From positions 1 to 64,000 of the forward strand of contig NZ_QZMT01000002.1 in NCBI RefSeq assembly GCF_003932495.1: a stretch of 64,000 nt of DNA, given 5' to 3'. Source of the DNA: Guyparkeria sp. SCN-R1 (GTDB taxonomy: Bacteria; Pseudomonadota; Gammaproteobacteria; Halothiobacillales; Halothiobacillaceae). The notes beneath the pieces were generated by a model. The model had not been told where the DNA came from and did not search any database. It saw only the letters and a list, made by a program, of their open reading frames with translations. Positions 1 to 64,000 of this stretch are shown one piece after another. The position numbers and the translations under genes are program-made. Numbering within the stretch: position 1 is the first letter of the stretch; each line of letters opens with the position of its first letter.

Positions 1-99
1 GACTCAGGCCTTGGTGCCCGCCTAACCAACCGTCCAACTTTTGGGGGTCAGTTCAGTCATTGGCCACGGGGGTTTTTTGGTTCCGCGGGAGCGGATAGG

Positions 100-2061
100 T
101 CAGTCGTTGCCCAGCAGCTGCTCGAGGATGGCCGGGTTCTCCAGGGTGGAGGTATCACCTTCCGGCGGCTCGCCCTTGGCGATCCCGCGCAGCAGCCGCC
201 GCATGATCTTGCCCGAGCGGGTCTTGGGCAGGTTGTCACCAAAGCGAATGTCGTCCGGCTTGGCGATCGGCCCGATCTGCTCGGTGACCCAATCGCGCAG
301 GGTCTTGACCATGGCCTCGGCGGCCTCGCCTTGCGGGCGGTCGCCCTTGACCACGACGAAGGCGACGATCGACTCGCCCTTCACGTCATGCGGACGGCCC
401 ACCACGGCGGCCTCGGCCACGTCCGGGTGCGCCACCAGCGCCGACTCCACTTCCATCGTGCCCAGGCGGTGGCCCGAGACGTTGATGACGTCGTCGATGC
501 GACCCATGATCCAGATGTAGCCGTCCTGGTCACGACGCGCGGAGTCACCCGCCAGGTAGTAGCCCGGCAGGTTGTCCGGGAAGTAGGTGCGCTTGAAGCG
601 CTCGTCGTCGCCCCAGATGGTGCGCAACATCGACGGCCACGGCTTCTTGATCACCAGGTTGCCACCGCTCTCGGTCGGCACCTTCTTGCCGTGATCGTCG
701 ACCACGTCGGCGATGATGCCCGGCAGCGGCAGGGTGCAGGAGCCCGGCACCAGGTCGATCGCGCCCGGAATCGGCGCGATGGCGTGGGCGCCGGTCTCGG
801 TCTGCCACCAGGTGTCGGTGATCGGGCAACGACCGCCGCCGATGACCTGGTGGTACCAGACCCAGGCCTCGGGGTTGATCGGCTCGCCGACCGTACCCAG
901 CAGGCGCAGGCTCGAGAGGTCGTACTTGTTCGGCACCTCGTCGCCAAGCTTCATCAGCGCGCGGATGGCGGTCGGCGCGGTGTAGAACACGCTCACCTTG
1001 TGACGCTCGACCATGTCCCAGAAGCGGCCACCGTCCGGGTAGGTCGGCACGCCCTCGAAGACCACCTGGGTCACGCCCAGCGCCAGCGGGCCGTAGGTGA
1101 CGTAGGTGTGGCCGGTGATCCAGCCGACGTCTGCCGTGCACCAGTAGACGTCGTCATCGTTGAGATCGAAGACCCAGGAACAGGTCATCGCCGCGTTGAC
1201 GAGATAACCGCCCGAGGAATGCACGATGCCCTTGGGCTTGCCGGTCGAACCGGAGGTGTAGAGGATGAACAGCGGGTGCTCGGCCTCGACCATGACCGGC
1301 TCGCACTCGGCCGGCTGGCCGTCGATGGCCTCGGCCCAGGTCAGCTCCTTCGCGCTGGAGGTGCCGGTGGCCACGCCACCGATGTGCTCGAGCATGATGA
1401 CGGTCTCGACCGACGGACATCCGTGCGCGAGGGCCTTGTCCACCTGGCCCTTGAGGGTGACCTTCTTGCCGCCGCGCATGTTGCCGTCGGCGGTGATCAC
1501 CAGCTTGGCCTCGGTGTCGTTGATCCGATCGCGCAGGGCCTCGGCGGAGAAGCCGCCGAAGACCACCGAGTGGATTGCGCCGATCCGGGCGCAAGCCAAC
1601 ATGGCCACGGTCGCGTCGGGGATCATCGGCAGGTAAATGACGACACGATCGCCCTTCTCGATGCCCTGCGCCTTGAGCGCGTTGGCGAACTGCGCGACGC
1701 GGTCGTGCAATTCCTGGTAGGAGATGTGGGTGACGGTGCCGTCGTCCGACTCGCCGATGATGGCGGTCTTGTCGGCCTTGGCCGGCAGATGGCGGTCGAT
1801 GCAGTTGACCGAGACGTTGAGTTTGCCGTCGGCAAACCACTTGAAGAACGGCGCGTTCGAGTCGTCCAGCGTCTGGGTGAATGGCGTATCCCAGGTGACG
1901 AACTCGCGCGCTAATCGCGCCCAGAAGCCCTCGAAATCACGCTCGGCCTCGGCGACCAGCGCATCGAAGGCCGCTCGCGACCCGATTCTCGCGCGGTCCG
2001 AAAATTCCGGCGCCGGCGAGAAGACACGGTTCTCGCTCAGAATGGACTCGAGGTTATCCAT
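100..2061 (-). CDS. acs: acetyl-CoA synthetase (AMP-forming)
   Basis: Activates acetate to acetyl-CoA through an acetyl-adenylate in the cytoplasm. The 653-aa product has the usual Acs length. It shows the adenylate-forming P-loop [11 protein letters not shown] near residue 267, the WWQTETG motif and, near residue 615, the C-terminal [11 protein letters not shown] segment whose lysine is the known acetylation site. The frame stays open upstream, but I chose the ATG at 2061 because the protein then begins MDNLESIL, as in the family, and GGAG lies 6 nt before it. It stands alone, with a 620-bp spacer upstream. In an autotroph it probably serves acetate assimilation or recycling. The family call is firm. 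Confidence 0.96.
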
Positions 2062-2289
2062 AAAGACTCCATCGGTAATCGTGAATCGGTTTTGTCGCGC
2101 CTGTTGAAACAGGCGCTGCCCCGGCTTGATCTCGGGGCAATCGCACCGCGCAAGATTAGCAAAATTCGCCGCGAGGCTGGGAAACACCTTGGGAACCCGC
2201 GCCCGACTTAGCAACAACACCCCGAACAGAACCACAGAAACCGTCGCTAACCGGTTGCTGGAAAAGGGATTGCCCCAAGCGGATTTCAC

Positions 2290-2558
2290 TTATGCACAGA
2301 AGCTGTGGACAACCTAGTGGAAAACACGCCAACAACCACGTCGGACAAAGCCCGATCAGGCAGTTGCACGGATTGCGCATTTTTTGGCCAGCACAATCGA
2401 CTCACCGCATGTAAATTCATAACATGTTGTTATGTATAAGACTTAAGATTTAAAATCGCCGCTGACCGGCTATCGGCCCCGCAGGGCTTGGCACCCTCGC
2501 GCCGGCTGTGGTAAGTCGGCACAAAAGGCGGCCTGATTGTGGATAAAAGAGTGGACAA
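2290..2558. promoter_or_regulatory. cluster of DnaA-box-like sites between acs and xerD
   Basis: This is the 620-bp gene-free spacer between divergent acs and xerD. TTATGCACA at 2290-2298 fits the DnaA-box consensus TTATNCACA. TGTGGATAA at 2538-2546 is the exact reverse complement of TTATCCACA. TGTGGACAA at 2304-2312 is one mismatch off. Weaker copies AGTGGAAAA (2316-2324) and AGTGGACAA (2550-2558) each start 12 bp after a better box. A markedly AT-rich stretch, about 2411-2457, lies between the two groups. This could be an origin-like or DnaA-titrating region, or the promoter region of acs and xerD. No dnaA, dnaN or mnmG is nearby, so oriC is only a possibility. Confidence 0.4.
2418..2434. 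promoter_or_regulatory. 17-bp palindrome, candidate operator
   Basis: CATAACA and TGTTATG form a perfect 7-bp inverted repeat around a 3-bp centre, in the AT-rich part of the acs-xerD spacer. The symmetry and setting suit the binding site of a dimeric repressor or activator of either gene. No regulator can be named from sequence alone. Confidence 0.4.
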
Positions 2559-2681
2559 CCGGTCTGAAAAGGTGGGGAATCCTCGCCGATCCATTGCCAG
2601 ATCAAGCGTTTCGCTGCCATGGTTCCGATCCGACACGTCATACTGTCTGCCGACGAACACGATCCACCGAGGGCTCGCCTG

Positions 2682-3587
2682 ATGCGGGACGACGAATTGA
2701 TCACGGCCTTCATCGAGGCCCTTTGGCTGGAGGAAAACCTGGCCGATAACAGTCGTGCGGCCTATCGACGCGACCTGGAGCTGACCGCGCGCCGCCTGTC
2801 GGGTACCGCCGCCCTGGACGAAAGCCATGCTCTCGCCGATGCCGACGGCAATGCCCTGAACCGCCTGCTCGGCGAGCGACTGGCCGAGGGAGCGGCCCCG
2901 CGCTCCGTGGGCCGCATGCGTTCCGCGCTGCGCCGGTTCTATGCCTGGGCCAATCGCGAAGGCCTGATCCAGCCCAACCCGGCCACCGACCTGCCGGCAC
3001 CGCGCCGTCCGCGCGCCCTGCCGACCGATCTGAGCGAGGCCGACGTCGAGGGCCTGCTGAATGCCCCCGACACCGGCTCTCCGCTGGGCCTGCGCGACCG
3101 CGCGATGCTCGAAACGCTCTACGCCACCGGGCTGCGGGTTTCCGAATTGGTCAACCTGACCCTCAACGAGATCCACCTCGCCCACGGCCTGGCACGCATC
3201 ACGGGCAAGGGGGGACGCGAACGCCTGGTGCCGATCGGCGACGAGGCGATCGACTGGCTGCGCCGCTACCTCGACGAAGGCCGCCCGGCCATGCTGGGCG
3301 AGCGACAGACCGCCGCGGTATTCGTCACCAGCCGGGCCGCTCCCCTGACCCGTCAGGCGTTCTGGTATCGGCTCAAGCATCACGCCCGCCACGCAGGGCT
3401 GGCGCGCCTACCCTCGCCCCATACCCTGCGACATGCCTTCGCCACGCACCTGCTCAACCACGGGGCGGATCTGCGCGCCCTGCAGATGCTGCTCGGTCAC
3501 GCCGATCTGTCGACCACCCAGATCTACACCCACGTCGCCACCGCTCGCCTGCAGGCCCTGCACGCCGAGCACCACCCGCGCGGCTGA
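2682..3587 (+). CDS. xerD: site-specific tyrosine recombinase XerD
   Basis: Acts with XerC at dif to resolve chromosome dimers at division. From the ATG at 2682 the product is 301 aa, close to E. coli XerD (298). It has an N-terminal SAM-like core-binding domain (ENLADNSRAAYRRDL) and a catalytic domain with TGLRVSEL (Arg about 151), GKGGRERLVP (Lys about 178), HTLRHAFATH (His/Arg about 246-249), LLGHADLSTTQIYTH (His about 272, nucleophile Tyr about 281). An earlier in-frame ATG at 2619 would add 21 residues of unconserved look. GAGG lies about 10 nt before the chosen start. dsbC follows, as in many gammaproteobacteria. Confidence 0.93.
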   Translation: MRDDELITAFIEALWLEENLADNSRAAYRRDLELTARRLSGTAALDESHALADADGNALNRLLGERLAEGAAPRSVGRMRSALRRFYAWANREGLIQPNPATDLPAPRRPRALPTDLSEADVEGLLNAPDTGSPLGLRDRAMLETLYATGLRVSELVNLTLNEIHLAHGLARITGKGGRERLVPIGDEAIDWLRRYLDEGRPAMLGERQTAAVFVTSRAAPLTRQAFWYRLKHHARHAGLARLPSPHTLRHAFATHLLNHGADLRALQMLLGHADLSTTQIYTHVATARLQALHAEHHPRG

Positions 3588-3789
3588 GGCCGCCCCGCGG
3601 GCACCCCCCCCAGGCATCTCCAAGGGCAACGTTCCGTCAAATCCGCTTGTGCAGGACGCGCCAGGAAAGGTTGGAATTCGCCGGACGACCCACAGATGAC
3701 ACAATGGAACCCCGACGGCGCTCGGTACTCCAACCGAGCCGCCGGTCAAATATCCGGACATAGCCATACAAACCCAGGTTGACTACACG

Positions 3790-4545
3790 ATGCGAAACAC
3801 ACGCTTTCCGCTTGCCTCCCGCCGCGGACTGACCGCCCTGCCGCTGGCCTTCGCCCTAGCCCTGCCGACCACCGCGGTCCTCGCGGATGACAAGGACTCG
3901 ATTACCGCCAGCATTCAAGAGCACATGCCGGGCGTGCCGATCGACTCGATCGAGGAGACGCCCGCCAAGGGCATCTACGAGCTGACCTCCAACGGGCAGA
4001 TCGCCTACGTCACGGCCGACGGCAAGTACCTGATCGCCGGTGACCTGATCGACGTCGAGAGCCGACAGAACCTGACCCAGGGCAAGCAGGATTCCCAGCG
4101 CCTGACGACCCTTGAGGACATCTCCGATGAGCGCAAGCTGGTCTACCCGGCCGAAGGCGAGACCAAGCACTCGATCACCATTCTGACCGACCCCACCTGC
4201 CCATTCTGCGACAAGCTCCACAAGGAACTGCCGAAACTGCGTGAGGCCGGTGTCGAGGTGACCTACATCCTCACGCCGCGGCAAGGGCCGGGCTCGAAAG
4301 GCTTCGAGCTCTCCTCGAAGGTAGCGTGTGCGGATGACCCGAAAGAGGCGCTCGATCGCGCCATGAAGGGCGACTCGGTTGATGCCGAGGCATGCCACAA
4401 CGACATGATCAAAGAGAACATGGCCCTCTCCAACCGTCTCGGCATGAGCGGCACCCCGTACACCATCCTGCCCAACGGTGCGGCCATGCCTGGCTATCGT
4501 CCGGCAAACGTCATGCTGCAGGCAATCGAGCAAAGCGGCGGCTAA
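3790..4545 (+). CDS. dsbC: thiol:disulfide interchange protein DsbC
   Basis: Periplasmic disulfide isomerase that reshuffles wrong disulfides and is kept reduced by DsbD. The 251-aa product starts with a Sec signal peptide (basic MRNTRFPLASRR, hydrophobic core, cleavage probably near AVLA/DD at about residue 32). An N-terminal dimerisation domain follows, then a thioredoxin fold with CPFC at about residues 137-140 and the cis-Pro loop GTPYTI. The gene lies about 200 bp after xerD, a conserved pairing, and ends at a strong terminator. Overall length and motifs fit DsbC better than DsbG. Confidence 0.92.
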   Translation: MRNTRFPLASRRGLTALPLAFALALPTTAVLADDKDSITASIQEHMPGVPIDSIEETPAKGIYELTSNGQIAYVTADGKYLIAGDLIDVESRQNLTQGKQDSQRLTTLEDISDERKLVYPAEGETKHSITILTDPTCPFCDKLHKELPKLREAGVEVTYILTPRQGPGSKGFELSSKVACADDPKEALDRAMKGDSVDAEACHNDMIKENMALSNRLGMSGTPYTILPNGAAMPGYRPANVMLQAIEQSGG

Positions 4546-4573
4546 TCAATCGCCCCCTTCGACAACGACACAC

Positions 4574-4603
4574 CCCGCGCCCTGATCCGGCGCGGGTTTT
4601 TTT
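4574..4603 (+). terminator. intrinsic terminator after dsbC
   Basis: CCCGCGCC (4574-4581) pairs perfectly with GGCGCGGG (4589-4596) across a 7-nt loop and is followed by seven T. It lies 29 nt after the dsbC stop and should end xerD-dsbC transcription. Confidence 0.9.
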
Positions 4604-4776
4604 GTTTCGGACGTCAACGAATCCGCAAGCGCTCGTCAAACCATTGACCCTCAACCTGCGCTGGCGACGTTGCTTTCGAAAGAAACCGCGACAGGTCGGC
4701 ACTGCCCCCTTCGGCACGATTCTGGCTAGCACTACACCCACTCACCGCGACGCGAACAAAAAGTCACCCGCGTCGC

Positions 4777-4803
4777 TAAAGTCGGGCGCCGGTCGACCGA
4801 TAG
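4777..4803 (+). promoter_or_regulatory. sigma-28 (FliA)-type promoter for the chemoreceptor gene
   Basis: The 370-bp gap between dsbC and the chemoreceptor contains TAAAGTCG, 11 nt, ACCGATAG. The flagellar sigma-28 consensus is TAAAGTTT-N11-GCCGATAA, so each half matches 6 of 8 with exact spacing. The predicted transcript would carry a leader of about 105 nt. The strand and distance suit the downstream gene. Nothing else beyond the dsbC terminator was found in this gap. Confidence 0.65.
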
Positions 4804-4916
4804 AACCAATAAGACGAGCGAGAGCCCCCTCACCGACGCGCCACTCATAGAACGGCGCGCTGTTGCCAGAGTGACCACAGGGCGACTCGAGCCACTACAG
4901 GAGCATTGCCACCACC

Positions 4917-6557
4917 ATGACGATCAAGGCCAAACTCATCCTCCTCGTGGTCCTTGCCGGCGCGGCCACCGTCGGCACCAGCCTTTTCGGCATCTATGCC
5001 GAGCTCAAGGGCCATGAACTCGCCGAGAAGAACCACGAGTTGCGCATCATGCCGATCGACCATGTCGGCACGTCAGTGCAATTGCTCAACCAGATGACCA
5101 CCCAGTCGCTGCTGGCGCTGCAACACGACCCGCAGGGGCGCACTGCCGCCATGCACGCCCACGGCATCGACCAGCACATGGATATCATCCGCGACAACCT
5201 CGCCGCGCTGGAAGACGTCAACGCCAAGATCGCCGCCATCAAGCATCGCCAGACCGAATCCAACGAGGCTCAGCAGGCACTGTTCGCCACGCAGGAAGAA
5301 CTGGTCAACGTCGCCTTCGTGCCGTTGATCGAAAAGCTCGAGGAAGGCAACTTCGTCGGCGCCCAGGCCCTGCTCATCCTCACGCTCACCGAGGTGCTGC
5401 CGAGTTTCGAGCAGGCAGCGAGCCATTACGAGGGCATCCTGCGCGGCAACATGGAGGAAGAGCTTGAGCGCACCAGCGAGCGGGTCGAGCAGGACGTGTT
5501 GATCTCGATCGGCATCACGCTGCTCAACGTGCTGATCATCATCGCCATCGCCGCCTGGATCATCCATGGTGTCACCCGTGGCCTGAAGGCGGCCGATCGC
5601 TTTGCCACCAACTTCGCCGAGGGCAACCTCAACGAGCCGGTGACGCTTGACAGCCGTGACGAGATTGCCGAGATCATCACGCACATGAACACCGCGCGCG
5701 AATCCCTGCGCGACACCCTCAAGCGCATCGGCGAAGCCTCCGAGCAACTCGCGTCGGCCGCCGAAGAGACGTCGGCGGTCTCCGAGCAGACCGATCGCGG
5801 CGTGGCCCGCCAGATGCAGGAGATCGAGCAGGTTGCCGCGGCCATGAACGAGATGACCGCCACCGTGGAGGACGTCGCCCGCAATGCATCGGACGCCTCC
5901 AGCAGCGCCCAGGCGGCCAACGACTCGGCCAAGCACGGCCAGACCATCCTCGGCAATGCCGTGAACGCGGTCGGCATCCTCTCCGACGAGATCCGCCAGT
6001 CCTCCGACACCATCGATTCGCTCAAGGCGGAATCCGAGGAGATCGGCAAGGTGCTCGACGTGATCGGCGCGATCGCCGACCAGACCAACCTGCTGGCGCT
6101 CAACGCGGCGATCGAGGCCGCCCGTGCCGGCGAGCACGGTCGCGGCTTTGCCGTGGTCGCCGAGGAAGTCCGTGCACTGGCCTCGCGCACCCAGGGATCC
6201 ACGGAAGAGATACACGGCATGATCGACCGGCTGCAATCACGCTCGAATGCCGCCGTGGCCGCCATGCAGCGCGCCCACAACCAGGTCGATCACAGCACCC
6301 AGGCCATGTCGGAAACCGAGGCGGCCCTGGGCGAGATCGCCAACGGTGTAAACGGCATCAACGACCTGAACTTCCAGATCGCCAGCGCCGCCGAACAGCA
6401 GAGTGCCGTGGCCGAGGAGGTCAACCGCAACGTACAGACCATTGCGCAGATCAGCGAGGAATCGGCACAGGGAGCCACCCAGACCAAGACGGCCTCGGCC
6501 GAACTCGCCCGCCTCGCCGAAGAACTGCAGGCGCGGCTGGCCGGCTTCAAGCTGTAA
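4917..6557 (+). CDS. methyl-accepting chemotaxis protein
   Basis: Transmembrane chemoreceptor that controls CheA through CheW. The 546-aa product has TM1 at about 8-28, a periplasmic helical region of about 170 residues with the look of a four-helix-bundle ligand domain, TM2 at about 195-218, a HAMP segment and a long coiled-coil signalling domain. The hairpin tip, at about 376-426, contains the conserved [19 protein letters not shown]. The C-terminus ends LAGFKL without a CheR-tethering pentapeptide. AGGAG lies somewhat far (about 14 nt) before the ATG. A sigma-28-like promoter upstream and a terminator downstream make it a single-gene member of a flagellar regulon. The ligand cannot be told. 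Confidence 0.93.
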
Positions 6558-6586
6558 GCACCGCCAACGCTAGACCCGAAACGCAG

Positions 6587-6611
6587 AGACCCGCCTCATG
6601 GCGGGTCTTTT
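6587..6611 (+). terminator. intrinsic terminator after the chemoreceptor gene
   Basis: GACCCGCC (6588-6595) pairs with GGCGGGTC (6600-6607) over a TCAT loop and is followed by TTTT. It lies 30 nt past the stop codon. Confidence 0.85.
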
Positions 6612-6722
6612 CATGACGATCTCGAATCACTGGCGTGCCACTCGATCCGTGAGCCACGTGTGCAGGCGCGTGGAGCAACGGCTAGGCTTAACGCCCTCGC
6701 CACAACCTCGACGACCCACCGC

Positions 6723-7637
6723 ATGCAATCCGACACTCAACCCAATCGCCACCCCATTGTCCTGATCGGCTACGGCGATATCGCCCAACGGCTCGCCAAC
6801 CAACTGACGGACCATCATCTCGTCGCCATTGCGCGGCACCAGATCGAGCCACCCGAACGACCCCGGGGGCACCGCGGCCATTGGCGCACCTTTCCGATCG
6901 ACCTGGACGACGTGACCGTCATCCCGCCCGAGGCCGCGCCTGAAAACGCGATATGGGTCTACCTCGCCCCGCCACCCCGCGAGGGACAGGGCGACCCGCG
7001 CCTCGCGCGCTGGCTGACTGGGGCCACGCATCCACCCGCGGGCCTTGTGTATATCAGCACCACCGGCGTCTACGGCGATCATGGAGGCAATTGGGTGAAC
7101 GAGGCCACACCACCCGTGCCGGCCCATGACCGGGGTCGGCGGCGGCTGGATGCCGAGGCCCAGTGCCAGCGGTACGCGCAGGCTCACCAGATTCCCGCCT
7201 GCACGCTGCGCGTGACCGGCATCTACGCCTGCGATCGCCTGCCCGTGGAGAAGGTGCGCCGGGGCACACCCGTGCCCACCGGCCCTGAGGCGCCCTGGTC
7301 CAATCGCATCCACGCCGATGACCTGTCCGATATCCTGCGCCTACTGATCGACCGCATCGAGACCGGCCATCCCGTCGCCGGCACCTTCAATGTCTCCGAC
7401 AACCACCCCACTCCGGTCAACGTCACCTATCGCCAGATCGCGGCGCACTTCGGCCTGCCACAATCGCCGGAGGCCTCACTGGCGACCATCCTCGAGCAGG
7501 CGAGCCCCATGGCCCGCGAATTCCTGAGCGAATCCCGCCGCGTCGATGCCAGCGCCATTCAGCGCGCGCTCGAGTGGCAACCCCGCTACCCCACGCTGGC
7601 CGCGGCGCTGGCGGATTGCCCGCGCGATCTTTCCTAA
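6723..7637 (+). CDS. NAD(P)-dependent epimerase/SDR family protein (YeeZ-like)
   Basis: A 304-aa atypical short-chain dehydrogenase of the extended, epimerase-like type. A Rossmann motif GYGDIAQRLA lies near the N-terminus (VLIGYGD), followed by VYISTTGVYGDHGG, which places Ser/Thr and Tyr of the active site, and RVTGIYA and NRIHADDLSDIL, typical of YeeZ-like proteins. The start at 6723 is preferred to the longer frame because the Rossmann strand then begins within 15 residues. Substrate unknown. It stands alone. Its TAA stop overlaps the inverted repeat bounding the RAYT element, so the element abuts the end of this gene. Confidence 0.75.
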   Translation: MQSDTQPNRHPIVLIGYGDIAQRLANQLTDHHLVAIARHQIEPPERPRGHRGHWRTFPIDLDDVTVIPPEAAPENAIWVYLAPPPREGQGDPRLARWLTGATHPPAGLVYISTTGVYGDHGGNWVNEATPPVPAHDRGRRRLDAEAQCQRYAQAHQIPACTLRVTGIYACDRLPVEKVRRGTPVPTGPEAPWSNRIHADDLSDILRLLIDRIETGHPVAGTFNVSDNHPTPVNVTYRQIAAHFGLPQSPEASLATILEQASPMAREFLSESRRVDASAIQRALEWQPRYPTLAAALADCPRDLS

Positions 7638-8437
7638 AGGGGTCAGAACTATTTTCTGACAGGACGGCCCGGCGGCCGGGGAGACACGTCCCGCCCGACC
7701 TTCTGTGCCAGCCGACACTGGAAATCCTCGGTGCCAGCGACGGCTGACTGCTCAGTCGCCCGACGGAGCAGGTTCAAGTCGCCGCCGGGAATGGCAGCGG
7801 AGAACAATTCACGATATCTCTCTTGCCGCCTCTCCGGCGTTGGCGCCAGGCTCAGGTAACGGTCGTGCGGCACAATCAGATCATCAAAGTCGCCAAGGGC
7901 GTTGCTGGCGTAGCTTGACCATGGGTATTCGCCGGGTGCCACCACCATGTGTGCGCGTACCGGGTTGAGCTCGATATAGCGATAACACGTCAACAGATAC
8001 CGCTCCGATCCCACCAACCCCGCCCTGAATCTGCCTTCCCACAACGTCCCGCTCCGGCGGTACTTGCGATTGATCCTCAGCACATACTGACGTCCCACGG
8101 ACTGCATGGTTCGGGATAACGCCTCCACCGAATCCGGCGTGACCAGCAGATGAACGTGGTTGGTCATCAAAACGTAGGCATGAACCGACACACCGAACTC
8201 CTCGCCCGCCAGACGAAGGCACTCGAGGTAGAGCTGGAAATCGGACTCATCGAAGAAGGTCTGCTGCCGATTGTTACCGCGCTGAACCACATGCTGTGGC
8301 ACACCGGGCACGAACAGCCGGGGCTTTCTGGGCATGACGACGTCCTTGTCGTTGCATGAATAAATCGATTGGTCGCTAAAGACTAGCGAACCAGGATGCG
8401 GGGAAACAAATCAGAAAAGGGTTCTGACCCCTTTTCC
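7636..8437. mobile_element. RAYT unit bounded by inverted repeats
   Basis: AAAGGGGTCAGAAC at 7636-7649 recurs inverted as GTTCTGACCCCTTT at 8421-8434, framing the transposase gene. Each end can also fold: GTCAGAA/TTCTGAC (7642-7648 with 7654-7660) on the left, and AAAAGGG/CCCTTTT around 8415-8435 on the right. Such short palindromic ends are typical of REP-associated tyrosine transposases. The left repeat begins inside the stop codon of the preceding SDR gene and also contains the RAYT stop codon. No target duplication is evident. Confidence 0.7.
7649..8335 (-). CDS. REP-associated tyrosine transposase (RAYT, Y1_Tnp/HUH family)
   Basis: Single-strand DNA transposase relative of the IS200/IS605 group; RAYTs are thought to process palindromic REP/REPIN sequences. 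The 228-aa product begins MPRKPRLFVPGVPQHVVQRG, the classic RAYT N-terminus. It carries the HUH metal motif HVH at residues 60-62 and the helix CYRYIELNPVRA at about 117-128 that supplies the catalytic tyrosine, so it looks intact. The last 40 residues are less family-like. Inverted repeats bound it on both sides. The first 83 codons and the upstream region are duplicated in tandem just beside it. Confidence 0.9.
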   Translation of the reverse strand: MPRKPRLFVPGVPQHVVQRGNNRQQTFFDESDFQLYLECLRLAGEEFGVSVHAYVLMTNHVHLLVTPDSVEALSRTMQSVGRQYVLRINRKYRRSGTLWEGRFRAGLVGSERYLLTCYRYIELNPVRAHMVVAPGEYPWSSYASNALGDFDDLIVPHDRYLSLAPTPERRQERYRELFSAAIPGGDLNLLRRATEQSAVAGTEDFQCRLAQKVGRDVSPRPPGRPVRK

Positions 8438-8790
8438 TACTGACGTCCCACGGACTGCATGGTTCGGGATAACGCCTCCACCGAATCCGGCGTGACCAGC
8501 AGATGAACGTGGTTGGTCATCAAAACGTAGGCATGAACCGACACACCGAACTCCTCGCCCGCCAGACGAAGGCACTCGAGGTAGAGCTGGAAATCGGACT
8601 CATCGAAGAAGGTCTGCTGCCGATTGTTACCGCGCTGAACCACATGCTGTGGCACACCGGGCACGAACAGCCGGGGCTTTCTGGGCATGACGACGTCCTT
8701 GTCGTTGCATGAATAAATCGATTGGTCGCTAAAGACTAGCGAACCAGGATGCGGGGAAACAAATCAGAAAAGGGTTCTGACCCCTTTTCC
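8085..8790. repeat. perfect 353-bp direct tandem duplication
   Basis: Bases 8085-8437 are repeated without a difference that I can find at 8438-8790. The unit covers codons 1-83 of the RAYT gene, its upstream region and the right-hand palindromic end. The join at 8437/8438 creates an in-frame TAG after codon 83 of the outer copy. Apparent identity suggests a recent event, by replication slippage, aberrant RAYT activity, or unequal exchange. An assembly artefact is possible but less likely, since the unit is short enough for long reads to span. Confidence 0.93.
8437..8688 (-). pseudogene. truncated second copy of the RAYT gene
   Basis: An 83-codon frame identical to the N-terminal third of the neighbouring RAYT. 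It keeps the HUH motif (HVH, residues 60-62) but stops at the duplication join, before the catalytic tyrosine helix, so it cannot be an active transposase alone. It retains the same upstream region as the full gene, so a short product could be made. I treat it as a fragment. Confidence 0.88.
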
Positions 8791-8923
8791 CGCGGGTTCC
8801 TCACCCAGACCGCTCCACCATCCCAAAAGCCGATCGCTCCACAGACAGATCACGGAGACGGGAACCACTCATATCCCGATACCCGTGCTTCTTTCGTTGC
8901 CACCGAACATCGCGACAGCAACG

Positions 8924-8948
8924 AAAAAAGGCGCCCGAAGGCGCCTTT
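8924..8948 (-). terminator. intrinsic terminator after the porin gene
   Basis: Read on the minus strand, GGCGCC-TTCG-GGCGCC is followed by six T (8924-8929). It uses the very stable TTCG loop and lies 27 nt past the porin stop. A wider 8-bp inverted repeat (TTCGTTGC/GCAACGAA) lies just outside it. Confidence 0.9.
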
Positions 8949-8974
8949 GTCGTTCCGATCAATCTCAGGATTGA

Positions 8975-10033
8975 TTAGAACTTGTGGACTACACCCACGG
9001 AGAAGGCGCTGCTGTCTTCTACAGCCCCGCGGTCGAAGGCCTGTTCGACCTGAGCTGAGTGAGCAGTCTTGTAACCAAGCAGGTAACCGTTGCCCGTTGT
9101 GTCAGCCTCCATGGAAGCGTACACAGCGTAGACGCTGGTCTGCTTGCTCAGCTTGTAGTCGTAACCGACGGCCCACAGGTCTGCACCGGTGTCTTCGTTG
9201 CCAGCACCCGATACGTCGTCAGCAGTGTAGTACTGAGCCTTCAGGGTGTGCTTGCCTGCGAAGGTGTAACCGGCACCCAGGCCCCAAACGTCCTGGTCGC
9301 CATTTGCCGGGTTAGCCGTGATCACGTCGGCGTTCTGGTACAGCCCAACGAACTTGAAGCCACCGATCTTGTAGCCAGCACCAATACGATAGGCTTCCAT
9401 GTCGCCGGCATCGCTGTTCTGCTGCTCCCAGGCACCGTCCAGCATGAAGCCGGCAATTTCGTAACCCGCACTGATGCTGTAGGCGTCTTCGTTGTTGTTG
9501 ACGTCATTGGCCATGTCGGAAATGTAAGCAAGCTTGGCTTGGAAGCCGCCCATATCCGGGGTCATGTAGGCAACGGTACTGTTGGTGCGCGCATCCCAGT
9601 CGTTGTCGCCAGACAGGGCCTTGCCGCGGGTGATGGCGCGGGCGTCGGCAACCGTGTCTTTGAACAAATCGTACTTACGACCGACCATCTTCATCGGGGT
9701 GTCGTGACGACCTGCGATGAGGGTACCCCAGCTGTCACCGGTGAAGCCGACAAAGGTGTTACGCGGCCCGCCGATGCCTTCGCCGTCGGCGCCCCAGTCG
9801 ATCTGTTCTTCCCACTGGTAGATCAGGGAGAGGTTGTCGGAGATCTCTTCCTTGCCCTTGACACCAATACGGGAAGAGTTCGATCCGAGGCTGTAATCAC
9901 GATCGTTGAGGTTATCACCATCAAAGAAATCGTAAGACGCGTGGATTTTGCCGTACAGGGTGGTGTCGGCCATGGCGGCTGCCGGAGCGGCAACTGCAGC
10001 AGCGACTGCCATTGCAATGATGTTCTTTTTCAT
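8975..10033 (-). CDS. Gram-negative trimeric porin
   Basis: Outer-membrane diffusion channel. The 352-aa product has a Sec signal peptide (MKKNIIAMAVAAAVAAPAAAMA, cut before DTTLYGKIH), alternating amphipathic strands of a 16-stranded barrel, and the C-terminal phenylalanine signal (VGVVHKF) read by BAM. GGAG directly abuts an earlier ATG at 10042, so the MKKN start nine bases later, with a proper gap, is chosen. The mature protein is strongly acidic (many Asp/Glu in loops), which would suit a salt-tolerant organism or a cation-selective pore. A promoter and terminator of its own make it monocistronic. The family is clear; the permeating solute is not. Confidence 0.93.
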   Translation of the reverse strand: MKKNIIAMAVAAAVAAPAAAMADTTLYGKIHASYDFFDGDNLNDRDYSLGSNSSRIGVKGKEEISDNLSLIYQWEEQIDWGADGEGIGGPRNTFVGFTGDSWGTLIAGRHDTPMKMVGRKYDLFKDTVADARAITRGKALSGDNDWDARTNSTVAYMTPDMGGFQAKLAYISDMANDVNNNEDAYSISAGYEIAGFMLDGAWEQQNSDAGDMEAYRIGAGYKIGGFKFVGLYQNADVITANPANGDQDVWGLGAGYTFAGKHTLKAQYYTADDVSGAGNEDTGADLWAVGYDYKLSKQTSVYAVYASMEADTTGNGYLLGYKTAHSAQVEQAFDRGAVEDSSAFSVGVVHKF

Positions 10034-10112
10034 CGGTTCCATCTCCAATGTGGTTGTGAGATTTCCAAATTTCCCCGGCATGAAGCGGTGCGTTTGGCCA
10101 GGTACGCCGCCA

Positions 10113-10140
10113 ATACTAGTCAGATGCGCTGCACTGACAA
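10113..10140 (-). promoter_or_regulatory. sigma-70 promoter of the porin gene and upstream repeats
   Basis: On the minus strand TTGTCA (10135-10140), a 16-nt spacer and TAGTAT (10113-10118) form a good housekeeping promoter, giving a leader of about 70 nt. Upstream of it in the 323-bp gap to lipA are the hairpin CCGGTTTG/CAAACCGG (10152-10170) and the 16-bp inverted repeat GTTGCA-TGGG-TGCAAC (10180-10195), either of which could be an operator. The rest of the gap holds a REP-like repeat next to lipA. Confidence 0.6.
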
Positions 10141-10322
10141 CCCCTTGGGGGCCGGTTTGCAACAAACCGGGGCTTTTCTGTTGCATGGGTGCAACAAGGC
10201 GCCTTGCGGCGCGGGAGGGGAGAGGTCAGCGTTCAGAGATCAGAGGGCTAGCTGGAAGCTAACAGCTTATAGGCCGGAGCGCGCGCCCTCCGGGCTTTGA
10301 TCTCTTCCGTCTTGTTTGGGCA

Positions 10323-10347
10323 TCGCGGCTAAAGCCGCTCCTACGCC
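10323..10347. repeat. REP-like repeat, family A, copy 1
   Basis: A 25-bp sequence built on the palindrome GCGGCTAAAGCCGC followed by TCCTACG. It recurs exactly at 12473-12497 and as a variant at 11616-11640, where compensatory changes keep the stem. The type resembles the short REP sequences common in Pseudomonas. It lies about 10 bp past the lipA stop. Confidence 0.8.
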
Positions 10348-10356
10348 CTCTTCCAG

Positions 10357-11340
10357 CTATGAGCTTCCCGCTTTCTTCAACACATCGAACCCGCCCTGGT
10401 CCGCGTGGTACGACGACCGCACCATCGGGCCGGCGGCGACGTGGGTAAAACCCAGCGCCTCGGCCTGGCGACCGAGCTCGGCGAAGTGCTCGGGAGAGAC
10501 AAAGCGCTTGACCGGCAGGTGGTGCACGGACGGCTGCAGGTACTGCCCGAGGGTGAGCATGTCGACGCCGTGGTCGCGCATGTCCTGCAATTCGCTGAGC
10601 AACTGCTCGTCGGTCTCGCCCAGGCCGAGCATCAGGCCGGACTTGGTGGGCACGTCGGGGCAGCGACGCTTCATCTCGGCCAGCAGGTCGAGCGAGCCCT
10701 GGTAGCTCGCGCCCGGTCGGGCGGCGCGGTAGAGCTCAGGCACGGTCTCGAGATTGTGGTTGAACACGTCCGGCGGCTCGGCGGCCAGAATGTCGATGGC
10801 CTTTTCCACCCGGCCACGGAAATCGGGGGTGAGGATCTCGACGATCAGATCGGGGTTGGCATCGCGCAGGGCACGGATGACATCACTGAAGTGTTGCGCG
10901 CCGCCGTCACGCAGGTCGTCGCGGTCGACCGAGGTGATCACCACGTACTTCAGACCCATGGCGCGGACGGTCTCGGCCAGGCGAGAGGGCTCCTCGGGAT
11001 CGACCGGGCGCGGCTTGCCGTGGGCGACGTCGCAGAACGGGCAACGACGGGTGCAGATATCGCCGAGGATCATGAAGGTAGCGGTGCCGTTGTCGAAGCA
11101 CTCGCCCAGGTTCGGGCAGTTGGCCTCTTCGCAGACGGTATTCAGCCCCTGCTCGCGCACGACGCGCTTGAGGCGCTGGACCTCCGCCCCACCTTGCGGA
11201 CGGGCTCGGATCCAGCTGGGTTTGCGCATCGGGGCCGACGGTTCGATCTTGACCGGGATACGCGAAACCTTCTCGGAGGAGCGCATCGCGCGCGTCGGGC
11301 CGTCGGGGCGGGCGGTGGCATTGTCCGGGGATTGGCTCAT
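10357..11340 (-). CDS. lipA: lipoyl synthase
   Basis: Radical-SAM enzyme that inserts two sulfurs into octanoyl-carrier domains to make lipoyl groups. The 327-aa product has the auxiliary-cluster motif [12 protein letters not shown], the radical-SAM motif CTRRCPFC and the terminal RSSYH segment whose serine ligates the auxiliary cluster. All family hallmarks and the length agree. It lies downstream of lipB, but a 293-bp spacer with repeats separates the two, so its transcription may be partly independent. Confidence 0.97.
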
Positions 11341-11460
11341 GTAATGCGTTTACCTTGATGAACGAGGTCGGGGCGAGGCCTCGGTGCTAGTTCGTGGTTC
11401 GGTGGTCGGCACGGCAACCTGCGCACGTGCGCCTGGGTTGATTGCCGAGAGCCTGTTGCG

Positions 11461-11548
11461 CTGGGTTCCCGCTTTCGCGGGAACGACGCCAGTACTCTTC
11501 CCACGCGGCCCAAAAATCGCCGTCATTCCCGCGAAAGCGGGAATCCAG
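11461..11548. repeat. REPIN-like inverted pair of 28-bp repeats, family B
   Basis: Two copies of a 28-bp repeat face each other at 11461-11488 and 11521-11548, 32 bp apart. Each has the palindromic core TTCCCGC-TTTC-GCGGGAA flanked by CTGG on one side and GACG on the other; the second copy is the reverse complement with two base differences. This is the structure of a REPIN. The ends differ from those of the RAYT at 7.6-8.4 kb, so that enzyme may not be its partner. The remainder of the lipB-lipA spacer shows nothing else. Confidence 0.8.
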
Positions 11549-11615
11549 CTCCCGGCCCACTTGAGACCACGTCCACCGGCAACCACGTAACGCGTCAACG
11601 AGGCGCCGCGAGGGT

Positions 11616-11640
11616 TCGCGCCTGAAGGCGCTCCTACGGG
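11616..11640. repeat. REP-like repeat, family A, variant copy overlapping the lipB 3' end
   Basis: TCGCGCCTGAAGGCGCTCCTACGGG is a stem-preserving variant of the family A repeat. The CTA within its CCTACG tail (11634-11636) supplies the TAG stop codon of lipB, and the following bases encode the last lipB residue. Confidence 0.7.
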
Positions 11641-12242
11641 GCAAGCACCGCGGCGAGCTCGCGGGCAATGCTCGGCAGCGACGGCGTGTCGCCGAGCAGC
11701 CGAGTGGCGTCGGTGACGGCCAACCCCTCGTAGCCGCAGGGATTGATCCGGGCAAACGGCGTCAGGTCCATGTCGATATTGAACGAGAGGCCATGATAAC
11801 AGCGCCCCTGGCGGATTTTCAGGCCCAGGGCGGCGATCTTGGCGCCGTCGACATAGACACCAGGGGCATCCGGACGACGCTCCGCTGCGACACCCCGCTC
11901 GCCCAGCCAGTCGATGACCGCCTGTTCGAGGCGATTCACCCAGTCGCGAGGACCCAGGCCCGCGCGCTTGAGATCGACCAGGGTGTAGAGCATCAACTGA
12001 CCGGGGCCGTGGTAGGTCACCTGGCCACCACGGTCGGTCGGAATCACCGGGATGTGGCCGGGGTTCAGCAAGTGCTCCGGCCGACCGGCCAGCCCCTGGG
12101 TAAACACGGGCGGATGCGTCAACGCCCAGTAGGCATCAGGGGTCTCGCTGGTGCGTCGTGCCGTGTAGCGTCGCATGGCCGCCCAGGTGGCGCGGTAGTC
12201 GCGGCGCTCACCGAGCCAGTGAAAGTTGTCGTGTTGCGGCAT
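11634..12242 (-). CDS. lipB: octanoyl-[ACP]:protein N-octanoyltransferase
   Basis: Transfers octanoate from acyl-carrier protein to lipoyl domains, the step before LipA. The 202-aa product carries the signature RGGQVTYHGPGQ, the catalytic lysine motif GAKIAALGLKI and the catalytic cysteine in INPCGYEGL. Length is normal, and the protein starts cleanly at MPQHDNFHW. Its end runs into a REP-like repeat that provides the stop codon, so the C-terminal residue may reflect repeat insertion. Confidence 0.96.
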   Translation of the reverse strand: MPQHDNFHWLGERRDYRATWAAMRRYTARRTSETPDAYWALTHPPVFTQGLAGRPEHLLNPGHIPVIPTDRGGQVTYHGPGQLMLYTLVDLKRAGLGPRDWVNRLEQAVIDWLGERGVAAERRPDAPGVYVDGAKIAALGLKIRQGRCYHGLSFNIDMDLTPFARINPCGYEGLAVTDATRLLGDTPSLPSIARELAAVLAP

Positions 12243-12279
12243 GGCGTTGCACTGGATGGAAGCTCAACGGGCGGACGCA

Positions 12280-12307
12280 CTGGATTCCCGCTTCCGCGGG
12301 AATGACG
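12280..12307. repeat. family B 28-bp repeat, single copy
   Basis: Third copy of the repeat seen at 11461-11548, here alone, with the core TTCCCGCTTCCGCGGGAA. It lies 38 bp upstream of lipB, in the ybeD-lipB gap. Confidence 0.78.
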
Positions 12308-12472
12308 AGACTAATCGGTGCGACTGGGGCATAGAGCGAACGATGGACTGCGGAGAGATCAGGCATTCAGGATACGGTGGAAGCGGGCCCTGTTCGCGCA
12401 AACCAGCTTGGCGGCTGTCCTGATCGCCGCATGGCAGAGAACCACCCGGGGCTCGAGCCCCTACGTCGCGAT

Positions 12473-12497
12473 TCGCGGCTAAAGCCGCTCCTACGCC
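12473..12497. repeat. REP-like repeat, family A, copy 2
   Basis: Identical over 25 bp to 10323-10347. A related hairpin with the same CCTACG tail type, GGGGCTCGAGCCCC, lies just before it at about 12449-12462. Both are in the 277-bp ybeD-lipB spacer, which thus holds three repeats and no gene. Confidence 0.8.
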
Positions 12498-12519
12498 GTC
12501 TTGCACCTGTCAGCTTTGT

Positions 12520-12891
12520 TCACAAACACATTTTCACGTCCGGATGCGCGGTGATCGCGCGGTAGACGTCGTCGATCTGCTGCCGGGAGGTGGCGGTAAA
12601 AGTGACGGTCAGACCAACGAAGTTGCCCTTGCCGCTGGCCCGCTCTTTCCAGGCCGAGTCCGGCAGGCCCGGGATGACACCGTCGACGGCCTGCTTGATG
12701 TCGTTGATAAAGGCGTCGGTGGCCGGCCCCATGATCTTGATCGGAAACTCGCTGGGGAAGTCGATCAGGGTCTCGCGCTCGAGCGCCGCCTCGTCCTCGG
12801 CCGAGGTGGGCTTGGCGTTGGGATCGCAGGAGGTCAACTGCCCATCGAGTTGCCCTTTGCCTTTCCCGTTCGGGGAAGAATCGTCGGTCAT
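12520..12891 (-). CDS. ybeD: DUF493 family protein YbeD
   Basis: A 123-aa member of the DUF493/YbeD family, small ACT-like alpha-beta proteins with no settled function, nearly always encoded between dacA and lipB. The conserved core FPSEFPIKIMGP and the end YRAITAHPDVKMCL are evident. The first 35 residues are polar, low in complexity and longer than in E. coli YbeD (87 aa). Its ATG overlaps the dat stop by 4 bp, so translation is probably coupled. Confidence 0.88.
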   Translation of the reverse strand: MTDDSSPNGKGKGQLDGQLTSCDPNAKPTSAEDEAALERETLIDFPSEFPIKIMGPATDAFINDIKQAVDGVIPGLPDSAWKERASGKGNFVGLTVTFTATSRQQIDDVYRAITAHPDVKMCL

Positions 12892-13760
12892 CGCGAGCTC
12901 CGTTGCGGATGTTTGAGTGCCTGAAAGTGATGATCGAGCTGCCGGGTGACCGGACCGGCACGGCCGGCGTGCGCGCCCGACCCGACCGGCCGACCATCGA
13001 TCTCGACCACCGGCCAGAGATCCTTGGTTGAGCTGGTGAGAAACACCTCGTCGGCATCGCGCAGGGCGCTGATGGTAATAAACGACTCGTCGACCTCGAT
13101 CAGTTGCTCGTCGCGCACCAGGTCGAGCAGCAGCCCGCGGGTGATGCCGGCGAGGATGCGCGCCCCCGTAGGCGCGGTCACCAGCCGACCACCAATCACG
13201 GCAAACAGGTTGGTGGCCGCCCCCTCCATGACCAGCCCATCGCGCACCAGCAACGCCTCGTCACAGCTCTGTTCGAGGGCCTGTTGGCGAGCCATGGTGT
13301 TGGGCAGGAGGTTGATGCTCTTGATGTCGCAGCGCGCCCAGCGCGCATCGGGCAGCGTGATCACGCGCGCGCCACCGGCAATCGACCCGATGGGCGAAAC
13401 GGTGGCCATCACGCCCGCGGGCACATCACCCCCCGGCCAGGCGTGGTCGCGCTTTGCCGGCGCGCCGCGGGTGACCTGCAGGTAAATAGCGGCATCGGGA
13501 GCGTCGATCCCGGCAAGCAGGCGGTCGAAGATCGGCTGCCACTCGGCTCGCTCCAGCGGCTCGGGGATTCCGATTGCCTCAAGGCTGCGCGACAGGCGGG
13601 CCATGTGTTCGTCCACCCCGAACAGCCGACCGGCGAAGGCGGGGATCACCTCGTAGACGCCGTCACCGAACAGGTAGCCGCGATCGAACACCGACACCTG
13701 CGCGGTCTCGGTATCGCACCACTCGCCGTTGAGATAAACCGGCCGTGGCTGCTGCGACAT
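12888..13760 (-). CDS. dat: D-amino-acid transaminase / class IV aminotransferase
   Basis: PLP-dependent fold-type IV aminotransferase of 290 aa, probably supplying D-amino acids or acting on branched-chain substrates. Visible are FDRGYLFGDGVYEVI near the start, the PLP lysine in CDIKSINLLPN at about residue 146, and the phosphate-binding GITRGLLLDL. The DIKSINLLPN form favours D-alanine transaminase over BCAT. The ATG at 13760 overlaps the dacA stop by one base (TGATG), so it is translated in series with dacA. A few in-frame codons upstream are discounted. Confidence 0.85.
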   Translation of the reverse strand: MSQQPRPVYLNGEWCDTETAQVSVFDRGYLFGDGVYEVIPAFAGRLFGVDEHMARLSRSLEAIGIPEPLERAEWQPIFDRLLAGIDAPDAAIYLQVTRGAPAKRDHAWPGGDVPAGVMATVSPIGSIAGGARVITLPDARWARCDIKSINLLPNTMARQQALEQSCDEALLVRDGLVMEGAATNLFAVIGGRLVTAPTGARILAGITRGLLLDLVRDEQLIEVDESFITISALRDADEVFLTSSTKDLWPVVEIDGRPVGSGAHAGRAGPVTRQLDHHFQALKHPQRSSR

Positions 13761-14932
13761 CAATCGTCCCACCACAGCCAGAAACTGTCGGTGGCCTGCT
13801 TGACCAGACCGCCTTCGGGGTTGTCCGACAGGGCAACCACCGGACGCTCGGCGATGGACTGCTCGCCGAGGCGCACCACCAGCGACCCAACGGCATCGCC
13901 CTCGTTCAGCGGGGCGATCAGCTCGCCATCAAGCTTGAGGCTGACGGACAGCTCGTCGCGTTGTTTCTTCGGCACCAGCACGGAAAGATCCTGGCGGAGC
14001 CCCACCGGGGTTTCGTCCGTCTCGCCTTTGTAGACTCGCGGACTGGCCAGCGTCTCGCCGCCCGAGCGCACGTCGACGGTCTCGAAATGCCTAAAGCCGT
14101 AGTTGAGCAACGCCTCGGCCTGGTTGTTGCGCGCCTCGTCACTGTCGGTACCCAGCACGACCGCGATCAAGCGCATGCCCTCGCGCGCACCGGACGTGGC
14201 CAGGCAATACCCCGCCTCCTCGGTGTGACCGGTCTTGCCACCATCGACCCATTCGTTGCGGAACAGCAGCTTCTCGCGGTTGTACTGCTTGATGCCGTTG
14301 TAGGTGTAGGACTTCTGGCGGAAGACCTTGTAGAGATCCGGGTACTCGTGGATCAGCTGCGAGAGCAGGGTCGCGATGTCGCGCGCGGACATCAAATGAC
14401 CCTCGGCCGGCCATCCGGTGGGGTTCTCGAAGTGCGTCTCGGTCATACCCAGACGCTCGGCGGTGGAATTCATCTGCGCGACGAACGATTCCTCGTTACC
14501 GCCGATGTGCTCGGCCAGGGCGGTGGCGGCATCGTTGCCCGACTGCACGATCATGCCCTGCAGCAGTTCCTCGACGGACACCTGCTTGCCCACCTCGATG
14601 AACATGCGCGAACCGCCCATCCGCCAGGCCTTTTCGCTGATGGTCACCTGGTCATCCATCGCGACATCGCCGCTCTTGATCGCCTCGAAGGCGAGGTAGG
14701 CAGTCATCAGCTTGGTGATACTCGCCGGCGGCACCGGCCGGTCGGCATCGCGATCGACAATCACCTGTTCGGTGCCGTAGTCCAGCAACACGTAGGAACG
14801 GGCCGACAGGTCGGGCGCCCCCGGCGTGGGCAGGGCGGCATGAGTCGCCGTCGCCAGCAGGGAAAGCAGGGTCGTCGCCAGCAGGCCGGCAAGCCAGCCA
14901 CGTCGCCATGTCGCGGACAAGGCATTGATCAT
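13760..14932 (-). CDS. dacA: D-alanyl-D-alanine carboxypeptidase (PBP5/6 type)
   Basis: Removes the terminal D-Ala of peptidoglycan side chains in the periplasm. The 390-aa product has a signal peptide ending near ATHA/ALP, then the serine-peptidase triad: SITK at about residue 68, SGN at about 129 and KTG at about 231. The C-terminal domain and the tail KQATDSFWLWWDD, an amphipathic membrane anchor, match PBP5/6. It is in the mrdA-rodA-mltB-rlpA-dacA order of many gammaproteobacteria, overlapping rlpA upstream by 4 bp and dat downstream by one. Confidence 0.95.
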   Translation of the reverse strand: MINALSATWRRGWLAGLLATTLLSLLATATHAALPTPGAPDLSARSYVLLDYGTEQVIVDRDADRPVPPASITKLMTAYLAFEAIKSGDVAMDDQVTISEKAWRMGGSRMFIEVGKQVSVEELLQGMIVQSGNDAATALAEHIGGNEESFVAQMNSTAERLGMTETHFENPTGWPAEGHLMSARDIATLLSQLIHEYPDLYKVFRQKSYTYNGIKQYNREKLLFRNEWVDGGKTGHTEEAGYCLATSGAREGMRLIAVVLGTDSDEARNNQAEALLNYGFRHFETVDVRSGGETLASPRVYKGETDETPVGLRQDLSVLVPKKQRDELSVSLKLDGELIAPLNEGDAVGSLVVRLGEQSIAERPVVALSDNPEGGLVKQATDSFWLWWDD

Positions 14933-15759
14933 TTGTTAACCACCATCGTTGTTTCTTGAAAGCCGAGCTCATGTAGCCGCTCGCGCACCGAATCGAACTC
15001 GTCGGCCGAGGCCAGCGGCCCGACCTGCACCCGGGTCCAGCCGCCGTCCGACTGACTCACCGTGGACAGGCCAGCACGGCGCAACCGCGCACCGATCTCC
15101 TCAGCGTTGTCCGCGTCGCGGAACGCGCCAATCTGGACGAAAACGTTCTCGCCCCAGCGGGCATTGGGCATCGAGCGAGGTCCGAGGTTCCGTGATCGGC
15201 CCGGGTTCCGGGCCGACGAGGAGTTCCGGGCGGCGGTACGCGTGTCCTCCGACCCGACCACCTCGATCTCGACCGGCACGGTGCCCTTGCCGGTCATCTC
15301 GATCTTGTGCGCCGCGGCATACGACAGGTCGATGATCCGGCCGTCGACGAACGGGCCGCGATCGTTGACCCGCACCACCACGCTTTTGCCGTTGTCGAGA
15401 TTGGTCACCCGGACGTAGGTCGGCAGCCGCAGTGACTTGTGCGCCGCGGTCATCTTGTACATGTCGTAGGGCTCGCCCGACGAGGTCGGTCGCCCGTGGA
15501 ATTTCTTTCCGTACCACGACGCCAGCCCGCGCTCACGAAATCCGGAGTTACTCGCCAGGACCGTGTAGCGCTTGCCCAGTACGCTGTAGTCGTCGGGGTT
15601 GCCGCGGGTCGAATAAGGCTCGTCGCGTGGCACCGCATCGCGGGTAGCCGCGCGGTCCGCCGAGGGCCCGCTGGCGCAGCCGGCCAGCAGCAGGGCGAAC
15701 AACAGCACGGCAATCGCCGACCAGGAAAATCCTGTCATCGAGAATTGCTGACCCGACAT
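14929..15759 (-). CDS. rlpA: septal ring lytic transglycosylase RlpA (DPBB + SPOR lipoprotein)
   Basis: Outer-membrane lipoprotein that acts on denuded glycan strands at the septum. The 276-aa product has a lipobox LLAGC, a double-psi beta-barrel domain (GLASWYGKKFHGRPTSSGE ... RVNDRGPFV ... IIDLS) and a C-terminal SPOR domain (VFVQIGAFRDADNAEEI to the end) that targets septal peptidoglycan. I place the start at the ATG at 15759, which has GAGG 8 nt upstream. A longer open frame exists but reads into mltB. It is 10 bp after mltB and overlaps dacA by 4 bp. Confidence 0.93.
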   Translation of the reverse strand: MSGQQFSMTGFSWSAIAVLLFALLLAGCASGPSADRAATRDAVPRDEPYSTRGNPDDYSVLGKRYTVLASNSGFRERGLASWYGKKFHGRPTSSGEPYDMYKMTAAHKSLRLPTYVRVTNLDNGKSVVVRVNDRGPFVDGRIIDLSYAAAHKIEMTGKGTVPVEIEVVGSEDTRTAARNSSSARNPGRSRNLGPRSMPNARWGENVFVQIGAFRDADNAEEIGARLRRAGLSTVSQSDGGWTRVQVGPLASADEFDSVRERLHELGFQETTMVVNK

Positions 15760-15769
15760 ACGCGCTACC

Positions 15770-16810
15770 TCACTCGTCGCGATGATCGACCGCCTCTTCG
15801 ATGGCCCCTTCAATCGCCTGGGCCAACTGCCAGACGGCCGTGGCGTACAGCACACTGTGATTGTACCGAGTGATGACATAGAAGTTGTTCAGCCCCACCT
15901 GATAGGCCACGTCATCGCCGTCGGTGAGGGTGAACAGCATCACCTCGAAGTCGTCGGGCACCGGCGCGTCATCCGGCACGGAAACGCCCCGCTCGCGCAG
16001 TTCGCCCAGCGTGGTCTTCGGTGCGAGATCCCGCGCCTGATTGAGCAGGTCCTCGACGTCGGCATCGTTGATGTCGACCTCGAACATCACCGGCTCGCCC
16101 TGCCCCCAACCATGCTCGACGAAATAGTTGGCCACGCTGGCGAAGACGTCGTGGTGGCTGTCCCACAGGTCGCGGCGGCCATCGCCGTCGCCGTCGACCG
16201 CGTAATGCCGGTAACTCGACGGGATGAACTGGGGCAAGCCCATGGCACCGGCGTAGCTGCCCTCGGCCTTGTCCATGGAGAGCCCTTCCTCCCCGGCCAA
16301 GCGGATAAAGTCGACCAGCTGGCCGCGGAAGAATTCTCCGCGGCGCGGGTAATCGAAGCCCAGCGTCGCCAGCGCGTCGATCACCCGATAACCGCCGGTG
16401 ATGCGCCCGTAGTAGGTTTCCACGCCGATAATGGCGGTGATCACGTAGGGTGAGACGCCGTAAGCGCCCGCGACCTCGTCGAGCAGTTCACCGTGCTCCT
16501 GCATGAATTCGGCGCCGCGTTCGATGCGCTTGTCGGTGAGGAAGATGGGGCGGTATTCGCCCCAGGTCTTGGATTCGGCCGGGCGGGTGATCGCGTCGAT
16601 GATCTTCTGCTTGTACTCGGCTGAGCCCAGCCAGGCCTCGACCTGCGCACGCGACACCCCCGTCTCGTCGACCGCCTGATCGACGAAGGCCTGCACATCC
16701 TCGCGTTCGAGGTAGTCGCCGGCCTGCGCGCCCCCGACAACAAGGGAACCGGCGACAAGGGAAGCGGCGAGAAGCGCGCCGTGAAAAGACCGTGTCCAAG
16801 CGTGTGTCAT
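15770..16810 (-). CDS. mltB: membrane-bound lytic murein transglycosylase B
   Basis: Cleaves glycan strands with formation of 1,6-anhydromuramic ends. The 346-aa protein begins with a signal peptide (VVGGAQA/GDYLERE), lacks an evident lipobox and so may be soluble in the periplasm. Key motifs: AIIGVETYYGRITGGYRVIDAL, with the catalytic glutamate, then GAMGLPQFIPSSYRHYAVDGDGDG and DLWDSHHDVFASVANYF. The start at 16810 shares one base with the rodA stop (TGATG). It belongs to the elongasome operon. Confidence 0.92.
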   Translation of the reverse strand: MTHAWTRSFHGALLAASLVAGSLVVGGAQAGDYLEREDVQAFVDQAVDETGVSRAQVEAWLGSAEYKQKIIDAITRPAESKTWGEYRPIFLTDKRIERGAEFMQEHGELLDEVAGAYGVSPYVITAIIGVETYYGRITGGYRVIDALATLGFDYPRRGEFFRGQLVDFIRLAGEEGLSMDKAEGSYAGAMGLPQFIPSSYRHYAVDGDGDGRRDLWDSHHDVFASVANYFVEHGWGQGEPVMFEVDINDADVEDLLNQARDLAPKTTLGELRERGVSVPDDAPVPDDFEVMLFTLTDGDDVAYQVGLNNFYVITRYNHSVLYATAVWQLAQAIEGAIEEAVDHRDE

Positions 16811-17949
16811 CAGCGATCGTGCCCCAGGAAACTGCGTTGCGTGCGGATGCTCATCAGCATACCCAAACCCACCATGATGGTCACCAGCGCCGTCCCGCCA
16901 TAGCTCATCAAAGGCAACGGCGCGCCGACCACCGGCAACAGGCCCAGCACCATGCCGGCATTGACCAGCACGTAAACCATGAAGGTCATGGAAATCGAAG
17001 CCGCAAGCAGCCGCCCCTCGACCGACTCGGCGTGTTCGGCGATCCACAGGCCGCGCCAGATGACGGCAAGATACAACAGGAACAGCACCAGCAGCCCGAC
17101 CAGACCGAACTCCTCGGCATAGACCGCCAGGATGAAGTCCGTGGTGCCTTCGGGCAGGAAATCGAGATGCGACTGCGTGCCCTGCAGCCAGCCCTTGCCC
17201 CAGACACCGCCCGACCCGATCGCGATCATCGACTGGATGGTGTGATAGCCGGCGCCCAGCGGGTCACTGGTCGGGTCGAACAAGGTCAGCACACGCTGCT
17301 TCTGGTAGGCATGCATGACGAAGAACCACATCACCGGCATCGCGGCGGCCACCAACGCGACGAAACCGCCGATGTACCACCAGGACAGGCCGGCGAAGAA
17401 CAGCACGAACAGGCCCGACGCCATGATCAGCAGGGACGAGCCCAAATCCGGCTGGCCGGCGATCAGGACGGTGGGAATGCCCACCGCGAGCATCGCCGCC
17501 AGCACGTCCAGCGGCCTGGGCGGCAGGGGGCGCCGGGCGAGAAACCAGGCGATCGTCATCGGCATGGCCACCTTCATCAGCTCGGCCGGCTGGAAGCGGA
17601 TCACGCCGAGATCGAGCCAACGTTTGGCACCACCGCCCATGTCGCCCACCAACCAGACGGCCACCAGCATCAGCACCACGACGGCAAACAGCCATGGCGC
17701 GACGACGAAGTACCAGCGCTGCGGGATCTGGGCGATGAGCAGCATCAAGCCGAATCCCAGCCCGAGGCGCACGATACTGCGCTCGACCCAGGCCTCGCTC
17801 TGCTCGGCGGCCGAGTAGCCGGCCACCACCCCGATCATGGCGATCAGGGCGACGAAGAACAGCAAGACGGGGTCGAGCTTGAATACCGAGCGCAGCGTTG
17901 CGCCGAGTCGGTCGCCCAAACGCATGGGTTGCAGACGATCACTGGCCAT
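16810..17949 (-). CDS. rodA: peptidoglycan glycosyltransferase RodA (SEDS)
   Basis: Ten-pass SEDS polymerase that makes glycan strands during rod elongation, in complex with PBP2. The 379-aa product shows the SEDS signatures HTIQSMIAIGSGGVWGKGWLQGTQSHLDFLPEG (spanning about 240-275) and VGAPLPLMSYGGTALVT near the C-terminus. The gene starts 3 bp after mrdA, so the two partners are co-translated. Length is normal. Confidence 0.96.
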   Translation of the reverse strand: MASDRLQPMRLGDRLGATLRSVFKLDPVLLFFVALIAMIGVVAGYSAAEQSEAWVERSIVRLGLGFGLMLLIAQIPQRWYFVVAPWLFAVVVLMLVAVWLVGDMGGGAKRWLDLGVIRFQPAELMKVAMPMTIAWFLARRPLPPRPLDVLAAMLAVGIPTVLIAGQPDLGSSLLIMASGLFVLFFAGLSWWYIGGFVALVAAAMPVMWFFVMHAYQKQRVLTLFDPTSDPLGAGYHTIQSMIAIGSGGVWGKGWLQGTQSHLDFLPEGTTDFILAVYAEEFGLVGLLVLFLLYLAVIWRGLWIAEHAESVEGRLLAASISMTFMVYVLVNAGMVLGLLPVVGAPLPLMSYGGTALVTIMVGLGMLMSIRTQRSFLGHDR

Positions 17950-17952
17950 GGA

Positions 17953-19791
17953 TCAATCCCCGCGCTCGGAAAATTCGGGCTGAACGTCGGCGTCCGGCTC
18001 GACATCGAACCAGAAGTCCATCACCTGTCGGGCGATCGGTGCGGCGGTCCCCGACCCGCTGCCCCCGTGCTCGGCAATCACGGCCACCGACAGCTTGGGG
18101 TCGTCATAGGGGGCGAATCCGACGAACAGGGCGTGGTCGTGCAGGCGGCGCTCGAGCTCCTCGGCATCGTACTCGTCGTCCTGGGCCACCGAGAACACCT
18201 GGGCCGTGCCTGTTTTGCCCGCGATCGGATAGGGTGCCTCGATCTTGTGCGCCGTGCCGCGCTCGTGGCCGACCACGGAGCGCATCGCCTCGCGCGCCCG
18301 CTGCCAGTAATCGTCGCTCGAGAGCTTCAGGCGCGACTGCGGCGAGCGATCGCCGGCGACCAGCCATGGAACGTGGCGCACACCGGACGACGCGAGGGTG
18401 GAGGTCATGTTGGCCATCTGCAGCATCGTGGAGAGCATGTAGCCCTGACCGATCCCGGCGATCACCGTCTCACCGGGGAACCACACTTGCTGCTTGGCCC
18501 GCTGCTTCCAGTCGCGTGAAGGCATCAGACCGGCCGACTCGCCGGGCAGATCGATACCGGTCTTCTGCCCGATGCCGAACTCGGTCAGGAACGCGTGCAT
18601 GCGATCGATGCCCATCCGAAACGCCAGGTCGTAGTAGTAGACATCGACCGAGCGAAACACCGATTCCTCGAAGTCGACCCAACCGTGGCCCCACTTGCGC
18701 CAGTCCCGGTAGCGATGATCGTTGCCCGGGATCTGGTAATACGGCCCGGCGAAGAAGCGTTCGTCCGGATCGATCAGCCCGTACTCCATGCCCGCCAGCC
18801 CCATCACCGGCTTGATAGTTGAACCCGGCGGATAGGTGGCCCGGGTCGCGCGGTTGTAGAGCGGCCGATCCGGGTCCTCGAGCAGCTCGCGATAGGCCTT
18901 GTGACTGATGCCGTCGACGAACAGGTTGGGGTCGAACGACGGCCGGGACGCCATGGCGCGGATCGCCCCGTCACGCGGATCTTGGGCGACCACGGCACCG
19001 GCGTACTCGCCCAAGGCGGCCGCCGCCACGCCCTGCAGGCCGACATCGATGGTCAGGGCGATGTCCTCGCCCGGCACCGGGCGTTGCGTGTCGAGCACCT
19101 TGACCTCGCGGCCGAGCGCGTCGACCTCGACTATCCGGTAACCCGGCTCGCCGTGCAGGCGGTCCTCGTACTGGCGCTCGATGCCGGTCTTGCCGATGTA
19201 CTGCGTGCCCTGGTAGGCATCCGGATCGAGGCGCTTGACGTCCTCGGCGTTGATCCGCCCGACGTAGCCGACCACGTGCGCCAGCAGTTCGCGGTAGGGG
19301 TAGACGCGCTTGAGGCTGGAGACAATCTCGGTGCCCAACAGCCAGGGCTTGAGGCGCGCGATCCGCGCCCGCTCGACTTCGTCGAGACCGGTCTTGACCA
19401 GCACCGGGTCGAAGCGACGACTCACCCGGATGCGCTCCTCGAGCGCCTCGACGACGGGTGCATCCAGCCCCAGCACGTCCGCCAGCATGGCCAGCTCGGC
19501 ACCCACGTCCTGACTATGCTCGGGGGTGATCTGCACCTGGTAGGTGGCGACGTTGTCGGCCACCACCTCGCCCTGGGCATCGAAGATCCGCCCGCGTTCG
19601 GGCGGCACCACCACCAGGCGGGTGCGGTTTTTTTCCGCCTTGGCGAGGTAATGATCGTGCTGGGCGATCTGCAGCCAGGCGGCTCGCCCCAGCAAGGTAA
19701 GGACGACGACGAGCGAGATCAGGGCCGCGAACAGGATCCGCAGGCGGAATACCCGCCGGGCCCGGCCATGGTCATGGAGACGATCTAGCAT
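17953..19791 (-). CDS. mrdA: penicillin-binding protein 2 (elongasome transpeptidase)
   Basis: Transpeptidase partner of RodA. The 612-aa class B PBP has one N-terminal TM helix (residues about 18-38), a pedestal domain with PPERGRIFDAQGEVVADN, and a transpeptidase domain with the active serine in YPPGSTIKPV at about 324 and KTGTAQV at about 525. IDLPGESAGLMPS is typical of PBP2. It is the first visible gene of the operon; mreBCD, rlmH and rsfS, often nearby, are not in this window. About 140 bp separate it from ppa, on the same strand. Confidence 0.96.
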   Translation of the reverse strand: MLDRLHDHGRARRVFRLRILFAALISLVVVLTLLGRAAWLQIAQHDHYLAKAEKNRTRLVVVPPERGRIFDAQGEVVADNVATYQVQITPEHSQDVGAELAMLADVLGLDAPVVEALEERIRVSRRFDPVLVKTGLDEVERARIARLKPWLLGTEIVSSLKRVYPYRELLAHVVGYVGRINAEDVKRLDPDAYQGTQYIGKTGIERQYEDRLHGEPGYRIVEVDALGREVKVLDTQRPVPGEDIALTIDVGLQGVAAAALGEYAGAVVAQDPRDGAIRAMASRPSFDPNLFVDGISHKAYRELLEDPDRPLYNRATRATYPPGSTIKPVMGLAGMEYGLIDPDERFFAGPYYQIPGNDHRYRDWRKWGHGWVDFEESVFRSVDVYYYDLAFRMGIDRMHAFLTEFGIGQKTGIDLPGESAGLMPSRDWKQRAKQQVWFPGETVIAGIGQGYMLSTMLQMANMTSTLASSGVRHVPWLVAGDRSPQSRLKLSSDDYWQRAREAMRSVVGHERGTAHKIEAPYPIAGKTGTAQVFSVAQDDEYDAEELERRLHDHALFVGFAPYDDPKLSVAVIAEHGGSGSGTAAPIARQVMDFWFDVEPDADVQPEFSERGD

Positions 19792-19933
19792 CGATTCGCT
19801 CGGGGCTCGCCGTTAGACAGGCGCCATCGCATCGGCGCCATCGGGGGAAACAAGCGCGGCCGACGGGTCGTGTTCCCGCCGGCCGCGTCAATCGGTGATG
19901 CCGGACACACGGTGTGACCCGACTCGCACCGAA

Positions 19934-20464
19934 TTACTGCTGCTCGTGGCGGGCGATCGAATCCTCGATCTCCTTGCAGGCCGCGGCCTTGTCGGCAAAG
20001 CCCTTACACTCGACCCACTTGCCCGGCTCGAGCGCCTTGTACTGCTCGAAGAAGTGCTGGATCTGCTCGAGCAGGAAGCCCGGCAGGTCCTCGACCTTCT
20101 TGACGTCGTGGTAGTGCGGGGTGAGCTTGTCGTGCGGCACGGCGATGATCTTGGCATCGATACCCGACTCGTCGGTCATCTCCAGCATGCCCACCGGACG
20201 CGCGCGGATCACCGAACCCGGCTGCAGCGGCAGCGGCGCGACCAGCATCACGTCAACCGGATCGCCATCGTCGGAGAGCGTCTGCGGGATGAAACCGTAG
20301 TTGGTCGGGTAGTACATCGAAGTCGCCATGAAGCGGTCGACCAGCAGCGCGCCGGAATCCTTGTCCAGCTCGTACTTGACCGGAACGCCCTGTACCGGGA
20401 TTTCGATGACGACATTGATGTCTTCCGGCGGGTTCTTGCCGGCGGAGATCTTCGACAGGTCCAT
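19934..20464 (-). CDS. ppa: inorganic pyrophosphatase (family I)
   Basis: Hydrolyses PPi and pulls biosynthetic reactions forward. The 176-aa product is of bacterial family I size and includes [22 protein letters not shown] and the metal-binding signature [11 protein letters not shown]. The [10 protein letters not shown] start at 20464 is chosen over a longer frame because family members begin there. It stands divergent to adk, with about 150 bp between their starts. Confidence 0.95.
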
Positions 20465-20613
20465 AAGGATCAGCCTCGATTGTGAAGGGAAGATAAAGCT
20501 GTCTCGCCGCAAGTCGCGGCGTTTTCGTTATGATACCGTTTTTCGCCGGTCGACCGGAGCCCCGGTCTCGAATTCGGTCGGCAAAATCCACGGCTATCAA
20601 GATCTGGAAAACC

Positions 20614-21279
20614 ATGCGAATCGTACTTTTGGGCGCCCCGGGGTCGGGCAAGGGCACACAGGCAGCACGCCTAGTGGAACACTACAAGGTCCCGCAGATC
20701 TCAACCGGCGACCTGCTGCGCGCCGCCGTGGCGGAGGGCACCAAGCTCGGCCTCAAGGCCAAGGCCGCGATGGACGAGGGCCAGCTGGTCAGCGATGACA
20801 TCGTGCTCGGCATGATCCGCGAGCGCCTCGCCCAGCCGGACACCCAGCGCGGCTTCATCCTCGACGGCTTCCCGCGCAATATCGCCCAGGCCGAGGCACT
20901 CGACGAGATGCTCGAAGGCCTCGAGCGTCCGCTGGAACTCGGCATCCTCATCGACGTACCGCTCGACAAGCTGATGAAGCGCCTGACCGGCCGGATGACC
21001 TGCAAGGAATGCGGCGCGGTATTCAATCGCTTCACCAATCCGCCGGATTCCGACCACCAGTGCGACCACTGCGAGCACGAACTGGTTCAGCGCAACGACG
21101 ACAACGAGGACACCGTGCGTCGTCGCCTGGAGGTCTTCCAGGAGCAGACCGCGCCGCTGGTCGAGTACTACGAGCGCGACGGGCGCCTCGCCCGCGTCGA
21201 CGGCGAGCGGGAAATCGAGCAGATCGCGGCAGACTTCCGCAAGATCCTCGATCCCATCGCCCCGTCGTCCGACAGCTGA
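20614..21279 (+). CDS. adk: adenylate kinase with zinc-type LID
   Basis: Interconverts 2 ADP with ATP and AMP. The 221-aa product starts with the P-loop MRIVLLGAPGSGKGT, followed by ISTGDLLRA and the NMP-binding region, DGFPRN, and a long LID. The LID carries CKEC (about residues 130-133) and CDHC (about 150-153), a four-cysteine metal site usual in Gram-positive and some other adenylate kinases but not in the enterobacterial enzyme. It is 9 bp before lptD and probably co-transcribed. The start at 20614 is fixed by the P-loop position. Confidence 0.96.
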   Translation: MRIVLLGAPGSGKGTQAARLVEHYKVPQISTGDLLRAAVAEGTKLGLKAKAAMDEGQLVSDDIVLGMIRERLAQPDTQRGFILDGFPRNIAQAEALDEMLEGLERPLELGILIDVPLDKLMKRLTGRMTCKECGAVFNRFTNPPDSDHQCDHCEHELVQRNDDNEDTVRRRLEVFQEQTAPLVEYYERDGRLARVDGEREIEQIAADFRKILDPIAPSSDS

Positions 21280-21288
21280 GCCCTAGGC

Positions 21289-23637
21289 ATGGAGTCAGGG
21301 AAGACGCGCAAACCGTTGGCCATCGCCATCGCCGCCGCCCTCGGGGCCGGCGGGCTGGCCGGCAGCCAAGCGCTGCATTCGGCCGACGTTGCCGACAGGG
21401 GTGAATACGGCCTGTGCCCGACCTTCGGCCCGGGGCGCCCCGCCTACCAGCCACTGGCCGAGGGTGAGCCGGGCAAGGCCTCGGCCGACCGGGCCGAGTA
21501 CGGCACGGACGGAGTCGTCACCCTGATCGGAGATGCGATCGTCGACGAGCCGGGACGGCGTGTGCGCGGCGAACGGCTGATCTATCGGCAGGGCCCCGAG
21601 GACCGCGTCTCCGCCGAAGGCAATCTCTGGCTGCAGACCGACGACATGGCCGTGCAGGCCGAACGCGGCGAGCTCAACCTCGACACCGACGCCGGGCGCC
21701 TGGAGCGCGCGCACTACTGGCTGGAGAGCCAGCATCTCTCCGGCGTGGCCGAGACCATCGTCCAGGACGATCGGCAGCACTACCGCCTCGGCCAGGCCAC
21801 CTTCTCGACCTGCCCGACGGAAAAGCGCGACTGGGAATTTCAGGCCCGCGAGATCGACCTCAACCGCGAGACGGGCCGGGGCGAGGCCTGGCACACCACC
21901 CTGCGCGCCGGCGGCGTACCGGTGTTCTACACGCCGTATCTCAATTTCCCGATCGACGATCGTCGTCAGTCCGGCTTTCTCTACCCGACCTTCGGCAGCA
22001 GTTCCGAGGGCGGATTCGAGTATGCCCAGCCCTACTACTGGAACATCGCACCCAATCTCGACGCGACCTTCACCCCCACCCTGCTGACCAAGCGGGGCCT
22101 GGGCCTGGGTGGGCAGGTCCGTTGGCTCCACCAGTTCGGCACCCAGGATCTGGGCCGCGACCAGCTCGATTTCTTCTACCTGCCGGATGATCGCGTCGAA
22201 GGCGGCTCGCGCTGGTCGCTGGGACTGGACAGCAACGGGCGGATCAACCCGGACCTCGACTACCGCGTCGACATCAACCGCGTCTCGGACGACCGGTTCT
22301 TCCAGGATTTCTCCACCAACCTGGAACAATCGACGGCCAGCCACCTGCGCAGCGACGTGAGGCTTAACGCCCGCCCCGGCGGCGGCTGGAACCTCGGCCT
22401 GCAGGCCCAGCGCTTCCAGACGATCAATCCGGATCTGACCGAGTACCAGTATCCGTACCGCATCATGCCGCGGCTGACCGCCGGCAACAGCTTTGGCCTG
22501 GGGCAATGGGGTGAGCACGTCGCGCCCAGCCTGAGCGTCCGCGCGGACGTCACCCGCTTTGCCCACCCGTCGAGCGAACGCATCGTCGGTGATCGGGCGC
22601 ATGCCGCCATCGGCGTCGGCCAGACCTTCGAGGACACCTGGTACCGGCTACGCCCCCAGGTCACACTCGACACCACCAGCTATCACCTGGATGACGCCGA
22701 CCCCAACACGATTGACGGCAGCCGGGATTTCGACACCAGCGCGACGCGAACCGTGCCTATCTCGAGCATCGACGGCAGCGTGTTCCTCGAGCGGGCCTAC
22801 GGCGAGACCGGCCGCTACCGCGCCCTGCTCGAACCGCGGCTCTACTACCTCCACGTGCCGTATCGCGACCAGAGCGATATCCCGTTGTTCGACAGCGGGG
22901 AGCCCACCCTTAGCTATAGCCAGCTGTTCCGCCCCAACCGCTATTCCGGCGGCGACCGGGTGGCCGACGAGAACGCCCTGACCTACGGCCTGTCTTGGTC
23001 GCTGATCGACACGCAGCAGGGCACCGTGCCACTGTCGCTGCGCGTGGCCCAGCGTTATCGCTTCCAGGATTCCGAGACGGTCCTGCCGCCCAATCTCGCT
23101 ACACCGGAGACCCACCCGACGTACCGTGAAGCCGGTGGGTCGGCCGTGCTCGCCGAGGTCTACAGCGACGTCACCCAGAACTGGAACGGCTCGTTCACCG
23201 CCGAGTACGATACCGACCGGGAACTGATTGCCCGCTCGCAGACCCGTCTCGGCTATCGCGGTGAGGACAATCGCGTCCTGAATTTCTCCTGGTTCACCCG
23301 CAAGGGCATTGAAGACAGCCCCTATGACAATGATTATCGTCAGGGTGACGTCTCCTTCGCCTGGCCGCTGTCGCGGCGCTGGTCGATGCTCGGCCGCGTC
23401 GGTTACGACTTTGAATCCGAGCAGGTGGTCCAGTCCCTGCTCGGCGTGGGGTACGAGTCCTGCTGCTGGTCGGCACGCCTGGCCTTCAAGCGCTATATCG
23501 TCCGCCCGGACGTGGGTGACCCGACAGGAGACGATGCGGAATACTCCAACGCCGTGGTCTTCCAGATCGAACTCAAGGGACTGGGCGGCATCGGCGGCAA
23601 CCAGTTCCGCGATGACATCCTCGGCTTTGATCCCTGA
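21289..23637 (+). CDS. lptD: LPS-assembly outer-membrane protein LptD
   Basis: Outer-membrane barrel that, with LptE, inserts lipopolysaccharide into the outer leaflet. The 782-aa product has a signal peptide, an N-terminal OstA/LptA-like domain (residues about 55-200: GDAIVDEPGRRVRGERLIYRQ) and a large barrel. Cysteines that would form the essential inter-domain disulfides are visible: YGLCP near residue 43, ATFSTCP near 170, and the adjacent pair in YESCCWS near the C-terminus. Followed by surA, its own chaperone, as usual. Having adk directly upstream is less common. Confidence 0.95.
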   Translation: MESGKTRKPLAIAIAAALGAGGLAGSQALHSADVADRGEYGLCPTFGPGRPAYQPLAEGEPGKASADRAEYGTDGVVTLIGDAIVDEPGRRVRGERLIYRQGPEDRVSAEGNLWLQTDDMAVQAERGELNLDTDAGRLERAHYWLESQHLSGVAETIVQDDRQHYRLGQATFSTCPTEKRDWEFQAREIDLNRETGRGEAWHTTLRAGGVPVFYTPYLNFPIDDRRQSGFLYPTFGSSSEGGFEYAQPYYWNIAPNLDATFTPTLLTKRGLGLGGQVRWLHQFGTQDLGRDQLDFFYLPDDRVEGGSRWSLGLDSNGRINPDLDYRVDINRVSDDRFFQDFSTNLEQSTASHLRSDVRLNARPGGGWNLGLQAQRFQTINPDLTEYQYPYRIMPRLTAGNSFGLGQWGEHVAPSLSVRADVTRFAHPSSERIVGDRAHAAIGVGQTFEDTWYRLRPQVTLDTTSYHLDDADPNTIDGSRDFDTSATRTVPISSIDGSVFLERAYGETGRYRALLEPRLYYLHVPYRDQSDIPLFDSGEPTLSYSQLFRPNRYSGGDRVADENALTYGLSWSLIDTQQGTVPLSLRVAQRYRFQDSETVLPPNLATPETHPTYREAGGSAVLAEVYSDVTQNWNGSFTAEYDTDRELIARSQTRLGYRGEDNRVLNFSWFTRKGIEDSPYDNDYRQGDVSFAWPLSRRWSMLGRVGYDFESEQVVQSLLGVGYESCCWSARLAFKRYIVRPDVGDPTGDDAEYSNAVVFQIELKGLGGIGGNQFRDDILGFDP

Positions 23638-23778
23638 GGAAGGCCTGCACGAGCCGGTGCCCGCGGGAGTCGGGCACCCCATCGGCCCCACCCGGCCGGA
23701 TGCGTTATGATCGCCCGAGCCCGGGGGCGTCACCCCGGGGCATTACTGAATTTCAACGCCGCAACCGCGAGTAGATCC

Positions 23779-25194
23779 ATGCCTGTTTTGCACGCTCCGA
23801 CACCCCGCCACGCGCGTCGACCGCTGGCGGTGCTGGCCACCCTGTTGCTGATCGCCACGCCCTTCAGTCAAGTCGCCGCCCAGGCCGCCGGCGCGAACGG
23901 CGAGCAGAACCCCGGCATGAGCGGGTTCCAGCCGCTGGATCGCATCGTCGCGGTCGTCGATGACCGGGTCATCACCCAGCAGGAGCTGCAAGCCGAAGTG
24001 GCCCAATTGGGCGGCCAGGTCGATCTTGCCAACATGAGCCCGGCCGACGAGCAGCGACTCGGCGAGCGGGTGCTAGACCGCATGATCACCGAAGCGACCA
24101 TGCTCGAGCGTGCCGACAAGATCGGCATCCAGATCGACGACACCCGCCTCAATCAGGCCCTGAACGGCATCGCTCAGCGCAACGGCATGAACCTCTCCCA
24201 ACTGCGCGACGCCGTCGTCGGCCAGGGACAGAACTGGGCCGACTTCCGCAACGGCATCCGCGATCAGATGATTCTCGAGGAACTGCAGAAGCGCGAGGTC
24301 TACAGCCAGATCAACGTCTCCGATCGCGACATCGACGCCTACATCGAGCAGCGCACCGGCAGTTCGGCCGAGCAGACCGAATACCGCCTCGCCCAGATCC
24401 TCGTCTCCGTGCCGGAGAACGCCTCGCCCGAGGCCATTGAACAGGCCGAGGCCCGCGCCCGCGAGATTCGCGACGAACTGGTCGATGGTGCCGATTTCGC
24501 CCGCGTGTCGGCCGAACGCTCGGATGCCCTGAACGCCGACGAGGGCGGCGATCTCGGCTGGCGCGAGCCGGCGCGCATCCCGTCATTGTTCCTGCCCGTC
24601 GTCCAGGGCATGGAAGCCGGCGAGGTGAGCGATATCATCCGCAGCCCGAACGGCTTTCACATCGTCAAGGTGAACGACACCCGCACCACCACCGGCACCG
24701 CGGCCGTGACGCAATATCGCGCCGAGCACGTGCTGCTGCGCCCGCGCGAGGATCGCGACCCGACCGCAACCCGCGAGCTGGCCGAACAGCTACGCGAGCA
24801 GGTGGCCAGCGGCGATGCCACGCTCGCCTCGATCGCGCGCGAATTCTCGGACGATCCGGGCTCGGGCCAGCGCGGCGGGGATCTCGGCTGGGTGAATACC
24901 GAGGACATGGTGCCGGCCTTCGCCGACGCGCTGGAATCGGTCCAGACCGGGCAATTGAGCCCGGTGTTCGAAAGCCAGTTCGGTTTCCACTTCCTGCGGG
25001 TCAACGACCAGCGCCGCCAGGAGGTCTCCGGCGAGGATCTGCGCGAGCAGGCGCGTAACGCCATCGGCGAGCGTCGTGCTGACGAGGAGCTGACCAAGTA
25101 CATCCGCCGCCTGCGTTCCGAGGCCTACATCGAGAACCGCCTGACCGGCACCGTCAACGACGCCAGTGGCCAGCGTGCGCTTGGTCGTCAGTAG
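23779..25194 (+). CDS. surA: periplasmic chaperone and peptidyl-prolyl isomerase SurA
   Basis: Escorts outer-membrane proteins, notably LptD, to the BAM complex. The 471-aa product has a signal peptide (MPVLHAPTPRHARRPLA, core LATLLLIATP), the N-terminal chaperone domain (LDRIVAVVDDRVITQQELQAEV), and two parvulin domains marked by EYRLAQILVSVP and YRAEHVLLRPRE. A C-terminal helix returns to the chaperone core. An earlier in-frame start at 23707 would put 24 unlikely residues before the signal peptide. pdxA overlaps its end. Confidence 0.95.
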   Translation: MPVLHAPTPRHARRPLAVLATLLLIATPFSQVAAQAAGANGEQNPGMSGFQPLDRIVAVVDDRVITQQELQAEVAQLGGQVDLANMSPADEQRLGERVLDRMITEATMLERADKIGIQIDDTRLNQALNGIAQRNGMNLSQLRDAVVGQGQNWADFRNGIRDQMILEELQKREVYSQINVSDRDIDAYIEQRTGSSAEQTEYRLAQILVSVPENASPEAIEQAEARAREIRDELVDGADFARVSAERSDALNADEGGDLGWREPARIPSLFLPVVQGMEAGEVSDIIRSPNGFHIVKVNDTRTTTGTAAVTQYRAEHVLLRPREDRDPTATRELAEQLREQVASGDATLASIAREFSDDPGSGQRGGDLGWVNTEDMVPAFADALESVQTGQLSPVFESQFGFHFLRVNDQRRQEVSGEDLREQARNAIGERRADEELTKYIRRLRSEAYIENRLTGTVNDASGQRALGRQ

Positions 25195-26149
25195 CGGCGA
25201 ACCGGCCGGCATCGGCCCGGACCTGCTGCTCGCGCTGGCCGCCGACCCGACCTTCGAACCACCCGGCGAACTGGTCGTCCTCGGCGACCGGGACGTGTTC
25301 GCGGCCCGCGCCGACGCCCTGGGCCTGCCCTTCGACTGGCCACAAGCCGGCCAGTCGGCATCAGCCAAACCCGGCTTTCGCTTCCATCACCTGCCGACGC
25401 CGAACCCGGTCACGCCCGGCCGGCTCGACCCGGGCAATGCCCGCCACGTGCTGGACATGCTCGATCATGCCGCCGACGGTTGCCGTGACGGCCGCTACGC
25501 CGCGATGGTCACCGCGCCCCTGCACAAGGGCGTGATCAACGATGCCGGCATCCCCTTTACCGGCCACACCGAATATCTCGCCGAACGTGTCGGCGGCACC
25601 CCGGTGATGATGCTGGTGGCCGACACCCTGCGCGTGGCGCTGGCCACCACCCACCTGCCGCTGGCAAAGGTGCCGGAGGCGATCACCGGCGAGGGCCTCA
25701 CCACGGTGATCGAGACGCTGCACGCCGCGATGGTCGACTGGCTGGGCAAGCCGCAACCGCGCATCCTGGTCGCGGGCTTGAACCCGCACGCCGGCGAATC
25801 GGGGCACCTGGGCGACGAGGAAATCCGCGTGATCGGCCCGACACTCGAGGCCATGCGCGAGCGCGGCATCCAGGCGATCGGCCCGCTGCCGGCCGACACC
25901 CTGTTCACACCCCGCCACCTCGACGGCGCCGATGCCGTGCTGGCGATGTACCACGATCAGGGCCTGCCGGTGCTCAAGTACGCCGGCTTCGGCCGCGCGG
26001 TGAACGTCACCCTCGGCCTGCCGATCGTTCGCACCTCGGTCGACCATGGCACGGCCCTGGACCTGGCCGGCACCGGACGAGCCGAGCACGGCTCGCTGGC
26101 CGCGGCGATCGCGCTGGCCGCCGAGATCACCCAGCGGTCAGCGGCCTGA
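25166..26149 (+). CDS. pdxA: 4-hydroxythreonine-4-phosphate dehydrogenase
   Basis: Metal- and NAD-dependent step of the DXP-dependent route to pyridoxal phosphate. The 327-aa product begins RLVVSSGEPAGIGPDL, with TAPLHKGVINDAGIPFTGHTE (phosphate and metal ligands), MYHDQGLPVLKY and GTALDLAGTG. The start is uncertain between GTG codons at 25166 and 25175, both inside surA; family members begin at the later one. Overlap with surA suggests translational coupling. rsmA follows 2 bp later. Confidence 0.94.
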   Translation: MASVRLVVSSGEPAGIGPDLLLALAADPTFEPPGELVVLGDRDVFAARADALGLPFDWPQAGQSASAKPGFRFHHLPTPNPVTPGRLDPGNARHVLDMLDHAADGCRDGRYAAMVTAPLHKGVINDAGIPFTGHTEYLAERVGGTPVMMLVADTLRVALATTHLPLAKVPEAITGEGLTTVIETLHAAMVDWLGKPQPRILVAGLNPHAGESGHLGDEEIRVIGPTLEAMRERGIQAIGPLPADTLFTPRHLDGADAVLAMYHDQGLPVLKYAGFGRAVNVTLGLPIVRTSVDHGTALDLAGTGRAEHGSLAAAIALAAEITQRSAA

Positions 26150-26151
26150 TC

Positions 26152-26985
26152 ATGGCGGCACAGGGCAACCAGACCAAGGGCATCCAGGACGGCCACCGGG
26201 CACGCAAGCGCTTCGGCCAGAATTTCCTGGTCGACTACGGCGTGATCGACCGCATCCTCGGCGCGATCCCGGGCGACGGCCCCGTGATCGAGATCGGGCC
26301 GGGGTTGGGAGCGCTCACCGTCCCACTGGCCCAGCGTGGCAACCGCGTGATCGCGATCGAACTCGACCGCGACGTGATCCGGCATCTGCGCGTCAAGCTC
26401 GACGCCGAGCGCGTCGGCCGACAGGTCGAGCTGGTCCCCCAGGATGCCCTGCAACTGGACCTGACCGCACTGGCCGAGGCCCACGGGCTCACCCCACCGC
26501 TGACGCTGGTCGGCAACCTGCCCTACAACATCGCCACGGCCCTGATCACCCGCCTGCTGGCCCAGCGCGAACGGATCGGTGAGATGGTGTTCATGGTGCA
26601 GCGCGAGGTCGGCAACCGGCTGGCCGCCTCGCCCAACGACTCGGCCTATGGGCGGTTGAGCGTGCTCACCGCCATGCACGCCGAGGTCGAGCACCTGTTC
26701 GATGTCCCGCCCGAGGCCTTCAACCCGCCGCCGAAGGTCGACTCCAGCGTCATCCGCATCACGCCTCGCGCCGAGCCGCTGGTGCCGCCCGCGGAGCAGG
26801 CCCATTTCGAGCGCTTGGTCACCGCCGCCTTCGCCCAGCGACGCAAGACCCTGCGCAACAACTTGAAACCCCTCATGCCAGCGTCAACAATTGAGGCGTC
26901 GGGTATCGACCCGTCGCTACGCGCTCAGGCCCTCGGCATTCCCGCGTTCCTGGCGCTCACCCGGCGGCTCGACCCCAGCAACTGA
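26152..26985 (+). CDS. rsmA: 16S rRNA (A1518/A1519) dimethyltransferase
   Basis: Adds two methyl groups to each of two adenines in the 3'-terminal hairpin of 16S rRNA. The 277-aa product has KRFGQNFLVD, the SAM motif EIGPGLGALT, the acidic IAIELDRD, and the catalytic NLPYNI. The C-terminal helical domain ends ALGIPAFLALTRRL as in the family. It starts 2 bp after pdxA in the conserved surA-pdxA-rsmA order. Confidence 0.96.
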   Translation: MAAQGNQTKGIQDGHRARKRFGQNFLVDYGVIDRILGAIPGDGPVIEIGPGLGALTVPLAQRGNRVIAIELDRDVIRHLRVKLDAERVGRQVELVPQDALQLDLTALAEAHGLTPPLTLVGNLPYNIATALITRLLAQRERIGEMVFMVQREVGNRLAASPNDSAYGRLSVLTAMHAEVEHLFDVPPEAFNPPPKVDSSVIRITPRAEPLVPPAEQAHFERLVTAAFAQRRKTLRNNLKPLMPASTIEASGIDPSLRAQALGIPAFLALTRRLDPSN

Positions 26986-27066
26986 TCGGCCTCCGGTCGA
27001 CTTGTGGTCAGGGTGGTGCCCGCCAGCACCATCGCCTTCTCCCTTTATCGCAGGAACAACACGGCC

Positions 27067-27789
27067 ATGTCCGCCACCGCCGACATACATGCCTATACCA
27101 AGGCCGAAGATGTCTTTGCCGCCTGCGCTGAGTTCCTGGTCGAGCGGCTGGCCGCGGCCGTGCGAGACCGCGGTGTCGCCCGGATCGCGCTGGCCGGCGG
27201 GGGCACGCCGCGGCGGCTCTACCAGCTGCTCGCCCACCGCTACCGCGACGCACTCGACTGGCAGGCGGTGGAGTTCTATTTCGGTGACGAGCGCAATGTG
27301 CCGCTGGACCACCCCGACAGCAATTTCCGCATGGCGCGACTGTCCCTGTTCGAACCGCTGGGCATCCAGCCGCACCGCACCTTTCCGATGATCTCGGATC
27401 AGCAACGCGACCCCGAGCGGGATGCGGATGCCTACGAGGTGGCCCTACGACGCTGGACGGCGGGCAAGGTACCCCGCTTCGACGTCACCCTGCTGGGACT
27501 GGGCAGCGACGGTCACTTCGCATCCTTGTTCCCGGACACACCGGCACTGGCCGAACGAGAGCGCCTGGTGGCGGTCAACCCGGTGGCCAAGCTCCACGGT
27601 CATCGGCTGACGCTGACCTTCCCGGTATTCGAGGCCGCCCGCGACGTGGTCTTCCTGGTACTGGGCAACGACAAGCGCCCGTCGCTCGCCCGCATCCGCG
27701 ACGGGCTTGCCGAGCTGCCGGCCGAGCGGCTGGCCGCCAAACGCCCCACCCACTGGTTCGTCGATCGCGCCGCGGCACGTGCCCCATGA
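27067..27789 (+). CDS. pgl: 6-phosphogluconolactonase
   Basis: Hydrolyses 6-phosphogluconolactone in the oxidative pentose phosphate pathway. The 240-aa DevB-type product shows IALAGGGTPRRLYQLL, YFGDERNVPLDHPDSNFRMA, and LLGLGSDGHFASLFP, matching the family. ATG at 27067 is preferred; the frame is open for 21 further codons. Its last codons overlap apaG (ATGATG), so the two are translated together. In most gammaproteobacteria apaG directly follows rsmA and pgl sits with zwf, so this placement is unusual. Confidence 0.93.
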   Translation: MSATADIHAYTKAEDVFAACAEFLVERLAAAVRDRGVARIALAGGGTPRRLYQLLAHRYRDALDWQAVEFYFGDERNVPLDHPDSNFRMARLSLFEPLGIQPHRTFPMISDQQRDPERDADAYEVALRRWTAGKVPRFDVTLLGLGSDGHFASLFPDTPALAERERLVAVNPVAKLHGHRLTLTFPVFEAARDVVFLVLGNDKRPSLARIRDGLAELPAERLAAKRPTHWFVDRAAARAP

Positions 27790-28187
27790 TGCTGACCACT
27801 TCCCCCCTTGCCGAATCGATCCACATCCGCCCGCGCGCCGTGTTCGTGCCGGAGCACAGTGAGACGAGCGCGCAGCGATTCGCCTTCGGCTACGAGATCG
27901 TGATCGAGAACGGCAGTGACGAGCCGGTCACCCTGACCGACCGCCACTGGGTCATCGATCATGGCAACGGCTGTCTCAAGGAGGTGCGCGGCGAGGGCGT
28001 GATCGGCGAACAGCCCCGCATTCTCCCCGGCGAGACGTTCTCCTACCGCTCCGGCGCGGTGATCGAGTCACCCGCCGGCCGTATGTGGGGCGACTATGGC
28101 TTTGTCAGCGACCAGGGCGACGTGCTCCGGGTGACCATCCCGACCTTCGACCTGGTTGCCCCGGCGGCCTTCCGCAGTATCCAGTAG
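27786..28187 (+). CDS. apaG: ApaG/DUF525 family protein
   Basis: A 133-aa protein of one fibronectin-III-like beta sandwich; function unsettled, linked to divalent cations and Ap4A metabolism by its position. The family core is clear: FGYEIVIENGSDEPVTL, HWVIDHGNG, EVRGEGVIGEQPRI, PGETFSYRSGAVIESPAG. It overlaps pgl by 4 bp and precedes apaH by 111 bp. Either of two adjacent ATG codons could be the start. Confidence 0.94.
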   Translation: MMLTTSPLAESIHIRPRAVFVPEHSETSAQRFAFGYEIVIENGSDEPVTLTDRHWVIDHGNGCLKEVRGEGVIGEQPRILPGETFSYRSGAVIESPAGRMWGDYGFVSDQGDVLRVTIPTFDLVAPAAFRSIQ

Positions 28188-28298
28188 TCTCTCCCCGCGC
28201 CGGCGACTCGGCCGACCGGCTCGGCGTACGCCCCGGGTGGCTGCTCGGGTGCTAGCATTCCCCCTTTTCCACTGCACGCGACGGAACCTCCCCGCTTT

Positions 28299-29135
28299 AT
28301 GGCCACCTACGCAATCGGCGACCTTCAGGGCTGCCTCGACCCGCTCGAGGCATTGCTCGAACAGATCCGCTTCGACCCGGCGACTGACCGACTCTGGTTC
28401 GTCGGCGATCTGGTCAACCGGGGCCCGCAGTCCCTCGAGGCGCTGCGATTCGTCCGCGAGCTGGGGGATCGCGCCGTTACCGTACTGGGCAACCACGACA
28501 TCCACCTGCTGGGCTGTTATTTCGGCACTCGGGTCGCCCGCGGTCGCGACACGCTCGCACCGATCCTGTCCGCCGAGGACGGCGACGAGCTGATCGACTG
28601 GCTACGCCGGCAACCCCTGCTGCATCACGACCCGGACCTCGACTGGACCCTGGTGCATGCCGGCATCCACCCGGCCTGGGACCTGAAGACGGCACAAGCG
28701 ACCGCCCGGGAAACCGAGACGGCCATGCAGGCCGACGAGCCGCTGACCTTCTTCGGCGAGATCTTCGGCAACCAGAGCGACCACCCGGCAGGTAACACCA
28801 CGCCGATCGACCGCCAGCGCTTCGCCATCAACGTGTTCACCCGCATGCGCTACTGCCACCCCGACGGCCGACTCGACTTCGCCGAGAAGCGCCCGCCGGC
28901 CGATGCCGACCCGGCGCTGACACCCTGGTTCGCCGTGCCCGACCGGGCGATGGCCGACCGACGGATCGTCTTCGGCCACTGGTCGACCCTGGGCCCGGCA
29001 AAGGCGCGTGCCAATGCCTGGGGCATCGACCAGGGCTGCCTCTGGGGCCATCAGCTGACCGCCCTGCGCCTGGAGGACGAGGCCTTGTTCGCTATCGACT
29101 GCCCGGGTGCGCAGAAGCCCAAGGCCGGCAAATGA
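28299..29135 (+). CDS. apaH: diadenosine tetraphosphatase (symmetrical)
   Basis: Splits Ap4A into 2 ADP and removes Np4 caps from RNA. The 278-aa metallophosphatase begins MATYAIGDLQGCLDPL and has WFVGDLVNRGPQS and VLGNHDIHLL, the GDxQG, GDxxNRG and GNHD blocks that hold the dimetal site, plus LVHAGIHP and FGHWS. Length matches E. coli ApaH. It ends the lptD-apaH block. Confidence 0.96.
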   Translation: MATYAIGDLQGCLDPLEALLEQIRFDPATDRLWFVGDLVNRGPQSLEALRFVRELGDRAVTVLGNHDIHLLGCYFGTRVARGRDTLAPILSAEDGDELIDWLRRQPLLHHDPDLDWTLVHAGIHPAWDLKTAQATARETETAMQADEPLTFFGEIFGNQSDHPAGNTTPIDRQRFAINVFTRMRYCHPDGRLDFAEKRPPADADPALTPWFAVPDRAMADRRIVFGHWSTLGPAKARANAWGIDQGCLWGHQLTALRLEDEALFAIDCPGAQKPKAGK

Positions 29136-29171
29136 TCTTGGTCGTCACCGGACAGGCCGCGGAGACGCGCG

Positions 29172-30557
29172 ATGCTTAGCACGGTGTTCTCGGTCCAGTC
29201 GCTGCTCGCCGGCATGGGCGTGCTGCTCGCCGGCTCCGGCCTGCTCGCCACCCTGCTAGGCCTGCGCGCCGCCGAGGAAGGGTTCTCCGACGGCACCATC
29301 GGCCTGGTCATGTCGGCCTTCTACATCGGCTACGTGCTGGGCACCCTCACCATCCCGGCCATCATTCGCCGGGTGGGTCACATCCGCACCTTCGCCGCCC
29401 TGGCCGCTATTTCCTCGGCGGCCGCCATCCTGCACGGCCTGTGGGTCGAGCCCTGGTTCTGGATGCTCCTGCGACTGATCAACGGCGTGACCCTGCTGGG
29501 TCTCTACATGGTGATCGAGAGCTGGATCAACGAGAAGGTGACCACGCACCGCGGGCAGGTGTTCGGCATCTACATGATGGTCAGCCTGTTCGCCTACGGC
29601 GCCGGCCAGTTCCTGATCGGCATCTACGGCCCGATGGAGGTCTCCACCTTCGCCATCGTCGGGCTGCTGTTCTCGCTGGGGCTGGTGCCGATCGCACTCA
29701 CGCGGGTGAGCCAACCGCCACCGATGGAAACCACCCGCCTGCCGCTGACCGAACTGTTCCGCCTGGCCCCCACCGGCGTGATCGGCGCAGCGATGTCCGG
29801 GGTGATCACCGGCACCGTCTACGGCATGGCCGCGGTCTACGCCAGTCGCATCGGCCTGCCCGACACCCAGGTGGCCACGTTCGTCGCGGCAATCATCGTC
29901 GGCGGCGGGCTGCTGCAATGGCCGATCGGGCGATTGTCCGACGGGCGCGACCGACGCTACGTGCTGATCGTGATCTCAGCGATCGGCGGCGCCTTCTCCG
30001 TGCTGCTCGCGCTGCAGGACTGGTTCCCGGGCTGGACCCTGTTCGCCCTGGCGCTGGTCTTCGGCGGGTTTTCCTTCTCGCTCTACGCGATCAGCGTCGC
30101 GCAGACCAACGACCGTCTGTCGAGCGACCAGGTACTCGAGGGCACGCGCGGGCTGTTGATGGTCAACGGCGCCGGCTCGGCCGTTGGGCCGATGGTCAGT
30201 GGTCTCGCCATGGGCTGGTTCGGCGCGGCCGGTTTCCCGCTCTTCGTGCTCGCCGCGCTCGGCACCATGATCCTGCTGGTCTTCTGGCGCATCCTGATCG
30301 ACGCGCCGGTACCGGACGACGAACGCGGCGATTACGTCTTCACCCATCGCACCTCGGCGGCGGGCCTGGAGCTCGATCCGCGCACCACCGACGAGGAGAC
30401 CGAGTCGCCGCCGGCCCACGAGCACGTCAGCGACGCTGCCCCGCCGATCTACGAGACCGACCCGGCCTGGGAGGACTACGAGGGCCCGCCCGGGGCGATC
30501 GACGAACCCGACCGCGTCAACGACTCGGGTTCGCAGGGGCAGCGAGGCGACGCCTGA
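29172..30557 (+). CDS. MFS transporter (YcaD-like)
   Basis: A 461-aa major facilitator with 12 predicted TM helices over residues about 5-385 and a long acidic, proline-rich cytoplasmic tail of about 75 residues. Family cues are GYVLGTLTIPAIIRRVGHIRTF after TM2 and GLYMVIESWINEKVTTHRGQV, as in YcaD-type carriers. The substrate is unknown. It starts 36 bp after apaH, so it may share that transcript. Its last 41 bp overlap the convergent NTF2-like gene, an arrangement that could cause antisense interference. Confidence 0.82.
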   Translation: MLSTVFSVQSLLAGMGVLLAGSGLLATLLGLRAAEEGFSDGTIGLVMSAFYIGYVLGTLTIPAIIRRVGHIRTFAALAAISSAAAILHGLWVEPWFWMLLRLINGVTLLGLYMVIESWINEKVTTHRGQVFGIYMMVSLFAYGAGQFLIGIYGPMEVSTFAIVGLLFSLGLVPIALTRVSQPPPMETTRLPLTELFRLAPTGVIGAAMSGVITGTVYGMAAVYASRIGLPDTQVATFVAAIIVGGGLLQWPIGRLSDGRDRRYVLIVISAIGGAFSVLLALQDWFPGWTLFALALVFGGFSFSLYAISVAQTNDRLSSDQVLEGTRGLLMVNGAGSAVGPMVSGLAMGWFGAAGFPLFVLAALGTMILLVFWRILIDAPVPDDERGDYVFTHRTSAAGLELDPRTTDEETESPPAHEHVSDAAPPIYETDPAWEDYEGPPGAIDEPDRVNDSGSQGQRGDA

Positions 30558-30978
30558 TCCGGCGCATCAGCCAGCCGAGCACCGGCACCCGCTCGTAGAG
30601 CTGGGCGGCCGGGTCCCAGTAGTCGACGTGCTCGACCACCCGCCCGTCGCGCCCCAGCACGAGCTCGGACATGCCCTCGATCGACAGGCCGTGCGCCGAG
30701 TCATCGCAGTGCATCCGCCAGCGCAGCAGGGCACGCTCGCCATCCACGGCCCGGGCCTGCACCACGAATCGCATCCCCGGACACTGGGCAAAGCCGTGGG
30801 CGAACACCGCCTGGATGGCCTCGATCCCGCGCACGTCGTTGAACGGGTCGACGAAGCGCGACTGTTCGGCGTACACCGTCGCCAGCGTCTCGAGACGATC
30901 GGCCTGCAACCCCTCCATCACGGCGACATAACGTTCGAGGGCGGCCGACCGGCTCAGGTCACGCCCGGGCACCGTCAC
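30517..30978 (-). CDS. nuclear transport factor 2-like (SnoaL-fold) protein
   Basis: A 153-aa single-domain cone-barrel protein of the NTF2 superfamily. Typical elements are YVAVMEGLQADRLETLATVYAEQSRFVDPFNDVRG, spanning about 16-50, and the closing SELVLGRDGRVVEHVDYWDP. It could be an isomerase, hydrolase or binding protein. It begins 4 bp inside the end of the SDR gene, so the two are coupled. Such an SDR/NTF2 pair commonly accompanies Cfa-type lipid genes and LitR-type regulators, which fits the MerR-LOV pair divergent here. Confidence 0.82.
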   Translation of the reverse strand: MTVPGRDLSRSAALERYVAVMEGLQADRLETLATVYAEQSRFVDPFNDVRGIEAIQAVFAHGFAQCPGMRFVVQARAVDGERALLRWRMHCDDSAHGLSIEGMSELVLGRDGRVVEHVDYWDPAAQLYERVPVLGWLMRRIRRRLAAPANPSR

Positions 30979-31775
30979 GCCTCCGGCTCCTTGAGCATGC
31001 GCCGCGTCACCCGGAAATACAGGGCGTAGGGCAGCAGGCGCAGGCCCTTCATCACCCAGCCAAAGCCGCGCGGTGCCAAGATCTCGAAGCCTCGTCCCTC
31101 CAGGCCGCGGGCGATCAGATCGGCGGCATCCCCCGGCTCGATGCGCCCCGGCATGGCGAAATCGTTCTTGTCGGTGAGGCGAGTACGCACGAAGCCGGGG
31201 TTGATCACGCGCATCGCCACCCCCGCCCGCTCGAACTCGGGGCGCAACGACTCGGCGAGGTTGATCATCGCCGCCTTGCTCGCGCCGTAGGGTGCGGCGT
31301 AGGGCAAGCCGCGGTAACCGGCCACACTCGCGGTGAGCACGATCTCGCCCGCCCCCCGGGCGATGAAATCCTCGCGCACGGTGTCGATGCCGTTGACCGC
31401 CCCGAGGAAATTGACCCGGATCAGCCGCTCGAACAACGCCGGATCGAAGCCCGCCAGCCCCATCGGCTCGTAATCACCGGCGTTGAGGATCACCGAGTCC
31501 GGCATCCCCCATCGCTCGACCAGTTCCCGGTACGCAGTCGCCATCGACTGCGGATCGGTCACGTCGGCGACCAGCGGCAGGACACGATCGGGGTCGCGCG
31601 CGGCACGCTCTTCCAGGCGCTCCTGGTGACGCGCCGAGATCGCGACCCGATACCCCCGTGCCACCAGCCGATCGGTGAGGGCTGCGCCGATGCCGCTGCT
31701 CGCGCCCACCAACCAGTAGATCCGCGCCGAACGGGCATTCGCATTCGCTTTCGCTTTCGCTTTTGAGTCAGTCAT
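30975..31775 (-). CDS. short-chain dehydrogenase/reductase
   Basis: A 266-aa classical SDR with the cofactor motif GASSGIG, NAG at the core strand, and the active-site serine and YGASKAA (Tyr-x3-Lys). It is probably NADP-dependent. The N-terminus KAKAKANANARS comes from five tandem 6-bp repeats at 31735-31764 and looks prone to length change. The hydrophobic stretch GLRLLPYALYFRVTRR near the end suggests membrane contact. It leads the SDR-NTF2 pair, divergent from the MerR regulator with about 110-150 bp between starts. Confidence 0.88.
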   Translation of the reverse strand: MTDSKAKAKANANARSARIYWLVGASSGIGAALTDRLVARGYRVAISARHQERLEERAARDPDRVLPLVADVTDPQSMATAYRELVERWGMPDSVILNAGDYEPMGLAGFDPALFERLIRVNFLGAVNGIDTVREDFIARGAGEIVLTASVAGYRGLPYAAPYGASKAAMINLAESLRPEFERAGVAMRVINPGFVRTRLTDKNDFAMPGRIEPGDAADLIARGLEGRGFEILAPRGFGWVMKGLRLLPYALYFRVTRRMLKEPEA

Positions 31776-31837
31776 GCACTTGGGCCTCGCATTGCCTCTG
31801 ATCGAGCGCCGGACGCCACCCGGCGCCCCGTTAGGAT

Positions 31838-31902
31838 CGTGTCGGAAATCACGACACGAGCGTAGTCGAGGGCTGCTACAATATCGATGCAGAAGTTATA
31901 CA
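31838..31902. promoter_or_regulatory. divergent control region of the SDR operon and the MerR gene
   Basis: CGTGTCG-N7-CGACACG (31838-31858) is a perfect inverted repeat. TACAAT at 31877-31882 is a good -10 for the MerR gene, though no good -35 precedes it. TATACA at 31897-31902 matches the half-site seen in front of the lipid operon (45258-45274). Weaker look-alikes GCTACA (31875) and GATGCA (31886) are phased at 11 bp before it. If the -10 is real, transcription starts near 31889, which argues for the TTG start of the MerR gene at 31929. Confidence 0.45.
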
Positions 31903-31928
31903 TCACTCGATACGTCGCAGGTGGCGCC

Positions 31929-32903
31929 TTGTCCACGACCGAATCCAGCCCAGCCGAAACCGAAAGCCAGGCCTTGCTGCCGATCCGATCGGTATCGCAG
32001 ATCACCGGGGTCAACCCGATCACCCTGCGCGCCTGGGAGCGTCGCTACGACCTGATACGCCCAACGCGCACCCCGGCCGGACACCGGCTCTACAGCCAGA
32101 CAGACATCCGCACCATCCAGCGCATCCAGGAACTGGCCGAGAGCGGCATGGGTTTCGCCCAGATCGCCTCGTTGCTCGAGCAGGAAGGGCCCGACACCGG
32201 GGGCTCGGCGAGCGAGTCGGCCCCGCCTTTAGCGACCCAGCCCCACGTCTCGCCACCCCGCTCGCTGCTCGACCGGGTGATGCGCGCGGCAATCGATCTC
32301 GATCCATCCGAATTGCGCACGGCCGAAGCCACCGCCCTGATGTGGCTCACCCCCGAGGACTACCTGCGCGAGGTGCTGATCGAGGCACTCGCCCAACTCG
32401 AGGCGCGCACCGCTTGGCCGGACCGGGATCTGGGCTTGGTGTGGCTGGCCGAGTACATCAAGGGGCGCGCGGAATGGGTGGCCGATGCCCCGGGTCGCCC
32501 CCCCGGCCCGGTGGTCGTGATCGACAACCTGGTACCGGGCCGACCGTTCTCCGCCGGCGGCCTGCGACTGTTCACCGCCCTGCACGACGACCAGTTCCAT
32601 GTCCGGCTGCTGCCGACCGGCCTCACCGAGGCCCAACGCACGCAAATGGCGCGTCGTTGGGGGGCACGCGCCTGGATTCGCCTCGACACGACCCGCCCCG
32701 AGCATCCGGTCCGGAACGCGGCCGGGGCGCGGGTCTTCTGGTGCGAGCTGCCCCTGCTCGAGCCCGAGAACGGCAACGAGGCGGTCGATTTCATGCAACG
32801 CTGGCGCGAGCTAGTGGAAAAGGACATCCAGCATTGTCGCGAACAAGTGGCCGAGGCACTCGGGCGCCCCGAGCCAGCCCCAGTCCGCCTGACCCGTCAC
32901 TGA
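31929..32903 (+). CDS. MerR-family regulator, LitR/CarH-like with degenerate B12 domain
   Basis: Transcription regulator of 324 aa. The winged helix (RSVSQITGVNPITLRAWERRYDLIRP ... GHRLYSQTDI, about residues 20-65) is of LitR/CarH type. The C-terminal half has the helical-bundle and Rossmann layout of CarH cobalamin domains. The cobalamin histidine position appears changed: the GERH-type motif reads GRPF, and the EH of the bundle is not seen. It probably does not bind B12. I prefer TTG at 31929, with AGGTGG 6 nt before it, over ATG at 31887, which would lie almost on the predicted transcription start. The adjoining LOV gene suggests light input by a partner. It likely controls the divergent SDR operon and perhaps itself. 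Confidence 0.85.
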   Translation: MSTTESSPAETESQALLPIRSVSQITGVNPITLRAWERRYDLIRPTRTPAGHRLYSQTDIRTIQRIQELAESGMGFAQIASLLEQEGPDTGGSASESAPPLATQPHVSPPRSLLDRVMRAAIDLDPSELRTAEATALMWLTPEDYLREVLIEALAQLEARTAWPDRDLGLVWLAEYIKGRAEWVADAPGRPPGPVVVIDNLVPGRPFSAGGLRLFTALHDDQFHVRLLPTGLTEAQRTQMARRWGARAWIRLDTTRPEHPVRNAAGARVFWCELPLLEPENGNEAVDFMQRWRELVEKDIQHCREQVAEALGRPEPAPVRLTRH

Positions 32904-32976
32904 CCCTACCTGTGGACATCGTTTCGTCTGTGTCACAATGCGTGGCTCAACGCGCAACAGGAGATCCAGGACCTTG

Positions 32977-33426
32977 ATGCTGGATGCGAATCTGCTGAAG
33001 AAGGCGGTCAACGCCTCCACGGACGGGATCGTGATTGCCGAGCAGGAAGGCTCGGACAACATCCTGATCTATTCGAACCAGGCCTTCGAGGAGCTAACCG
33101 GCTACTCCGAGGAGGAGATCCTCTATCAGGACTGCCGCTTCCTGCAGGCCGGTGATCGTGAACAGAGCCCTCTGGCGGAAATCCGCGAGGCCATCCGTCG
33201 CGGCGAAGCCACCCGCGTGGTGCTGCGCAACTACCGCAAGGACGGCAGCCTGTTCTGGAACGAGCTGTCGATCACCCCGGTCTTCAACGACGACGACCAC
33301 CTGACCTACTTCATCGGCATCCAGCGCGACGTGACCGAACTGGTCCGCATGCGCGAGGAGAACGAGCGCCTGCGCGCCCGGGTCGCCGAGCTCGAATCCC
33401 GCCAGGAGTCGGGCGCGGCCGACTGA
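32977..33426 (+). CDS. short LOV-domain blue-light receptor
   Basis: A 149-aa flavin-binding PAS/LOV protein without an output domain. The photoactive cysteine is residue 53 (YQDCRFLQAGDR). Flavin-contacting residues are present: Asn85 (LRNYRKDG), Asn95 (FWNEL) and the signalling Gln116 (GIQRDVTE). The usual Asn before the cysteine is Asp. The C-terminal helix (RMREENERLRARVAELESRQ) should form a dimeric coiled coil. Size and residue numbering resemble short LOV proteins of Pseudomonas putida. The start at 32977 puts the N-cap helix at residue 3. It follows the MerR gene by 73 bp and probably shares its transcript, with signal passed by protein contact. Confidence 0.92.
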   Translation: MLDANLLKKAVNASTDGIVIAEQEGSDNILIYSNQAFEELTGYSEEEILYQDCRFLQAGDREQSPLAEIREAIRRGEATRVVLRNYRKDGSLFWNELSITPVFNDDDHLTYFIGIQRDVTELVRMREENERLRARVAELESRQESGAAD

Positions 33427-33449
33427 GCCGAACACCGCAGCGCGTCTAA

Positions 33450-33714
33450 GGAAACGCTGCACGATTCGATAGTGCCTCTGCGGGACCGCAAAGGGCCCAG
33501 TTGCAAGGCGCGGTCCGAAGTGAATGGCGGGGTCCTTCACAAGGACTGCAACGCGGCAAATGGGTCCTTGGCGGCCCGCCCGAATGGGGCTGACAGGTTT
33601 GCCCGTACTCGGCGTTTCCGCCCCTCGCCGGGCAGTGAGCCCGCCTTCGGCACGGCGCCTTGATTGCGAACAAACCTGTTAGCCAGCGGCACCATCGAAT
33701 CGTGCAGAGTTTCC
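33450..33714. mobile_element. 265-bp MITE-like element with 27-bp terminal inverted repeats
   Basis: The left end (33450-33476, starting GGAAACGCTGCACGATTCGA) and right end (33688-33714) are reverse complements at 25 of 27 positions. The 211 bp between have no convincing gene and contain a repeated GGGTCCTT. This is the structure of a non-autonomous transposable element. The GGAA terminus recalls IS5-superfamily ends, but the family is not assigned, and no clear target duplication was seen (CTAA left, TCAA right). It fills most of the 389-bp gap between the LOV gene and pilB. Confidence 0.75.
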
Positions 33715-33815
33715 TCAAGGAACCTTGTCAGAAACCGGCCAAGCGGGCATGCTTTGCGCATGCCGCCCCGCTCCCGGGGCAGAGAACACGGACGCGACAA
33801 CGCACAGGCGGATCG

Positions 33816-35513
33816 ATGAGCGCACCCCCCGTCAATGGACTGCTCAGCGCCCTGGTCAGGGAGGACGCCCTGTCCTCCGACCAGACGAAGGCCCTTCAAA
33901 CCAAGGCTGACAGCAGCGAGGACTCGCTGCTCAATACCATAATCGCCGAGGGCGTGTCGGCGGCGACCATTGCCGCCGTCGCCTCCAAGCGCTTCGGCCT
34001 GCCGCTGGTGGATCTCGATGCCATCGACACCAGCGACCTGCCACTGAAACTCGTCCCCGAGAAGGTCCTGCAGGCCAACATGGCGCTGCCGCTGTTCAAG
34101 CGCGGTCGGCGCCTGACGGTGGCCGTGGCCGACCCGTCCGACACCGGTGCCATCGACGGCTTTCGTTTCTCGACCAACATGGCGATCGAGGCGGTGGTCG
34201 CCGAGGCGCCGAAGATCGCGCGCCTGCTCGAGGAGGCCCTTAGCGACAGCATGGACGCCCTGGGCGACGAGCTCGACGACGACCTGTCGAACGTCGAGTT
34301 CGAACGCGAGGACGACGACGCCCACGACGTCGAGGATGCCTCTATCCAGGACGACGTGGTGGTCAAGTTCGTCACCAAGCTCCTGACCGACGCCATCCGC
34401 AAGGGCGCCTCCGACATCCACATCGAGCCCTACGAGAAACAGTTCCGCGTGCGGTTCCGCGTCGACGGCATGCTCACCGAGAGCGCCAAGCCGCCGGCCA
34501 ACCTGGCCGATCGCATCATCGCTCGCGTCAAGGTGATGAGCCGGATGGACATCTCCGAGCGGCGCATCCCGCAGGACGGGCGCATCAAGCTCAAGCTGTC
34601 CAAGAGCCGCTCGATCGACTTCCGTGTGAACACCTGCCCGACCCTGTTCGGCGAGAAGGTCGTGCTGCGTATCCTCGATCCGACCAGCGCGCAACTGGGC
34701 ATCGATCAGCTCGGCTACGAGCCCGAGCAGAAGGCGCTCTACATGGATGCGCTCGACAAGCCCTACGGCATGATCCTGGTCACCGGCCCCACCGGCTCGG
34801 GCAAGACGGTCTCGCTGTATACCGGCCTGAACATCCTCAACACCGGCGATCGCAACATCTCGACCGCCGAGGACCCGGCCGAAATCGTGGTGCCGGGCAT
34901 CAACCAGGTCAACGTCAACCCCAAGGTGGGGCTGACCTTCGCCAACGCCCTGCGCGCCTTCCTGCGTCAGGATCCGGACGTCATCATGGTGGGCGAGATC
35001 CGGGACCTGGAAACGGCCGAGATCGCAATCAAGGCCGCCCAGACCGGCCACCTGGTGCTCTCGACCCTGCACACGAACGATGCACCGCAGACGCTCACCC
35101 GGATGGTGAACATGGGGGTGCCGGCCTACAACATCGCCTCGTCGGTGAGCCTGATCATCGCCCAGCGACTGGCGCGGCGCCTGTGCAATAATTGCCGCAC
35201 CAAGGAGAGCGTCCCCGACGAGGAACTTCGCCGGGAGGGGTTCACCGCCGAGGACCTCGCCGGCTCGCCGAAGATATTCAAGGCCGTCGGCTGCGACCAG
35301 TGCACCAACGGCTACAAGGGCCGGGTCGGCATCTACCAGGTGATGCCGGTCTCCGAGGCGATGGGGCGGATCATCATGGAAGGCGGCAACGCGATCGACA
35401 TCGCCGATCAGGCACACAAGGAAGGCATCCCCGACCTGCGGCGCTCGGGTCTGAAAAAGGTGCTTGCCGGCGTGACCAGCCTCGAGGAAATCAACCGCGT
35501 CACCAAGGACTGA
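33816..35513 (+). CDS. pilB: type IV pilus extension ATPase PilB
   Basis: Hexameric cytoplasmic motor that drives pilin polymerisation. The 565-aa product has the MshE-type N-terminal domain, then Walker A GPTGSGKT, the Asp box (STAEDPAEI), Walker B DPDVIMVGEIRD, the His box LSTLHTNDA and a tetracysteine zinc site (CNNC ... CDQC). AGGCGG lies 5 nt before the ATG at 33816. pilC follows by 28 bp. No pilA lies upstream; the MITE-like element and the LOV gene occupy its common position. Confidence 0.96.
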   Translation: MSAPPVNGLLSALVREDALSSDQTKALQTKADSSEDSLLNTIIAEGVSAATIAAVASKRFGLPLVDLDAIDTSDLPLKLVPEKVLQANMALPLFKRGRRLTVAVADPSDTGAIDGFRFSTNMAIEAVVAEAPKIARLLEEALSDSMDALGDELDDDLSNVEFEREDDDAHDVEDASIQDDVVVKFVTKLLTDAIRKGASDIHIEPYEKQFRVRFRVDGMLTESAKPPANLADRIIARVKVMSRMDISERRIPQDGRIKLKLSKSRSIDFRVNTCPTLFGEKVVLRILDPTSAQLGIDQLGYEPEQKALYMDALDKPYGMILVTGPTGSGKTVSLYTGLNILNTGDRNISTAEDPAEIVVPGINQVNVNPKVGLTFANALRAFLRQDPDVIMVGEIRDLETAEIAIKAAQTGHLVLSTLHTNDAPQTLTRMVNMGVPAYNIASSVSLIIAQRLARRLCNNCRTKESVPDEELRREGFTAEDLAGSPKIFKAVGCDQCTNGYKGRVGIYQVMPVSEAMGRIIMEGGNAIDIADQAHKEGIPDLRRSGLKKVLAGVTSLEEINRVTKD

Positions 35514-35541
35514 AGGCGGCCGGGATCAAGGGAGAGACAAG

Positions 35542-36774
35542 ATGGCCATTGCGGCACGCAAGAACAAGACAACCGAAAAACCCGTCTTCAGCTACGAGGC
35601 GCGCACCAAGGAAGGCCGGGTAATCAAGGGCGAGATGGCGGCGTTCAACGACACCGCCGTGCGCGCCGAGATCCGCCGCCTGGGCATGACCCTGATCCGG
35701 GTCAAGCGCAAAGCCAAGCCGCTGTTCTCCAGCTCCAAGCCGGTCCAGCCGCGCGACATCGCCACCTTCGCCCGGCAGCTGGCGACCATGATGACCGCCG
35801 GTCTGCCGATCGTGCAGGCCCTGGACATCATCGCCCAGAGCGCCGAAAAGAAGACGATGAAGGACCTCATCAACGAGGTGAAGAACGACGTCGAGAGTGG
35901 CACCAACCTGGCCGATGCCCTCGACCGGCACCGCAAGTACTTCGACGAGCTGTTCGTCAACTTGGTCCGCGCCGGCGAGCAGTCCGGTGCGCTGGAAGTA
36001 GTGCTCGATCGCATCGCGACCTACAAGGAAAAGACCGAGAGCCTCAAGGGCAAAATCAAGAAGGCGCTGTTCTATCCGACCGCGGTTTTGGTGGTCGCTT
36101 TCATCGTCACCGCGATCCTGCTGATCTTCGTCATCCCGCAGTTCGAATCACTGTTCCAGGGATTCGGCGCCGACCTGCCTGCCTTCACCCAGTTCGTCAT
36201 CGGCCTGTCCGACCTGTTCCGAGCCTACTGGCACTTTATCTTCGGCGGCATCGCCGCGGTGATCTTCCTGTTCGTGTTCGTCAAGCGCCGTTCGGACCGG
36301 TTCAACCACTTCCTCGACCGGATAGTCCTCAAGCTGCCGATCTTCGGCCCCTTGATGGAAAAGTCCGCGATCGCCCGATTCGCCCGTACGCTCGCCACCA
36401 TGTTCTCCGCCGGTGTGCCACTGGTCGAGGCCCTGCCGCCGACGGCCGGGGCGACCGGCAATGCCGTGTTCCGCGACGCGGTCATGAGCATGCGCGATCT
36501 GGTCTCCGCCGGCTCGCCACTGCGCATCGGCATGCAGCAATCCAACCTGTTCCCGGTGATGGTGATCCAGATGGTCGCCATCGGCGAGGAGACCGGTGCG
36601 CTCGACAGCATGCTCGCCAAGGTGGCCGACATGTACGAGGAGGAGGTCGACAACATGGTCGATGCGATGTCGAGCCTGCTCGAGCCGATGATCATGGCCT
36701 TCCTCGGCATCGTGGTCGGCGGCCTGGTCATCGCCATGTACCTGCCGATCTTCAAGCTGGGCGCCGTGGTCTGA
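35542..36774 (+). CDS. pilC: type IV pilus inner-membrane platform protein PilC
   Basis: Polytopic T2SF protein on which PilB and PilT act. The 410-aa product has two T2SF domains (ARQLATMMTAGLPIVQALDI at about 73-92, and ARTLATMFSAGVPLVEAL in the second half) and three TM segments (about 170-195, 225-245, 380-400). Its N-terminus FSYEARTKEGRVIKGEM is typical. It lies between pilB and pilD in one operon. Confidence 0.96.
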   Translation: MAIAARKNKTTEKPVFSYEARTKEGRVIKGEMAAFNDTAVRAEIRRLGMTLIRVKRKAKPLFSSSKPVQPRDIATFARQLATMMTAGLPIVQALDIIAQSAEKKTMKDLINEVKNDVESGTNLADALDRHRKYFDELFVNLVRAGEQSGALEVVLDRIATYKEKTESLKGKIKKALFYPTAVLVVAFIVTAILLIFVIPQFESLFQGFGADLPAFTQFVIGLSDLFRAYWHFIFGGIAAVIFLFVFVKRRSDRFNHFLDRIVLKLPIFGPLMEKSAIARFARTLATMFSAGVPLVEALPPTAGATGNAVFRDAVMSMRDLVSAGSPLRIGMQQSNLFPVMVIQMVAIGEETGALDSMLAKVADMYEEEVDNMVDAMSSLLEPMIMAFLGIVVGGLVIAMYLPIFKLGAVV

Positions 36775-36864
36775 TCACCAGGTTTCCGGCTCGCCCTTCC
36801 GACGGCCCGTGTCATTCATCGGGCCGTTTCCATGTCAGGCCCCCGTCCCAGGTCCGAGCAACCC

Positions 36865-37749
36865 ATGTCCGAAATCCAAGCCATCTTCCAGCAACATCCG
36901 GCCATCTGGATCACTGTGGCCAGCCTGTTCGGCCTGCTGGTAGGCAGCTTTCTCAATGTCGTCATCAACCGGCTGCCGGTAATAATGGAACGCGAATGGA
37001 AGCGCGAATGCCGTGCCCTGTTGGCCGGCGAGGACGCGCCCGCCACGGCCGACGACGAGCCCTTCAACCTGGTCCGCCCGCGCTCGACCTGCCCCCGATG
37101 CGGCAGCTCCATTCGCGCCTGGCAGAACATCCCGGTGCTCAGCTGGTTGCTGCTACGCGGGCGCTGCGCCAACTGCGGTCAGCCCATCTCCTGGCAGTAC
37201 CCGCTGGTGGAACTCGCCAGTGCCGCCCTCGTCGGCCTGGCCGCCTGGCAATTCGGCCCGACCGCGCTCGCCCTGGCCGTGTTCCTGTTGAGCTGGGCCC
37301 TGCTCGCCGCATCGGTCATCGACCTCAAGACCCAGCTGCTGCCCGACGTGTTCACCCTGCCGCTGCTGTGGCTGGGCCTGCTCCTGCCGATCCTGCTACC
37401 GGACTACCATCTCACGCTCGACGAGGCAGTGCTGGGCGCCGTGTTCGGCTACCTCGCGTTATGGTCGGTGTACTGGTTGTTCCGGCTGCTCACCGGCAAG
37501 GAAGGCATGGGCTTCGGCGACTTCAAGTTGCTCGCCGCGCTGGGGGCCTGGCTGGGCTGGCAGATGCTGCCGCTGGTAATCCTGTTCTCGGCCCTGGCCG
37601 GCAGCTTGATCGGCATCGCCATGATCCTCTTGCTGCGCCACGACCGGCGCATCCCCATCCCCTTCGGCCCCTATCTGGCGATCGCAGGGCTGGTCGCCCT
37701 GTATCTGGGCGAGCCGATCATGACGGCCTATCTGGGCGGTCCGTTCTGA
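36865..37749 (+). CDS. pilD: prepilin peptidase / N-methyltransferase PilD
   Basis: Membrane aspartyl protease that cuts and N-methylates type IV prepilins. The 294-aa product has an N-terminal domain with two CxxC pairs (CPRC and CANC) and about eight TM segments. The catalytic aspartates lie in SVIDLKTQLLPD and GFGDFKLL. ATG at 36865 is chosen over 36832 since the first TM segment then begins near residue 15. It is followed within 8 bp by coaE, the conserved pilBCD-coaE order. Confidence 0.95.
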   Translation: MSEIQAIFQQHPAIWITVASLFGLLVGSFLNVVINRLPVIMEREWKRECRALLAGEDAPATADDEPFNLVRPRSTCPRCGSSIRAWQNIPVLSWLLLRGRCANCGQPISWQYPLVELASAALVGLAAWQFGPTALALAVFLLSWALLAASVIDLKTQLLPDVFTLPLLWLGLLLPILLPDYHLTLDEAVLGAVFGYLALWSVYWLFRLLTGKEGMGFGDFKLLAALGAWLGWQMLPLVILFSALAGSLIGIAMILLLRHDRRIPIPFGPYLAIAGLVALYLGEPIMTAYLGGPF

Positions 37750-37756
37750 TCACGGC

Positions 37757-38431
37757 ATGAGGACTCAGGCCCCAAACCCGTCGGAAAACCCGTCGGAACC
37801 GCCCGAGACTTGCGGGCGCATCGTCGGCCTGACCGGCGGCATCGCCAGCGGCAAGAGCCTGGCGACATCGATCTTTGCCGAGCTGGGCATCCCGATCGTA
37901 GACACCGATACGATCAGCCGCGAGCTGGTCGAGCCGGGCAGCCCCCGCCTCGATGAAATCCAGGCTCGATTCGGCGACGAGATCCTGCTCGAGGATGGCC
38001 GGTTGGATCGCGACCGGCTCCGCCGGCTGATCCTCGATCAGCCGGCGGAGCGCGCCGCGCTGGAGGCGATCCTGCATCCGGCCATCCGGGTAAGGGCCCG
38101 CGAACGCGCGACGGCCGCGGCCCATCACGCGCCCTACGTGCTGGTGGTCGTGCCGCTGCTCGCCGAGGCCTCGGTCTGGCCGGCCTACCGCGACTGGCTC
38201 GACGCCGTGATCACCCTGACCGCCCCGCCTGCGCTGCGGCGCGAGCGACTGGCCGCCCGCCCGGGGATCGATGCCGGGCAAGCCGAGCAACTGATCGCCG
38301 CCCAGGTCGATGACCGCGCCCGCCGGGCGATCGCCGATTTCGAGCTGGTCAACGATCGCTCGCCCGAGGCCCTGCGCGAGCAGATCCTCGAACTGGACGG
38401 CCGCCTGCGGCAACCCGACTCGAGCGACTGA
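37757..38431 (+). CDS. coaE: dephospho-CoA kinase
   Basis: Last step of coenzyme A synthesis. The 224-aa P-loop kinase has GLTGGIASGKS at about residues 24-34, VDTDTISRELVEPG and HPAIR, all family motifs. The first 20 residues (rich in Pro, Ser and Glu) are an extra low-complexity lead. It ends back to back with the ygfX-like gene: the two stop codons on opposite strands are adjacent, with no room for a terminator between. Confidence 0.95.
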   Translation: MRTQAPNPSENPSEPPETCGRIVGLTGGIASGKSLATSIFAELGIPIVDTDTISRELVEPGSPRLDEIQARFGDEILLEDGRLDRDRLRRLILDQPAERAALEAILHPAIRVRARERATAAAHHAPYVLVVVPLLAEASVWPAYRDWLDAVITLTAPPALRRERLAARPGIDAGQAEQLIAAQVDDRARRAIADFELVNDRSPEALREQILELDGRLRQPDSSD

Positions 38432-38893
38432 TCACGGCGACCCCAACGTCAAAAAGCGCTGCAACCGCCACCAGCCGCGCCGCCCCAGCCGCCACGGCGT
38501 GAGCCAGAGGGTGAACCGCCCGGCAGCGGAATCATCGAGAGTTACCCCGACCAACAACGGGCCTTGCCACAGCACGCGCGTCTCCCCGCGGATCGACTCC
38601 CCGTCGGGCAGCAGCACCTCCGCACGACCGGCCGACCAGGCCAGTCGCCCCTCGATGGCAAAGCCCGGTGGGCGATGACGCAGCCAACGCCACAACCAGC
38701 CCGAGACCACCAGCCAGGCCGCCGAACGCCACAGCCATTCCAATGGCGGCGTGTGTGCCCCGACCGGCCGGGGCGCCTGCCAGACGACCAGGCTCGCCGC
38801 CAACCAGGCGGCCAGCACCAACCCAACCCAGGCCGCCAGCAACCAGCGGTCGGCGACAAGCGATTCACTCAATCCTTCCGATACCCGTTCCAT
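38432..38893 (-). CDS. ygfX: YgfX-like membrane protein
   Basis: A 153-aa protein with two TM helices (about 17-40 and 55-75) followed by a soluble domain ending LTPWRLGRRGWWRLQRFL, which resembles the LWL...WRDLRR end of E. coli YgfX (CptA). Position supports the call: in gammaproteobacteria ygfX is divergent from ygfZ, as here. YgfX normally follows sdhE (ygfY); no sdhE is present. GGAAGGG lies 5 nt before the ATG at 38893, so the in-frame TTG at 38911 is not used. Sequence similarity is modest. Confidence 0.65.
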   Translation of the reverse strand: MERVSEGLSESLVADRWLLAAWVGLVLAAWLAASLVVWQAPRPVGAHTPPLEWLWRSAAWLVVSGWLWRWLRHRPPGFAIEGRLAWSAGRAEVLLPDGESIRGETRVLWQGPLLVGVTLDDSAAGRFTLWLTPWRLGRRGWWRLQRFLTLGSP

Positions 38894-38954
38894 GGGCGCC
38901 CTTCCATCCAAGCCAAGCCGCGGGGGGTAATGCTATCCTTGCCCCCCGATCATT

Positions 38955-40031
38955 ATGACCCCGAACTCGCCAATGTCCGACGCGACCGACACAACCTGGC
39001 ACGACCTGGTGCAGCCGAGCGACAGCCCGGCCGCCGGTGCGATCCTGCTGACCGACCTGCCCGAACGTCGAGTGATCGAGGTCACCGGCTCGGAGGCACA
39101 GGCGTTCCTGCACGCGATACTCACGCAGGACATCAACGCACTGAGCGACGAGGCCGCCTCCTTCTCCGCGTTTTGCAGCGCGAAGGGCCGGGCTCTGGGC
39201 TTGATGCGCATCGCCGCGCACGAGGACGGATTCCGTCTGGTCACGCGCGCCGAACTCGCTCCTGGCCTGCTCAAGCGCCTGCAGATGTATGTCCTGCGAC
39301 GCGACGTGCAGTTGTCGCTGGCCGAGGACCAGACCGCACTCGGGCTGATCTGGCCAGGAGACGCCAAGTCGATGAGTTGCCCGTTCGATGATGCGGCTGC
39401 CTGCGAGGCGATCGAAGGCCTGAGCATGGCCCAGCCGGCTCCCGGCCGCTGGCCCGCCGTCGTCGACGCACAGGGCCGGCTGTTCCTGCGCGAAGAGCAG
39501 CACGCGAACAACGGCGTGCGCATCGCCGTCCATGGCCCAGCCAGCGACCTGGAAGCCATGGTTCGCTCCGCGACCGACGCCACGGCGATCGTCTCGACCG
39601 ATCACTGGGAGCGCGCCGAGATCGAGGACCGCCTCCCCGAGGTCACGAGCGAGACGGCCGAGCACTTCGTGCCGCAATGGATCAACCTCGACGAGCTCGA
39701 GGCATTCAGCCTCAAGAAGGGCTGTTATCCGGGCCAGGAAGTCATCGCCCGGATGCATTACCTGGGCAAGCCCAATCGGCGCCTGTTTGCCGGCCACGTG
39801 CTCGGGCTCGCCCCGCCGGCACCCGGCACGCCGATCCACAACGACAAGGACGAGACCGCCGGCGAAGTGGTGCGCAGCGCCCCGCTGCCGGACGACTCGG
39901 GCAGCCTGGTGCTCACCGTGATCAAGCTCAAGCACCTGCACGATCCGCTGACGATCGACGGCCTGGCCTTAAGCCTCGACCCGCACGACACCATCGAGGG
40001 CGGCAGCCACCGGGCCGGCGCCCGGCATTGA
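38955..40031 (+). CDS. ygfZ: tRNA-modifying/Fe-S repair protein YgfZ
   Basis: Folate-binding protein of the GcvT-like family that supports certain Fe-S enzymes such as MiaB. The 358-aa product holds the signature [19 protein letters not shown], whose cysteine is essential in the family. The N-terminal domain shows [13 protein letters not shown] and [12 protein letters not shown]. The start may be ATG at 38955 or 38973; neither has a strong ribosome site. It is divergent from ygfX, and thiG follows 41 bp downstream. Confidence 0.92.
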
Positions 40032-40035
40032 CCGC

Positions 40036-40045
40036 CCCCCCCCCC
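40036..40045 (+). repeat. homopolymeric tract of ten C before thiG
   Basis: Ten consecutive C lie 27 nt before the thiG start, between ygfZ and thiG. Tracts of this length can slip. Being outside coding sequence, length changes would at most affect leader structure or spacing. Confidence 0.8.
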
Positions 40046-40072
40046 TACATCACAAGCAACGAAACCAAGCCC

Positions 40073-40885
40073 ATGACTGACAACCGTCCCGAATCCAGCC
40101 TGACGGCCGACCAGCCGCTGATCGTCGGCAGCCGCCGCTTCTCCTCGCGCCTGCTGACCGGCACCGGCAAGTACAAGGACATGACCGAGACCCGCGAGGC
40201 CACCGAGGCCGCCGGGGCCGAAGTCGTCACCGTGGCGATCCGTCGCAGCAACATCGGCCAGAATCCGGACGAGCCCAACCTGCTCGACGTCCTGCCGCCG
40301 GAGCGCTTCACCATCCTGCCCAACACCGCCGGCTGCTACACCGCCACCGAGGCAGTGCGCACCTGCCGCCTGGCGCGCGAACTCCTCGACGGCCACAACC
40401 TGGTCAAGCTCGAGGTGCTCGGCGACGAGAAGACCCTCTACCCGGACATCACCAATACCCTGCTCGCCGCCGAGACCCTGGTCGAGGACGGCTTCGAGGT
40501 GATGGTCTACACCTCCGACGACCCGATCGTCGCCAAACGGCTCGAGGAGATCGGCTGCGTGGCGGTCATGCCGCTGGCCGCCCCGATCGGCTCAGGGCTC
40601 GGCATCCAGAACAAGTACAACCTGATGACCATCATCGAGAACGCCGAGGTACCGATCATCGTCGATGCCGGCGTCGGCACCGCCTCGGATGCGGCCGTGG
40701 CGATGGAGCTCGGCTGCGACGGCGTGCTGATGAACAGCGCCATCGCCCACGCGAAGAACCCGGTGCTGATGGCCTCGGCGATGAAGAAGGCCATCGAGGC
40801 CGGCCGCGAGGCATTCCTCGCCGGGCGCATGCCGCGAAAGCGCTTTGCCAGCGCCTCCTCGCCCGTCGACGGCCTGTTCTTCTGA
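40073..40885 (+). CDS. thiG: thiazole synthase
   Basis: Forms the thiamine thiazole phosphate from DXP, ThiS-thiocarboxylate and dehydroglycine. The 270-aa TIM barrel has [12 protein letters not shown], the Schiff-base lysine in [16 protein letters not shown], the conserved [23 protein letters not shown] and [12 protein letters not shown]. thiS, usually directly upstream, is absent: the 41 bp before thiG hold only a C-tract and leader. It is co-directional with ygfZ and trmB. Confidence 0.96.
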
Positions 40886-40889
40886 TCCC

Positions 40890-41591
40890 ATGAGCGAAGC
40901 GACCGAAAAGAGTGACGGCATCCGGCGGCGCATCCGCTCGTTCATCCGCCGCGAGGGCCGACTCACGCCGGGCCAGCAGCGGGCACTCAACGAGCTGGGA
41001 CCGAAATACCTGATCGACCCGGAAGGCCCGCGGATCGACCCGGCCGAATTGTTCGGCCGACAGGCACCGTTGACCCTGGAGATCGGTTTCGGCAACGGCG
41101 ACAGCCTGGTCGAGATGGCCGCCAAGGACCCCGACGGCGACTTCATCGGCATCGAGGTCCACCGCCCGGGCGTGGGCCACCTGCTCAACGGCATCGAGCA
41201 CTTCGGTCTGACCAACCTCAAGGCCGTCTGCGGCGATGCCGTGCCGTTCGTCGAGCAGCGAGTGCCCGAGGAAAGCCTCGACCGGCTGCTGCTCTACTTC
41301 CCGGACCCCTGGCACAAGAAGCGCCACCACAAACGCCGCATCGTGCAGACGGCGTTCGCCGACCTGGTCGCCACTCGCCTCAAGCCCGATGGACTGTGGC
41401 ACCTGGCGACCGACTGGGCCGAATACGCCGAGCACATGCGCGAGGTGCTCGATGCCCACCCGGCGTTCGTGGCCGAACACGAGGGCAGCGGCGAGAATGC
41501 CCGGCCCGACTGGCGCCCGCGCACCAAGTTCGAGCGACGCGGCGAGGAACGTGGCCACCAGGTCTTCGACCTGCTCTATCGCCGCCGCTGA
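40890..41591 (+). CDS. trmB: tRNA (guanine-46-N7)-methyltransferase
   Basis: SAM-dependent m7G46 methylation of tRNA. The 233-aa product includes the SAM motif LEIGFGNGDSLVEMA, the family block YFPDPWHKKRHHKRR and the substrate-binding WHLATDWAEYAEHM. It starts 4 bp after thiG, an often conserved neighbour, so the two are likely co-transcribed. A longer in-frame reading into thiG is not needed. Confidence 0.96.
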   Translation: MSEATEKSDGIRRRIRSFIRREGRLTPGQQRALNELGPKYLIDPEGPRIDPAELFGRQAPLTLEIGFGNGDSLVEMAAKDPDGDFIGIEVHRPGVGHLLNGIEHFGLTNLKAVCGDAVPFVEQRVPEESLDRLLLYFPDPWHKKRHHKRRIVQTAFADLVATRLKPDGLWHLATDWAEYAEHMREVLDAHPAFVAEHEGSGENARPDWRPRTKFERRGEERGHQVFDLLYRRR

Positions 41592-41673
41592 ACGCGGCAG
41601 ACACAACCCCTTACCAGGGCTGGAAACCGGCCGGCACGCCGGCGCAGCAGGCCAGCCCCGGTAGCCTGCCAAC

Positions 41674-41702
41674 TTGTTCCCGACCGGCTAAACCCCTATT
41701 AT
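41674..41702 (+). promoter_or_regulatory. putative sigma-70 promoter of prk
   Basis: TATTAT (41697-41702) is a good -10 with TTGTTC (41674-41679) exactly 17 bp upstream as a weak -35. It gives a leader of about 120 nt. The leader contains CGAAACG about 25 nt before CGTTTCG, followed by TTTTTATT, which could fold as a weak attenuator. No CbbR-type palindrome is obvious in the 237-bp gap. Confidence 0.5.
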
Positions 41703-41828
41703 CGTGGGCTTTCGTTTGCCGAGTGAGTCGAGTCGCGCGCACCAGAAACGCGCTCCTCCCCGGTCGAAACGACCCGATTCCGCCGCTTTTCCACGTTTCG
41801 TTTTTATTGCTTTCCAACAGGAGGGACC

Positions 41829-42722
41829 ATGTCCAAGAAGCATCCCGTTGTCGCGGTTACCGGCTCGTCCGGCGCCGGCACGTCCACCGTCAAGAGTGCC
41901 TTCAACCATATCTTCCGCCGCGAGAGCATCTCGCCGGTCGTGATCGAGGGCGACAGCTTTCACGCACTCAACCGCAAGGACATGCGCGAGCGCATGGCCG
42001 CCGAGGCCGAGAAGGGCAATAACTTCTTCTCCCACTTCGGCCCGAATGCCAACCACTTCGACAAGCTGGGCGAGCTGTTCAAGAGCTACGGCGAGTCTGG
42101 CTCCGGCAAGAAGCGCTACTACCTGCACAGCGACGAGGAAGCCGCCGAGCACAACGCGCGCCTGAACACCAACCTGGGCCCGGGCGAGTTCACCCCGTGG
42201 GAAGACATCCCGGCCGGCTCCGACCTGCTGTTCTACGAAGGCCTGCACGGCCTGGTGAAGACCGATGAGGTCGATGTCGCCCAGCACGTCGATCTGGGCG
42301 TAGGTGTCGTACCGATCGTCAACCTCGAGTGGATCCAGAAGATCTTCCGCGACAACGCCGAGCGCGGCTACTCCGCCGAGAAGATCGTCGACACCATCCT
42401 GCGTCGCATGCCGGACTACGTGAACTACATCACCCCGCAGTTCTCGCAGACCGACGTCAACTTCCAGCGCGTACCGACCGTCGACACCTCCAACCCGTTC
42501 ATCGCCCGCGACATCCCGACGCCGGACGAGAGCGTGGTCGTCATCCGCTTCCGTGATCCGGACGAGTTCGGTGTCGACTTCCCGTACCTGCTGCAGATGA
42601 TCCCGAACTCGTTCATGTCCCGCTACAACACCATCGTGGTGCCGGGCGGCAAGATGAGCTACGCGATGGACCTGATCCTGACCCCGCGTATCCATCGCCT
42701 GATCCAGGAACGCGACGCGTAA
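41829..42722 (+). CDS. prk: phosphoribulokinase (Calvin cycle)
   Basis: Phosphorylates ribulose 5-phosphate to the RuBisCO substrate. The 297-aa product is the proteobacterial form: P-loop VTGSSGAGTSTVK, GDSFHALNRKDM, FEG-like LLFYEGLHGLV and NLEWIQKIFRD. AGGAGGG, 4 nt before the ATG, is the strongest ribosome site in the window, and codons are biased to C/G-ending forms, which together suggest high expression. It stands alone, away from any RuBisCO gene here, between its own promoter and terminator. It is the main evidence for autotrophy. Confidence 0.97.
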   Translation: MSKKHPVVAVTGSSGAGTSTVKSAFNHIFRRESISPVVIEGDSFHALNRKDMRERMAAEAEKGNNFFSHFGPNANHFDKLGELFKSYGESGSGKKRYYLHSDEEAAEHNARLNTNLGPGEFTPWEDIPAGSDLLFYEGLHGLVKTDEVDVAQHVDLGVGVVPIVNLEWIQKIFRDNAERGYSAEKIVDTILRRMPDYVNYITPQFSQTDVNFQRVPTVDTSNPFIARDIPTPDESVVVIRFRDPDEFGVDFPYLLQMIPNSFMSRYNTIVVPGGKMSYAMDLILTPRIHRLIQERDA

Positions 42723-42744
42723 GCGTTCCCGGACAACCGAACGA

Positions 42745-42783
42745 AAAAAGCCCCCGCCGGCACGCTGCCGCGGGGGCTTTTTC
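42745..42783 (+). terminator. intrinsic terminator after prk
   Basis: GCCCCCGC (42751-42758) pairs with GCGGGGGC (42771-42778), followed by five T and preceded by six A (42745-42750). It lies 23 nt past the prk stop. The A-tract would let it work in reverse also, for the convergent GGDEF gene. Confidence 0.9.
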
Positions 42784-42831
42784 TTGGCCGACCCGGGCTG
42801 GACCGGATCGCACCGCGCCGGGGAAAGTCGA

Positions 42832-44742
42832 TCAGGACGGGCGACGATCTCCCTCCCGCGGCGCCACCTCGCCCATCGCCCCGTCGAAGTAGCGGAACGT
42901 GTCCCGCCCGGCGGCCTTGGCCTCGTACATGGCCGCATCGGCGTGGTTGACCAACGCCTCGGCGTCCCCACCCAGCTCGGGAAAGACCGCGATCCCGATC
43001 GACACCCCGATCGAGACCTCCTCGCCATCGAGGTCGAACGGCTGGGTCAGCACCTCGATCACCTTGGCCGCCACCTGGCCGGCAAACCGTGGCGCGGGCA
43101 ACCCCTCCAGCAAGATCAGGAACTCGTCCCCTCCCAGGCGCCCCACGGTGTCCTCGTGGCGCAGCAGACGCTGCAGTCGTTCGGATACCTCGCGCAGTAA
43201 TTGGTCACCGACCGCATGACCCAGACGGTCGTTGACCTCCTTGAAGTAGTCGAGGTCGAGAAACAGCACCGCCAGGCGCGTCTCGTCCTGCCGTGCCCGG
43301 GCCACCGCCTCGCCGATCCGGTACTTGAGCGAGGCGCGGTTGGGAAGATCGGTGAGCGAGTCGTGATGGGCCTGGTGACGAATCTGGAGCTCGGCCGCCT
43401 TGGTCTCGGTGATGTCGTTGAAGATATGGATGAAATGGCTGACGCGGCCATGCTCGTCGGTGACCTTGCTGATCGTCTGTAACGCGGTCAAGCGCTCGCC
43501 CCGGCGGTTGCGATAGTCGAGCTCGCCCTGCCAACCATGCTCGAGATTCAAGCGCTGGCAGATCCGGTCCAACTGCTCGCTTTCCTTTTCATCCAGCTGA
43601 AACAGGTCCGACATCGGACGGCCCATCACCTCGTCGGCGGCAAAACCGGTGATGCGGGTGAACGCGGGATTGACGCGCAGGATGCGGTGATTGGGCGAGG
43701 TGATCATGATCGCCTCGCCAGTGCCTTCGAACACGCTGGCCGCCAGGCGCAATTCCCCGGCCGAGCGCTCCAACTCCTCGGCCTGATTCGACAAACGCCG
43801 CAACACGGGGCGCAACGCCCGCGCCGCCAGCAGGGCGACGATCGGCAACAACAGGAAGACCAGACCCAACGGCCAGAGCAATCGGGTGACTACCGGCTGA
43901 TAGAAGCTCCAGAAACCCGCGTCGATCAGCAGCAGGCAGCGCCCACCGCCAACCGGCGTGTAGAACAGCACCCGCGTCTCGCCATCGAGTTCAGGCCAGA
44001 CCACACCGGGACCAGTCGGGTCGATACGCGCCAGGTCCCCGGCGATCGTCTCGCGCGGTTGTTCCATCTCCAGCCCGGTGGCGTCGGCGTTCACGCCCAC
44101 CAGGCGTTTCTCGCGGTGATCGAGCAGAAAGCCCCGCGCCGAAGGTTCCAGGGTGCGTGCTCGCTCGAGCAACTCGACCAGGCCGCCCACCTCGAAGAAC
44201 AGCACGTCGGTGCCCAGTCGCTCACCGGCATTTCCGAGGATGGGCGCCGCGGTCCGCCAGATAATGCGATCCTCGAACTGCACCAGCCGGCTCTGCACGC
44301 CATCCAGCTCATCGAAAATCGAGTGCCCGGGCACCTCGGCCGTCACGCCCTCGTCGACGATTACCTCGCCGAACGGGCCAAGCCGCTTGATGCCGACCAG
44401 CGCCGGCGACGTCCCCAGCGCATCGGCCAGTCGCGGCGCGGTGTAAGCCGTCAGGGACTCGATCGACATCTCCCCCTGGACGTAGGACTCGAGCCGATGG
44501 CGGATCTCGGTGCGACTGGTGACCTGGCGGGCAATGCCTTCGTAACGCTGCACCAGGTTGTTGAGTGCCGCACCCTGTGCCTGGATGCCCATCAACGTGC
44601 TGCGCTCCAGCCCCTCGCGCGCGGACTGGTAGATGGGCACCGCGGTGACCAGCGCCACGAGAACACCGCTGACGAGGATACCCAGCACCGCAAGCAGCAT
44701 CGCCTTGCGGCGAATCAGTCGAATGGCGTTGAGCTCGGGCAT
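42832..44742 (-). CDS. membrane PAS-GGDEF diguanylate cyclase
   Basis: Probably makes cyclic di-GMP in response to a periplasmic cue. The 636-aa product has TM1 at about 15-40, a periplasmic region of about 270 residues of double-Cache/CHASE4 character (YEGIARQVTSRTEIRHRL), TM2 near 310-335, a PAS domain (EGTGEAIMITSPNHRILRVN) with a PAC, then GGDEF with the intact active site RLGGDEFLILL. No EAL domain follows. An RxxD inhibitory site is not evident before GGDEF. ATG at 44742 is chosen, with GGAG about 10 nt before. It faces prk. Confidence 0.92.
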   Translation of the reverse strand: MPELNAIRLIRRKAMLLAVLGILVSGVLVALVTAVPIYQSAREGLERSTLMGIQAQGAALNNLVQRYEGIARQVTSRTEIRHRLESYVQGEMSIESLTAYTAPRLADALGTSPALVGIKRLGPFGEVIVDEGVTAEVPGHSIFDELDGVQSRLVQFEDRIIWRTAAPILGNAGERLGTDVLFFEVGGLVELLERARTLEPSARGFLLDHREKRLVGVNADATGLEMEQPRETIAGDLARIDPTGPGVVWPELDGETRVLFYTPVGGGRCLLLIDAGFWSFYQPVVTRLLWPLGLVFLLLPIVALLAARALRPVLRRLSNQAEELERSAGELRLAASVFEGTGEAIMITSPNHRILRVNPAFTRITGFAADEVMGRPMSDLFQLDEKESEQLDRICQRLNLEHGWQGELDYRNRRGERLTALQTISKVTDEHGRVSHFIHIFNDITETKAAELQIRHQAHHDSLTDLPNRASLKYRIGEAVARARQDETRLAVLFLDLDYFKEVNDRLGHAVGDQLLREVSERLQRLLRHEDTVGRLGGDEFLILLEGLPAPRFAGQVAAKVIEVLTQPFDLDGEEVSIGVSIGIAVFPELGGDAEALVNHADAAMYEAKAAGRDTFRYFDGAMGEVAPREGDRRPS

Positions 44743-44843
44743 GGGCCGGGGGGCTCCGGTCGAGATCAAGCCGCTCCGGGAATGGGGCGGCTCGGTTAGG
44801 CGGCGGGAAAAGCGCACAAATTATGTCGCGTTCCAACGCGCCA

Positions 44844-45080
44844 TTATCCCAGAAAGCCGATACAAAGGCTACCTAAATCGGGCGTGGCGACGGGCACAAG
44901 TCCATGAAAAATGCAGGGATTTTTCGGGGTCGTGGGCGACTGGTGTGACCAGACATCGGTCACCTCGCCGAGCACCTCCGCCATCCCGATGACATCACGT
45001 GCCGGATCAGCGTCGTCGAACAGGGCGCTGTCGGTATGGCGCTGATCGCCGAGCACGACCAGCAGGGGACGAGCGGGGAG
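44844..45080 (-). pseudogene. remnant of a photolyase-related (FeS-BCP/DPRP) gene
   Basis: On the minus strand, the stretch from 45080 to about 44945 reads LVVLGDQ...DSALFDDADPARDV..MAEV..E, which resembles the start of photolyase-related proteins (CryB/PhrB type: LVLGDQL, ADPARDVV, MAEVAEE). After VWSHQ the likeness stops, where the family continues with an HHKQKIAL-type segment, and the frame ends at 44844. A TGA at 45081-45083 cuts it off upstream. Only about 45 of some 500 codons remain. It lies divergent to the lipid operon, where intact genomes often carry such a gene. Similarity was judged by eye. Confidence 0.55.
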
Positions 45081-45257
45081 TCAGTCCTGCAATTTCCTCG
45101 CACGGCGATGCCGCCGCCTGCCGCAGACGATCGCGCAAGGCGCTGCGATCACGGCGGGGAACACCCGCATCCGACCCGGGATCGGGGGCAGAACACCGTT
45201 CGTGTTGAAACCAGAAAACGAGTCGAAACATGGCGGCGCAAATTTTTATGCAAAACC

Positions 45258-45274
45258 TGTACAGAGATTATACA
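45258..45274 (+). promoter_or_regulatory. candidate LitR-type operator/promoter of the lipid operon
   Basis: TGTACA (45258-45263), five bases, TATACA (45269-45274): a direct repeat with an 11-bp period, one helical turn. TRTACA repeats are characteristic of LitR/CarH-type MerR regulators, and TATACA also occurs at the MerR locus (31897-31902). The second repeat could double as the -10, so binding would block RNA polymerase. The surrounding stretch 45240-45285 is AT-rich, unlike its neighbours. The FAD oxidoreductase starts 36 bp downstream. Confidence 0.55.
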
Positions 45275-45309
45275 CTCAACGGGTATTCTGCCGAACCCCG
45301 GAGCCGCGA

Positions 45310-46644
45310 GTGACCCAGACCCTGCCGTTTTCACAGCCAGCCGACCGACCGCTCGAGATCGCCGTGATCGGCTCGGGCATCGCCGGGTTGGGTACTGCCT
45401 GGCTGCTGGGCCAGCAGCATCGCGTCACGCTGTTCGAGAAGAACGACTACATCGGCGGGCATACCCACACCCACCTGGTCGACGACGGCCGAGGTGGGGG
45501 CATCGCGGTCGACAGCGGCTTCATCGTCTGCAATCGACCCAACTACCCGCACCTGTTCGGGCTGTTCGAGTCACTCGATATCGAAACCCAACCCACCGAC
45601 ATGTCGTTCGGCATGAGCATGGACGGCGGCCGGCTGGAGTACAGCGGCGACAACCTCAATACCCTGTTTGCCCAACGCCGCAACCTGCTGCGACCCAGCT
45701 TCCTGCGCATGGTCGCCGAGATCCTGCGCTTCAACCGGCTGGGCAAGGCCGCGCTTGCCGGCAATTCGCTCGGCACGCTCTCCCTGGGCGAGTTCCTCGA
45801 GCAGCATCGCTTCTCGCCACGACTGGCCGAGGATTACCTCCTGCCCATGGCCGCGGCAATCTGGTCCTGCCCGACCCGGCAGATGCGTGCGTTCCCGGCA
45901 CGAAGTTTCCTGCAGTTTTTCGACAACCACGGCCTGATGAACGTGCAGGATCGCCCGCAATGGGAAACGGTCCGGGGCGGCTCGCGACGCTACGTCGACC
46001 GGATGCTGGCCGAACGGCGCTTCGAGGCACTGACCTCGCACCCGGTCAATCGCATCGAGCGCGACGAAACCGGCGTCACGCTGCCCGAGTACGATCGACG
46101 CTTCGATGCGGTGGTGATGGCAGGCCATGCCGACGAGACGCTCGCCACGCTCGACCGACCGGATGCAGCAGAGGCCGGCGTGCTTGGCGCGTTCCGCTTT
46201 CAGGAAAACCGCGCCTTCCTGCATCGCGACACGAGCCTGATGCCCCGCCGACGCCAGGTCTGGTCGAGCTGGAACTACCTGGGCCGACGTGATGCCGACG
46301 GTGAACGGGCCGTGGCCGTGACCTACTGGATGAACCACCTGCAGCAACTGGACGCGGCCCACGACTGGCTGGTGACCCTCAACCCCTTCGAGCCGCCCCG
46401 CGGGTCACTCGTCGAGCGCGAGATCACCTACCACCACCCGGTCTTCGACGCCCGGGCCGTGGCCGCCCAGGCCGGACTACCTGTCCTGCAGGGCCATCGA
46501 CGCACCTTCTATGCCGGCGCCTGGACGGGGTATGGGTTTCACGAAGACGGTCTGGCCTCGGCCGTGGCCGTCGCCCGGCAGTTCGGCACGGCGATTCCCT
46601 GGGAAAACATTGCCCCCAACGACCTTGGAATGGAGGCGGCGTGA
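45310..46644 (+). CDS. FAD-dependent amine-oxidase-like oxidoreductase
   Basis: A 444-aa flavoprotein of the NAD(P)-binding/amine oxidase family. The dinucleotide motif IAVIGSGIAGLGTAWLL is followed by FEKNDYIGGHTHTH, and the C-terminus has the second FAD contact (YAGAWTGYGFHEDGLASAV). Start is GTG at 45310, with GGAG 7 nt upstream. It leads six genes overlapped end to end. In related clusters this enzyme accompanies a Cfa-type methyltransferase; in Rhodobacter such a pair belongs to furan fatty-acid synthesis. Acting on methylated or unsaturated phospholipid acyl chains is thus plausible, not shown. Confidence 0.85.
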   Translation: MTQTLPFSQPADRPLEIAVIGSGIAGLGTAWLLGQQHRVTLFEKNDYIGGHTHTHLVDDGRGGGIAVDSGFIVCNRPNYPHLFGLFESLDIETQPTDMSFGMSMDGGRLEYSGDNLNTLFAQRRNLLRPSFLRMVAEILRFNRLGKAALAGNSLGTLSLGEFLEQHRFSPRLAEDYLLPMAAAIWSCPTRQMRAFPARSFLQFFDNHGLMNVQDRPQWETVRGGSRRYVDRMLAERRFEALTSHPVNRIERDETGVTLPEYDRRFDAVVMAGHADETLATLDRPDAAEAGVLGAFRFQENRAFLHRDTSLMPRRRQVWSSWNYLGRRDADGERAVAVTYWMNHLQQLDAAHDWLVTLNPFEPPRGSLVEREITYHHPVFDARAVAAQAGLPVLQGHRRTFYAGAWTGYGFHEDGLASAVAVARQFGTAIPWENIAPNDLGMEAA

Positions 46645-47441
46645 CCTCGGCGCTCTACCAGGGTTGGGTGATGCATCAGCGGTTCACGCGGGCCTGCTAT
46701 CGCTTTCGCTATCGCGTGTTCTCGCTGCTGGTCGATCTCGATGACCTCGAGGCCGGCTTCCCCGATCAGCGCCTGCTGTCGCATAACCGTTTCAACCTGT
46801 TCTCGATCCACGACCGCGATCACGGCCCGCGCCGCGACATGCCGCTGCGCGACTGGATCACGGCGACCGCCCGCGCCCAGGGCATCGATATCGAGGGCGG
46901 CAAGACCCTGGTCTCGGCCTACCCACGGGTGTTGGGCTACCAGTTCAACCCGCTGACCGTCTGGTATTGCCACGACCGGGCCGGCGAGCTGGTCGCGATC
47001 GACTGCGAGGTCAGCAACACCTTCGGCGGGCACCACCACTATTTTCTGCACGATCACGGCCGCCCGCTGGAAAGCCCCTTCCGCGCGCAGGCCGACAAGG
47101 TGTTCCACGTCTCGCCGTTCCTGCCCATGAACATGCGCTACCACTTCCGGCTCTCGCGCCCCGGCAAGCGGCTGGGGGTCTCGATCCGCGAGACCGAACT
47201 CGACCCGGATGGCGAGGAAACCCTGACGCTGGTCGCCACCCACAACGCGCAACGTCGCGAGCTCACCGATCGTCGACTGATGCTCGAGGCCCTGCGCATC
47301 CCGTTTCTCACCGTCAAGGTGATCGGCCTGATCCACTGGCAGGCCCTGAAAATCTGGCTCAAGGGTGGGCGTTTCCACAAGAGCCCACCACCACCGGCAT
47401 CGGAGGTCAGCTCATGCCCATCGTCCAGACACGAAACCTGA
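46641..47441 (+). CDS. DUF1365 family protein
   Basis: A 266-aa member of DUF1365, of unknown biochemistry, nearly always encoded between the FAD oxidoreductase and Cfa. Family blocks are visible: YRVFSLLVDLDDLE, the central RVLGYQFNPLTVWYC, EVSNTFGGHHHY, VSPFLPMNMRYHF. The start is GTG at 46641, overlapping the previous stop by 4 bp, with GGAGGCG just before. Its end overlaps cfa by 28 bp. Residues 245-266 appear divergent. Confidence 0.85.
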   Translation: MTSALYQGWVMHQRFTRACYRFRYRVFSLLVDLDDLEAGFPDQRLLSHNRFNLFSIHDRDHGPRRDMPLRDWITATARAQGIDIEGGKTLVSAYPRVLGYQFNPLTVWYCHDRAGELVAIDCEVSNTFGGHHHYFLHDHGRPLESPFRAQADKVFHVSPFLPMNMRYHFRLSRPGKRLGVSIRETELDPDGEETLTLVATHNAQRRELTDRRLMLEALRIPFLTVKVIGLIHWQALKIWLKGGRFHKSPPPPASEVSSCPSSRHET

Positions 47442-48664
47442 GCCCGGTCTCGGACTCGACCGCCCGCGAGCGGCCGGCCGAACACGCCCTGCCGCTGGGC
47501 GCCCGCTGGGTCGGTCACTTCCTCTCCAATATCCGCATCGGCCGACTCCGGGTGACCACCGACGACGGTGGAGTTGCCGAGTGCATCGGTGCCGAGCAGC
47601 CCGAGCTGTCGGCAAGCGTGCATCTGCATCACCCCACGCGGCTGCTGTCCCGGATCGCCCGCCTGGGTGACATCGGAATCGCCGAGGGCTTCATCGAGGG
47701 GGACTTCACCACTGATGACCTGACCGGCCTGCTCGAGATCGGCGCGCGCAACTTCGAGGCGATCGGCCACGAGCTGCGCCCCGGCTTTTGGGCCCGGCTC
47801 GGTCATCGCATCCAGCATGCGCTGCGGGCCAATCATCGCCGCGGCAGCCGGCGCAATATCGCCGCGCACTACGATCTGGGCAACGACTTCTATCGGCTAT
47901 GGCTCGACGAGTCGATGACCTACTCGGCGGCCCTGTTCGCCGAGCCCGGCGAGTCGCTGGCCACCGCCCAGCAACGCAAGTACGACCGGCTGATCGATCG
48001 GCTTGACGCCCGTCCGGGAGACCGGCTGCTGGAGATCGGTTGCGGCTGGGGCGGGCTGGCCGAGACCGCTGCCCATCGTGGGCTGCGCCTCGACGGGCTG
48101 ACCCTGTCCACCGAACAGCTCGCCTACGGCCGCGACCGGCTCGCCGCCGCCGACCTCGATGACCGCGCCCGCCTGCACCTGACCGATTACCGCGACCAGG
48201 GCGGCCAGTTCGATCACATCGTCTCGATCGAGATGTTCGAGGCTGTCGGCGAGCGCTACTGGCCGACGTTCTTCCAGACCGTGCATGACCGGCTCAAGCC
48301 CGGCGGCCGCGCCGCCATCCAGGTCATCACCATCGACGAGGACGCGTTCGAGGGCTACCGCCGCGAGCCCGACTTCATCCAGCTCTACATCTTCCCCGGC
48401 GGGATGCTGCCCTCGGTCGAGCGCTTCGAGGCCGGGGCGACGGCCGCCGGGCTGACCGTGCGCGAGACTGTCCTGTTTGGTCACGATTACGCCCGCACGC
48501 TCGCCCGATGGCGCGAACGCTTCGACGCGGTCGAGGACGAACTGGAAACCCTGGGCTTCGACCACCGTTTCCGCCAGACCTGGCGCTACTATCTCGCCTA
48601 TTGCGAGGCGGGCTTTCTCGCCGGCCGGATCAACGTCGCCCAGGTCATCCTGGAACGCCCATGA
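47414..48664 (+). CDS. cfa: cyclopropane-fatty-acyl-phospholipid synthase family methyltransferase
   Basis: SAM-dependent methyltransferase of 416 aa acting on phospholipid acyl double bonds. An N-terminal lipid-binding domain (RIARLGDIGIAEGFIEGDFT) is followed by HYDLGNDFYRLWLDESMTYS, the SAM motif LLEIGCGWGG and SIEMFEAVGERYWP. ATG at 47414 has GGAGG 8 nt upstream and overlaps DUF1365. It may form cyclopropanes, or methylated or furan-type acyls as proposed for Rhodobacter relatives in similar operons; motifs alone do not decide. It is central to the likely role of this operon in membrane remodelling. Confidence 0.9.
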   Translation: MPIVQTRNLSPVSDSTARERPAEHALPLGARWVGHFLSNIRIGRLRVTTDDGGVAECIGAEQPELSASVHLHHPTRLLSRIARLGDIGIAEGFIEGDFTTDDLTGLLEIGARNFEAIGHELRPGFWARLGHRIQHALRANHRRGSRRNIAAHYDLGNDFYRLWLDESMTYSAALFAEPGESLATAQQRKYDRLIDRLDARPGDRLLEIGCGWGGLAETAAHRGLRLDGLTLSTEQLAYGRDRLAAADLDDRARLHLTDYRDQGGQFDHIVSIEMFEAVGERYWPTFFQTVHDRLKPGGRAAIQVITIDEDAFEGYRREPDFIQLYIFPGGMLPSVERFEAGATAAGLTVRETVLFGHDYARTLARWRERFDAVEDELETLGFDHRFRQTWRYYLAYCEAGFLAGRINVAQVILERP

Positions 48665-49971
48665 ACCCGGCCGCGAGCACAACGCCACGACTGACCCTGT
48701 GGCAGGTGCTCGCCTACGGCACGCCCGGCCTGCCGCTGGCGTTGATGGGCATCCCGCTGTACGTCTACCTGCCGCCGTTCTATGCCAACGAACTGGGGCT
48801 GGGACTGGCCGCCGTCGGCACGGCGCTGATGCTCACCCGACTGTGGGACGTGATCACCGACCCGGTGGTCGGCTACCTGTCCGACCGCATCCCCGGCCGC
48901 CATCGGCGCAAGTGGCTGATGGGCGCCGGGATGCCGCTGCTGATCGCCTCGCTGTGGTTCCTGCTGCGTCCGGACGAGGACGTCGGGCTCTCGTATCTCT
49001 ACCTGTGGGGCCTGGCGGCGTTTCTCGGCTGGACGATGATCCAGCTGCCCTACACCAGCCTGGGCGCGGAGGCCGACCCGACCCCGCACGGGCGCACCCG
49101 CCTGGCGGCCGGCCGCGAGGGCCTGGCCCTGGTGGGCACCGTGCTCGCCGCCGCCCTGCCGATCCTGCTCGGCAGCGAGGCCCCGGCGGACGTGCTCGCC
49201 GCCGTGTTCTGGCTGATGGCGATCCTGCTGCCGGCAGGCTTCCTCTTGATGGCGGCGACCACTCCCGAGCCAGCCGTGCATCGCCCGCTGGTCGACTGGC
49301 GTCACGGCTGGCCGCTGTTGAAACACAACCGCCGCCTGCGCGGCCTGTTGGGCGGCTATTTCCTCAACAACCTGGCCAACGGCATCCCCGCCGCGCTGTT
49401 CCTGATGTTCGTCGCCGACCGCCTCGGTGCCCAGGACTGGCTCGGCTGGCTGCTTTTGCTGTACTTCGGCGCCGGCATCGCCGCGCTACCGGTGTGGACC
49501 GCCGTCGCCCGACGGATCGGCAAGCGCCGCGCCTGGGGTGCCTCGATCCTGCTCGCCGCGATCAGCTTCTCGTTCGCCCCGTGGCTGGGCAGCGGGGATG
49601 TGGTCTGGTTTGCCCTGATCTGCGCGGTCTCGGGCCTGAGCCTCGGTGCCGACATGGCGCTGCCGGCCTCGATCCAGGCCGACATCGCCGGGATCGACAG
49701 CGACGATGGCGGCGGCGATCGCGCCGGGCTGTTCTTCGGCCTGCTGGGGCTGGCCACCAAGCTTGCGCTGGCGGTGGCCGTCGGCGTGGGCTACGGCGTG
49801 CTGGCACTAGCCGGCTTCGAGGCCGGCGACAGCGACACCACCGCCCTGGCCGTCACCTACGGCGCGCTGCCGGTCATCTTCAAGCTCGCTGCCGCCTGGC
49901 TGGTCTTCCGCCAGCTGACCGACACCGAATCGCATCTGCCGGAAACCACCCTGCGAGGAACCACCCCATGA
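48661..49971 (+). CDS. GPH-family MFS transporter
   Basis: A 436-aa carrier with 12 TM helices of the glycoside-pentoside-hexuronide:cation symporter type (LTRLWDVITDPVVGYLSDRI and GRHRRKWLMGAGMPLL in the first half). Its ATG overlaps the cfa stop by 4 bp. Homologues sit in the same operon position in Rhodobacter and Vibrio; the substrate is not known and is more probably lipid-linked than a sugar, given the context (inference). Confidence 0.85.
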   Translation: MNPAASTTPRLTLWQVLAYGTPGLPLALMGIPLYVYLPPFYANELGLGLAAVGTALMLTRLWDVITDPVVGYLSDRIPGRHRRKWLMGAGMPLLIASLWFLLRPDEDVGLSYLYLWGLAAFLGWTMIQLPYTSLGAEADPTPHGRTRLAAGREGLALVGTVLAAALPILLGSEAPADVLAAVFWLMAILLPAGFLLMAATTPEPAVHRPLVDWRHGWPLLKHNRRLRGLLGGYFLNNLANGIPAALFLMFVADRLGAQDWLGWLLLLYFGAGIAALPVWTAVARRIGKRRAWGASILLAAISFSFAPWLGSGDVVWFALICAVSGLSLGADMALPASIQADIAGIDSDDGGGDRAGLFFGLLGLATKLALAVAVGVGYGVLALAGFEAGDSDTTALAVTYGALPVIFKLAAAWLVFRQLTDTESHLPETTLRGTTP

Positions 49972-50522
49972 TCCGACGCTTCACCGTGGCGAGCGCGCTC
50001 GCCCTCACCCTACTACTCACGGGATGCAGCAGCATGAAACTCGAGCAGTTCCGGGGCACCGAGCCCGCCTTCGACCTGACCGGCTACTTCGAGGGCCAGA
50101 CCTGGGCCTACGGGGTCTTCGAGAGCCGGGGCGGGGAAATCAAGCGCCAGTTCCGCGTCGAGATCGACGGTTACTGGGAGGACGAGGAATTCGTCCTCGA
50201 CGAGGACTTTGTCTACGACGACGGCGAGACCGACCAGCGCACCTGGCGCATCACGCCCACCGGCGAGAACACCTACGTCGGGCGGGCCGGCGACATCGTC
50301 GGTACCGCCGAGGGCCACGAGGTGGGCCAGGCGCTCAACTGGCGCTACGTGCTGCGCCTGCCCTATGGCGACTCGAGCATCGACGTGACCTTCGACGACT
50401 GGATGATCCGGCAGAGCGAGAACGTGGTGATCAACCGGGCGACCGTGAAGAAATTCGGCCTCCGGGTCGGCGAGGTGACCCTGTTCTTCACCAAGACCGA
50501 TCCGGACGAGGGCACATCGTGA
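49968..50522 (+). CDS. DUF3833 lipoprotein
   Basis: A 184-aa protein with a lipobox (ALTLLLTGCSS, Cys at about residue 19) and the DUF3833 core: LTGYFEGQTWAYGVFESRGGEIKRQF, DEDFVYDDGETDQRTWRI, LPYGDSSIDVTFDDWM. It should be a lipocalin-like lipoprotein of the cell envelope. It overlaps the MFS and the next gene by 4 bp each. Function is unknown; lipid handling is suggested by the operon. Confidence 0.85.
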   Translation: MIRRFTVASALALTLLLTGCSSMKLEQFRGTEPAFDLTGYFEGQTWAYGVFESRGGEIKRQFRVEIDGYWEDEEFVLDEDFVYDDGETDQRTWRITPTGENTYVGRAGDIVGTAEGHEVGQALNWRYVLRLPYGDSSIDVTFDDWMIRQSENVVINRATVKKFGLRVGEVTLFFTKTDPDEGTS

Positions 50523-51082
50523 GCCGCCGGACGGCGCTGCTGGGTGCGGGCATGGCCCTGGCGCTAGCCGGCACGACGGCCGGAGCGATGGCCGACGCCT
50601 TCGCCCCGCAGAGCGAACTGGCGGGCACCGCGCTGGTGCTGCAGGGAGCAGGCACCGCCAGCTACATGATCTGGGATGTCTACGACGCGGCGCTCTACGC
50701 GCCGGCCGAGGCCAACGAGGGGGCCATCGTGAACGCCGAGGTGCCCATGAGCCTGATCCTCGAGTACCACCGTAACGTGGGCGTGGCGGACATCCGCAAG
50801 GCAACCTGGGTGGCGCTGGACGAGCAGTACGCGGGCGAGGAACGCGAGCGGCTGCGGCCGAAGATCGACGCGATCCAGAATGCCATGATCGACGTGACCG
50901 ACGGCGATCGCTACCAGCTCGACTGGGACCCGGAGGCGCAACGCCTGACCCTGAAGCTCAACGACGAGACCCGTTTCGAGTCGGACGATCGCGAGCTGGC
51001 GCGGGCCTATTTCGGCATCTGGCTGGCCGAGCCGCCGCTATCGGACAAGCTGCGCGCCGCCCTGCTGTCACGGGTGGACTGA
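50519..51082 (+). CDS. chalcone-isomerase-fold protein, exported
   Basis: A 187-aa protein with an N-terminal signal peptide (MSRRTALLGAGMALALAG, cleaved near AMA/DAF) and the chalcone-isomerase-like fold of fatty-acid-binding relatives (LVLQGAGTASYMIWDVYDAALY, LEYHRNV). Catalytic residues of plant enzymes are not expected, so binding of a fatty acid in the periplasm is more likely. Start is GTG at 50519, overlapping the DUF3833 stop by 4 bp. Last gene of the operon; a perfect 14-bp palindrome (GTCGCCCGGGCGAC, about 51101) follows. Confidence 0.8.
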   Translation: MSRRTALLGAGMALALAGTTAGAMADAFAPQSELAGTALVLQGAGTASYMIWDVYDAALYAPAEANEGAIVNAEVPMSLILEYHRNVGVADIRKATWVALDEQYAGEERERLRPKIDAIQNAMIDVTDGDRYQLDWDPEAQRLTLKLNDETRFESDDRELARAYFGIWLAEPPLSDKLRAALLSRVD

Positions 51083-51137
51083 CAGCGCGGAGAGGGGAAA
51101 GTCGCCCGGGCGACCACAGCGGGGATTGGAGAGGCTC

Positions 51138-52325
51138 TCAGACGGCGGCCGGCAACGGCTCCTCGAGCATCCGCCGGGCCGGCAGGCATTCCCACCAGGC
51201 CACGGCCGGACCATCGGCGTCCATCGGGCGGAGGTAGCGGGCGTGCTCGGCCTCCTTGCCGGCATTGTCGTAGTCCATGCCGTCCTTGCGAAACGAGGCG
51301 AGGATGCGCTGGCGCGAGATCTCTTCCTTGCCGTCGATCAGCCCGGGGTGGTTGCGCAGCACGAAATCCGGCTGGAAGAAGAAGTAGGTGTAATCGAAGC
51401 CGTAGGGGTTGCGCGGGTGCTCGGCCGGGTAGCAGACGCCGAAGGCGGTCAGGAACATGCTCTCGCCGGCCCACACGAATTTCCAACCGGCCTTGTCATC
51501 CACGCGGCGCAGGCAATCCGACCCGGCCGGGTCGATGCGGTTGAGCCCGTCGAGCAATGTCGCGGTGGTCTCGGCCAGTCGCTCGATCGAGCTGCTGAAC
51601 GAGGCGGGCAGACGGAAGGCCAACCCCTTGAACTTTTCCTTGTGCGCGACCGTCATGAACCGGAACAGGTCCTCGCCGAACTGGCGCACGTTGGCCTCGA
51701 AGCCGCGCGCCGAATCGTAGTCACGCGCGCCCCAGTACTTCCCCGACGGGGCGAAGATGCAGCGGGTCTTGTCGACCGCGCCCATGAATTCCAGATGGGT
51801 GGGCGAGTAGACCGGCACGTGCGCGGCCTGGCGCGCGAAACCCGCGCGCACCACCTCGGCCACCTCGGCACGCATCGCTTGCGGGTGCACCTCGGCCATG
51901 TGCTCGGGGAACTGCGCGGCGATCACCGCGAACAGGGTGTTGGTCAGGCTCTGCAGGCTCGCCAACCCGTTAACCGGCAGTGACTCGGCCAGCACCGGCG
52001 CCTCGTTGTAGAAACGCAGCGTGGCGGCGAGGTCGGCCAGGCGCTCGGGGAGCATGGCGGCGGGAAAGAGCGTGCGCCCTTCCTCGGACTGACAGGTCTT
52101 GAGCGCCTTGTCGGCCTGGACGTAGTAGCGGTGAGCCGTCTCCAGGACCAGGAAGGAGAGCAGGGACAGGTCGAGGTCGTCGGCGCCCCGCGGGGCCTGC
52201 CAGTCACGTTCGGCCAAGGCCTCGGCCAGACGGATGGCAGCCGCATCGTCAAGCGTGACGCCCTGATCCAACGCCCAGCCGCCCACCAGCCGACGACCCA
52301 GCACAAACTGCTTCATGATATTCAT
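51138..52325 (-). CDS. conserved hypothetical protein, family not recognised
   Basis: A 395-aa soluble-looking protein with no signal peptide or TM segment. I do not recognise a family. Conspicuous blocks are PYGFDYTYFFFQPDFVLR, GKYWGARDYDSARGFE, RCIFAPSGKYW and FRLPASFSSSIERLAE; aromatic residues are dense in the C-terminal third, and a few Cys are scattered (CIFAP, CYPAEHP). The start may be ATG at 52325 (GGGG 7 nt before) or GTG at 52349. It converges on the lipid operon with a 55-bp gap and is separated by about 257 bp from rluE. Confidence 0.75.
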   Translation of the reverse strand: MNIMKQFVLGRRLVGGWALDQGVTLDDAAAIRLAEALAERDWQAPRGADDLDLSLLSFLVLETAHRYYVQADKALKTCQSEEGRTLFPAAMLPERLADLAATLRFYNEAPVLAESLPVNGLASLQSLTNTLFAVIAAQFPEHMAEVHPQAMRAEVAEVVRAGFARQAAHVPVYSPTHLEFMGAVDKTRCIFAPSGKYWGARDYDSARGFEANVRQFGEDLFRFMTVAHKEKFKGLAFRLPASFSSSIERLAETTATLLDGLNRIDPAGSDCLRRVDDKAGWKFVWAGESMFLTAFGVCYPAEHPRNPYGFDYTYFFFQPDFVLRNHPGLIDGKEEISRQRILASFRKDGMDYDNAGKEAEHARYLRPMDADGPAVAWWECLPARRMLEEPLPAAV

Positions 52326-52582
52326 GGCACGCCCCGTATTCTTGCTCACCTGTCATCCCGCAAGTCACTGTTCTGAAACACCAAACCAGCGACTCCGGAC
52401 ACCCCGCCGCGCCGAGCGGAGCGCGCAATCTACCGGATAATCGACCCGGGCGCAAAACAGGGGCCAGAAACCGACCGCCAATTCGGGGTAAGCCATTGCG
52501 GAAACACGGGTTTTACCCGAGAAACCGGGTCGGAAACTCACGGGGCGGGGTAATCGCGACACAACCGCCGGGCTACGGCCTG

Positions 52583-53128
52583 TCAGGCGGTCAGTTCACG
52601 CCATTCGCCCGGGGCGAGACCATCGAGCCGATAAGGACCAATCGCTACCCGGATCAGGCGCAGGGTGGGAAAGCCGACGTGGGCGGTCATGCGCCGCACC
52701 TGGCGGTTGCGCCCCTCGCGCAGGGTGATCTGCACCCAGCTCGTCGGCACGCTCTTGCGGTAACGCACCGGCGGATCGCGCGGCCAGAGCCAGTCGGGCT
52801 CGGTGACCGGCTCGGCACCCGCCGGGCGGGTGGGGCCGTCCTTGAGGGTCACGCCTGCGCGCAGGGCGATTAATGCCGCCTCGTCGATCTCGCCCTCGAC
52901 CTGGGCGAGATACTCCTTGGCGAGCTTGTGCCGTGGGTCGGCCAGCCGGTTCTGCAGGCGCCCGTCGTCGGTGAGCAGCAACAGCCCCTCGCTGTCTCGG
53001 TCGAGGCGACCGGCCGGATAGACGCCGGGAAAGTCGATCCAGTCGGCGAGGGTCGCCGCCGGGCTGTTGGCCTCGGCCGTGAACTGGGACAGGCAATCGA
53101 ACGGCTTGTTGAAGGCGAGCAGGGCCAT
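52583..53128 (-). CDS. rluE: 23S rRNA pseudouridine(2457) synthase
   Basis: RsuA-family pseudouridine synthase of 181 aa. It begins [14 protein letters not shown] and carries the catalytic aspartate in [20 protein letters not shown], then [13 protein letters not shown] and [24 protein letters not shown]. Lack of an S4 domain and the overall size fit RluE. It is 12 bp downstream of the exonuclease gene and probably co-transcribed with it. Confidence 0.92.
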
Positions 53129-53139
53129 AGCGGTTAGCC

Positions 53140-54057
53140 TCAGGCGGAACGCACGAGCGGGGCGTCCCAGGCCTCCCAGCGCTCGATCTGGGCGGGGTCG
53201 GCGCCGGCCTGCTCGAGAAGGCTGACCAGCGCGGGGCGATCAATGCCCTGCCACGGCGACGGGGTCTCGGCCAACGGCAGGTCGCAGACAATCTCGGTCA
53301 GCCGCCGCGAAAGCCGCACCTGCGCCTCGTTCTCCTGGAGCAGCCGCTGGGCGCGCGGTGCACCGCGGAATTTCATGCCGTAGACGGCGGACAGGTTCTC
53401 GTAGATACCGTCGATGCAGCCGTGCTTGCGCAGCAGGCGGGCGGCGGTACGCGGCCCGATGCCGGGCACGCCCGGAATGTTGTCGGCCACGTCGCCGGAG
53501 AGCGCCAGCCAGTCGGCGATCTGAGCCGGGCGGACGCCGAAGCGCCGTTCCACGTCCCCGTAGGCCATCACCGAACCGCGCATCGGGTTGTACCAGCGAT
53601 CGTCCGGACCGAGCAGCTGGGCGAGATCCTTGTCGCCGGTGACGATGGTCACGGCCCGCTCGCGGCTGCGCAGCCGGCCGACCAGCGTGCCGATGACGTC
53701 GTCGGCCTCGAAGCCGGCGTGGTCGAGCGCGCCGAAACCCGCCGCCTCCGCCAGCTCGCGGCAACGCGGGAATTGCTCCTTGAGATCGACCGGCGTGGGC
53801 GGGCGGTGCCCCTTGTAGTCGGGATAGATCGCCTGGCGATGGCCACGACCACAGGGGGCATCGAAAATCGCGGCGATGATCGGCGCCGGCTGGTTGGGCA
53901 ACCAGGTCGATTCCAGCAGCGCCAGCAGGTAATCGGCAAAACCGAGCACCGCATTGACCGGGCGACCGGCTTGATCGGCGCGTCCCTTGTCGTAGACGTG
54001 CCACGCCCGCCAGATCTGGGCGTGGGCATCGATCAACCAGGCTCGGGATTGAGTCAT
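53140..54057 (-). CDS. stand-alone 5'-3' exonuclease (PolA N-domain/Xni type)
   Basis: A 305-aa flap/5'-3' exonuclease of the PIN-like superfamily, with metal-binding acidic residues in [33 protein letters not shown] and [11 protein letters not shown], and the helix-hairpin-helix [22 protein letters not shown]. There is no polymerase domain, so it is a separate nuclease like Xni, possibly for Okazaki-primer processing. ATG overlaps the malic-enzyme stop by one base (TGATG). Confidence 0.88.
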
Positions 54058-55322
54058 CAGGCCCCCGGCATCGGATGCGGGCGGTAAGGGGTTCGCGCCA
54101 CGCCGTCGGCCTCGGCGGCCTTGGCAACCGCCGCCGGCAGACGCTCGATCAGGCGCGGGTCGAACGGCTTGGGCAGGATGTACTCCGGCCCGAAGGCCAT
54201 CATGTCGAGATCGTAGGCCTTGAGCACCGACTCGGGCACGGCCTCGCGGGCGAGTGCCGCCAGCGCCTCGACGCAGGCGATCTTCATGTTGGGCGTGATC
54301 CGGCGGGCACGGCAATCGAGCGCACCGCGGAAGATGAACGGGAAGGCCAGCACGTTGTTGACCTGGTTGGGGTAATCGCTGCGCCCCGTGGCCATGATCA
54401 GGTCATCGCGCACCTGGTGGGCCAATTCGGGCAGGATCTCCGGGTCGGGGTTGGCCAGCGCGAAGACCACCGGCTTGTCCGCCATGCTGGCGAGCATCTC
54501 CTCGCTGAGCAGGTTGGGGGCCGACAGGCCGACGAAGGCATCGGCGCCCACCAGCGCCTCGGCGAGCGTGCGCGCCTCGGTCTTGGCGGCAAAGCGACGG
54601 TGATGCTCGGGCAGGTCATCGAGCCCCTCGTGCAGCACGCCGACGCGATCGACTACCAGCAGGTTCTCGCGCTTGAGGCCCATGTCGAGCAGCAGGTTGA
54701 GGGTGGCCGTGCCGGCCGCGCCCGCCCCGACCAGCACGAGCTTCGCCTCCTCGAGGCGCTTGCCCTGCAGACGCAGGGCGTTGGTCAGCCCGGCGGCGAT
54801 GATGATCGCCGTGCCGTGCTGGTCGTCGTGGAAGACCGGGATGTCCATCGTCTCGCTCAGCGCGGCCTCGATCTCGAAGCAGCGCGGCGCGCAGATATCC
54901 TCGAGGTTGATGCCACCGAAGGAGGGCTCGAGCCGGCGCACCGTGTCGATTAAGGCCTGAGGGTTCTCTGCCTCGACCTCCAGGTCGACCACGTCGATGT
55001 CGGCAAAGCGCTTGAACAGCACGCCCTTGCCCTCCATTACCGGCTTGGAGGCCAGTGGCCCGAGATTGCCCAGCCCCAGGATCGCCGAGCCATCGGAGAT
55101 CACCGCCACCAGATTGCCGCGGGCGGTGTACTGCCAGGCGGCGTCCGGGTCGGCGGCAATGGCCCGCACCGGCTCGGCCACGCCCGGCGAGTAGGCCAGC
55201 GCCAGGTCGCGCGCCGTCTCGGTGGGCTTGGTGATCGCCGTGGCAATCTTCCCCGGCTGCGGCTTGGCGTGGTAATCGAGCGCTTCGGCGCGCCGTTGTT
55301 CGGCATCGGGACGTTGGGTCAT
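54057..55322 (-). CDS. maeB: NADP-type malic enzyme without phosphotransacetylase domain
   Basis: Oxidative decarboxylation of malate to pyruvate. The 421-aa product has the malic domain ([24 protein letters not shown]) and the NAD-binding domain with [27 protein letters not shown] and DDQHGTAI hold metal and malate ligands. E. coli MaeB is about 760 aa with a C-terminal PTA-like domain; this one ends after the catalytic part. Cofactor choice is not certain from sequence. It is followed directly by the exonuclease and rluE. Confidence 0.9.
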
Positions 55323-55419
55323 GGGGGCCTGGGCAGTGTAGATACGGGCCGCATATCTTATCAGCGCCCGCCGGGCGCGTCAGGGCGATCAGTTCTCCTT
55401 TCGGCGCTATGATGCGCGC

Positions 55420-55932
55420 ATGCCCACGCCACTGCGCACACTGACCTCTCGCCCGTTTACGACCACCCTGCTGCTGGGTGCGTTGCTGCTGGTCGCGTGG
55501 CTGGCATGGGGCAGCCCGTCGTCCGACGACGGCACCCAGCGGGTAATGTGGCTGGGCGGCGAGCGATTCCAAGTCGAACTGGCGACCACCCCGACGAGCC
55601 GCCAGCGGGGACTGATGCACCGCCCCCCGCTGGCAGATAACCAGGGCATGCTGTTCATCTACCCCGACGAGGCACCGCGCTCGTTCTGGATGAAGAACGT
55701 CTCGTTTGCCATCGACATCCTCTATCTCGATGCCGACTGGCGCCTGGTGCAACGTCACGAGTCCGTGCCGCCCTGCCGCCGCGATCCCTGCCCCGGTTAC
55801 CCGAGCGACGCAGCGGCGCGTTATGTGCTGGAGCTGTCCGCCGGCACGGCAAGCCGACTGTCACTGGAGCGGGGCACGCAGATCGACCCACCCGTCCCCG
55901 TTGATGCGCCCAAGAAAAAGGCCCCGGACTGA
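55420..55932 (+). CDS. DUF192 family protein, membrane-anchored or exported
   Basis: A 170-aa protein with an N-terminal hydrophobic segment (residues about 14-31, TTLLLGALLLVAWLAWG) and the DUF192 barrel: FQVELATTPTSRQRGLMHRP, GMLFIYPDEAPRSFWMKN, ILYLDADWRLV. Function unknown. The stop codon lies in the loop of a terminator hairpin that belongs mainly to the convergent OmpA-like gene, so the last codons (KKKAPD) are shaped by it. Confidence 0.88.
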   Translation: MPTPLRTLTSRPFTTTLLLGALLLVAWLAWGSPSSDDGTQRVMWLGGERFQVELATTPTSRQRGLMHRPPLADNQGMLFIYPDEAPRSFWMKNVSFAIDILYLDADWRLVQRHESVPPCRRDPCPGYPSDAAARYVLELSAGTASRLSLERGTQIDPPVPVDAPKKKAPD

Positions 55933-55940
55933 CCGGGGCC
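55915..55940 (-). terminator. intrinsic terminator of the OmpA-like gene, overlapping DUF192
   Basis: GGCCCCGG (55920-55927) pairs with CCGGGGCC (55933-55940) over a 5-nt loop containing the TGA stop of the DUF192 gene. On the minus strand it is followed by five T, giving a strong terminator for the OmpA-like lipoprotein. In the plus direction only TTCG follows, so it is weak there. Confidence 0.88.
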
Positions 55941-55966
55941 TTCGTCATCGAAATCGGCGGGGCGGG

Positions 55967-56629
55967 TTACTGCTGCTCTGCAGGGAGGATCAGGATCTCG
56001 ACCCGACGGTTCTGCGCACGACCCTCAGCGGTGTCGTTGGTCGCGATCGGGCGACTAAAGCCGTAACCGACCGGCTGCAGGCGGCTGGCAGAAACACCGG
56101 AGCGAGAGAGGTAGCTCGTCACGCTCTGGGCACGGTTGAGCGACAGGTCCTGGTTGTAGCTCGCCGAACCGGTCGAGTCGGTGTGGCCCTCGACGCGCAC
56201 CACGGTGTTCGGGTACTGCTGCAGCGAGTTGGCCAGCTGATCGAGCGTGGAGCGGAATTGCGGCTTGATGTCGGCACTGTTGGTGTCGAAGGTGATCGAC
56301 TCGGGTGCCTGCAGGCGGATGGTGTCACCCTGGCGCTGGACATCGATACCAGTGCCCTCCATCTCCTGGCGCAACTCGCGCTCCTGCTGGTCCATCTGGC
56401 GGCCGACCAAGCCACCGACGGTGGCACCCACCGCAGCACCGATCAGGGTGCCGCCGGTCTTGTTGCCCGAGCCGGCAATCACGTTACCGAGAATAGCGCC
56501 GGCGCCAGCGCCAACGGTCGCACCCTTGGCCGTCTTGTCCTGCTCACTGGTATAGGGGTTTTGCGCACAGCCGGCAACGAGCAACACGCTCGCGGCAGCG
56601 GCGATCAACGTCATGTGTTTCATCTTCAT
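55967..56629 (-). CDS. OmpA-family peptidoglycan-binding lipoprotein (YiaD-like)
   Basis: A 220-aa outer-membrane lipoprotein with a lipobox (VLLVAGCAQ, Cys at about 21), a glycine-zipper region (GATVGAGAGAILGNVIAG ... GAAVGATVGGLVG, about 36-75) and a C-terminal OmpA domain whose VRVEGHTDSTGS and NRRVEI motifs bind meso-diaminopimelate. It ties the outer membrane to the wall. It is monocistronic, and the terminator overlaps the convergent DUF192 gene. Confidence 0.93.
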   Translation of the reverse strand: MKMKHMTLIAAAASVLLVAGCAQNPYTSEQDKTAKGATVGAGAGAILGNVIAGSGNKTGGTLIGAAVGATVGGLVGRQMDQQERELRQEMEGTGIDVQRQGDTIRLQAPESITFDTNSADIKPQFRSTLDQLANSLQQYPNTVVRVEGHTDSTGSASYNQDLSLNRAQSVTSYLSRSGVSASRLQPVGYGFSRPIATNDTAEGRAQNRRVEILILPAEQQ

Positions 56630-56797
56630 CTCTCCTTGGATGGTCGCCGGAATCGGGCGGCTTTCGAGCCGCTCGCGATCCGGTTGAATTTACCAGACGG
56701 CCGGCAACGGCCGATTGGCGGGCTTCAGGCGCCCGCTATGACCTTTACAAACCCGGTTGGTTCCCACCCGACCTCCAGGCAGAAATGCCCTGGTCCG

Positions 56798-57985
56798 TCA
56801 CGAGATAGTAGTGCATGCACGCAAGGCCGACAGAAGTTCTTCCAGATCGGCCCGCTCGTGTGCGGCACTCAAGGTGACCCGCAGACGCGAGCCGCCCACC
56901 GGGACGGTCGGGGGTCGGATTGCCGGCACCAGCAGCCCCACCGAATCGAGCCGCTCGGCCATGGCCAGCGCCCGGTCCGCCTCACCCACCGTCAGCGGCT
57001 GGATCGGGGTGGATGAGGGCATCGGCTCGAGACCAGGGATACCGGCCACGCCCGCGCGAAACCGACGCACCAGCTCGGCCAGGTGATCACGGCGCCAACC
57101 CTCGTCGCGCACGATCGCCAGTGCGGCGCGCGAGGCCTCGGCCACGGCCGGTGGTTGCGCCGTGGTGAAGAGGTAAGTGCGTGCCCGCTGCAGCAGCACC
57201 GCCAGCGGCTCGGCCGCGCCGGCGACGAAGGCCCCAGCCGTACCGAAGGCCTTGCCCAGGGTGCCGACCCGAAGCACCCGCTCGCCGGGCACCTGCTCCG
57301 CCGCCTCGAAACTGCCTCGCCCCTGGGCGCCGAGCACGCCAAAGGCATGCGCCTCGTCGACCACCAGCCAGGCATCGAAACGCTCGGCCAGCTCGACCAG
57401 TTCGGCCAGCGGCGCGACGTCACCGTCCATGGAGAACACGCCGTCGGTCAGGATCATGCGCTCGCCACGGGCCCGCTCGAGACGAGCCTCGAGATCGTCG
57501 AGATCGTTGTGGCGATAGCGGGACAGGCGGGCACCGGAGAGCTGCACGGCGTCGACCAGCGAGGCGTGATTGAGCCGGTCGGCGATCACGGTGTCGCCAC
57601 GCCCCATCAGGGCCCCGACCACGCCGAGGTTCGCCATGTATCCGGTGGAAAAGAGCCGTGCGGCATCCACGTCGAGCCAGCTCGCCAGCTCATCCTCGAG
57701 CCGCTGATGCGGCTCGAAGTGCCCGTTGATCAGGTGTGCCGAACCGGCACCCACCCCGTAACGGTCGATACCCTCACGCATGGCCTCGGCCAGCCGCGGA
57801 TCGTTGGCCAATCCGAGGTAGTCGTTGCTGCAGAAGGCCAGATACTCGCGCCCGTCGATCCGCATGCGCGGTCCCTGCGGGGAGCCGGCAACCCTCAACC
57901 GGCGGGTGAGCCCCGCCGCGGCGCGCTCGCCCAGCCACTGTGCCCAATCATGCTTTGTGATAGCGTCACCTTCACCGTAATCCAT
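56798..57985 (-). CDS. bioF: 8-amino-7-oxononanoate synthase
   Basis: PLP enzyme that joins pimeloyl thioester and alanine in biotin synthesis. The 395-aa product includes FCSNDYLGLANDPRL, the glycine-rich GVGAGSAHLINGHFEPH, VVDEAHAFGVLGAQGRG and the PLP lysine motif GTLGKAFGTAGAF. ATG at 57985 starts MDYGEGDAI. Other bio genes are not nearby. The sensor kinase starts 40 bp away in the opposite direction. Confidence 0.93.
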   Translation of the reverse strand: MDYGEGDAITKHDWAQWLGERAAAGLTRRLRVAGSPQGPRMRIDGREYLAFCSNDYLGLANDPRLAEAMREGIDRYGVGAGSAHLINGHFEPHQRLEDELASWLDVDAARLFSTGYMANLGVVGALMGRGDTVIADRLNHASLVDAVQLSGARLSRYRHNDLDDLEARLERARGERMILTDGVFSMDGDVAPLAELVELAERFDAWLVVDEAHAFGVLGAQGRGSFEAAEQVPGERVLRVGTLGKAFGTAGAFVAGAAEPLAVLLQRARTYLFTTAQPPAVAEASRAALAIVRDEGWRRDHLAELVRRFRAGVAGIPGLEPMPSSTPIQPLTVGEADRALAMAERLDSVGLLVPAIRPPTVPVGGSRLRVTLSAAHERADLEELLSALRACTTIS

Positions 57986-58025
57986 GCGCCGGCCCGCGGG
58001 CCGGACGCACCCGAGGCTCACCCGC

Positions 58026-60046
58026 ATGCGTCTGCCGGTCAACATCTTCCTGTGGACCTTTACCGCCACCCTGGTACCGCTCGTGCTCCTGGTATGGGGC
58101 GTGACCAGCTACAGCGAACAGCGCTTCCAGAAGGAATTCAGCCGCGAAATCGACGAGAACATCGATTCGCTGATCAGCGAAATGAGCAACCGCATGCGCT
58201 ATGAGCGCGAGGTGGTCGAGGGCATCGGTCAGTCGCAGGAAATCCAGACGATGCTCAATGCCCTGATGGCTTCGTCCATGGGCATTCGTCACCCCGAGCT
58301 GACCTCGATGCGCATCAATGCCAACCGCTTTCTGGCCGGACTGCAGCGCACCGTGCCGGGGCTGGGGAGTATCCGCATTCTCGATGCGGCCGGCAACACG
58401 GTAATCAAGGTGACCCTCGGGCGGGTCGCCTCACCCTCCTTCGACAGCCTCGGCCAGGTCAACTACGTCGAGGAGGAATTCGACAACGATCGCTTCCTCC
58501 GGCGGCTGGAGTCCCTGTCCTCCGACCAGATCAGTTACATGACCCTGCCGCTGGCCTTCGGCGATGCCCTGCCCGGCCGCGAACCGAGCACCCTGTATGC
58601 CGTGCGCCCGCTGCGCAACGTCGACGACCGCACCGCCGGCTACGTGGTAGTCAACACCTTCGGCGAGCAACTCGACCAGATCCTATCGTTTTCGCCCCGC
58701 CCCCGGGACGGCAAAGTGATGATCATCGAACACAATCCGGGTGCGCCGGCGCGCGACGGCTTGCTGCTGTTTGACGACCAACGCGACATCAGCTTCATCA
58801 GCCCGTTCGAAAACGGCGGCAACGCAGACTACCCCGGTGCCCGACAGATCGACGACGGCAGGTTCTGGGATACGGCGGTGGCGCAATCAAACGGCTCCTA
58901 CCTCAGCGAGGACGGCGATACCCGCTATTACTACCAGGAGTACCATCCCTACCCGCACAGCCTTGCTTCATGGTTCGTGGCATTCAAGCTGCCGGCCGAC
59001 ATCACCACCGCCCCGTTCCGCGACATCCGGTTGAGCCTGTTCGGCTTCGGCCTGCTGGCCCTGGTGATGAGCCTGCTGTTCGCCGGGCTTGGAGCACGCT
59101 TCTTCTCCCGGCCGATCATCCGGCTGTCAGAGAGCCTCAAGCGATTCGCCGACGGCGACCGCGGCGGCCCGATCCCGGTGGACTCGCGCACCACCGAGGT
59201 CCACGAGCTGCAGGCCTCGTTCCGCTACCTGACCACCCAACTCGCCGAAGAGGCTCGTCGACGTGACCGTGCGGAGAGAAAGGCCCTGCAACAGGCCAAG
59301 CTTGCCTCGATCGGCGAGATGGCCGCCGGCATCGGCCACGAGATCAACAACCCGCTCAACAACATCCTCACGCTCACCCGGCTGGTCGAGCGCCAGCTCC
59401 CGCCCGACCAGCCCGGGATCCGCGAGGACATGAGCGATCTGCGCGCCGAGGCGCTTCGCGCCAGCCGGATCGTGCGCGGCGTGATGAACTTCGCCCGCCA
59501 GCTGCCCCCCGAACACGAGACCGTCGCGCTGGCAGAGTGGCTCGAAGAAGTGATCGACCGCATGGAGCCGGAGGCCATGGAAGCCGACGTCCACCTGGCC
59601 CTGCTGAGTGCCACCGCGCGCTGCGAGGCGGAATTCGATCCGGGCCAGATGGAACAGGTGGTCGCCAACCTGGTGCGCAACGCCATCCACGCCAGCCCCA
59701 CCGGTGGACATATACTGATCCAGGCCGAATGCCTGGACGAAATCGTCCGGATCGAGATCCGCGACGAGGGCAGCGGCCTGCCGACCGAGGTGATCGAGCA
59801 GATCTTCGACCCGTTCTTTACCACCAAGGCGGTCGACCGCGGCACGGGCCTCGGGCTGTCGATCAGCCTGGGCATCGTGCAGTACCACGGCGGCGAACTG
59901 ACGCTGGAAAACCGGCGTGATTTGGGCGAGGACGCCACCGGCGTACTTGCCCGTGTCGTGCTGCCGCGTCACAAGGCACGGCCACGCGTCATTCGTCCGC
60001 CCGAGACATCCACCCCCTCGAAACCCACGCCACCGACACCGACGCC

Positions 60047-60050
<4 letters not shown>
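58026..60050 (+). CDS. NtrB-like membrane sensor histidine kinase
   Basis: Sensor partner of the sigma-54 regulator that follows. The 674-aa product has TM1 at about 7-27, a periplasmic region of about 300 residues (possibly a double-Cache domain), TM2 near 340-362, HAMP, a short coil, then HisKA with the phospho-accepting His in IGHEINNPLNNIL at about residue 438 and an HATPase with the N box NLVRNAIHA, DEGSGLP and GTGLGLSIS. The stop overlaps the regulator start by 4 bp. The start at 58026 avoids overlap with bioF. Signal unknown; sulfur compounds are plausible from the sox context (inference). Confidence 0.92.
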
Positions 60051-61402
<1,352 letters not shown>

Positions 61403-61439
61403 TCAACACGCCGGATTCGGCCGATCACAGCCGGAATCA

Positions 61440-61483
61440 TTGCAATCCCCGGCGCATCAAAATTGCAGATTGCAACTTGCAAC
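61440..61483 (+). promoter_or_regulatory. candidate upstream activator site of soxYZ
   Basis: TTGCA occurs at 61463, 61470 and 61477, a triple direct repeat with a 7-bp period, and TTGCAA again at 61440. TTGCAA is itself palindromic. The cluster is 50-95 bp before the -24 element, the usual range for enhancer binding by NtrC-type activators. Binding by the adjacent regulator is inferred. Confidence 0.5.
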
Positions 61484-61532
61484 GATCGACCAATATCCAC
61501 CTTTTTCTTTTCCCATCAACCAGTTACAAAAC

Positions 61533-61548
61533 TGGCACAGGCTATGCT
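61533..61548 (+). promoter_or_regulatory. sigma-54 (-24/-12) promoter of soxYZ
   Basis: TGGCACAGGCTATGCT places GG at -24 and GC at -12 with exact 10-nt spacing; the consensus is TGGCACG-N4-TTGCW. Mismatches are limited to the G after CAC and the first T of TTGC. Transcription would begin near 61559, giving a leader of about 33 nt with AGGAG 7-8 nt before soxY. A sigma-54 activator is encoded directly upstream. Confidence 0.75.
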
Positions 61549-61592
61549 TCACTAGGGGCGTGGACACCCACACATTAACGAGGAGTTAAGAT

Positions 61593-62063
61593 ATGCAAAC
61601 CAAGCGTCGCGTATTTCTGAAGGGCAGCCTCGCTGCCAGTGCTGCTGGTCTGGCCGTTGGTGCCGGCCTGCTTTCCCCGCGTGCCGTACTGGCCGCCGAT
61701 TGGCCGGAAGCGGCTTTCGATTCCGAGAGCATGGACAACGGCCTGAACGAGCTGTTCGGTTCCTCTGACGTTACCGATTCCGGCGACATCACTGTCAAGG
61801 CCCCGGACATCGCCGAGAACGGCGCCGTTGTTCCGGTCACCGTCGAGTCCAGCATCGCCGACTCCGACAAGGTCGCCATCTTCGTATCGAAGAACCCGAC
61901 CCCGCTGGTCGCTTCTTTCGACCTGTCCGGCGCCAACCCGTTCGTTTCCACCCGTATCCGTATGGGCGAAACCGACGACGTAACCGGCGTAGTTCACGCT
62001 GGCGGCAAGCTGTACAAGGCGTCCAAGGAAGTCAAGGTAACCATCGGTGGCTGCGGCGGCTAA
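61593..62063 (+). CDS. soxY: sulfur-carrier protein SoxY
   Basis: Carries sulfur intermediates on a C-terminal cysteine during periplasmic thiosulfate oxidation. The 156-aa product has a twin-arginine signal (TKRRVFLKGS, hydrophobic AGLAVGAGLL, cut near VLA/ADW), an Ig-like domain, and the swinging-arm end GGCGG with the carrier cysteine. The strong AGGAG and bias towards C-ending codons suit high expression. SoxY exports folded with SoxZ, encoded 60 bp downstream. Other sox genes (XA, B, CD) are not in this window. Confidence 0.97.
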   Translation: MQTKRRVFLKGSLAASAAGLAVGAGLLSPRAVLAADWPEAAFDSESMDNGLNELFGSSDVTDSGDITVKAPDIAENGAVVPVTVESSIADSDKVAIFVSKNPTPLVASFDLSGANPFVSTRIRMGETDDVTGVVHAGGKLYKASKEVKVTIGGCGG

Positions 62064-62122
62064 TCAGCCTCTGAACCCGAAGTCATTGATTAAAGACAGA
62101 TAACACCCAAGAGGTATAGATT

Positions 62123-62428
62123 ATGTCTACTATCCGCATGCGCATTTCCCCGGCCGGTGACGTCCTGGACGTGAAGGCCCTGATCCGTCACCCAATGGAG
62201 TCTGGCCTCCGCGAAGACAAGTCCACCGGCGAGAAGATCCCGGCTGACTACATCCAGAAGCTGGTTGTTGAAGTCAACGGCGAAGAAGTCATGGACGGCA
62301 ACCTGTCGGAAGCCGTTTCCAAGAACCCCTACCTGAACATCAAGGTTCCGGGTAAGAAGGGTGACGAGGTCAAGATCTCTTGGTCCTCCAACACTGGTGA
62401 CACCGACGAGGCTACCCAGGCTGCCTAA
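62123..62428 (+). CDS. soxZ: SoxZ, partner of SoxY
   Basis: Forms the SoxYZ heterodimer. The 101-aa product has no signal peptide, as expected for hitch-hiking export with SoxY. It shows MRISPAGDVLDVKALIRHPMESG, spanning about 5-28, and PYLNIKVPGKKGDEVKISW. It follows soxY by 60 bp with AGAGG before the ATG and precedes a strong terminator, so soxYZ forms a two-gene unit. Confidence 0.97.
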   Translation: MSTIRMRISPAGDVLDVKALIRHPMESGLREDKSTGEKIPADYIQKLVVEVNGEEVMDGNLSEAVSKNPYLNIKVPGKKGDEVKISWSSNTGDTDEATQAA

Positions 62429-62454
62429 GGCAGACTGAACAGCCCGAAGGACAA

Positions 62455-62480
62455 GGCCCGCCACTCGGCGGGCCTTTTTT
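62455..62480 (+). terminator. intrinsic terminator after soxYZ
   Basis: GGCCCGCC (62455-62462) pairs with GGCGGGCC (62467-62474) over ACTC and is followed by six T. It lies 27 nt past soxZ. Confidence 0.92.
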
Positions 62481-62530
62481 GTGCCTGACGTTTTTATCTC
62501 GGCGGGACACAGCGCCCGCTTCCGGCACGC

Positions 62531-62983
62531 TCAAGCGGACGGCGGCACTTGTAGCCAGAAGGTCACCGGTCCGTCATTAACCAGCTCCACCTGCATGTCG
62601 GCACCAAAACGCCCGGTCGCCACCGCCCCGGGGTGCCGGCGGCTCAGCGAGTCGACGAAGACGCCGAACAGCCCTTCCGCCACATCGGGGGCGGCGGCCG
62701 GGGTGAAACTGGGTCGATTGCCGCGACGGGTGTCCGCTGCCAGCGTGAATTGCGGCACGGCCAGCACCCCGCCCCCGGCCTGCTGTACGGATAGGTTCAT
62801 CCGGCCGGCCTCGTCAGGAAACACGCGGTAGTTGAGCACGCGCTCGGCCAGTCGCTCGGCCTGGGCCGGCCCATCGCCCTGCTCGACCCCCACCAGGCAG
62901 ACCAGCCCGACCCCGATTTCGCCGACCACCTCGTCATCCACCCGTACGGCACCCCGCCGCGCACGCTGGATCAGGCCGATCAT
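62531..62983 (-). CDS. dtd: D-aminoacyl-tRNA deacylase
   Basis: Removes D-amino acids, and glycine from tRNA-Ala, from mischarged tRNA. The 150-aa product shows [37 protein letters not shown] and NDGPVTFWL, the family cross-subunit motifs. Its ATG overlaps the stop of pip by 4 bp, so the two are translated together. Confidence 0.95.
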
Positions 62984-63930
62984 GAACGCGCCTCGTCGGC
63001 GAACCGGTCGGTGGCACGCACCAGCGAATCGACGATCCCCGCCTCGCTTGCGGCATGACCGGCGTCATCGATCACCTCGAACGTGGCGTTCGGCCAGCGC
63101 TCGTGCAGCGCGAAGGCCTGATCGACGGGACAGACCATGTCGTAGCGCCCGTGGACGATGTGCCCCGGAATATCGGCAAGGCGATCCATGCCATCGAGCA
63201 GCGGCGTCTCGAGGAACGAATCGTTCATGAAATAGTGGTTCTCGATCCGGGCGATCGACAGGGCGTGATGGGCATCGGCGAAGTAGTCCACCACCTCGGA
63301 TTCGGGCCGCAGCGTGGCGCAGCGTCCTTCCCACACCGACCAGGCCTTTGCTGCGTGGTATTGGGCGATCTGGTCATCGCCGTTGAGTCGACGGTGATAG
63401 GCAGCGACCAGGTCATCCCGCTCGTCGACGGGGATCGGCTCGAGGTAATCGCGCCAGTAATCGGGGAACACATGCGAGGCTCCATCCTGGTAGAACCAGC
63501 GGATGTCCTGCCGGCGACAGAGAAACACGCCCCGCAGGATCAACCCGCTCACCCGCTCGGGGTGGGCCTGGGCATAGGCCAGCGCCAGGGTCGAGCCCCA
63601 GGAACCACCGAAGACCAGCCAGCGGTCGATGCCCAGCGTTTCGCGCAGCACTTCCAGATCCGCGATCAGGTGGGCGGTCGTGTTGGCCTCCAGCCCGGCA
63701 TGCGGCGTCGAGCGGCCCGCACCGCGCTGGTCCGGCAGGATGATGCGGTAGCGGTCCGGGTCGAAGAACCGCCGGTGCATCGGGGTGCAACCCGCCCCCG
63801 GCCCGCCATGCAGGAACAGCACCGGCAGGCCGGTCAGTCGGCCGCATTCCTCGACATGCAGGACGTGCCCGTCGCCGACCGGCAAGCTGTGATTGACCAG
63901 GGGTTCGATCGGGGGATAGAGCGCACGCAT
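62980..63930 (-). CDS. pip: proline iminopeptidase
   Basis: Alpha/beta hydrolase that releases N-terminal proline. The 316-aa product has the oxyanion block [19 protein letters not shown], the nucleophile elbow [14 protein letters not shown], and the late [10 protein letters not shown] (Asp) and DDAGHAASE (His) of the triad. No signal peptide, so it is cytoplasmic. It leads the pip-dtd pair at the right edge of the window; 70 bp beyond hold no gene. Confidence 0.94.
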
Positions 63931-64000
63931 GCAGGCGGACCTCGATTGGCTGCGGTGGACGAACGGGCCAGTTGGCCGGAATCAGTCTAGGGAAACTCTG

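Follow-up and report, generated by a model that had tools for sequence, protein, structure and literature searches.

The adjacent genes for a MerR-family regulator and a short LOV protein in the window (the 64,000-nucleotide stretch of Guyparkeria sp. SCN-R1 DNA that was analysed) are best explained as a blue-light anti-repressor switch with a lineage-specific extension to the sigma factor gene rpoS, a reading to which we assign a probability of about 0.68. The MerR protein would be a LitR/CarH-fold repressor that has lost B12 binding and, in the dark, would bind tandem 11-bp repeats (about TRTRCA-N5-TRTACA) at a few promoters, which are those of its own merR-LOV operon, a ufa-type operon, a BdlA-like PAS-PAS-MCP gene and rpoS. 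Under blue light, an FMN-Cys53 adduct would form in the LOV protein, and the lit LOV protein would then bind the repressor and take it off the DNA so that the target genes are derepressed. Since the LOV gene would itself be among the derepressed genes, the switch is expected to involve feedback. The two genes are co-oriented and were found as follows:

31929 to 32903, plus strand: MerR/LitR-type regulator with a lost B12 site, read from a TTG start after AGGTGG
32977 to 33426, plus strand: short LOV blue-light receptor without an effector domain, recognised by Pfam, its PDB relative and residue alignment

The LOV gene starts at 32977 and encodes a protein of 149 aa whose closest PDB relative is a short LOV protein (E 1.9e-56). 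Only PAS families and a weak, sub-cut-off BMFP match in the tail were returned by Pfam. Residues C53, N85, N95 and Q116 were observed to be invariant in an alignment of six sequences, in agreement with the preliminary description, and the protein therefore displays the photoactive cysteine with its Asn/Asn/Gln contacts to FMN, the lack of an effector domain and the length of about 140-150 aa that mark short LOV proteins. The same description had considered the Asp before the photoactive cysteine to be unusual, but this residue turned out to be standard, as it is present in the four aligned PDB short LOVs and in 80/80 named short LOVs, a count that is partly a product of selection because one of the two search patterns includes Asp. 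At position 66, the alignment places Leu in this protein against Arg66 in PpSB1-LOV, and Leu66 is common among the named short LOVs (67/80, the best 80 of more). Since the available text of PMC6047819 gives a recovery ~100-fold faster for the R66I variant of PpSB1-LOV, the replacement of Arg66 by Leu66 suggests that the photocycle is faster than that of PpSB1-LOV. Matches to the LOV protein at E<=1e-40 were rare in the class, being found in 10 of the 275 class genomes drawn, three of them of Guyparkeria and one lying within a 1421-aa frame. A second LOV domain was also noticed at G000:C4:63887-64231 (L032), which carries GRNCRFLQ and appears to precede a GGDEF-like segment within one open frame of 1379 aa.

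The regulator is 324 aa long when read from the TTG at 31929, which is probably its start. This codon is favoured because the alternative ATG at 31887 is out of frame in 3/11 genus loci and falls inside the operator, and we rejected the ATG on these grounds; TTG or GTG was observed at the equivalent position of the genus loci behind an AGGTGG-like ribosome site. Pfam recognises MerR_1 in the protein (7.2e-17) and returns neither B12-binding nor B12-binding_2 at E<=1. The search is able to detect these domains where they exist, because the control homologue L021, which has a B12 motif, matched both B12-binding_2 (3.5e-12) and B12-binding (2.4e-7, slightly below the Pfam cut-off). Aligned by phmmer to T. 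thermophilus CarH/LitR, the regulator has GRPFSAG opposite GERHEIG at positions that hold B12 in CarH. In the helical bundle, the Trp of AWHRGEIGVAEEH lies opposite Trp, EE opposite a gap and H opposite Trp, and no E-H pair was seen in the regulator's bundle in this comparison, whose C-terminal stretch is weak and has an i-Evalue of 0.46 when taken alone. The axial His (GExH) and the E-H pair for AdoB12 that characterize class I LitR/CarH proteins are thus missing, with GRPF in place of the former, and the MerR HTH without a B12-binding domain that is observed here is a trait of class II LitR proteins.

An AlphaFold2 model of the regulator (mean pLDDT 82.9) keeps the CarH order of an HTH, four helices and a Rossmann-like domain. 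Full-length CarH (5c8f) was among its best structural matches (Z 14.0, rmsd 11.5), the high rmsd indicating that the domains are arranged differently in the model, and the isolated LitR C-terminal domain (3whp) was matched over 171 residues at 3.0 A with Z 13.6. As to a four-helix remnant of the B12-binding_2 domain, which would be a class II LitR trait, the helices are present in the model, and Pfam gives no match at E<=1 in this protein and a match of E 0.015 in a Halothiobacillus relative. On the sequence and the predicted fold, we regard the regulator as a CarH scaffold minus its cobalamin ligands, and the earlier claims of a CarH/LitR fold order and of a dead B12 site both held up. In the single-contig genome G009 (L007), the MerR gene has a frame change near residues 250-280 by which the normal C-terminus is lost; the LOV gene there is intact.

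The pair is of an already known kind. The partnership between LitR-type regulators and LOV proteins that had been attributed to Pseudomonas could be traced to P. mendocina, where a light-inducible promoter is under repression by PmlR2, a class II LitR. PmSB-LOV, once lit, binds this repressor and inhibits its DNA binding in a Cys53-dependent manner (PMC9758184, available text). As in that system, a B12-less LitR-type repressor is encoded near a short LOV protein with Cys53 and the LOV core. Unlike in that system, the genes here are directly adjacent, the operators follow an 11-bp register and the regulator belongs to a separate clade. In a 47-row tree, which comprised the window, 15 family or class loci and 31 of the 42 collected proteins with PplR1-type rows (e.g. 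L093 and L118) left out, the Guyparkeria-Halothiobacillus regulators form a separate 15-row clade (100/100) whose branch measures 2.07 changes per column, and the regulators of Pseudomonas, Oceanospirillaceae and other genera of the family fall outside it. The B12 motif is kept only in L021 and L024 within this tree. In an alignment of the window with 25 of the 42 collected proteins, some of which were given a later start, 20 MerR rows come from other families and share 19-25% identity with the regulator. Because it belongs to a separate, long-branched clade and does not group with the class II proteins of Pseudomonas, we did not file it as a class II LitR; given this position and the low identity, the PmlR2 mechanism is carried over to it, and by analogy the regulator may work like a class II LitR. 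With the published mechanism, the sequence and the predicted fold all behind it, the suggestion that light sensing has moved from bound B12 to a separate flavin protein was strengthened. Relative to class I LitR/CarH of T. thermophilus (PDB 5c8d and 3whp), the HTH, four-helix bundle, Rossmann-like domain and tandem 11-bp operators are shared, whereas the axial His and the E-H pair are lost here and a separate LOV protein would sense light.

The best conserved part of the otherwise diverged DNA upstream of merR consists of two elements:

31874 to 31882, plus strand: putative extended -10 promoter TGCTACAAT of merR, invariant in 11 aligned genus loci
31886 to 31902, plus strand: CarH-type operator of merR-LOV, GATGCA-N5-TATACA in an 11-bp register, conserved in the genus and the family

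The operator takes the form GATGCA-N5-TRTACA across the genus (TGTGCA in G003), and a close form of the whole element was also observed in a second genus of the family. CarH operators are tandem 11-bp repeats of nnnnTnnACAn (PMC9304148, available text), and by sequence the merR half-sites fit this register with the first as a degenerate repeat, so that a class I LitR/CarH trait is found in the DNA. When the genome was searched with the merR element at up to three mismatches, 24 matches were obtained compared to 31 for the reversed control, and this count is therefore not significant; the next best site, with two mismatches, lies in the window at 45247. The pattern TRTRCA-N5-TRTACA with at most one mismatch gave 17 strand-hits in this genome compared to 4 for the reversed control, and the strict pattern KRTRCA-N5-TRTACA gave 9 compared to 1, with an expectation of roughly 0.4 per genome as scaled from 2 matches in 200 simulated windows (Markov simulation). 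Among the named LOV loci, of which the best 80 were taken, the 11-bp pattern was found 29 times and its reverse 0 times. Strict sites precede four transcription units, which are merR-LOV, the ufa-type operon, the PAS-PAS-MCP gene and rpoS (two sites). As the search pattern was partly derived from these sites, the weight of the argument rests on their conservation, and the strict site before merR is present in 11/11 Guyparkeria-group genomes. The published PplR1/PmlR2 form (18-bp, with a 12-base spacer, TRTACA-N12-TGTAYA) has no match in the window, L064, L065 or L156, and the 11-bp form occurs in some LOV-linked merR loci of Pseudomonas.

Among the remaining sites, the strict match GGTGCAGTTCATGTACA (G000:C10:112937) is identical in 8/11 genus genomes and was not counted among the targets, as its position is within an open frame of 525 aa, which indicates that a strict match is not always an operator. 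The site at C13:35009 (L066) scores 10/12. Four tandem 11-bp repeats lie at G000:C8:16369-16407 (about 3870-3908 of L156) before a chemoreceptor gene with PAS and MCPsignal domains in Pfam, presumably a BdlA-like PAS-PAS-MCP gene. Its strict site (C8:16380) was counted in 7/11 Guyparkeria-group genomes, with the gene itself not sought in the other four. Photolyase is a light target in Pseudomonas, and one DNA photolyase gene of this genome (G000:C2:124244; L063, L064; PF03441 5.9e-88) lies about 91 kb past the MerR-LOV pair on the same contig. It was dropped as a candidate target as no site of at least 10/12 was found in its 16 kb (L064).

The second target in the window is a ufa-type operon, in which the name UfaM is given by analogy with the cluster in PMC9758184:

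45247 to 45274, plus strand: predicted operator of the ufa-type operon, TATGCA-N5-TGTACA-N5-TATACA, three 11-bp repeats, supported by pattern matches and conservation
45310 to 46644, plus strand: FAD-dependent oxidoreductase, first gene of the operon (Pfam Amino_oxidase 5e-21)
46641 to 47441, plus strand: DUF1365 protein (Pfam 1e-77)
47438 to 48664, plus strand: CMAS-type methyltransferase, UfaM-like (Pfam CMAS 3.5e-84)
48658 to 49971, plus strand: MFS_2 transporter (Pfam 6.2e-69), placed in the operon by its spacing
49968 to 50522, plus strand: DUF3833 protein (Pfam 1.2e-65)
50519 to 51082, plus strand: chalcone isomerase-like protein (Pfam Chalcone_3 8.9e-25)

The strict operator of this operon was observed in 10/11 Guyparkeria-group genomes, the exception being G005. 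The FAD oxidoreductase (E<=1e-60) was not found in 11 of the 17 genomes searched, including G005, G007, G013, G017, G023 and G024, and in G007 the operator still stands before the remaining genes of the operon. The light-induced cluster of P. mendocina contains an FAD oxidoreductase, UfaM and an SDR (PMC9758184, available text). Its ufa genes are light-induced, and the ufa-type operon here carries an operator; unlike in P. mendocina, the rpoS and PAS-PAS-MCP genes also carry predicted operators.

Of the predicted targets other than the merR-LOV operon itself, rpoS is the most conserved in the Guyparkeria and Halothiobacillus groups, and through it light would act directly on the general stress response. 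Two operator-like sites that match the strict pattern are located in the nlpD-rpoS gap of this genome, and RpoS scores above two curated equivalog cut-offs. The sites were found in 18/18 genomes of the Guyparkeria and Halothiobacillus groups whose rpoS was found, in the same lineage that carries the separate regulator clade. In the Guyparkeria group, the proximal site is strict in 10/10 genomes and the distal site in 9/10 with one mismatch in G006; the eleventh genome, G003, is 64% complete, and no rpoS was found in it. In 8/8 Halothiobacillus-group genomes, each of the two sites agrees with the pattern at 11-12 of 12 positions. Alignment of the Guyparkeria-group rpoS upstream regions showed 10/12 half-site positions of the proximal and 9/12 of the distal site to be invariant compared to 26% of all columns, and the flanks of the sites have diverged. 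Two spaced operators would fit an oligomeric repressor, possibly with looping, and PmlR2 elutes as a probable hexamer (PMC9758184, available text). Between the two rpoS operators of the Guyparkeria group we also noticed a second conserved element, ATCGAA ... TTTTATTCGAT (about 2930-2970 of L065), which is perhaps a promoter or the site of another regulator.

It is rather probable, though slightly less so than the switch as a whole, that the LitR-type repressor and LOV anti-repressor regulate rpoS through these two operators, with blue light thereby inducing the general stress response of the sulfur-oxidising autotrophs in the Guyparkeria-Halothiobacillus lineage. The sites could also serve as a roadblock, as a weak modulator or as an activator site. 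An unlikely but serious alternative is that the pair acts on the ufa and merR genes in the manner known from Pseudomonas, and that binding at the rpoS sites has little effect or gives a constant, light-independent tuning of rpoS. This would agree with the operator of the ufa-type operon, since light induces ufaM and the genes around it in P. mendocina, and with the restricted distribution of the rpoS sites, as no site of at least 11/12 was found in 20/20 genomes from other families that have a LOV gene (Pseudomonas, Halomonas, Thioalkalivibrio, Oceanospirillaceae and similar; best 10). Neither was one found in six rpoS copies from five family genomes of other genera (G011, G012, G014 twice, G016 and G020; best 10) nor in seven class genomes (best 10), and we therefore rejected the rpoS sites as a general feature, none having been seen outside the two groups among the genomes examined. 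In the search of 25 genomes, five (G003, G018, G026, G076 and G206) gave no RpoS at E<=1e-70, and five Guyparkeria/Halothiobacillus genomes that recur in the LOV-bearing set have the same coordinates as those already counted and were not added. Within the two groups, however, six genomes without a detected FAD oxidoreductase retain the LOV gene and the rpoS sites, and merR and rpoS have the only strict sites in the single-contig genome G013, which argues for the extension of the switch to rpoS.

A quite improbable alternative is that the MerR protein senses a ligand of its own in the Rossmann-like domain and that the LOV protein has a different target. In its favour, the model shows this domain as folded and it matches CarH, and 34/80 named LOV loci (the best 80 of more) have no MerR gene at a distance of 3 kb or less, compared to 46/80 that do, among them loci of Oceanospirillaceae and Pseudomonadaceae. 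Against this, the published contact in P. mendocina is a direct one between LOV protein and regulator, and the two genes are adjacent and jointly present or absent in the family. They adjoin each other in 18/18 loci of the Guyparkeria and Halothiobacillus groups that span both ends (L001-L017 and L020), with L018 left out as it ends within MerR. Among 25 family genomes (MerR at E<=1e-20, LOV at E<=1e-35), 21 have both genes, three have neither (G014, G016 and G018) and one has MerR alone (G020). Both groups thus have the pair as a constant feature; the first group contains Guyparkeria together with a MAG labelled Halothiobacillus and the second a MAG labelled Halothiobacillus, the other genomes being assigned by genus label. 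Two further genes lie on the opposite strand next to merR:

30975 to 31775, minus strand: short-chain dehydrogenase (SDR), divergent neighbour of merR (Pfam adh_short 2.7e-40)
30517 to 30978, minus strand: SnoaL-like protein, encoded in one run with the SDR (Pfam SnoaL_2 3e-19)

The SDR gene adjoins merR in 10/11 genus loci, and homologues occur near some LOV-MerR loci of Pseudomonas.

Other arrangements of the LOV gene were also noticed. It lies about 4.6-7 kb from rpoS in L085, L100, L111, L114 and L115 of Thioalkalivibrio, in L106 of Halomonas ramblicola and in G233 and G278. No MerR gene was found in the Thioalkalivibrio LOV loci or in the six named loci with LOV near rpoS (L085, L100, L111, L114, L115 and L106), nor was an rpoS operator found in L085, L115, L106, G233 or G278. 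Operators of the 11-bp type are located 0.8 kb before the LOV gene, near 5180-5230, in L100, L111, L114 and L115 of Thioalkalivibrio, and the gene between operator and LOV in L114 and L115 resembles that of a secreted protein with a CLTCHG motif. In L085, an operator of this type lies at 8804-8815 before an FAD oxidoreductase gene.

It is very improbable that the rpoS sites belong to another regulator which also reads TGTACA-like repeats. In favour of this, TGTACA is palindromic and the genus has further MerR proteins of weak similarity; against it, this genome gives one CarH/LitR-type match at E<=0.001 and the rpoS sites share the 11-bp register and the half-sites with the merR operator.

We found no report that joins a LitR-LOV pair with rpoS among the titles and abstract starts listed for open-access literature, and the available text of PMC9758184 does not mention rpoS; as far as such titles and abstract starts show, the predicted wiring to rpoS would be new.

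Few outputs of short LOV proteins are known, and the conserved rpoS operator pair offers a concrete and testable one. In Bacillus subtilis, the LOV receptor YtvA feeds the general stress sigma factor sigma-B via protein-level signalling in the stressosome, and in alphaproteobacteria light is connected with general stress by LOV-kinase routes. The system described here would likewise lead from a LOV protein to a general stress sigma factor but, unlike the YtvA route, through predicted transcriptional control of rpoS, and if true it would be a link between light and stress distinct from both the sigma-B stressosome and the alphaproteobacterial LOV-kinase routes. It also suggests how the scaffold of a B12 photosensor could have retained its operator code once B12 was lost, and how one lineage then came to connect it with a sigma factor gene.
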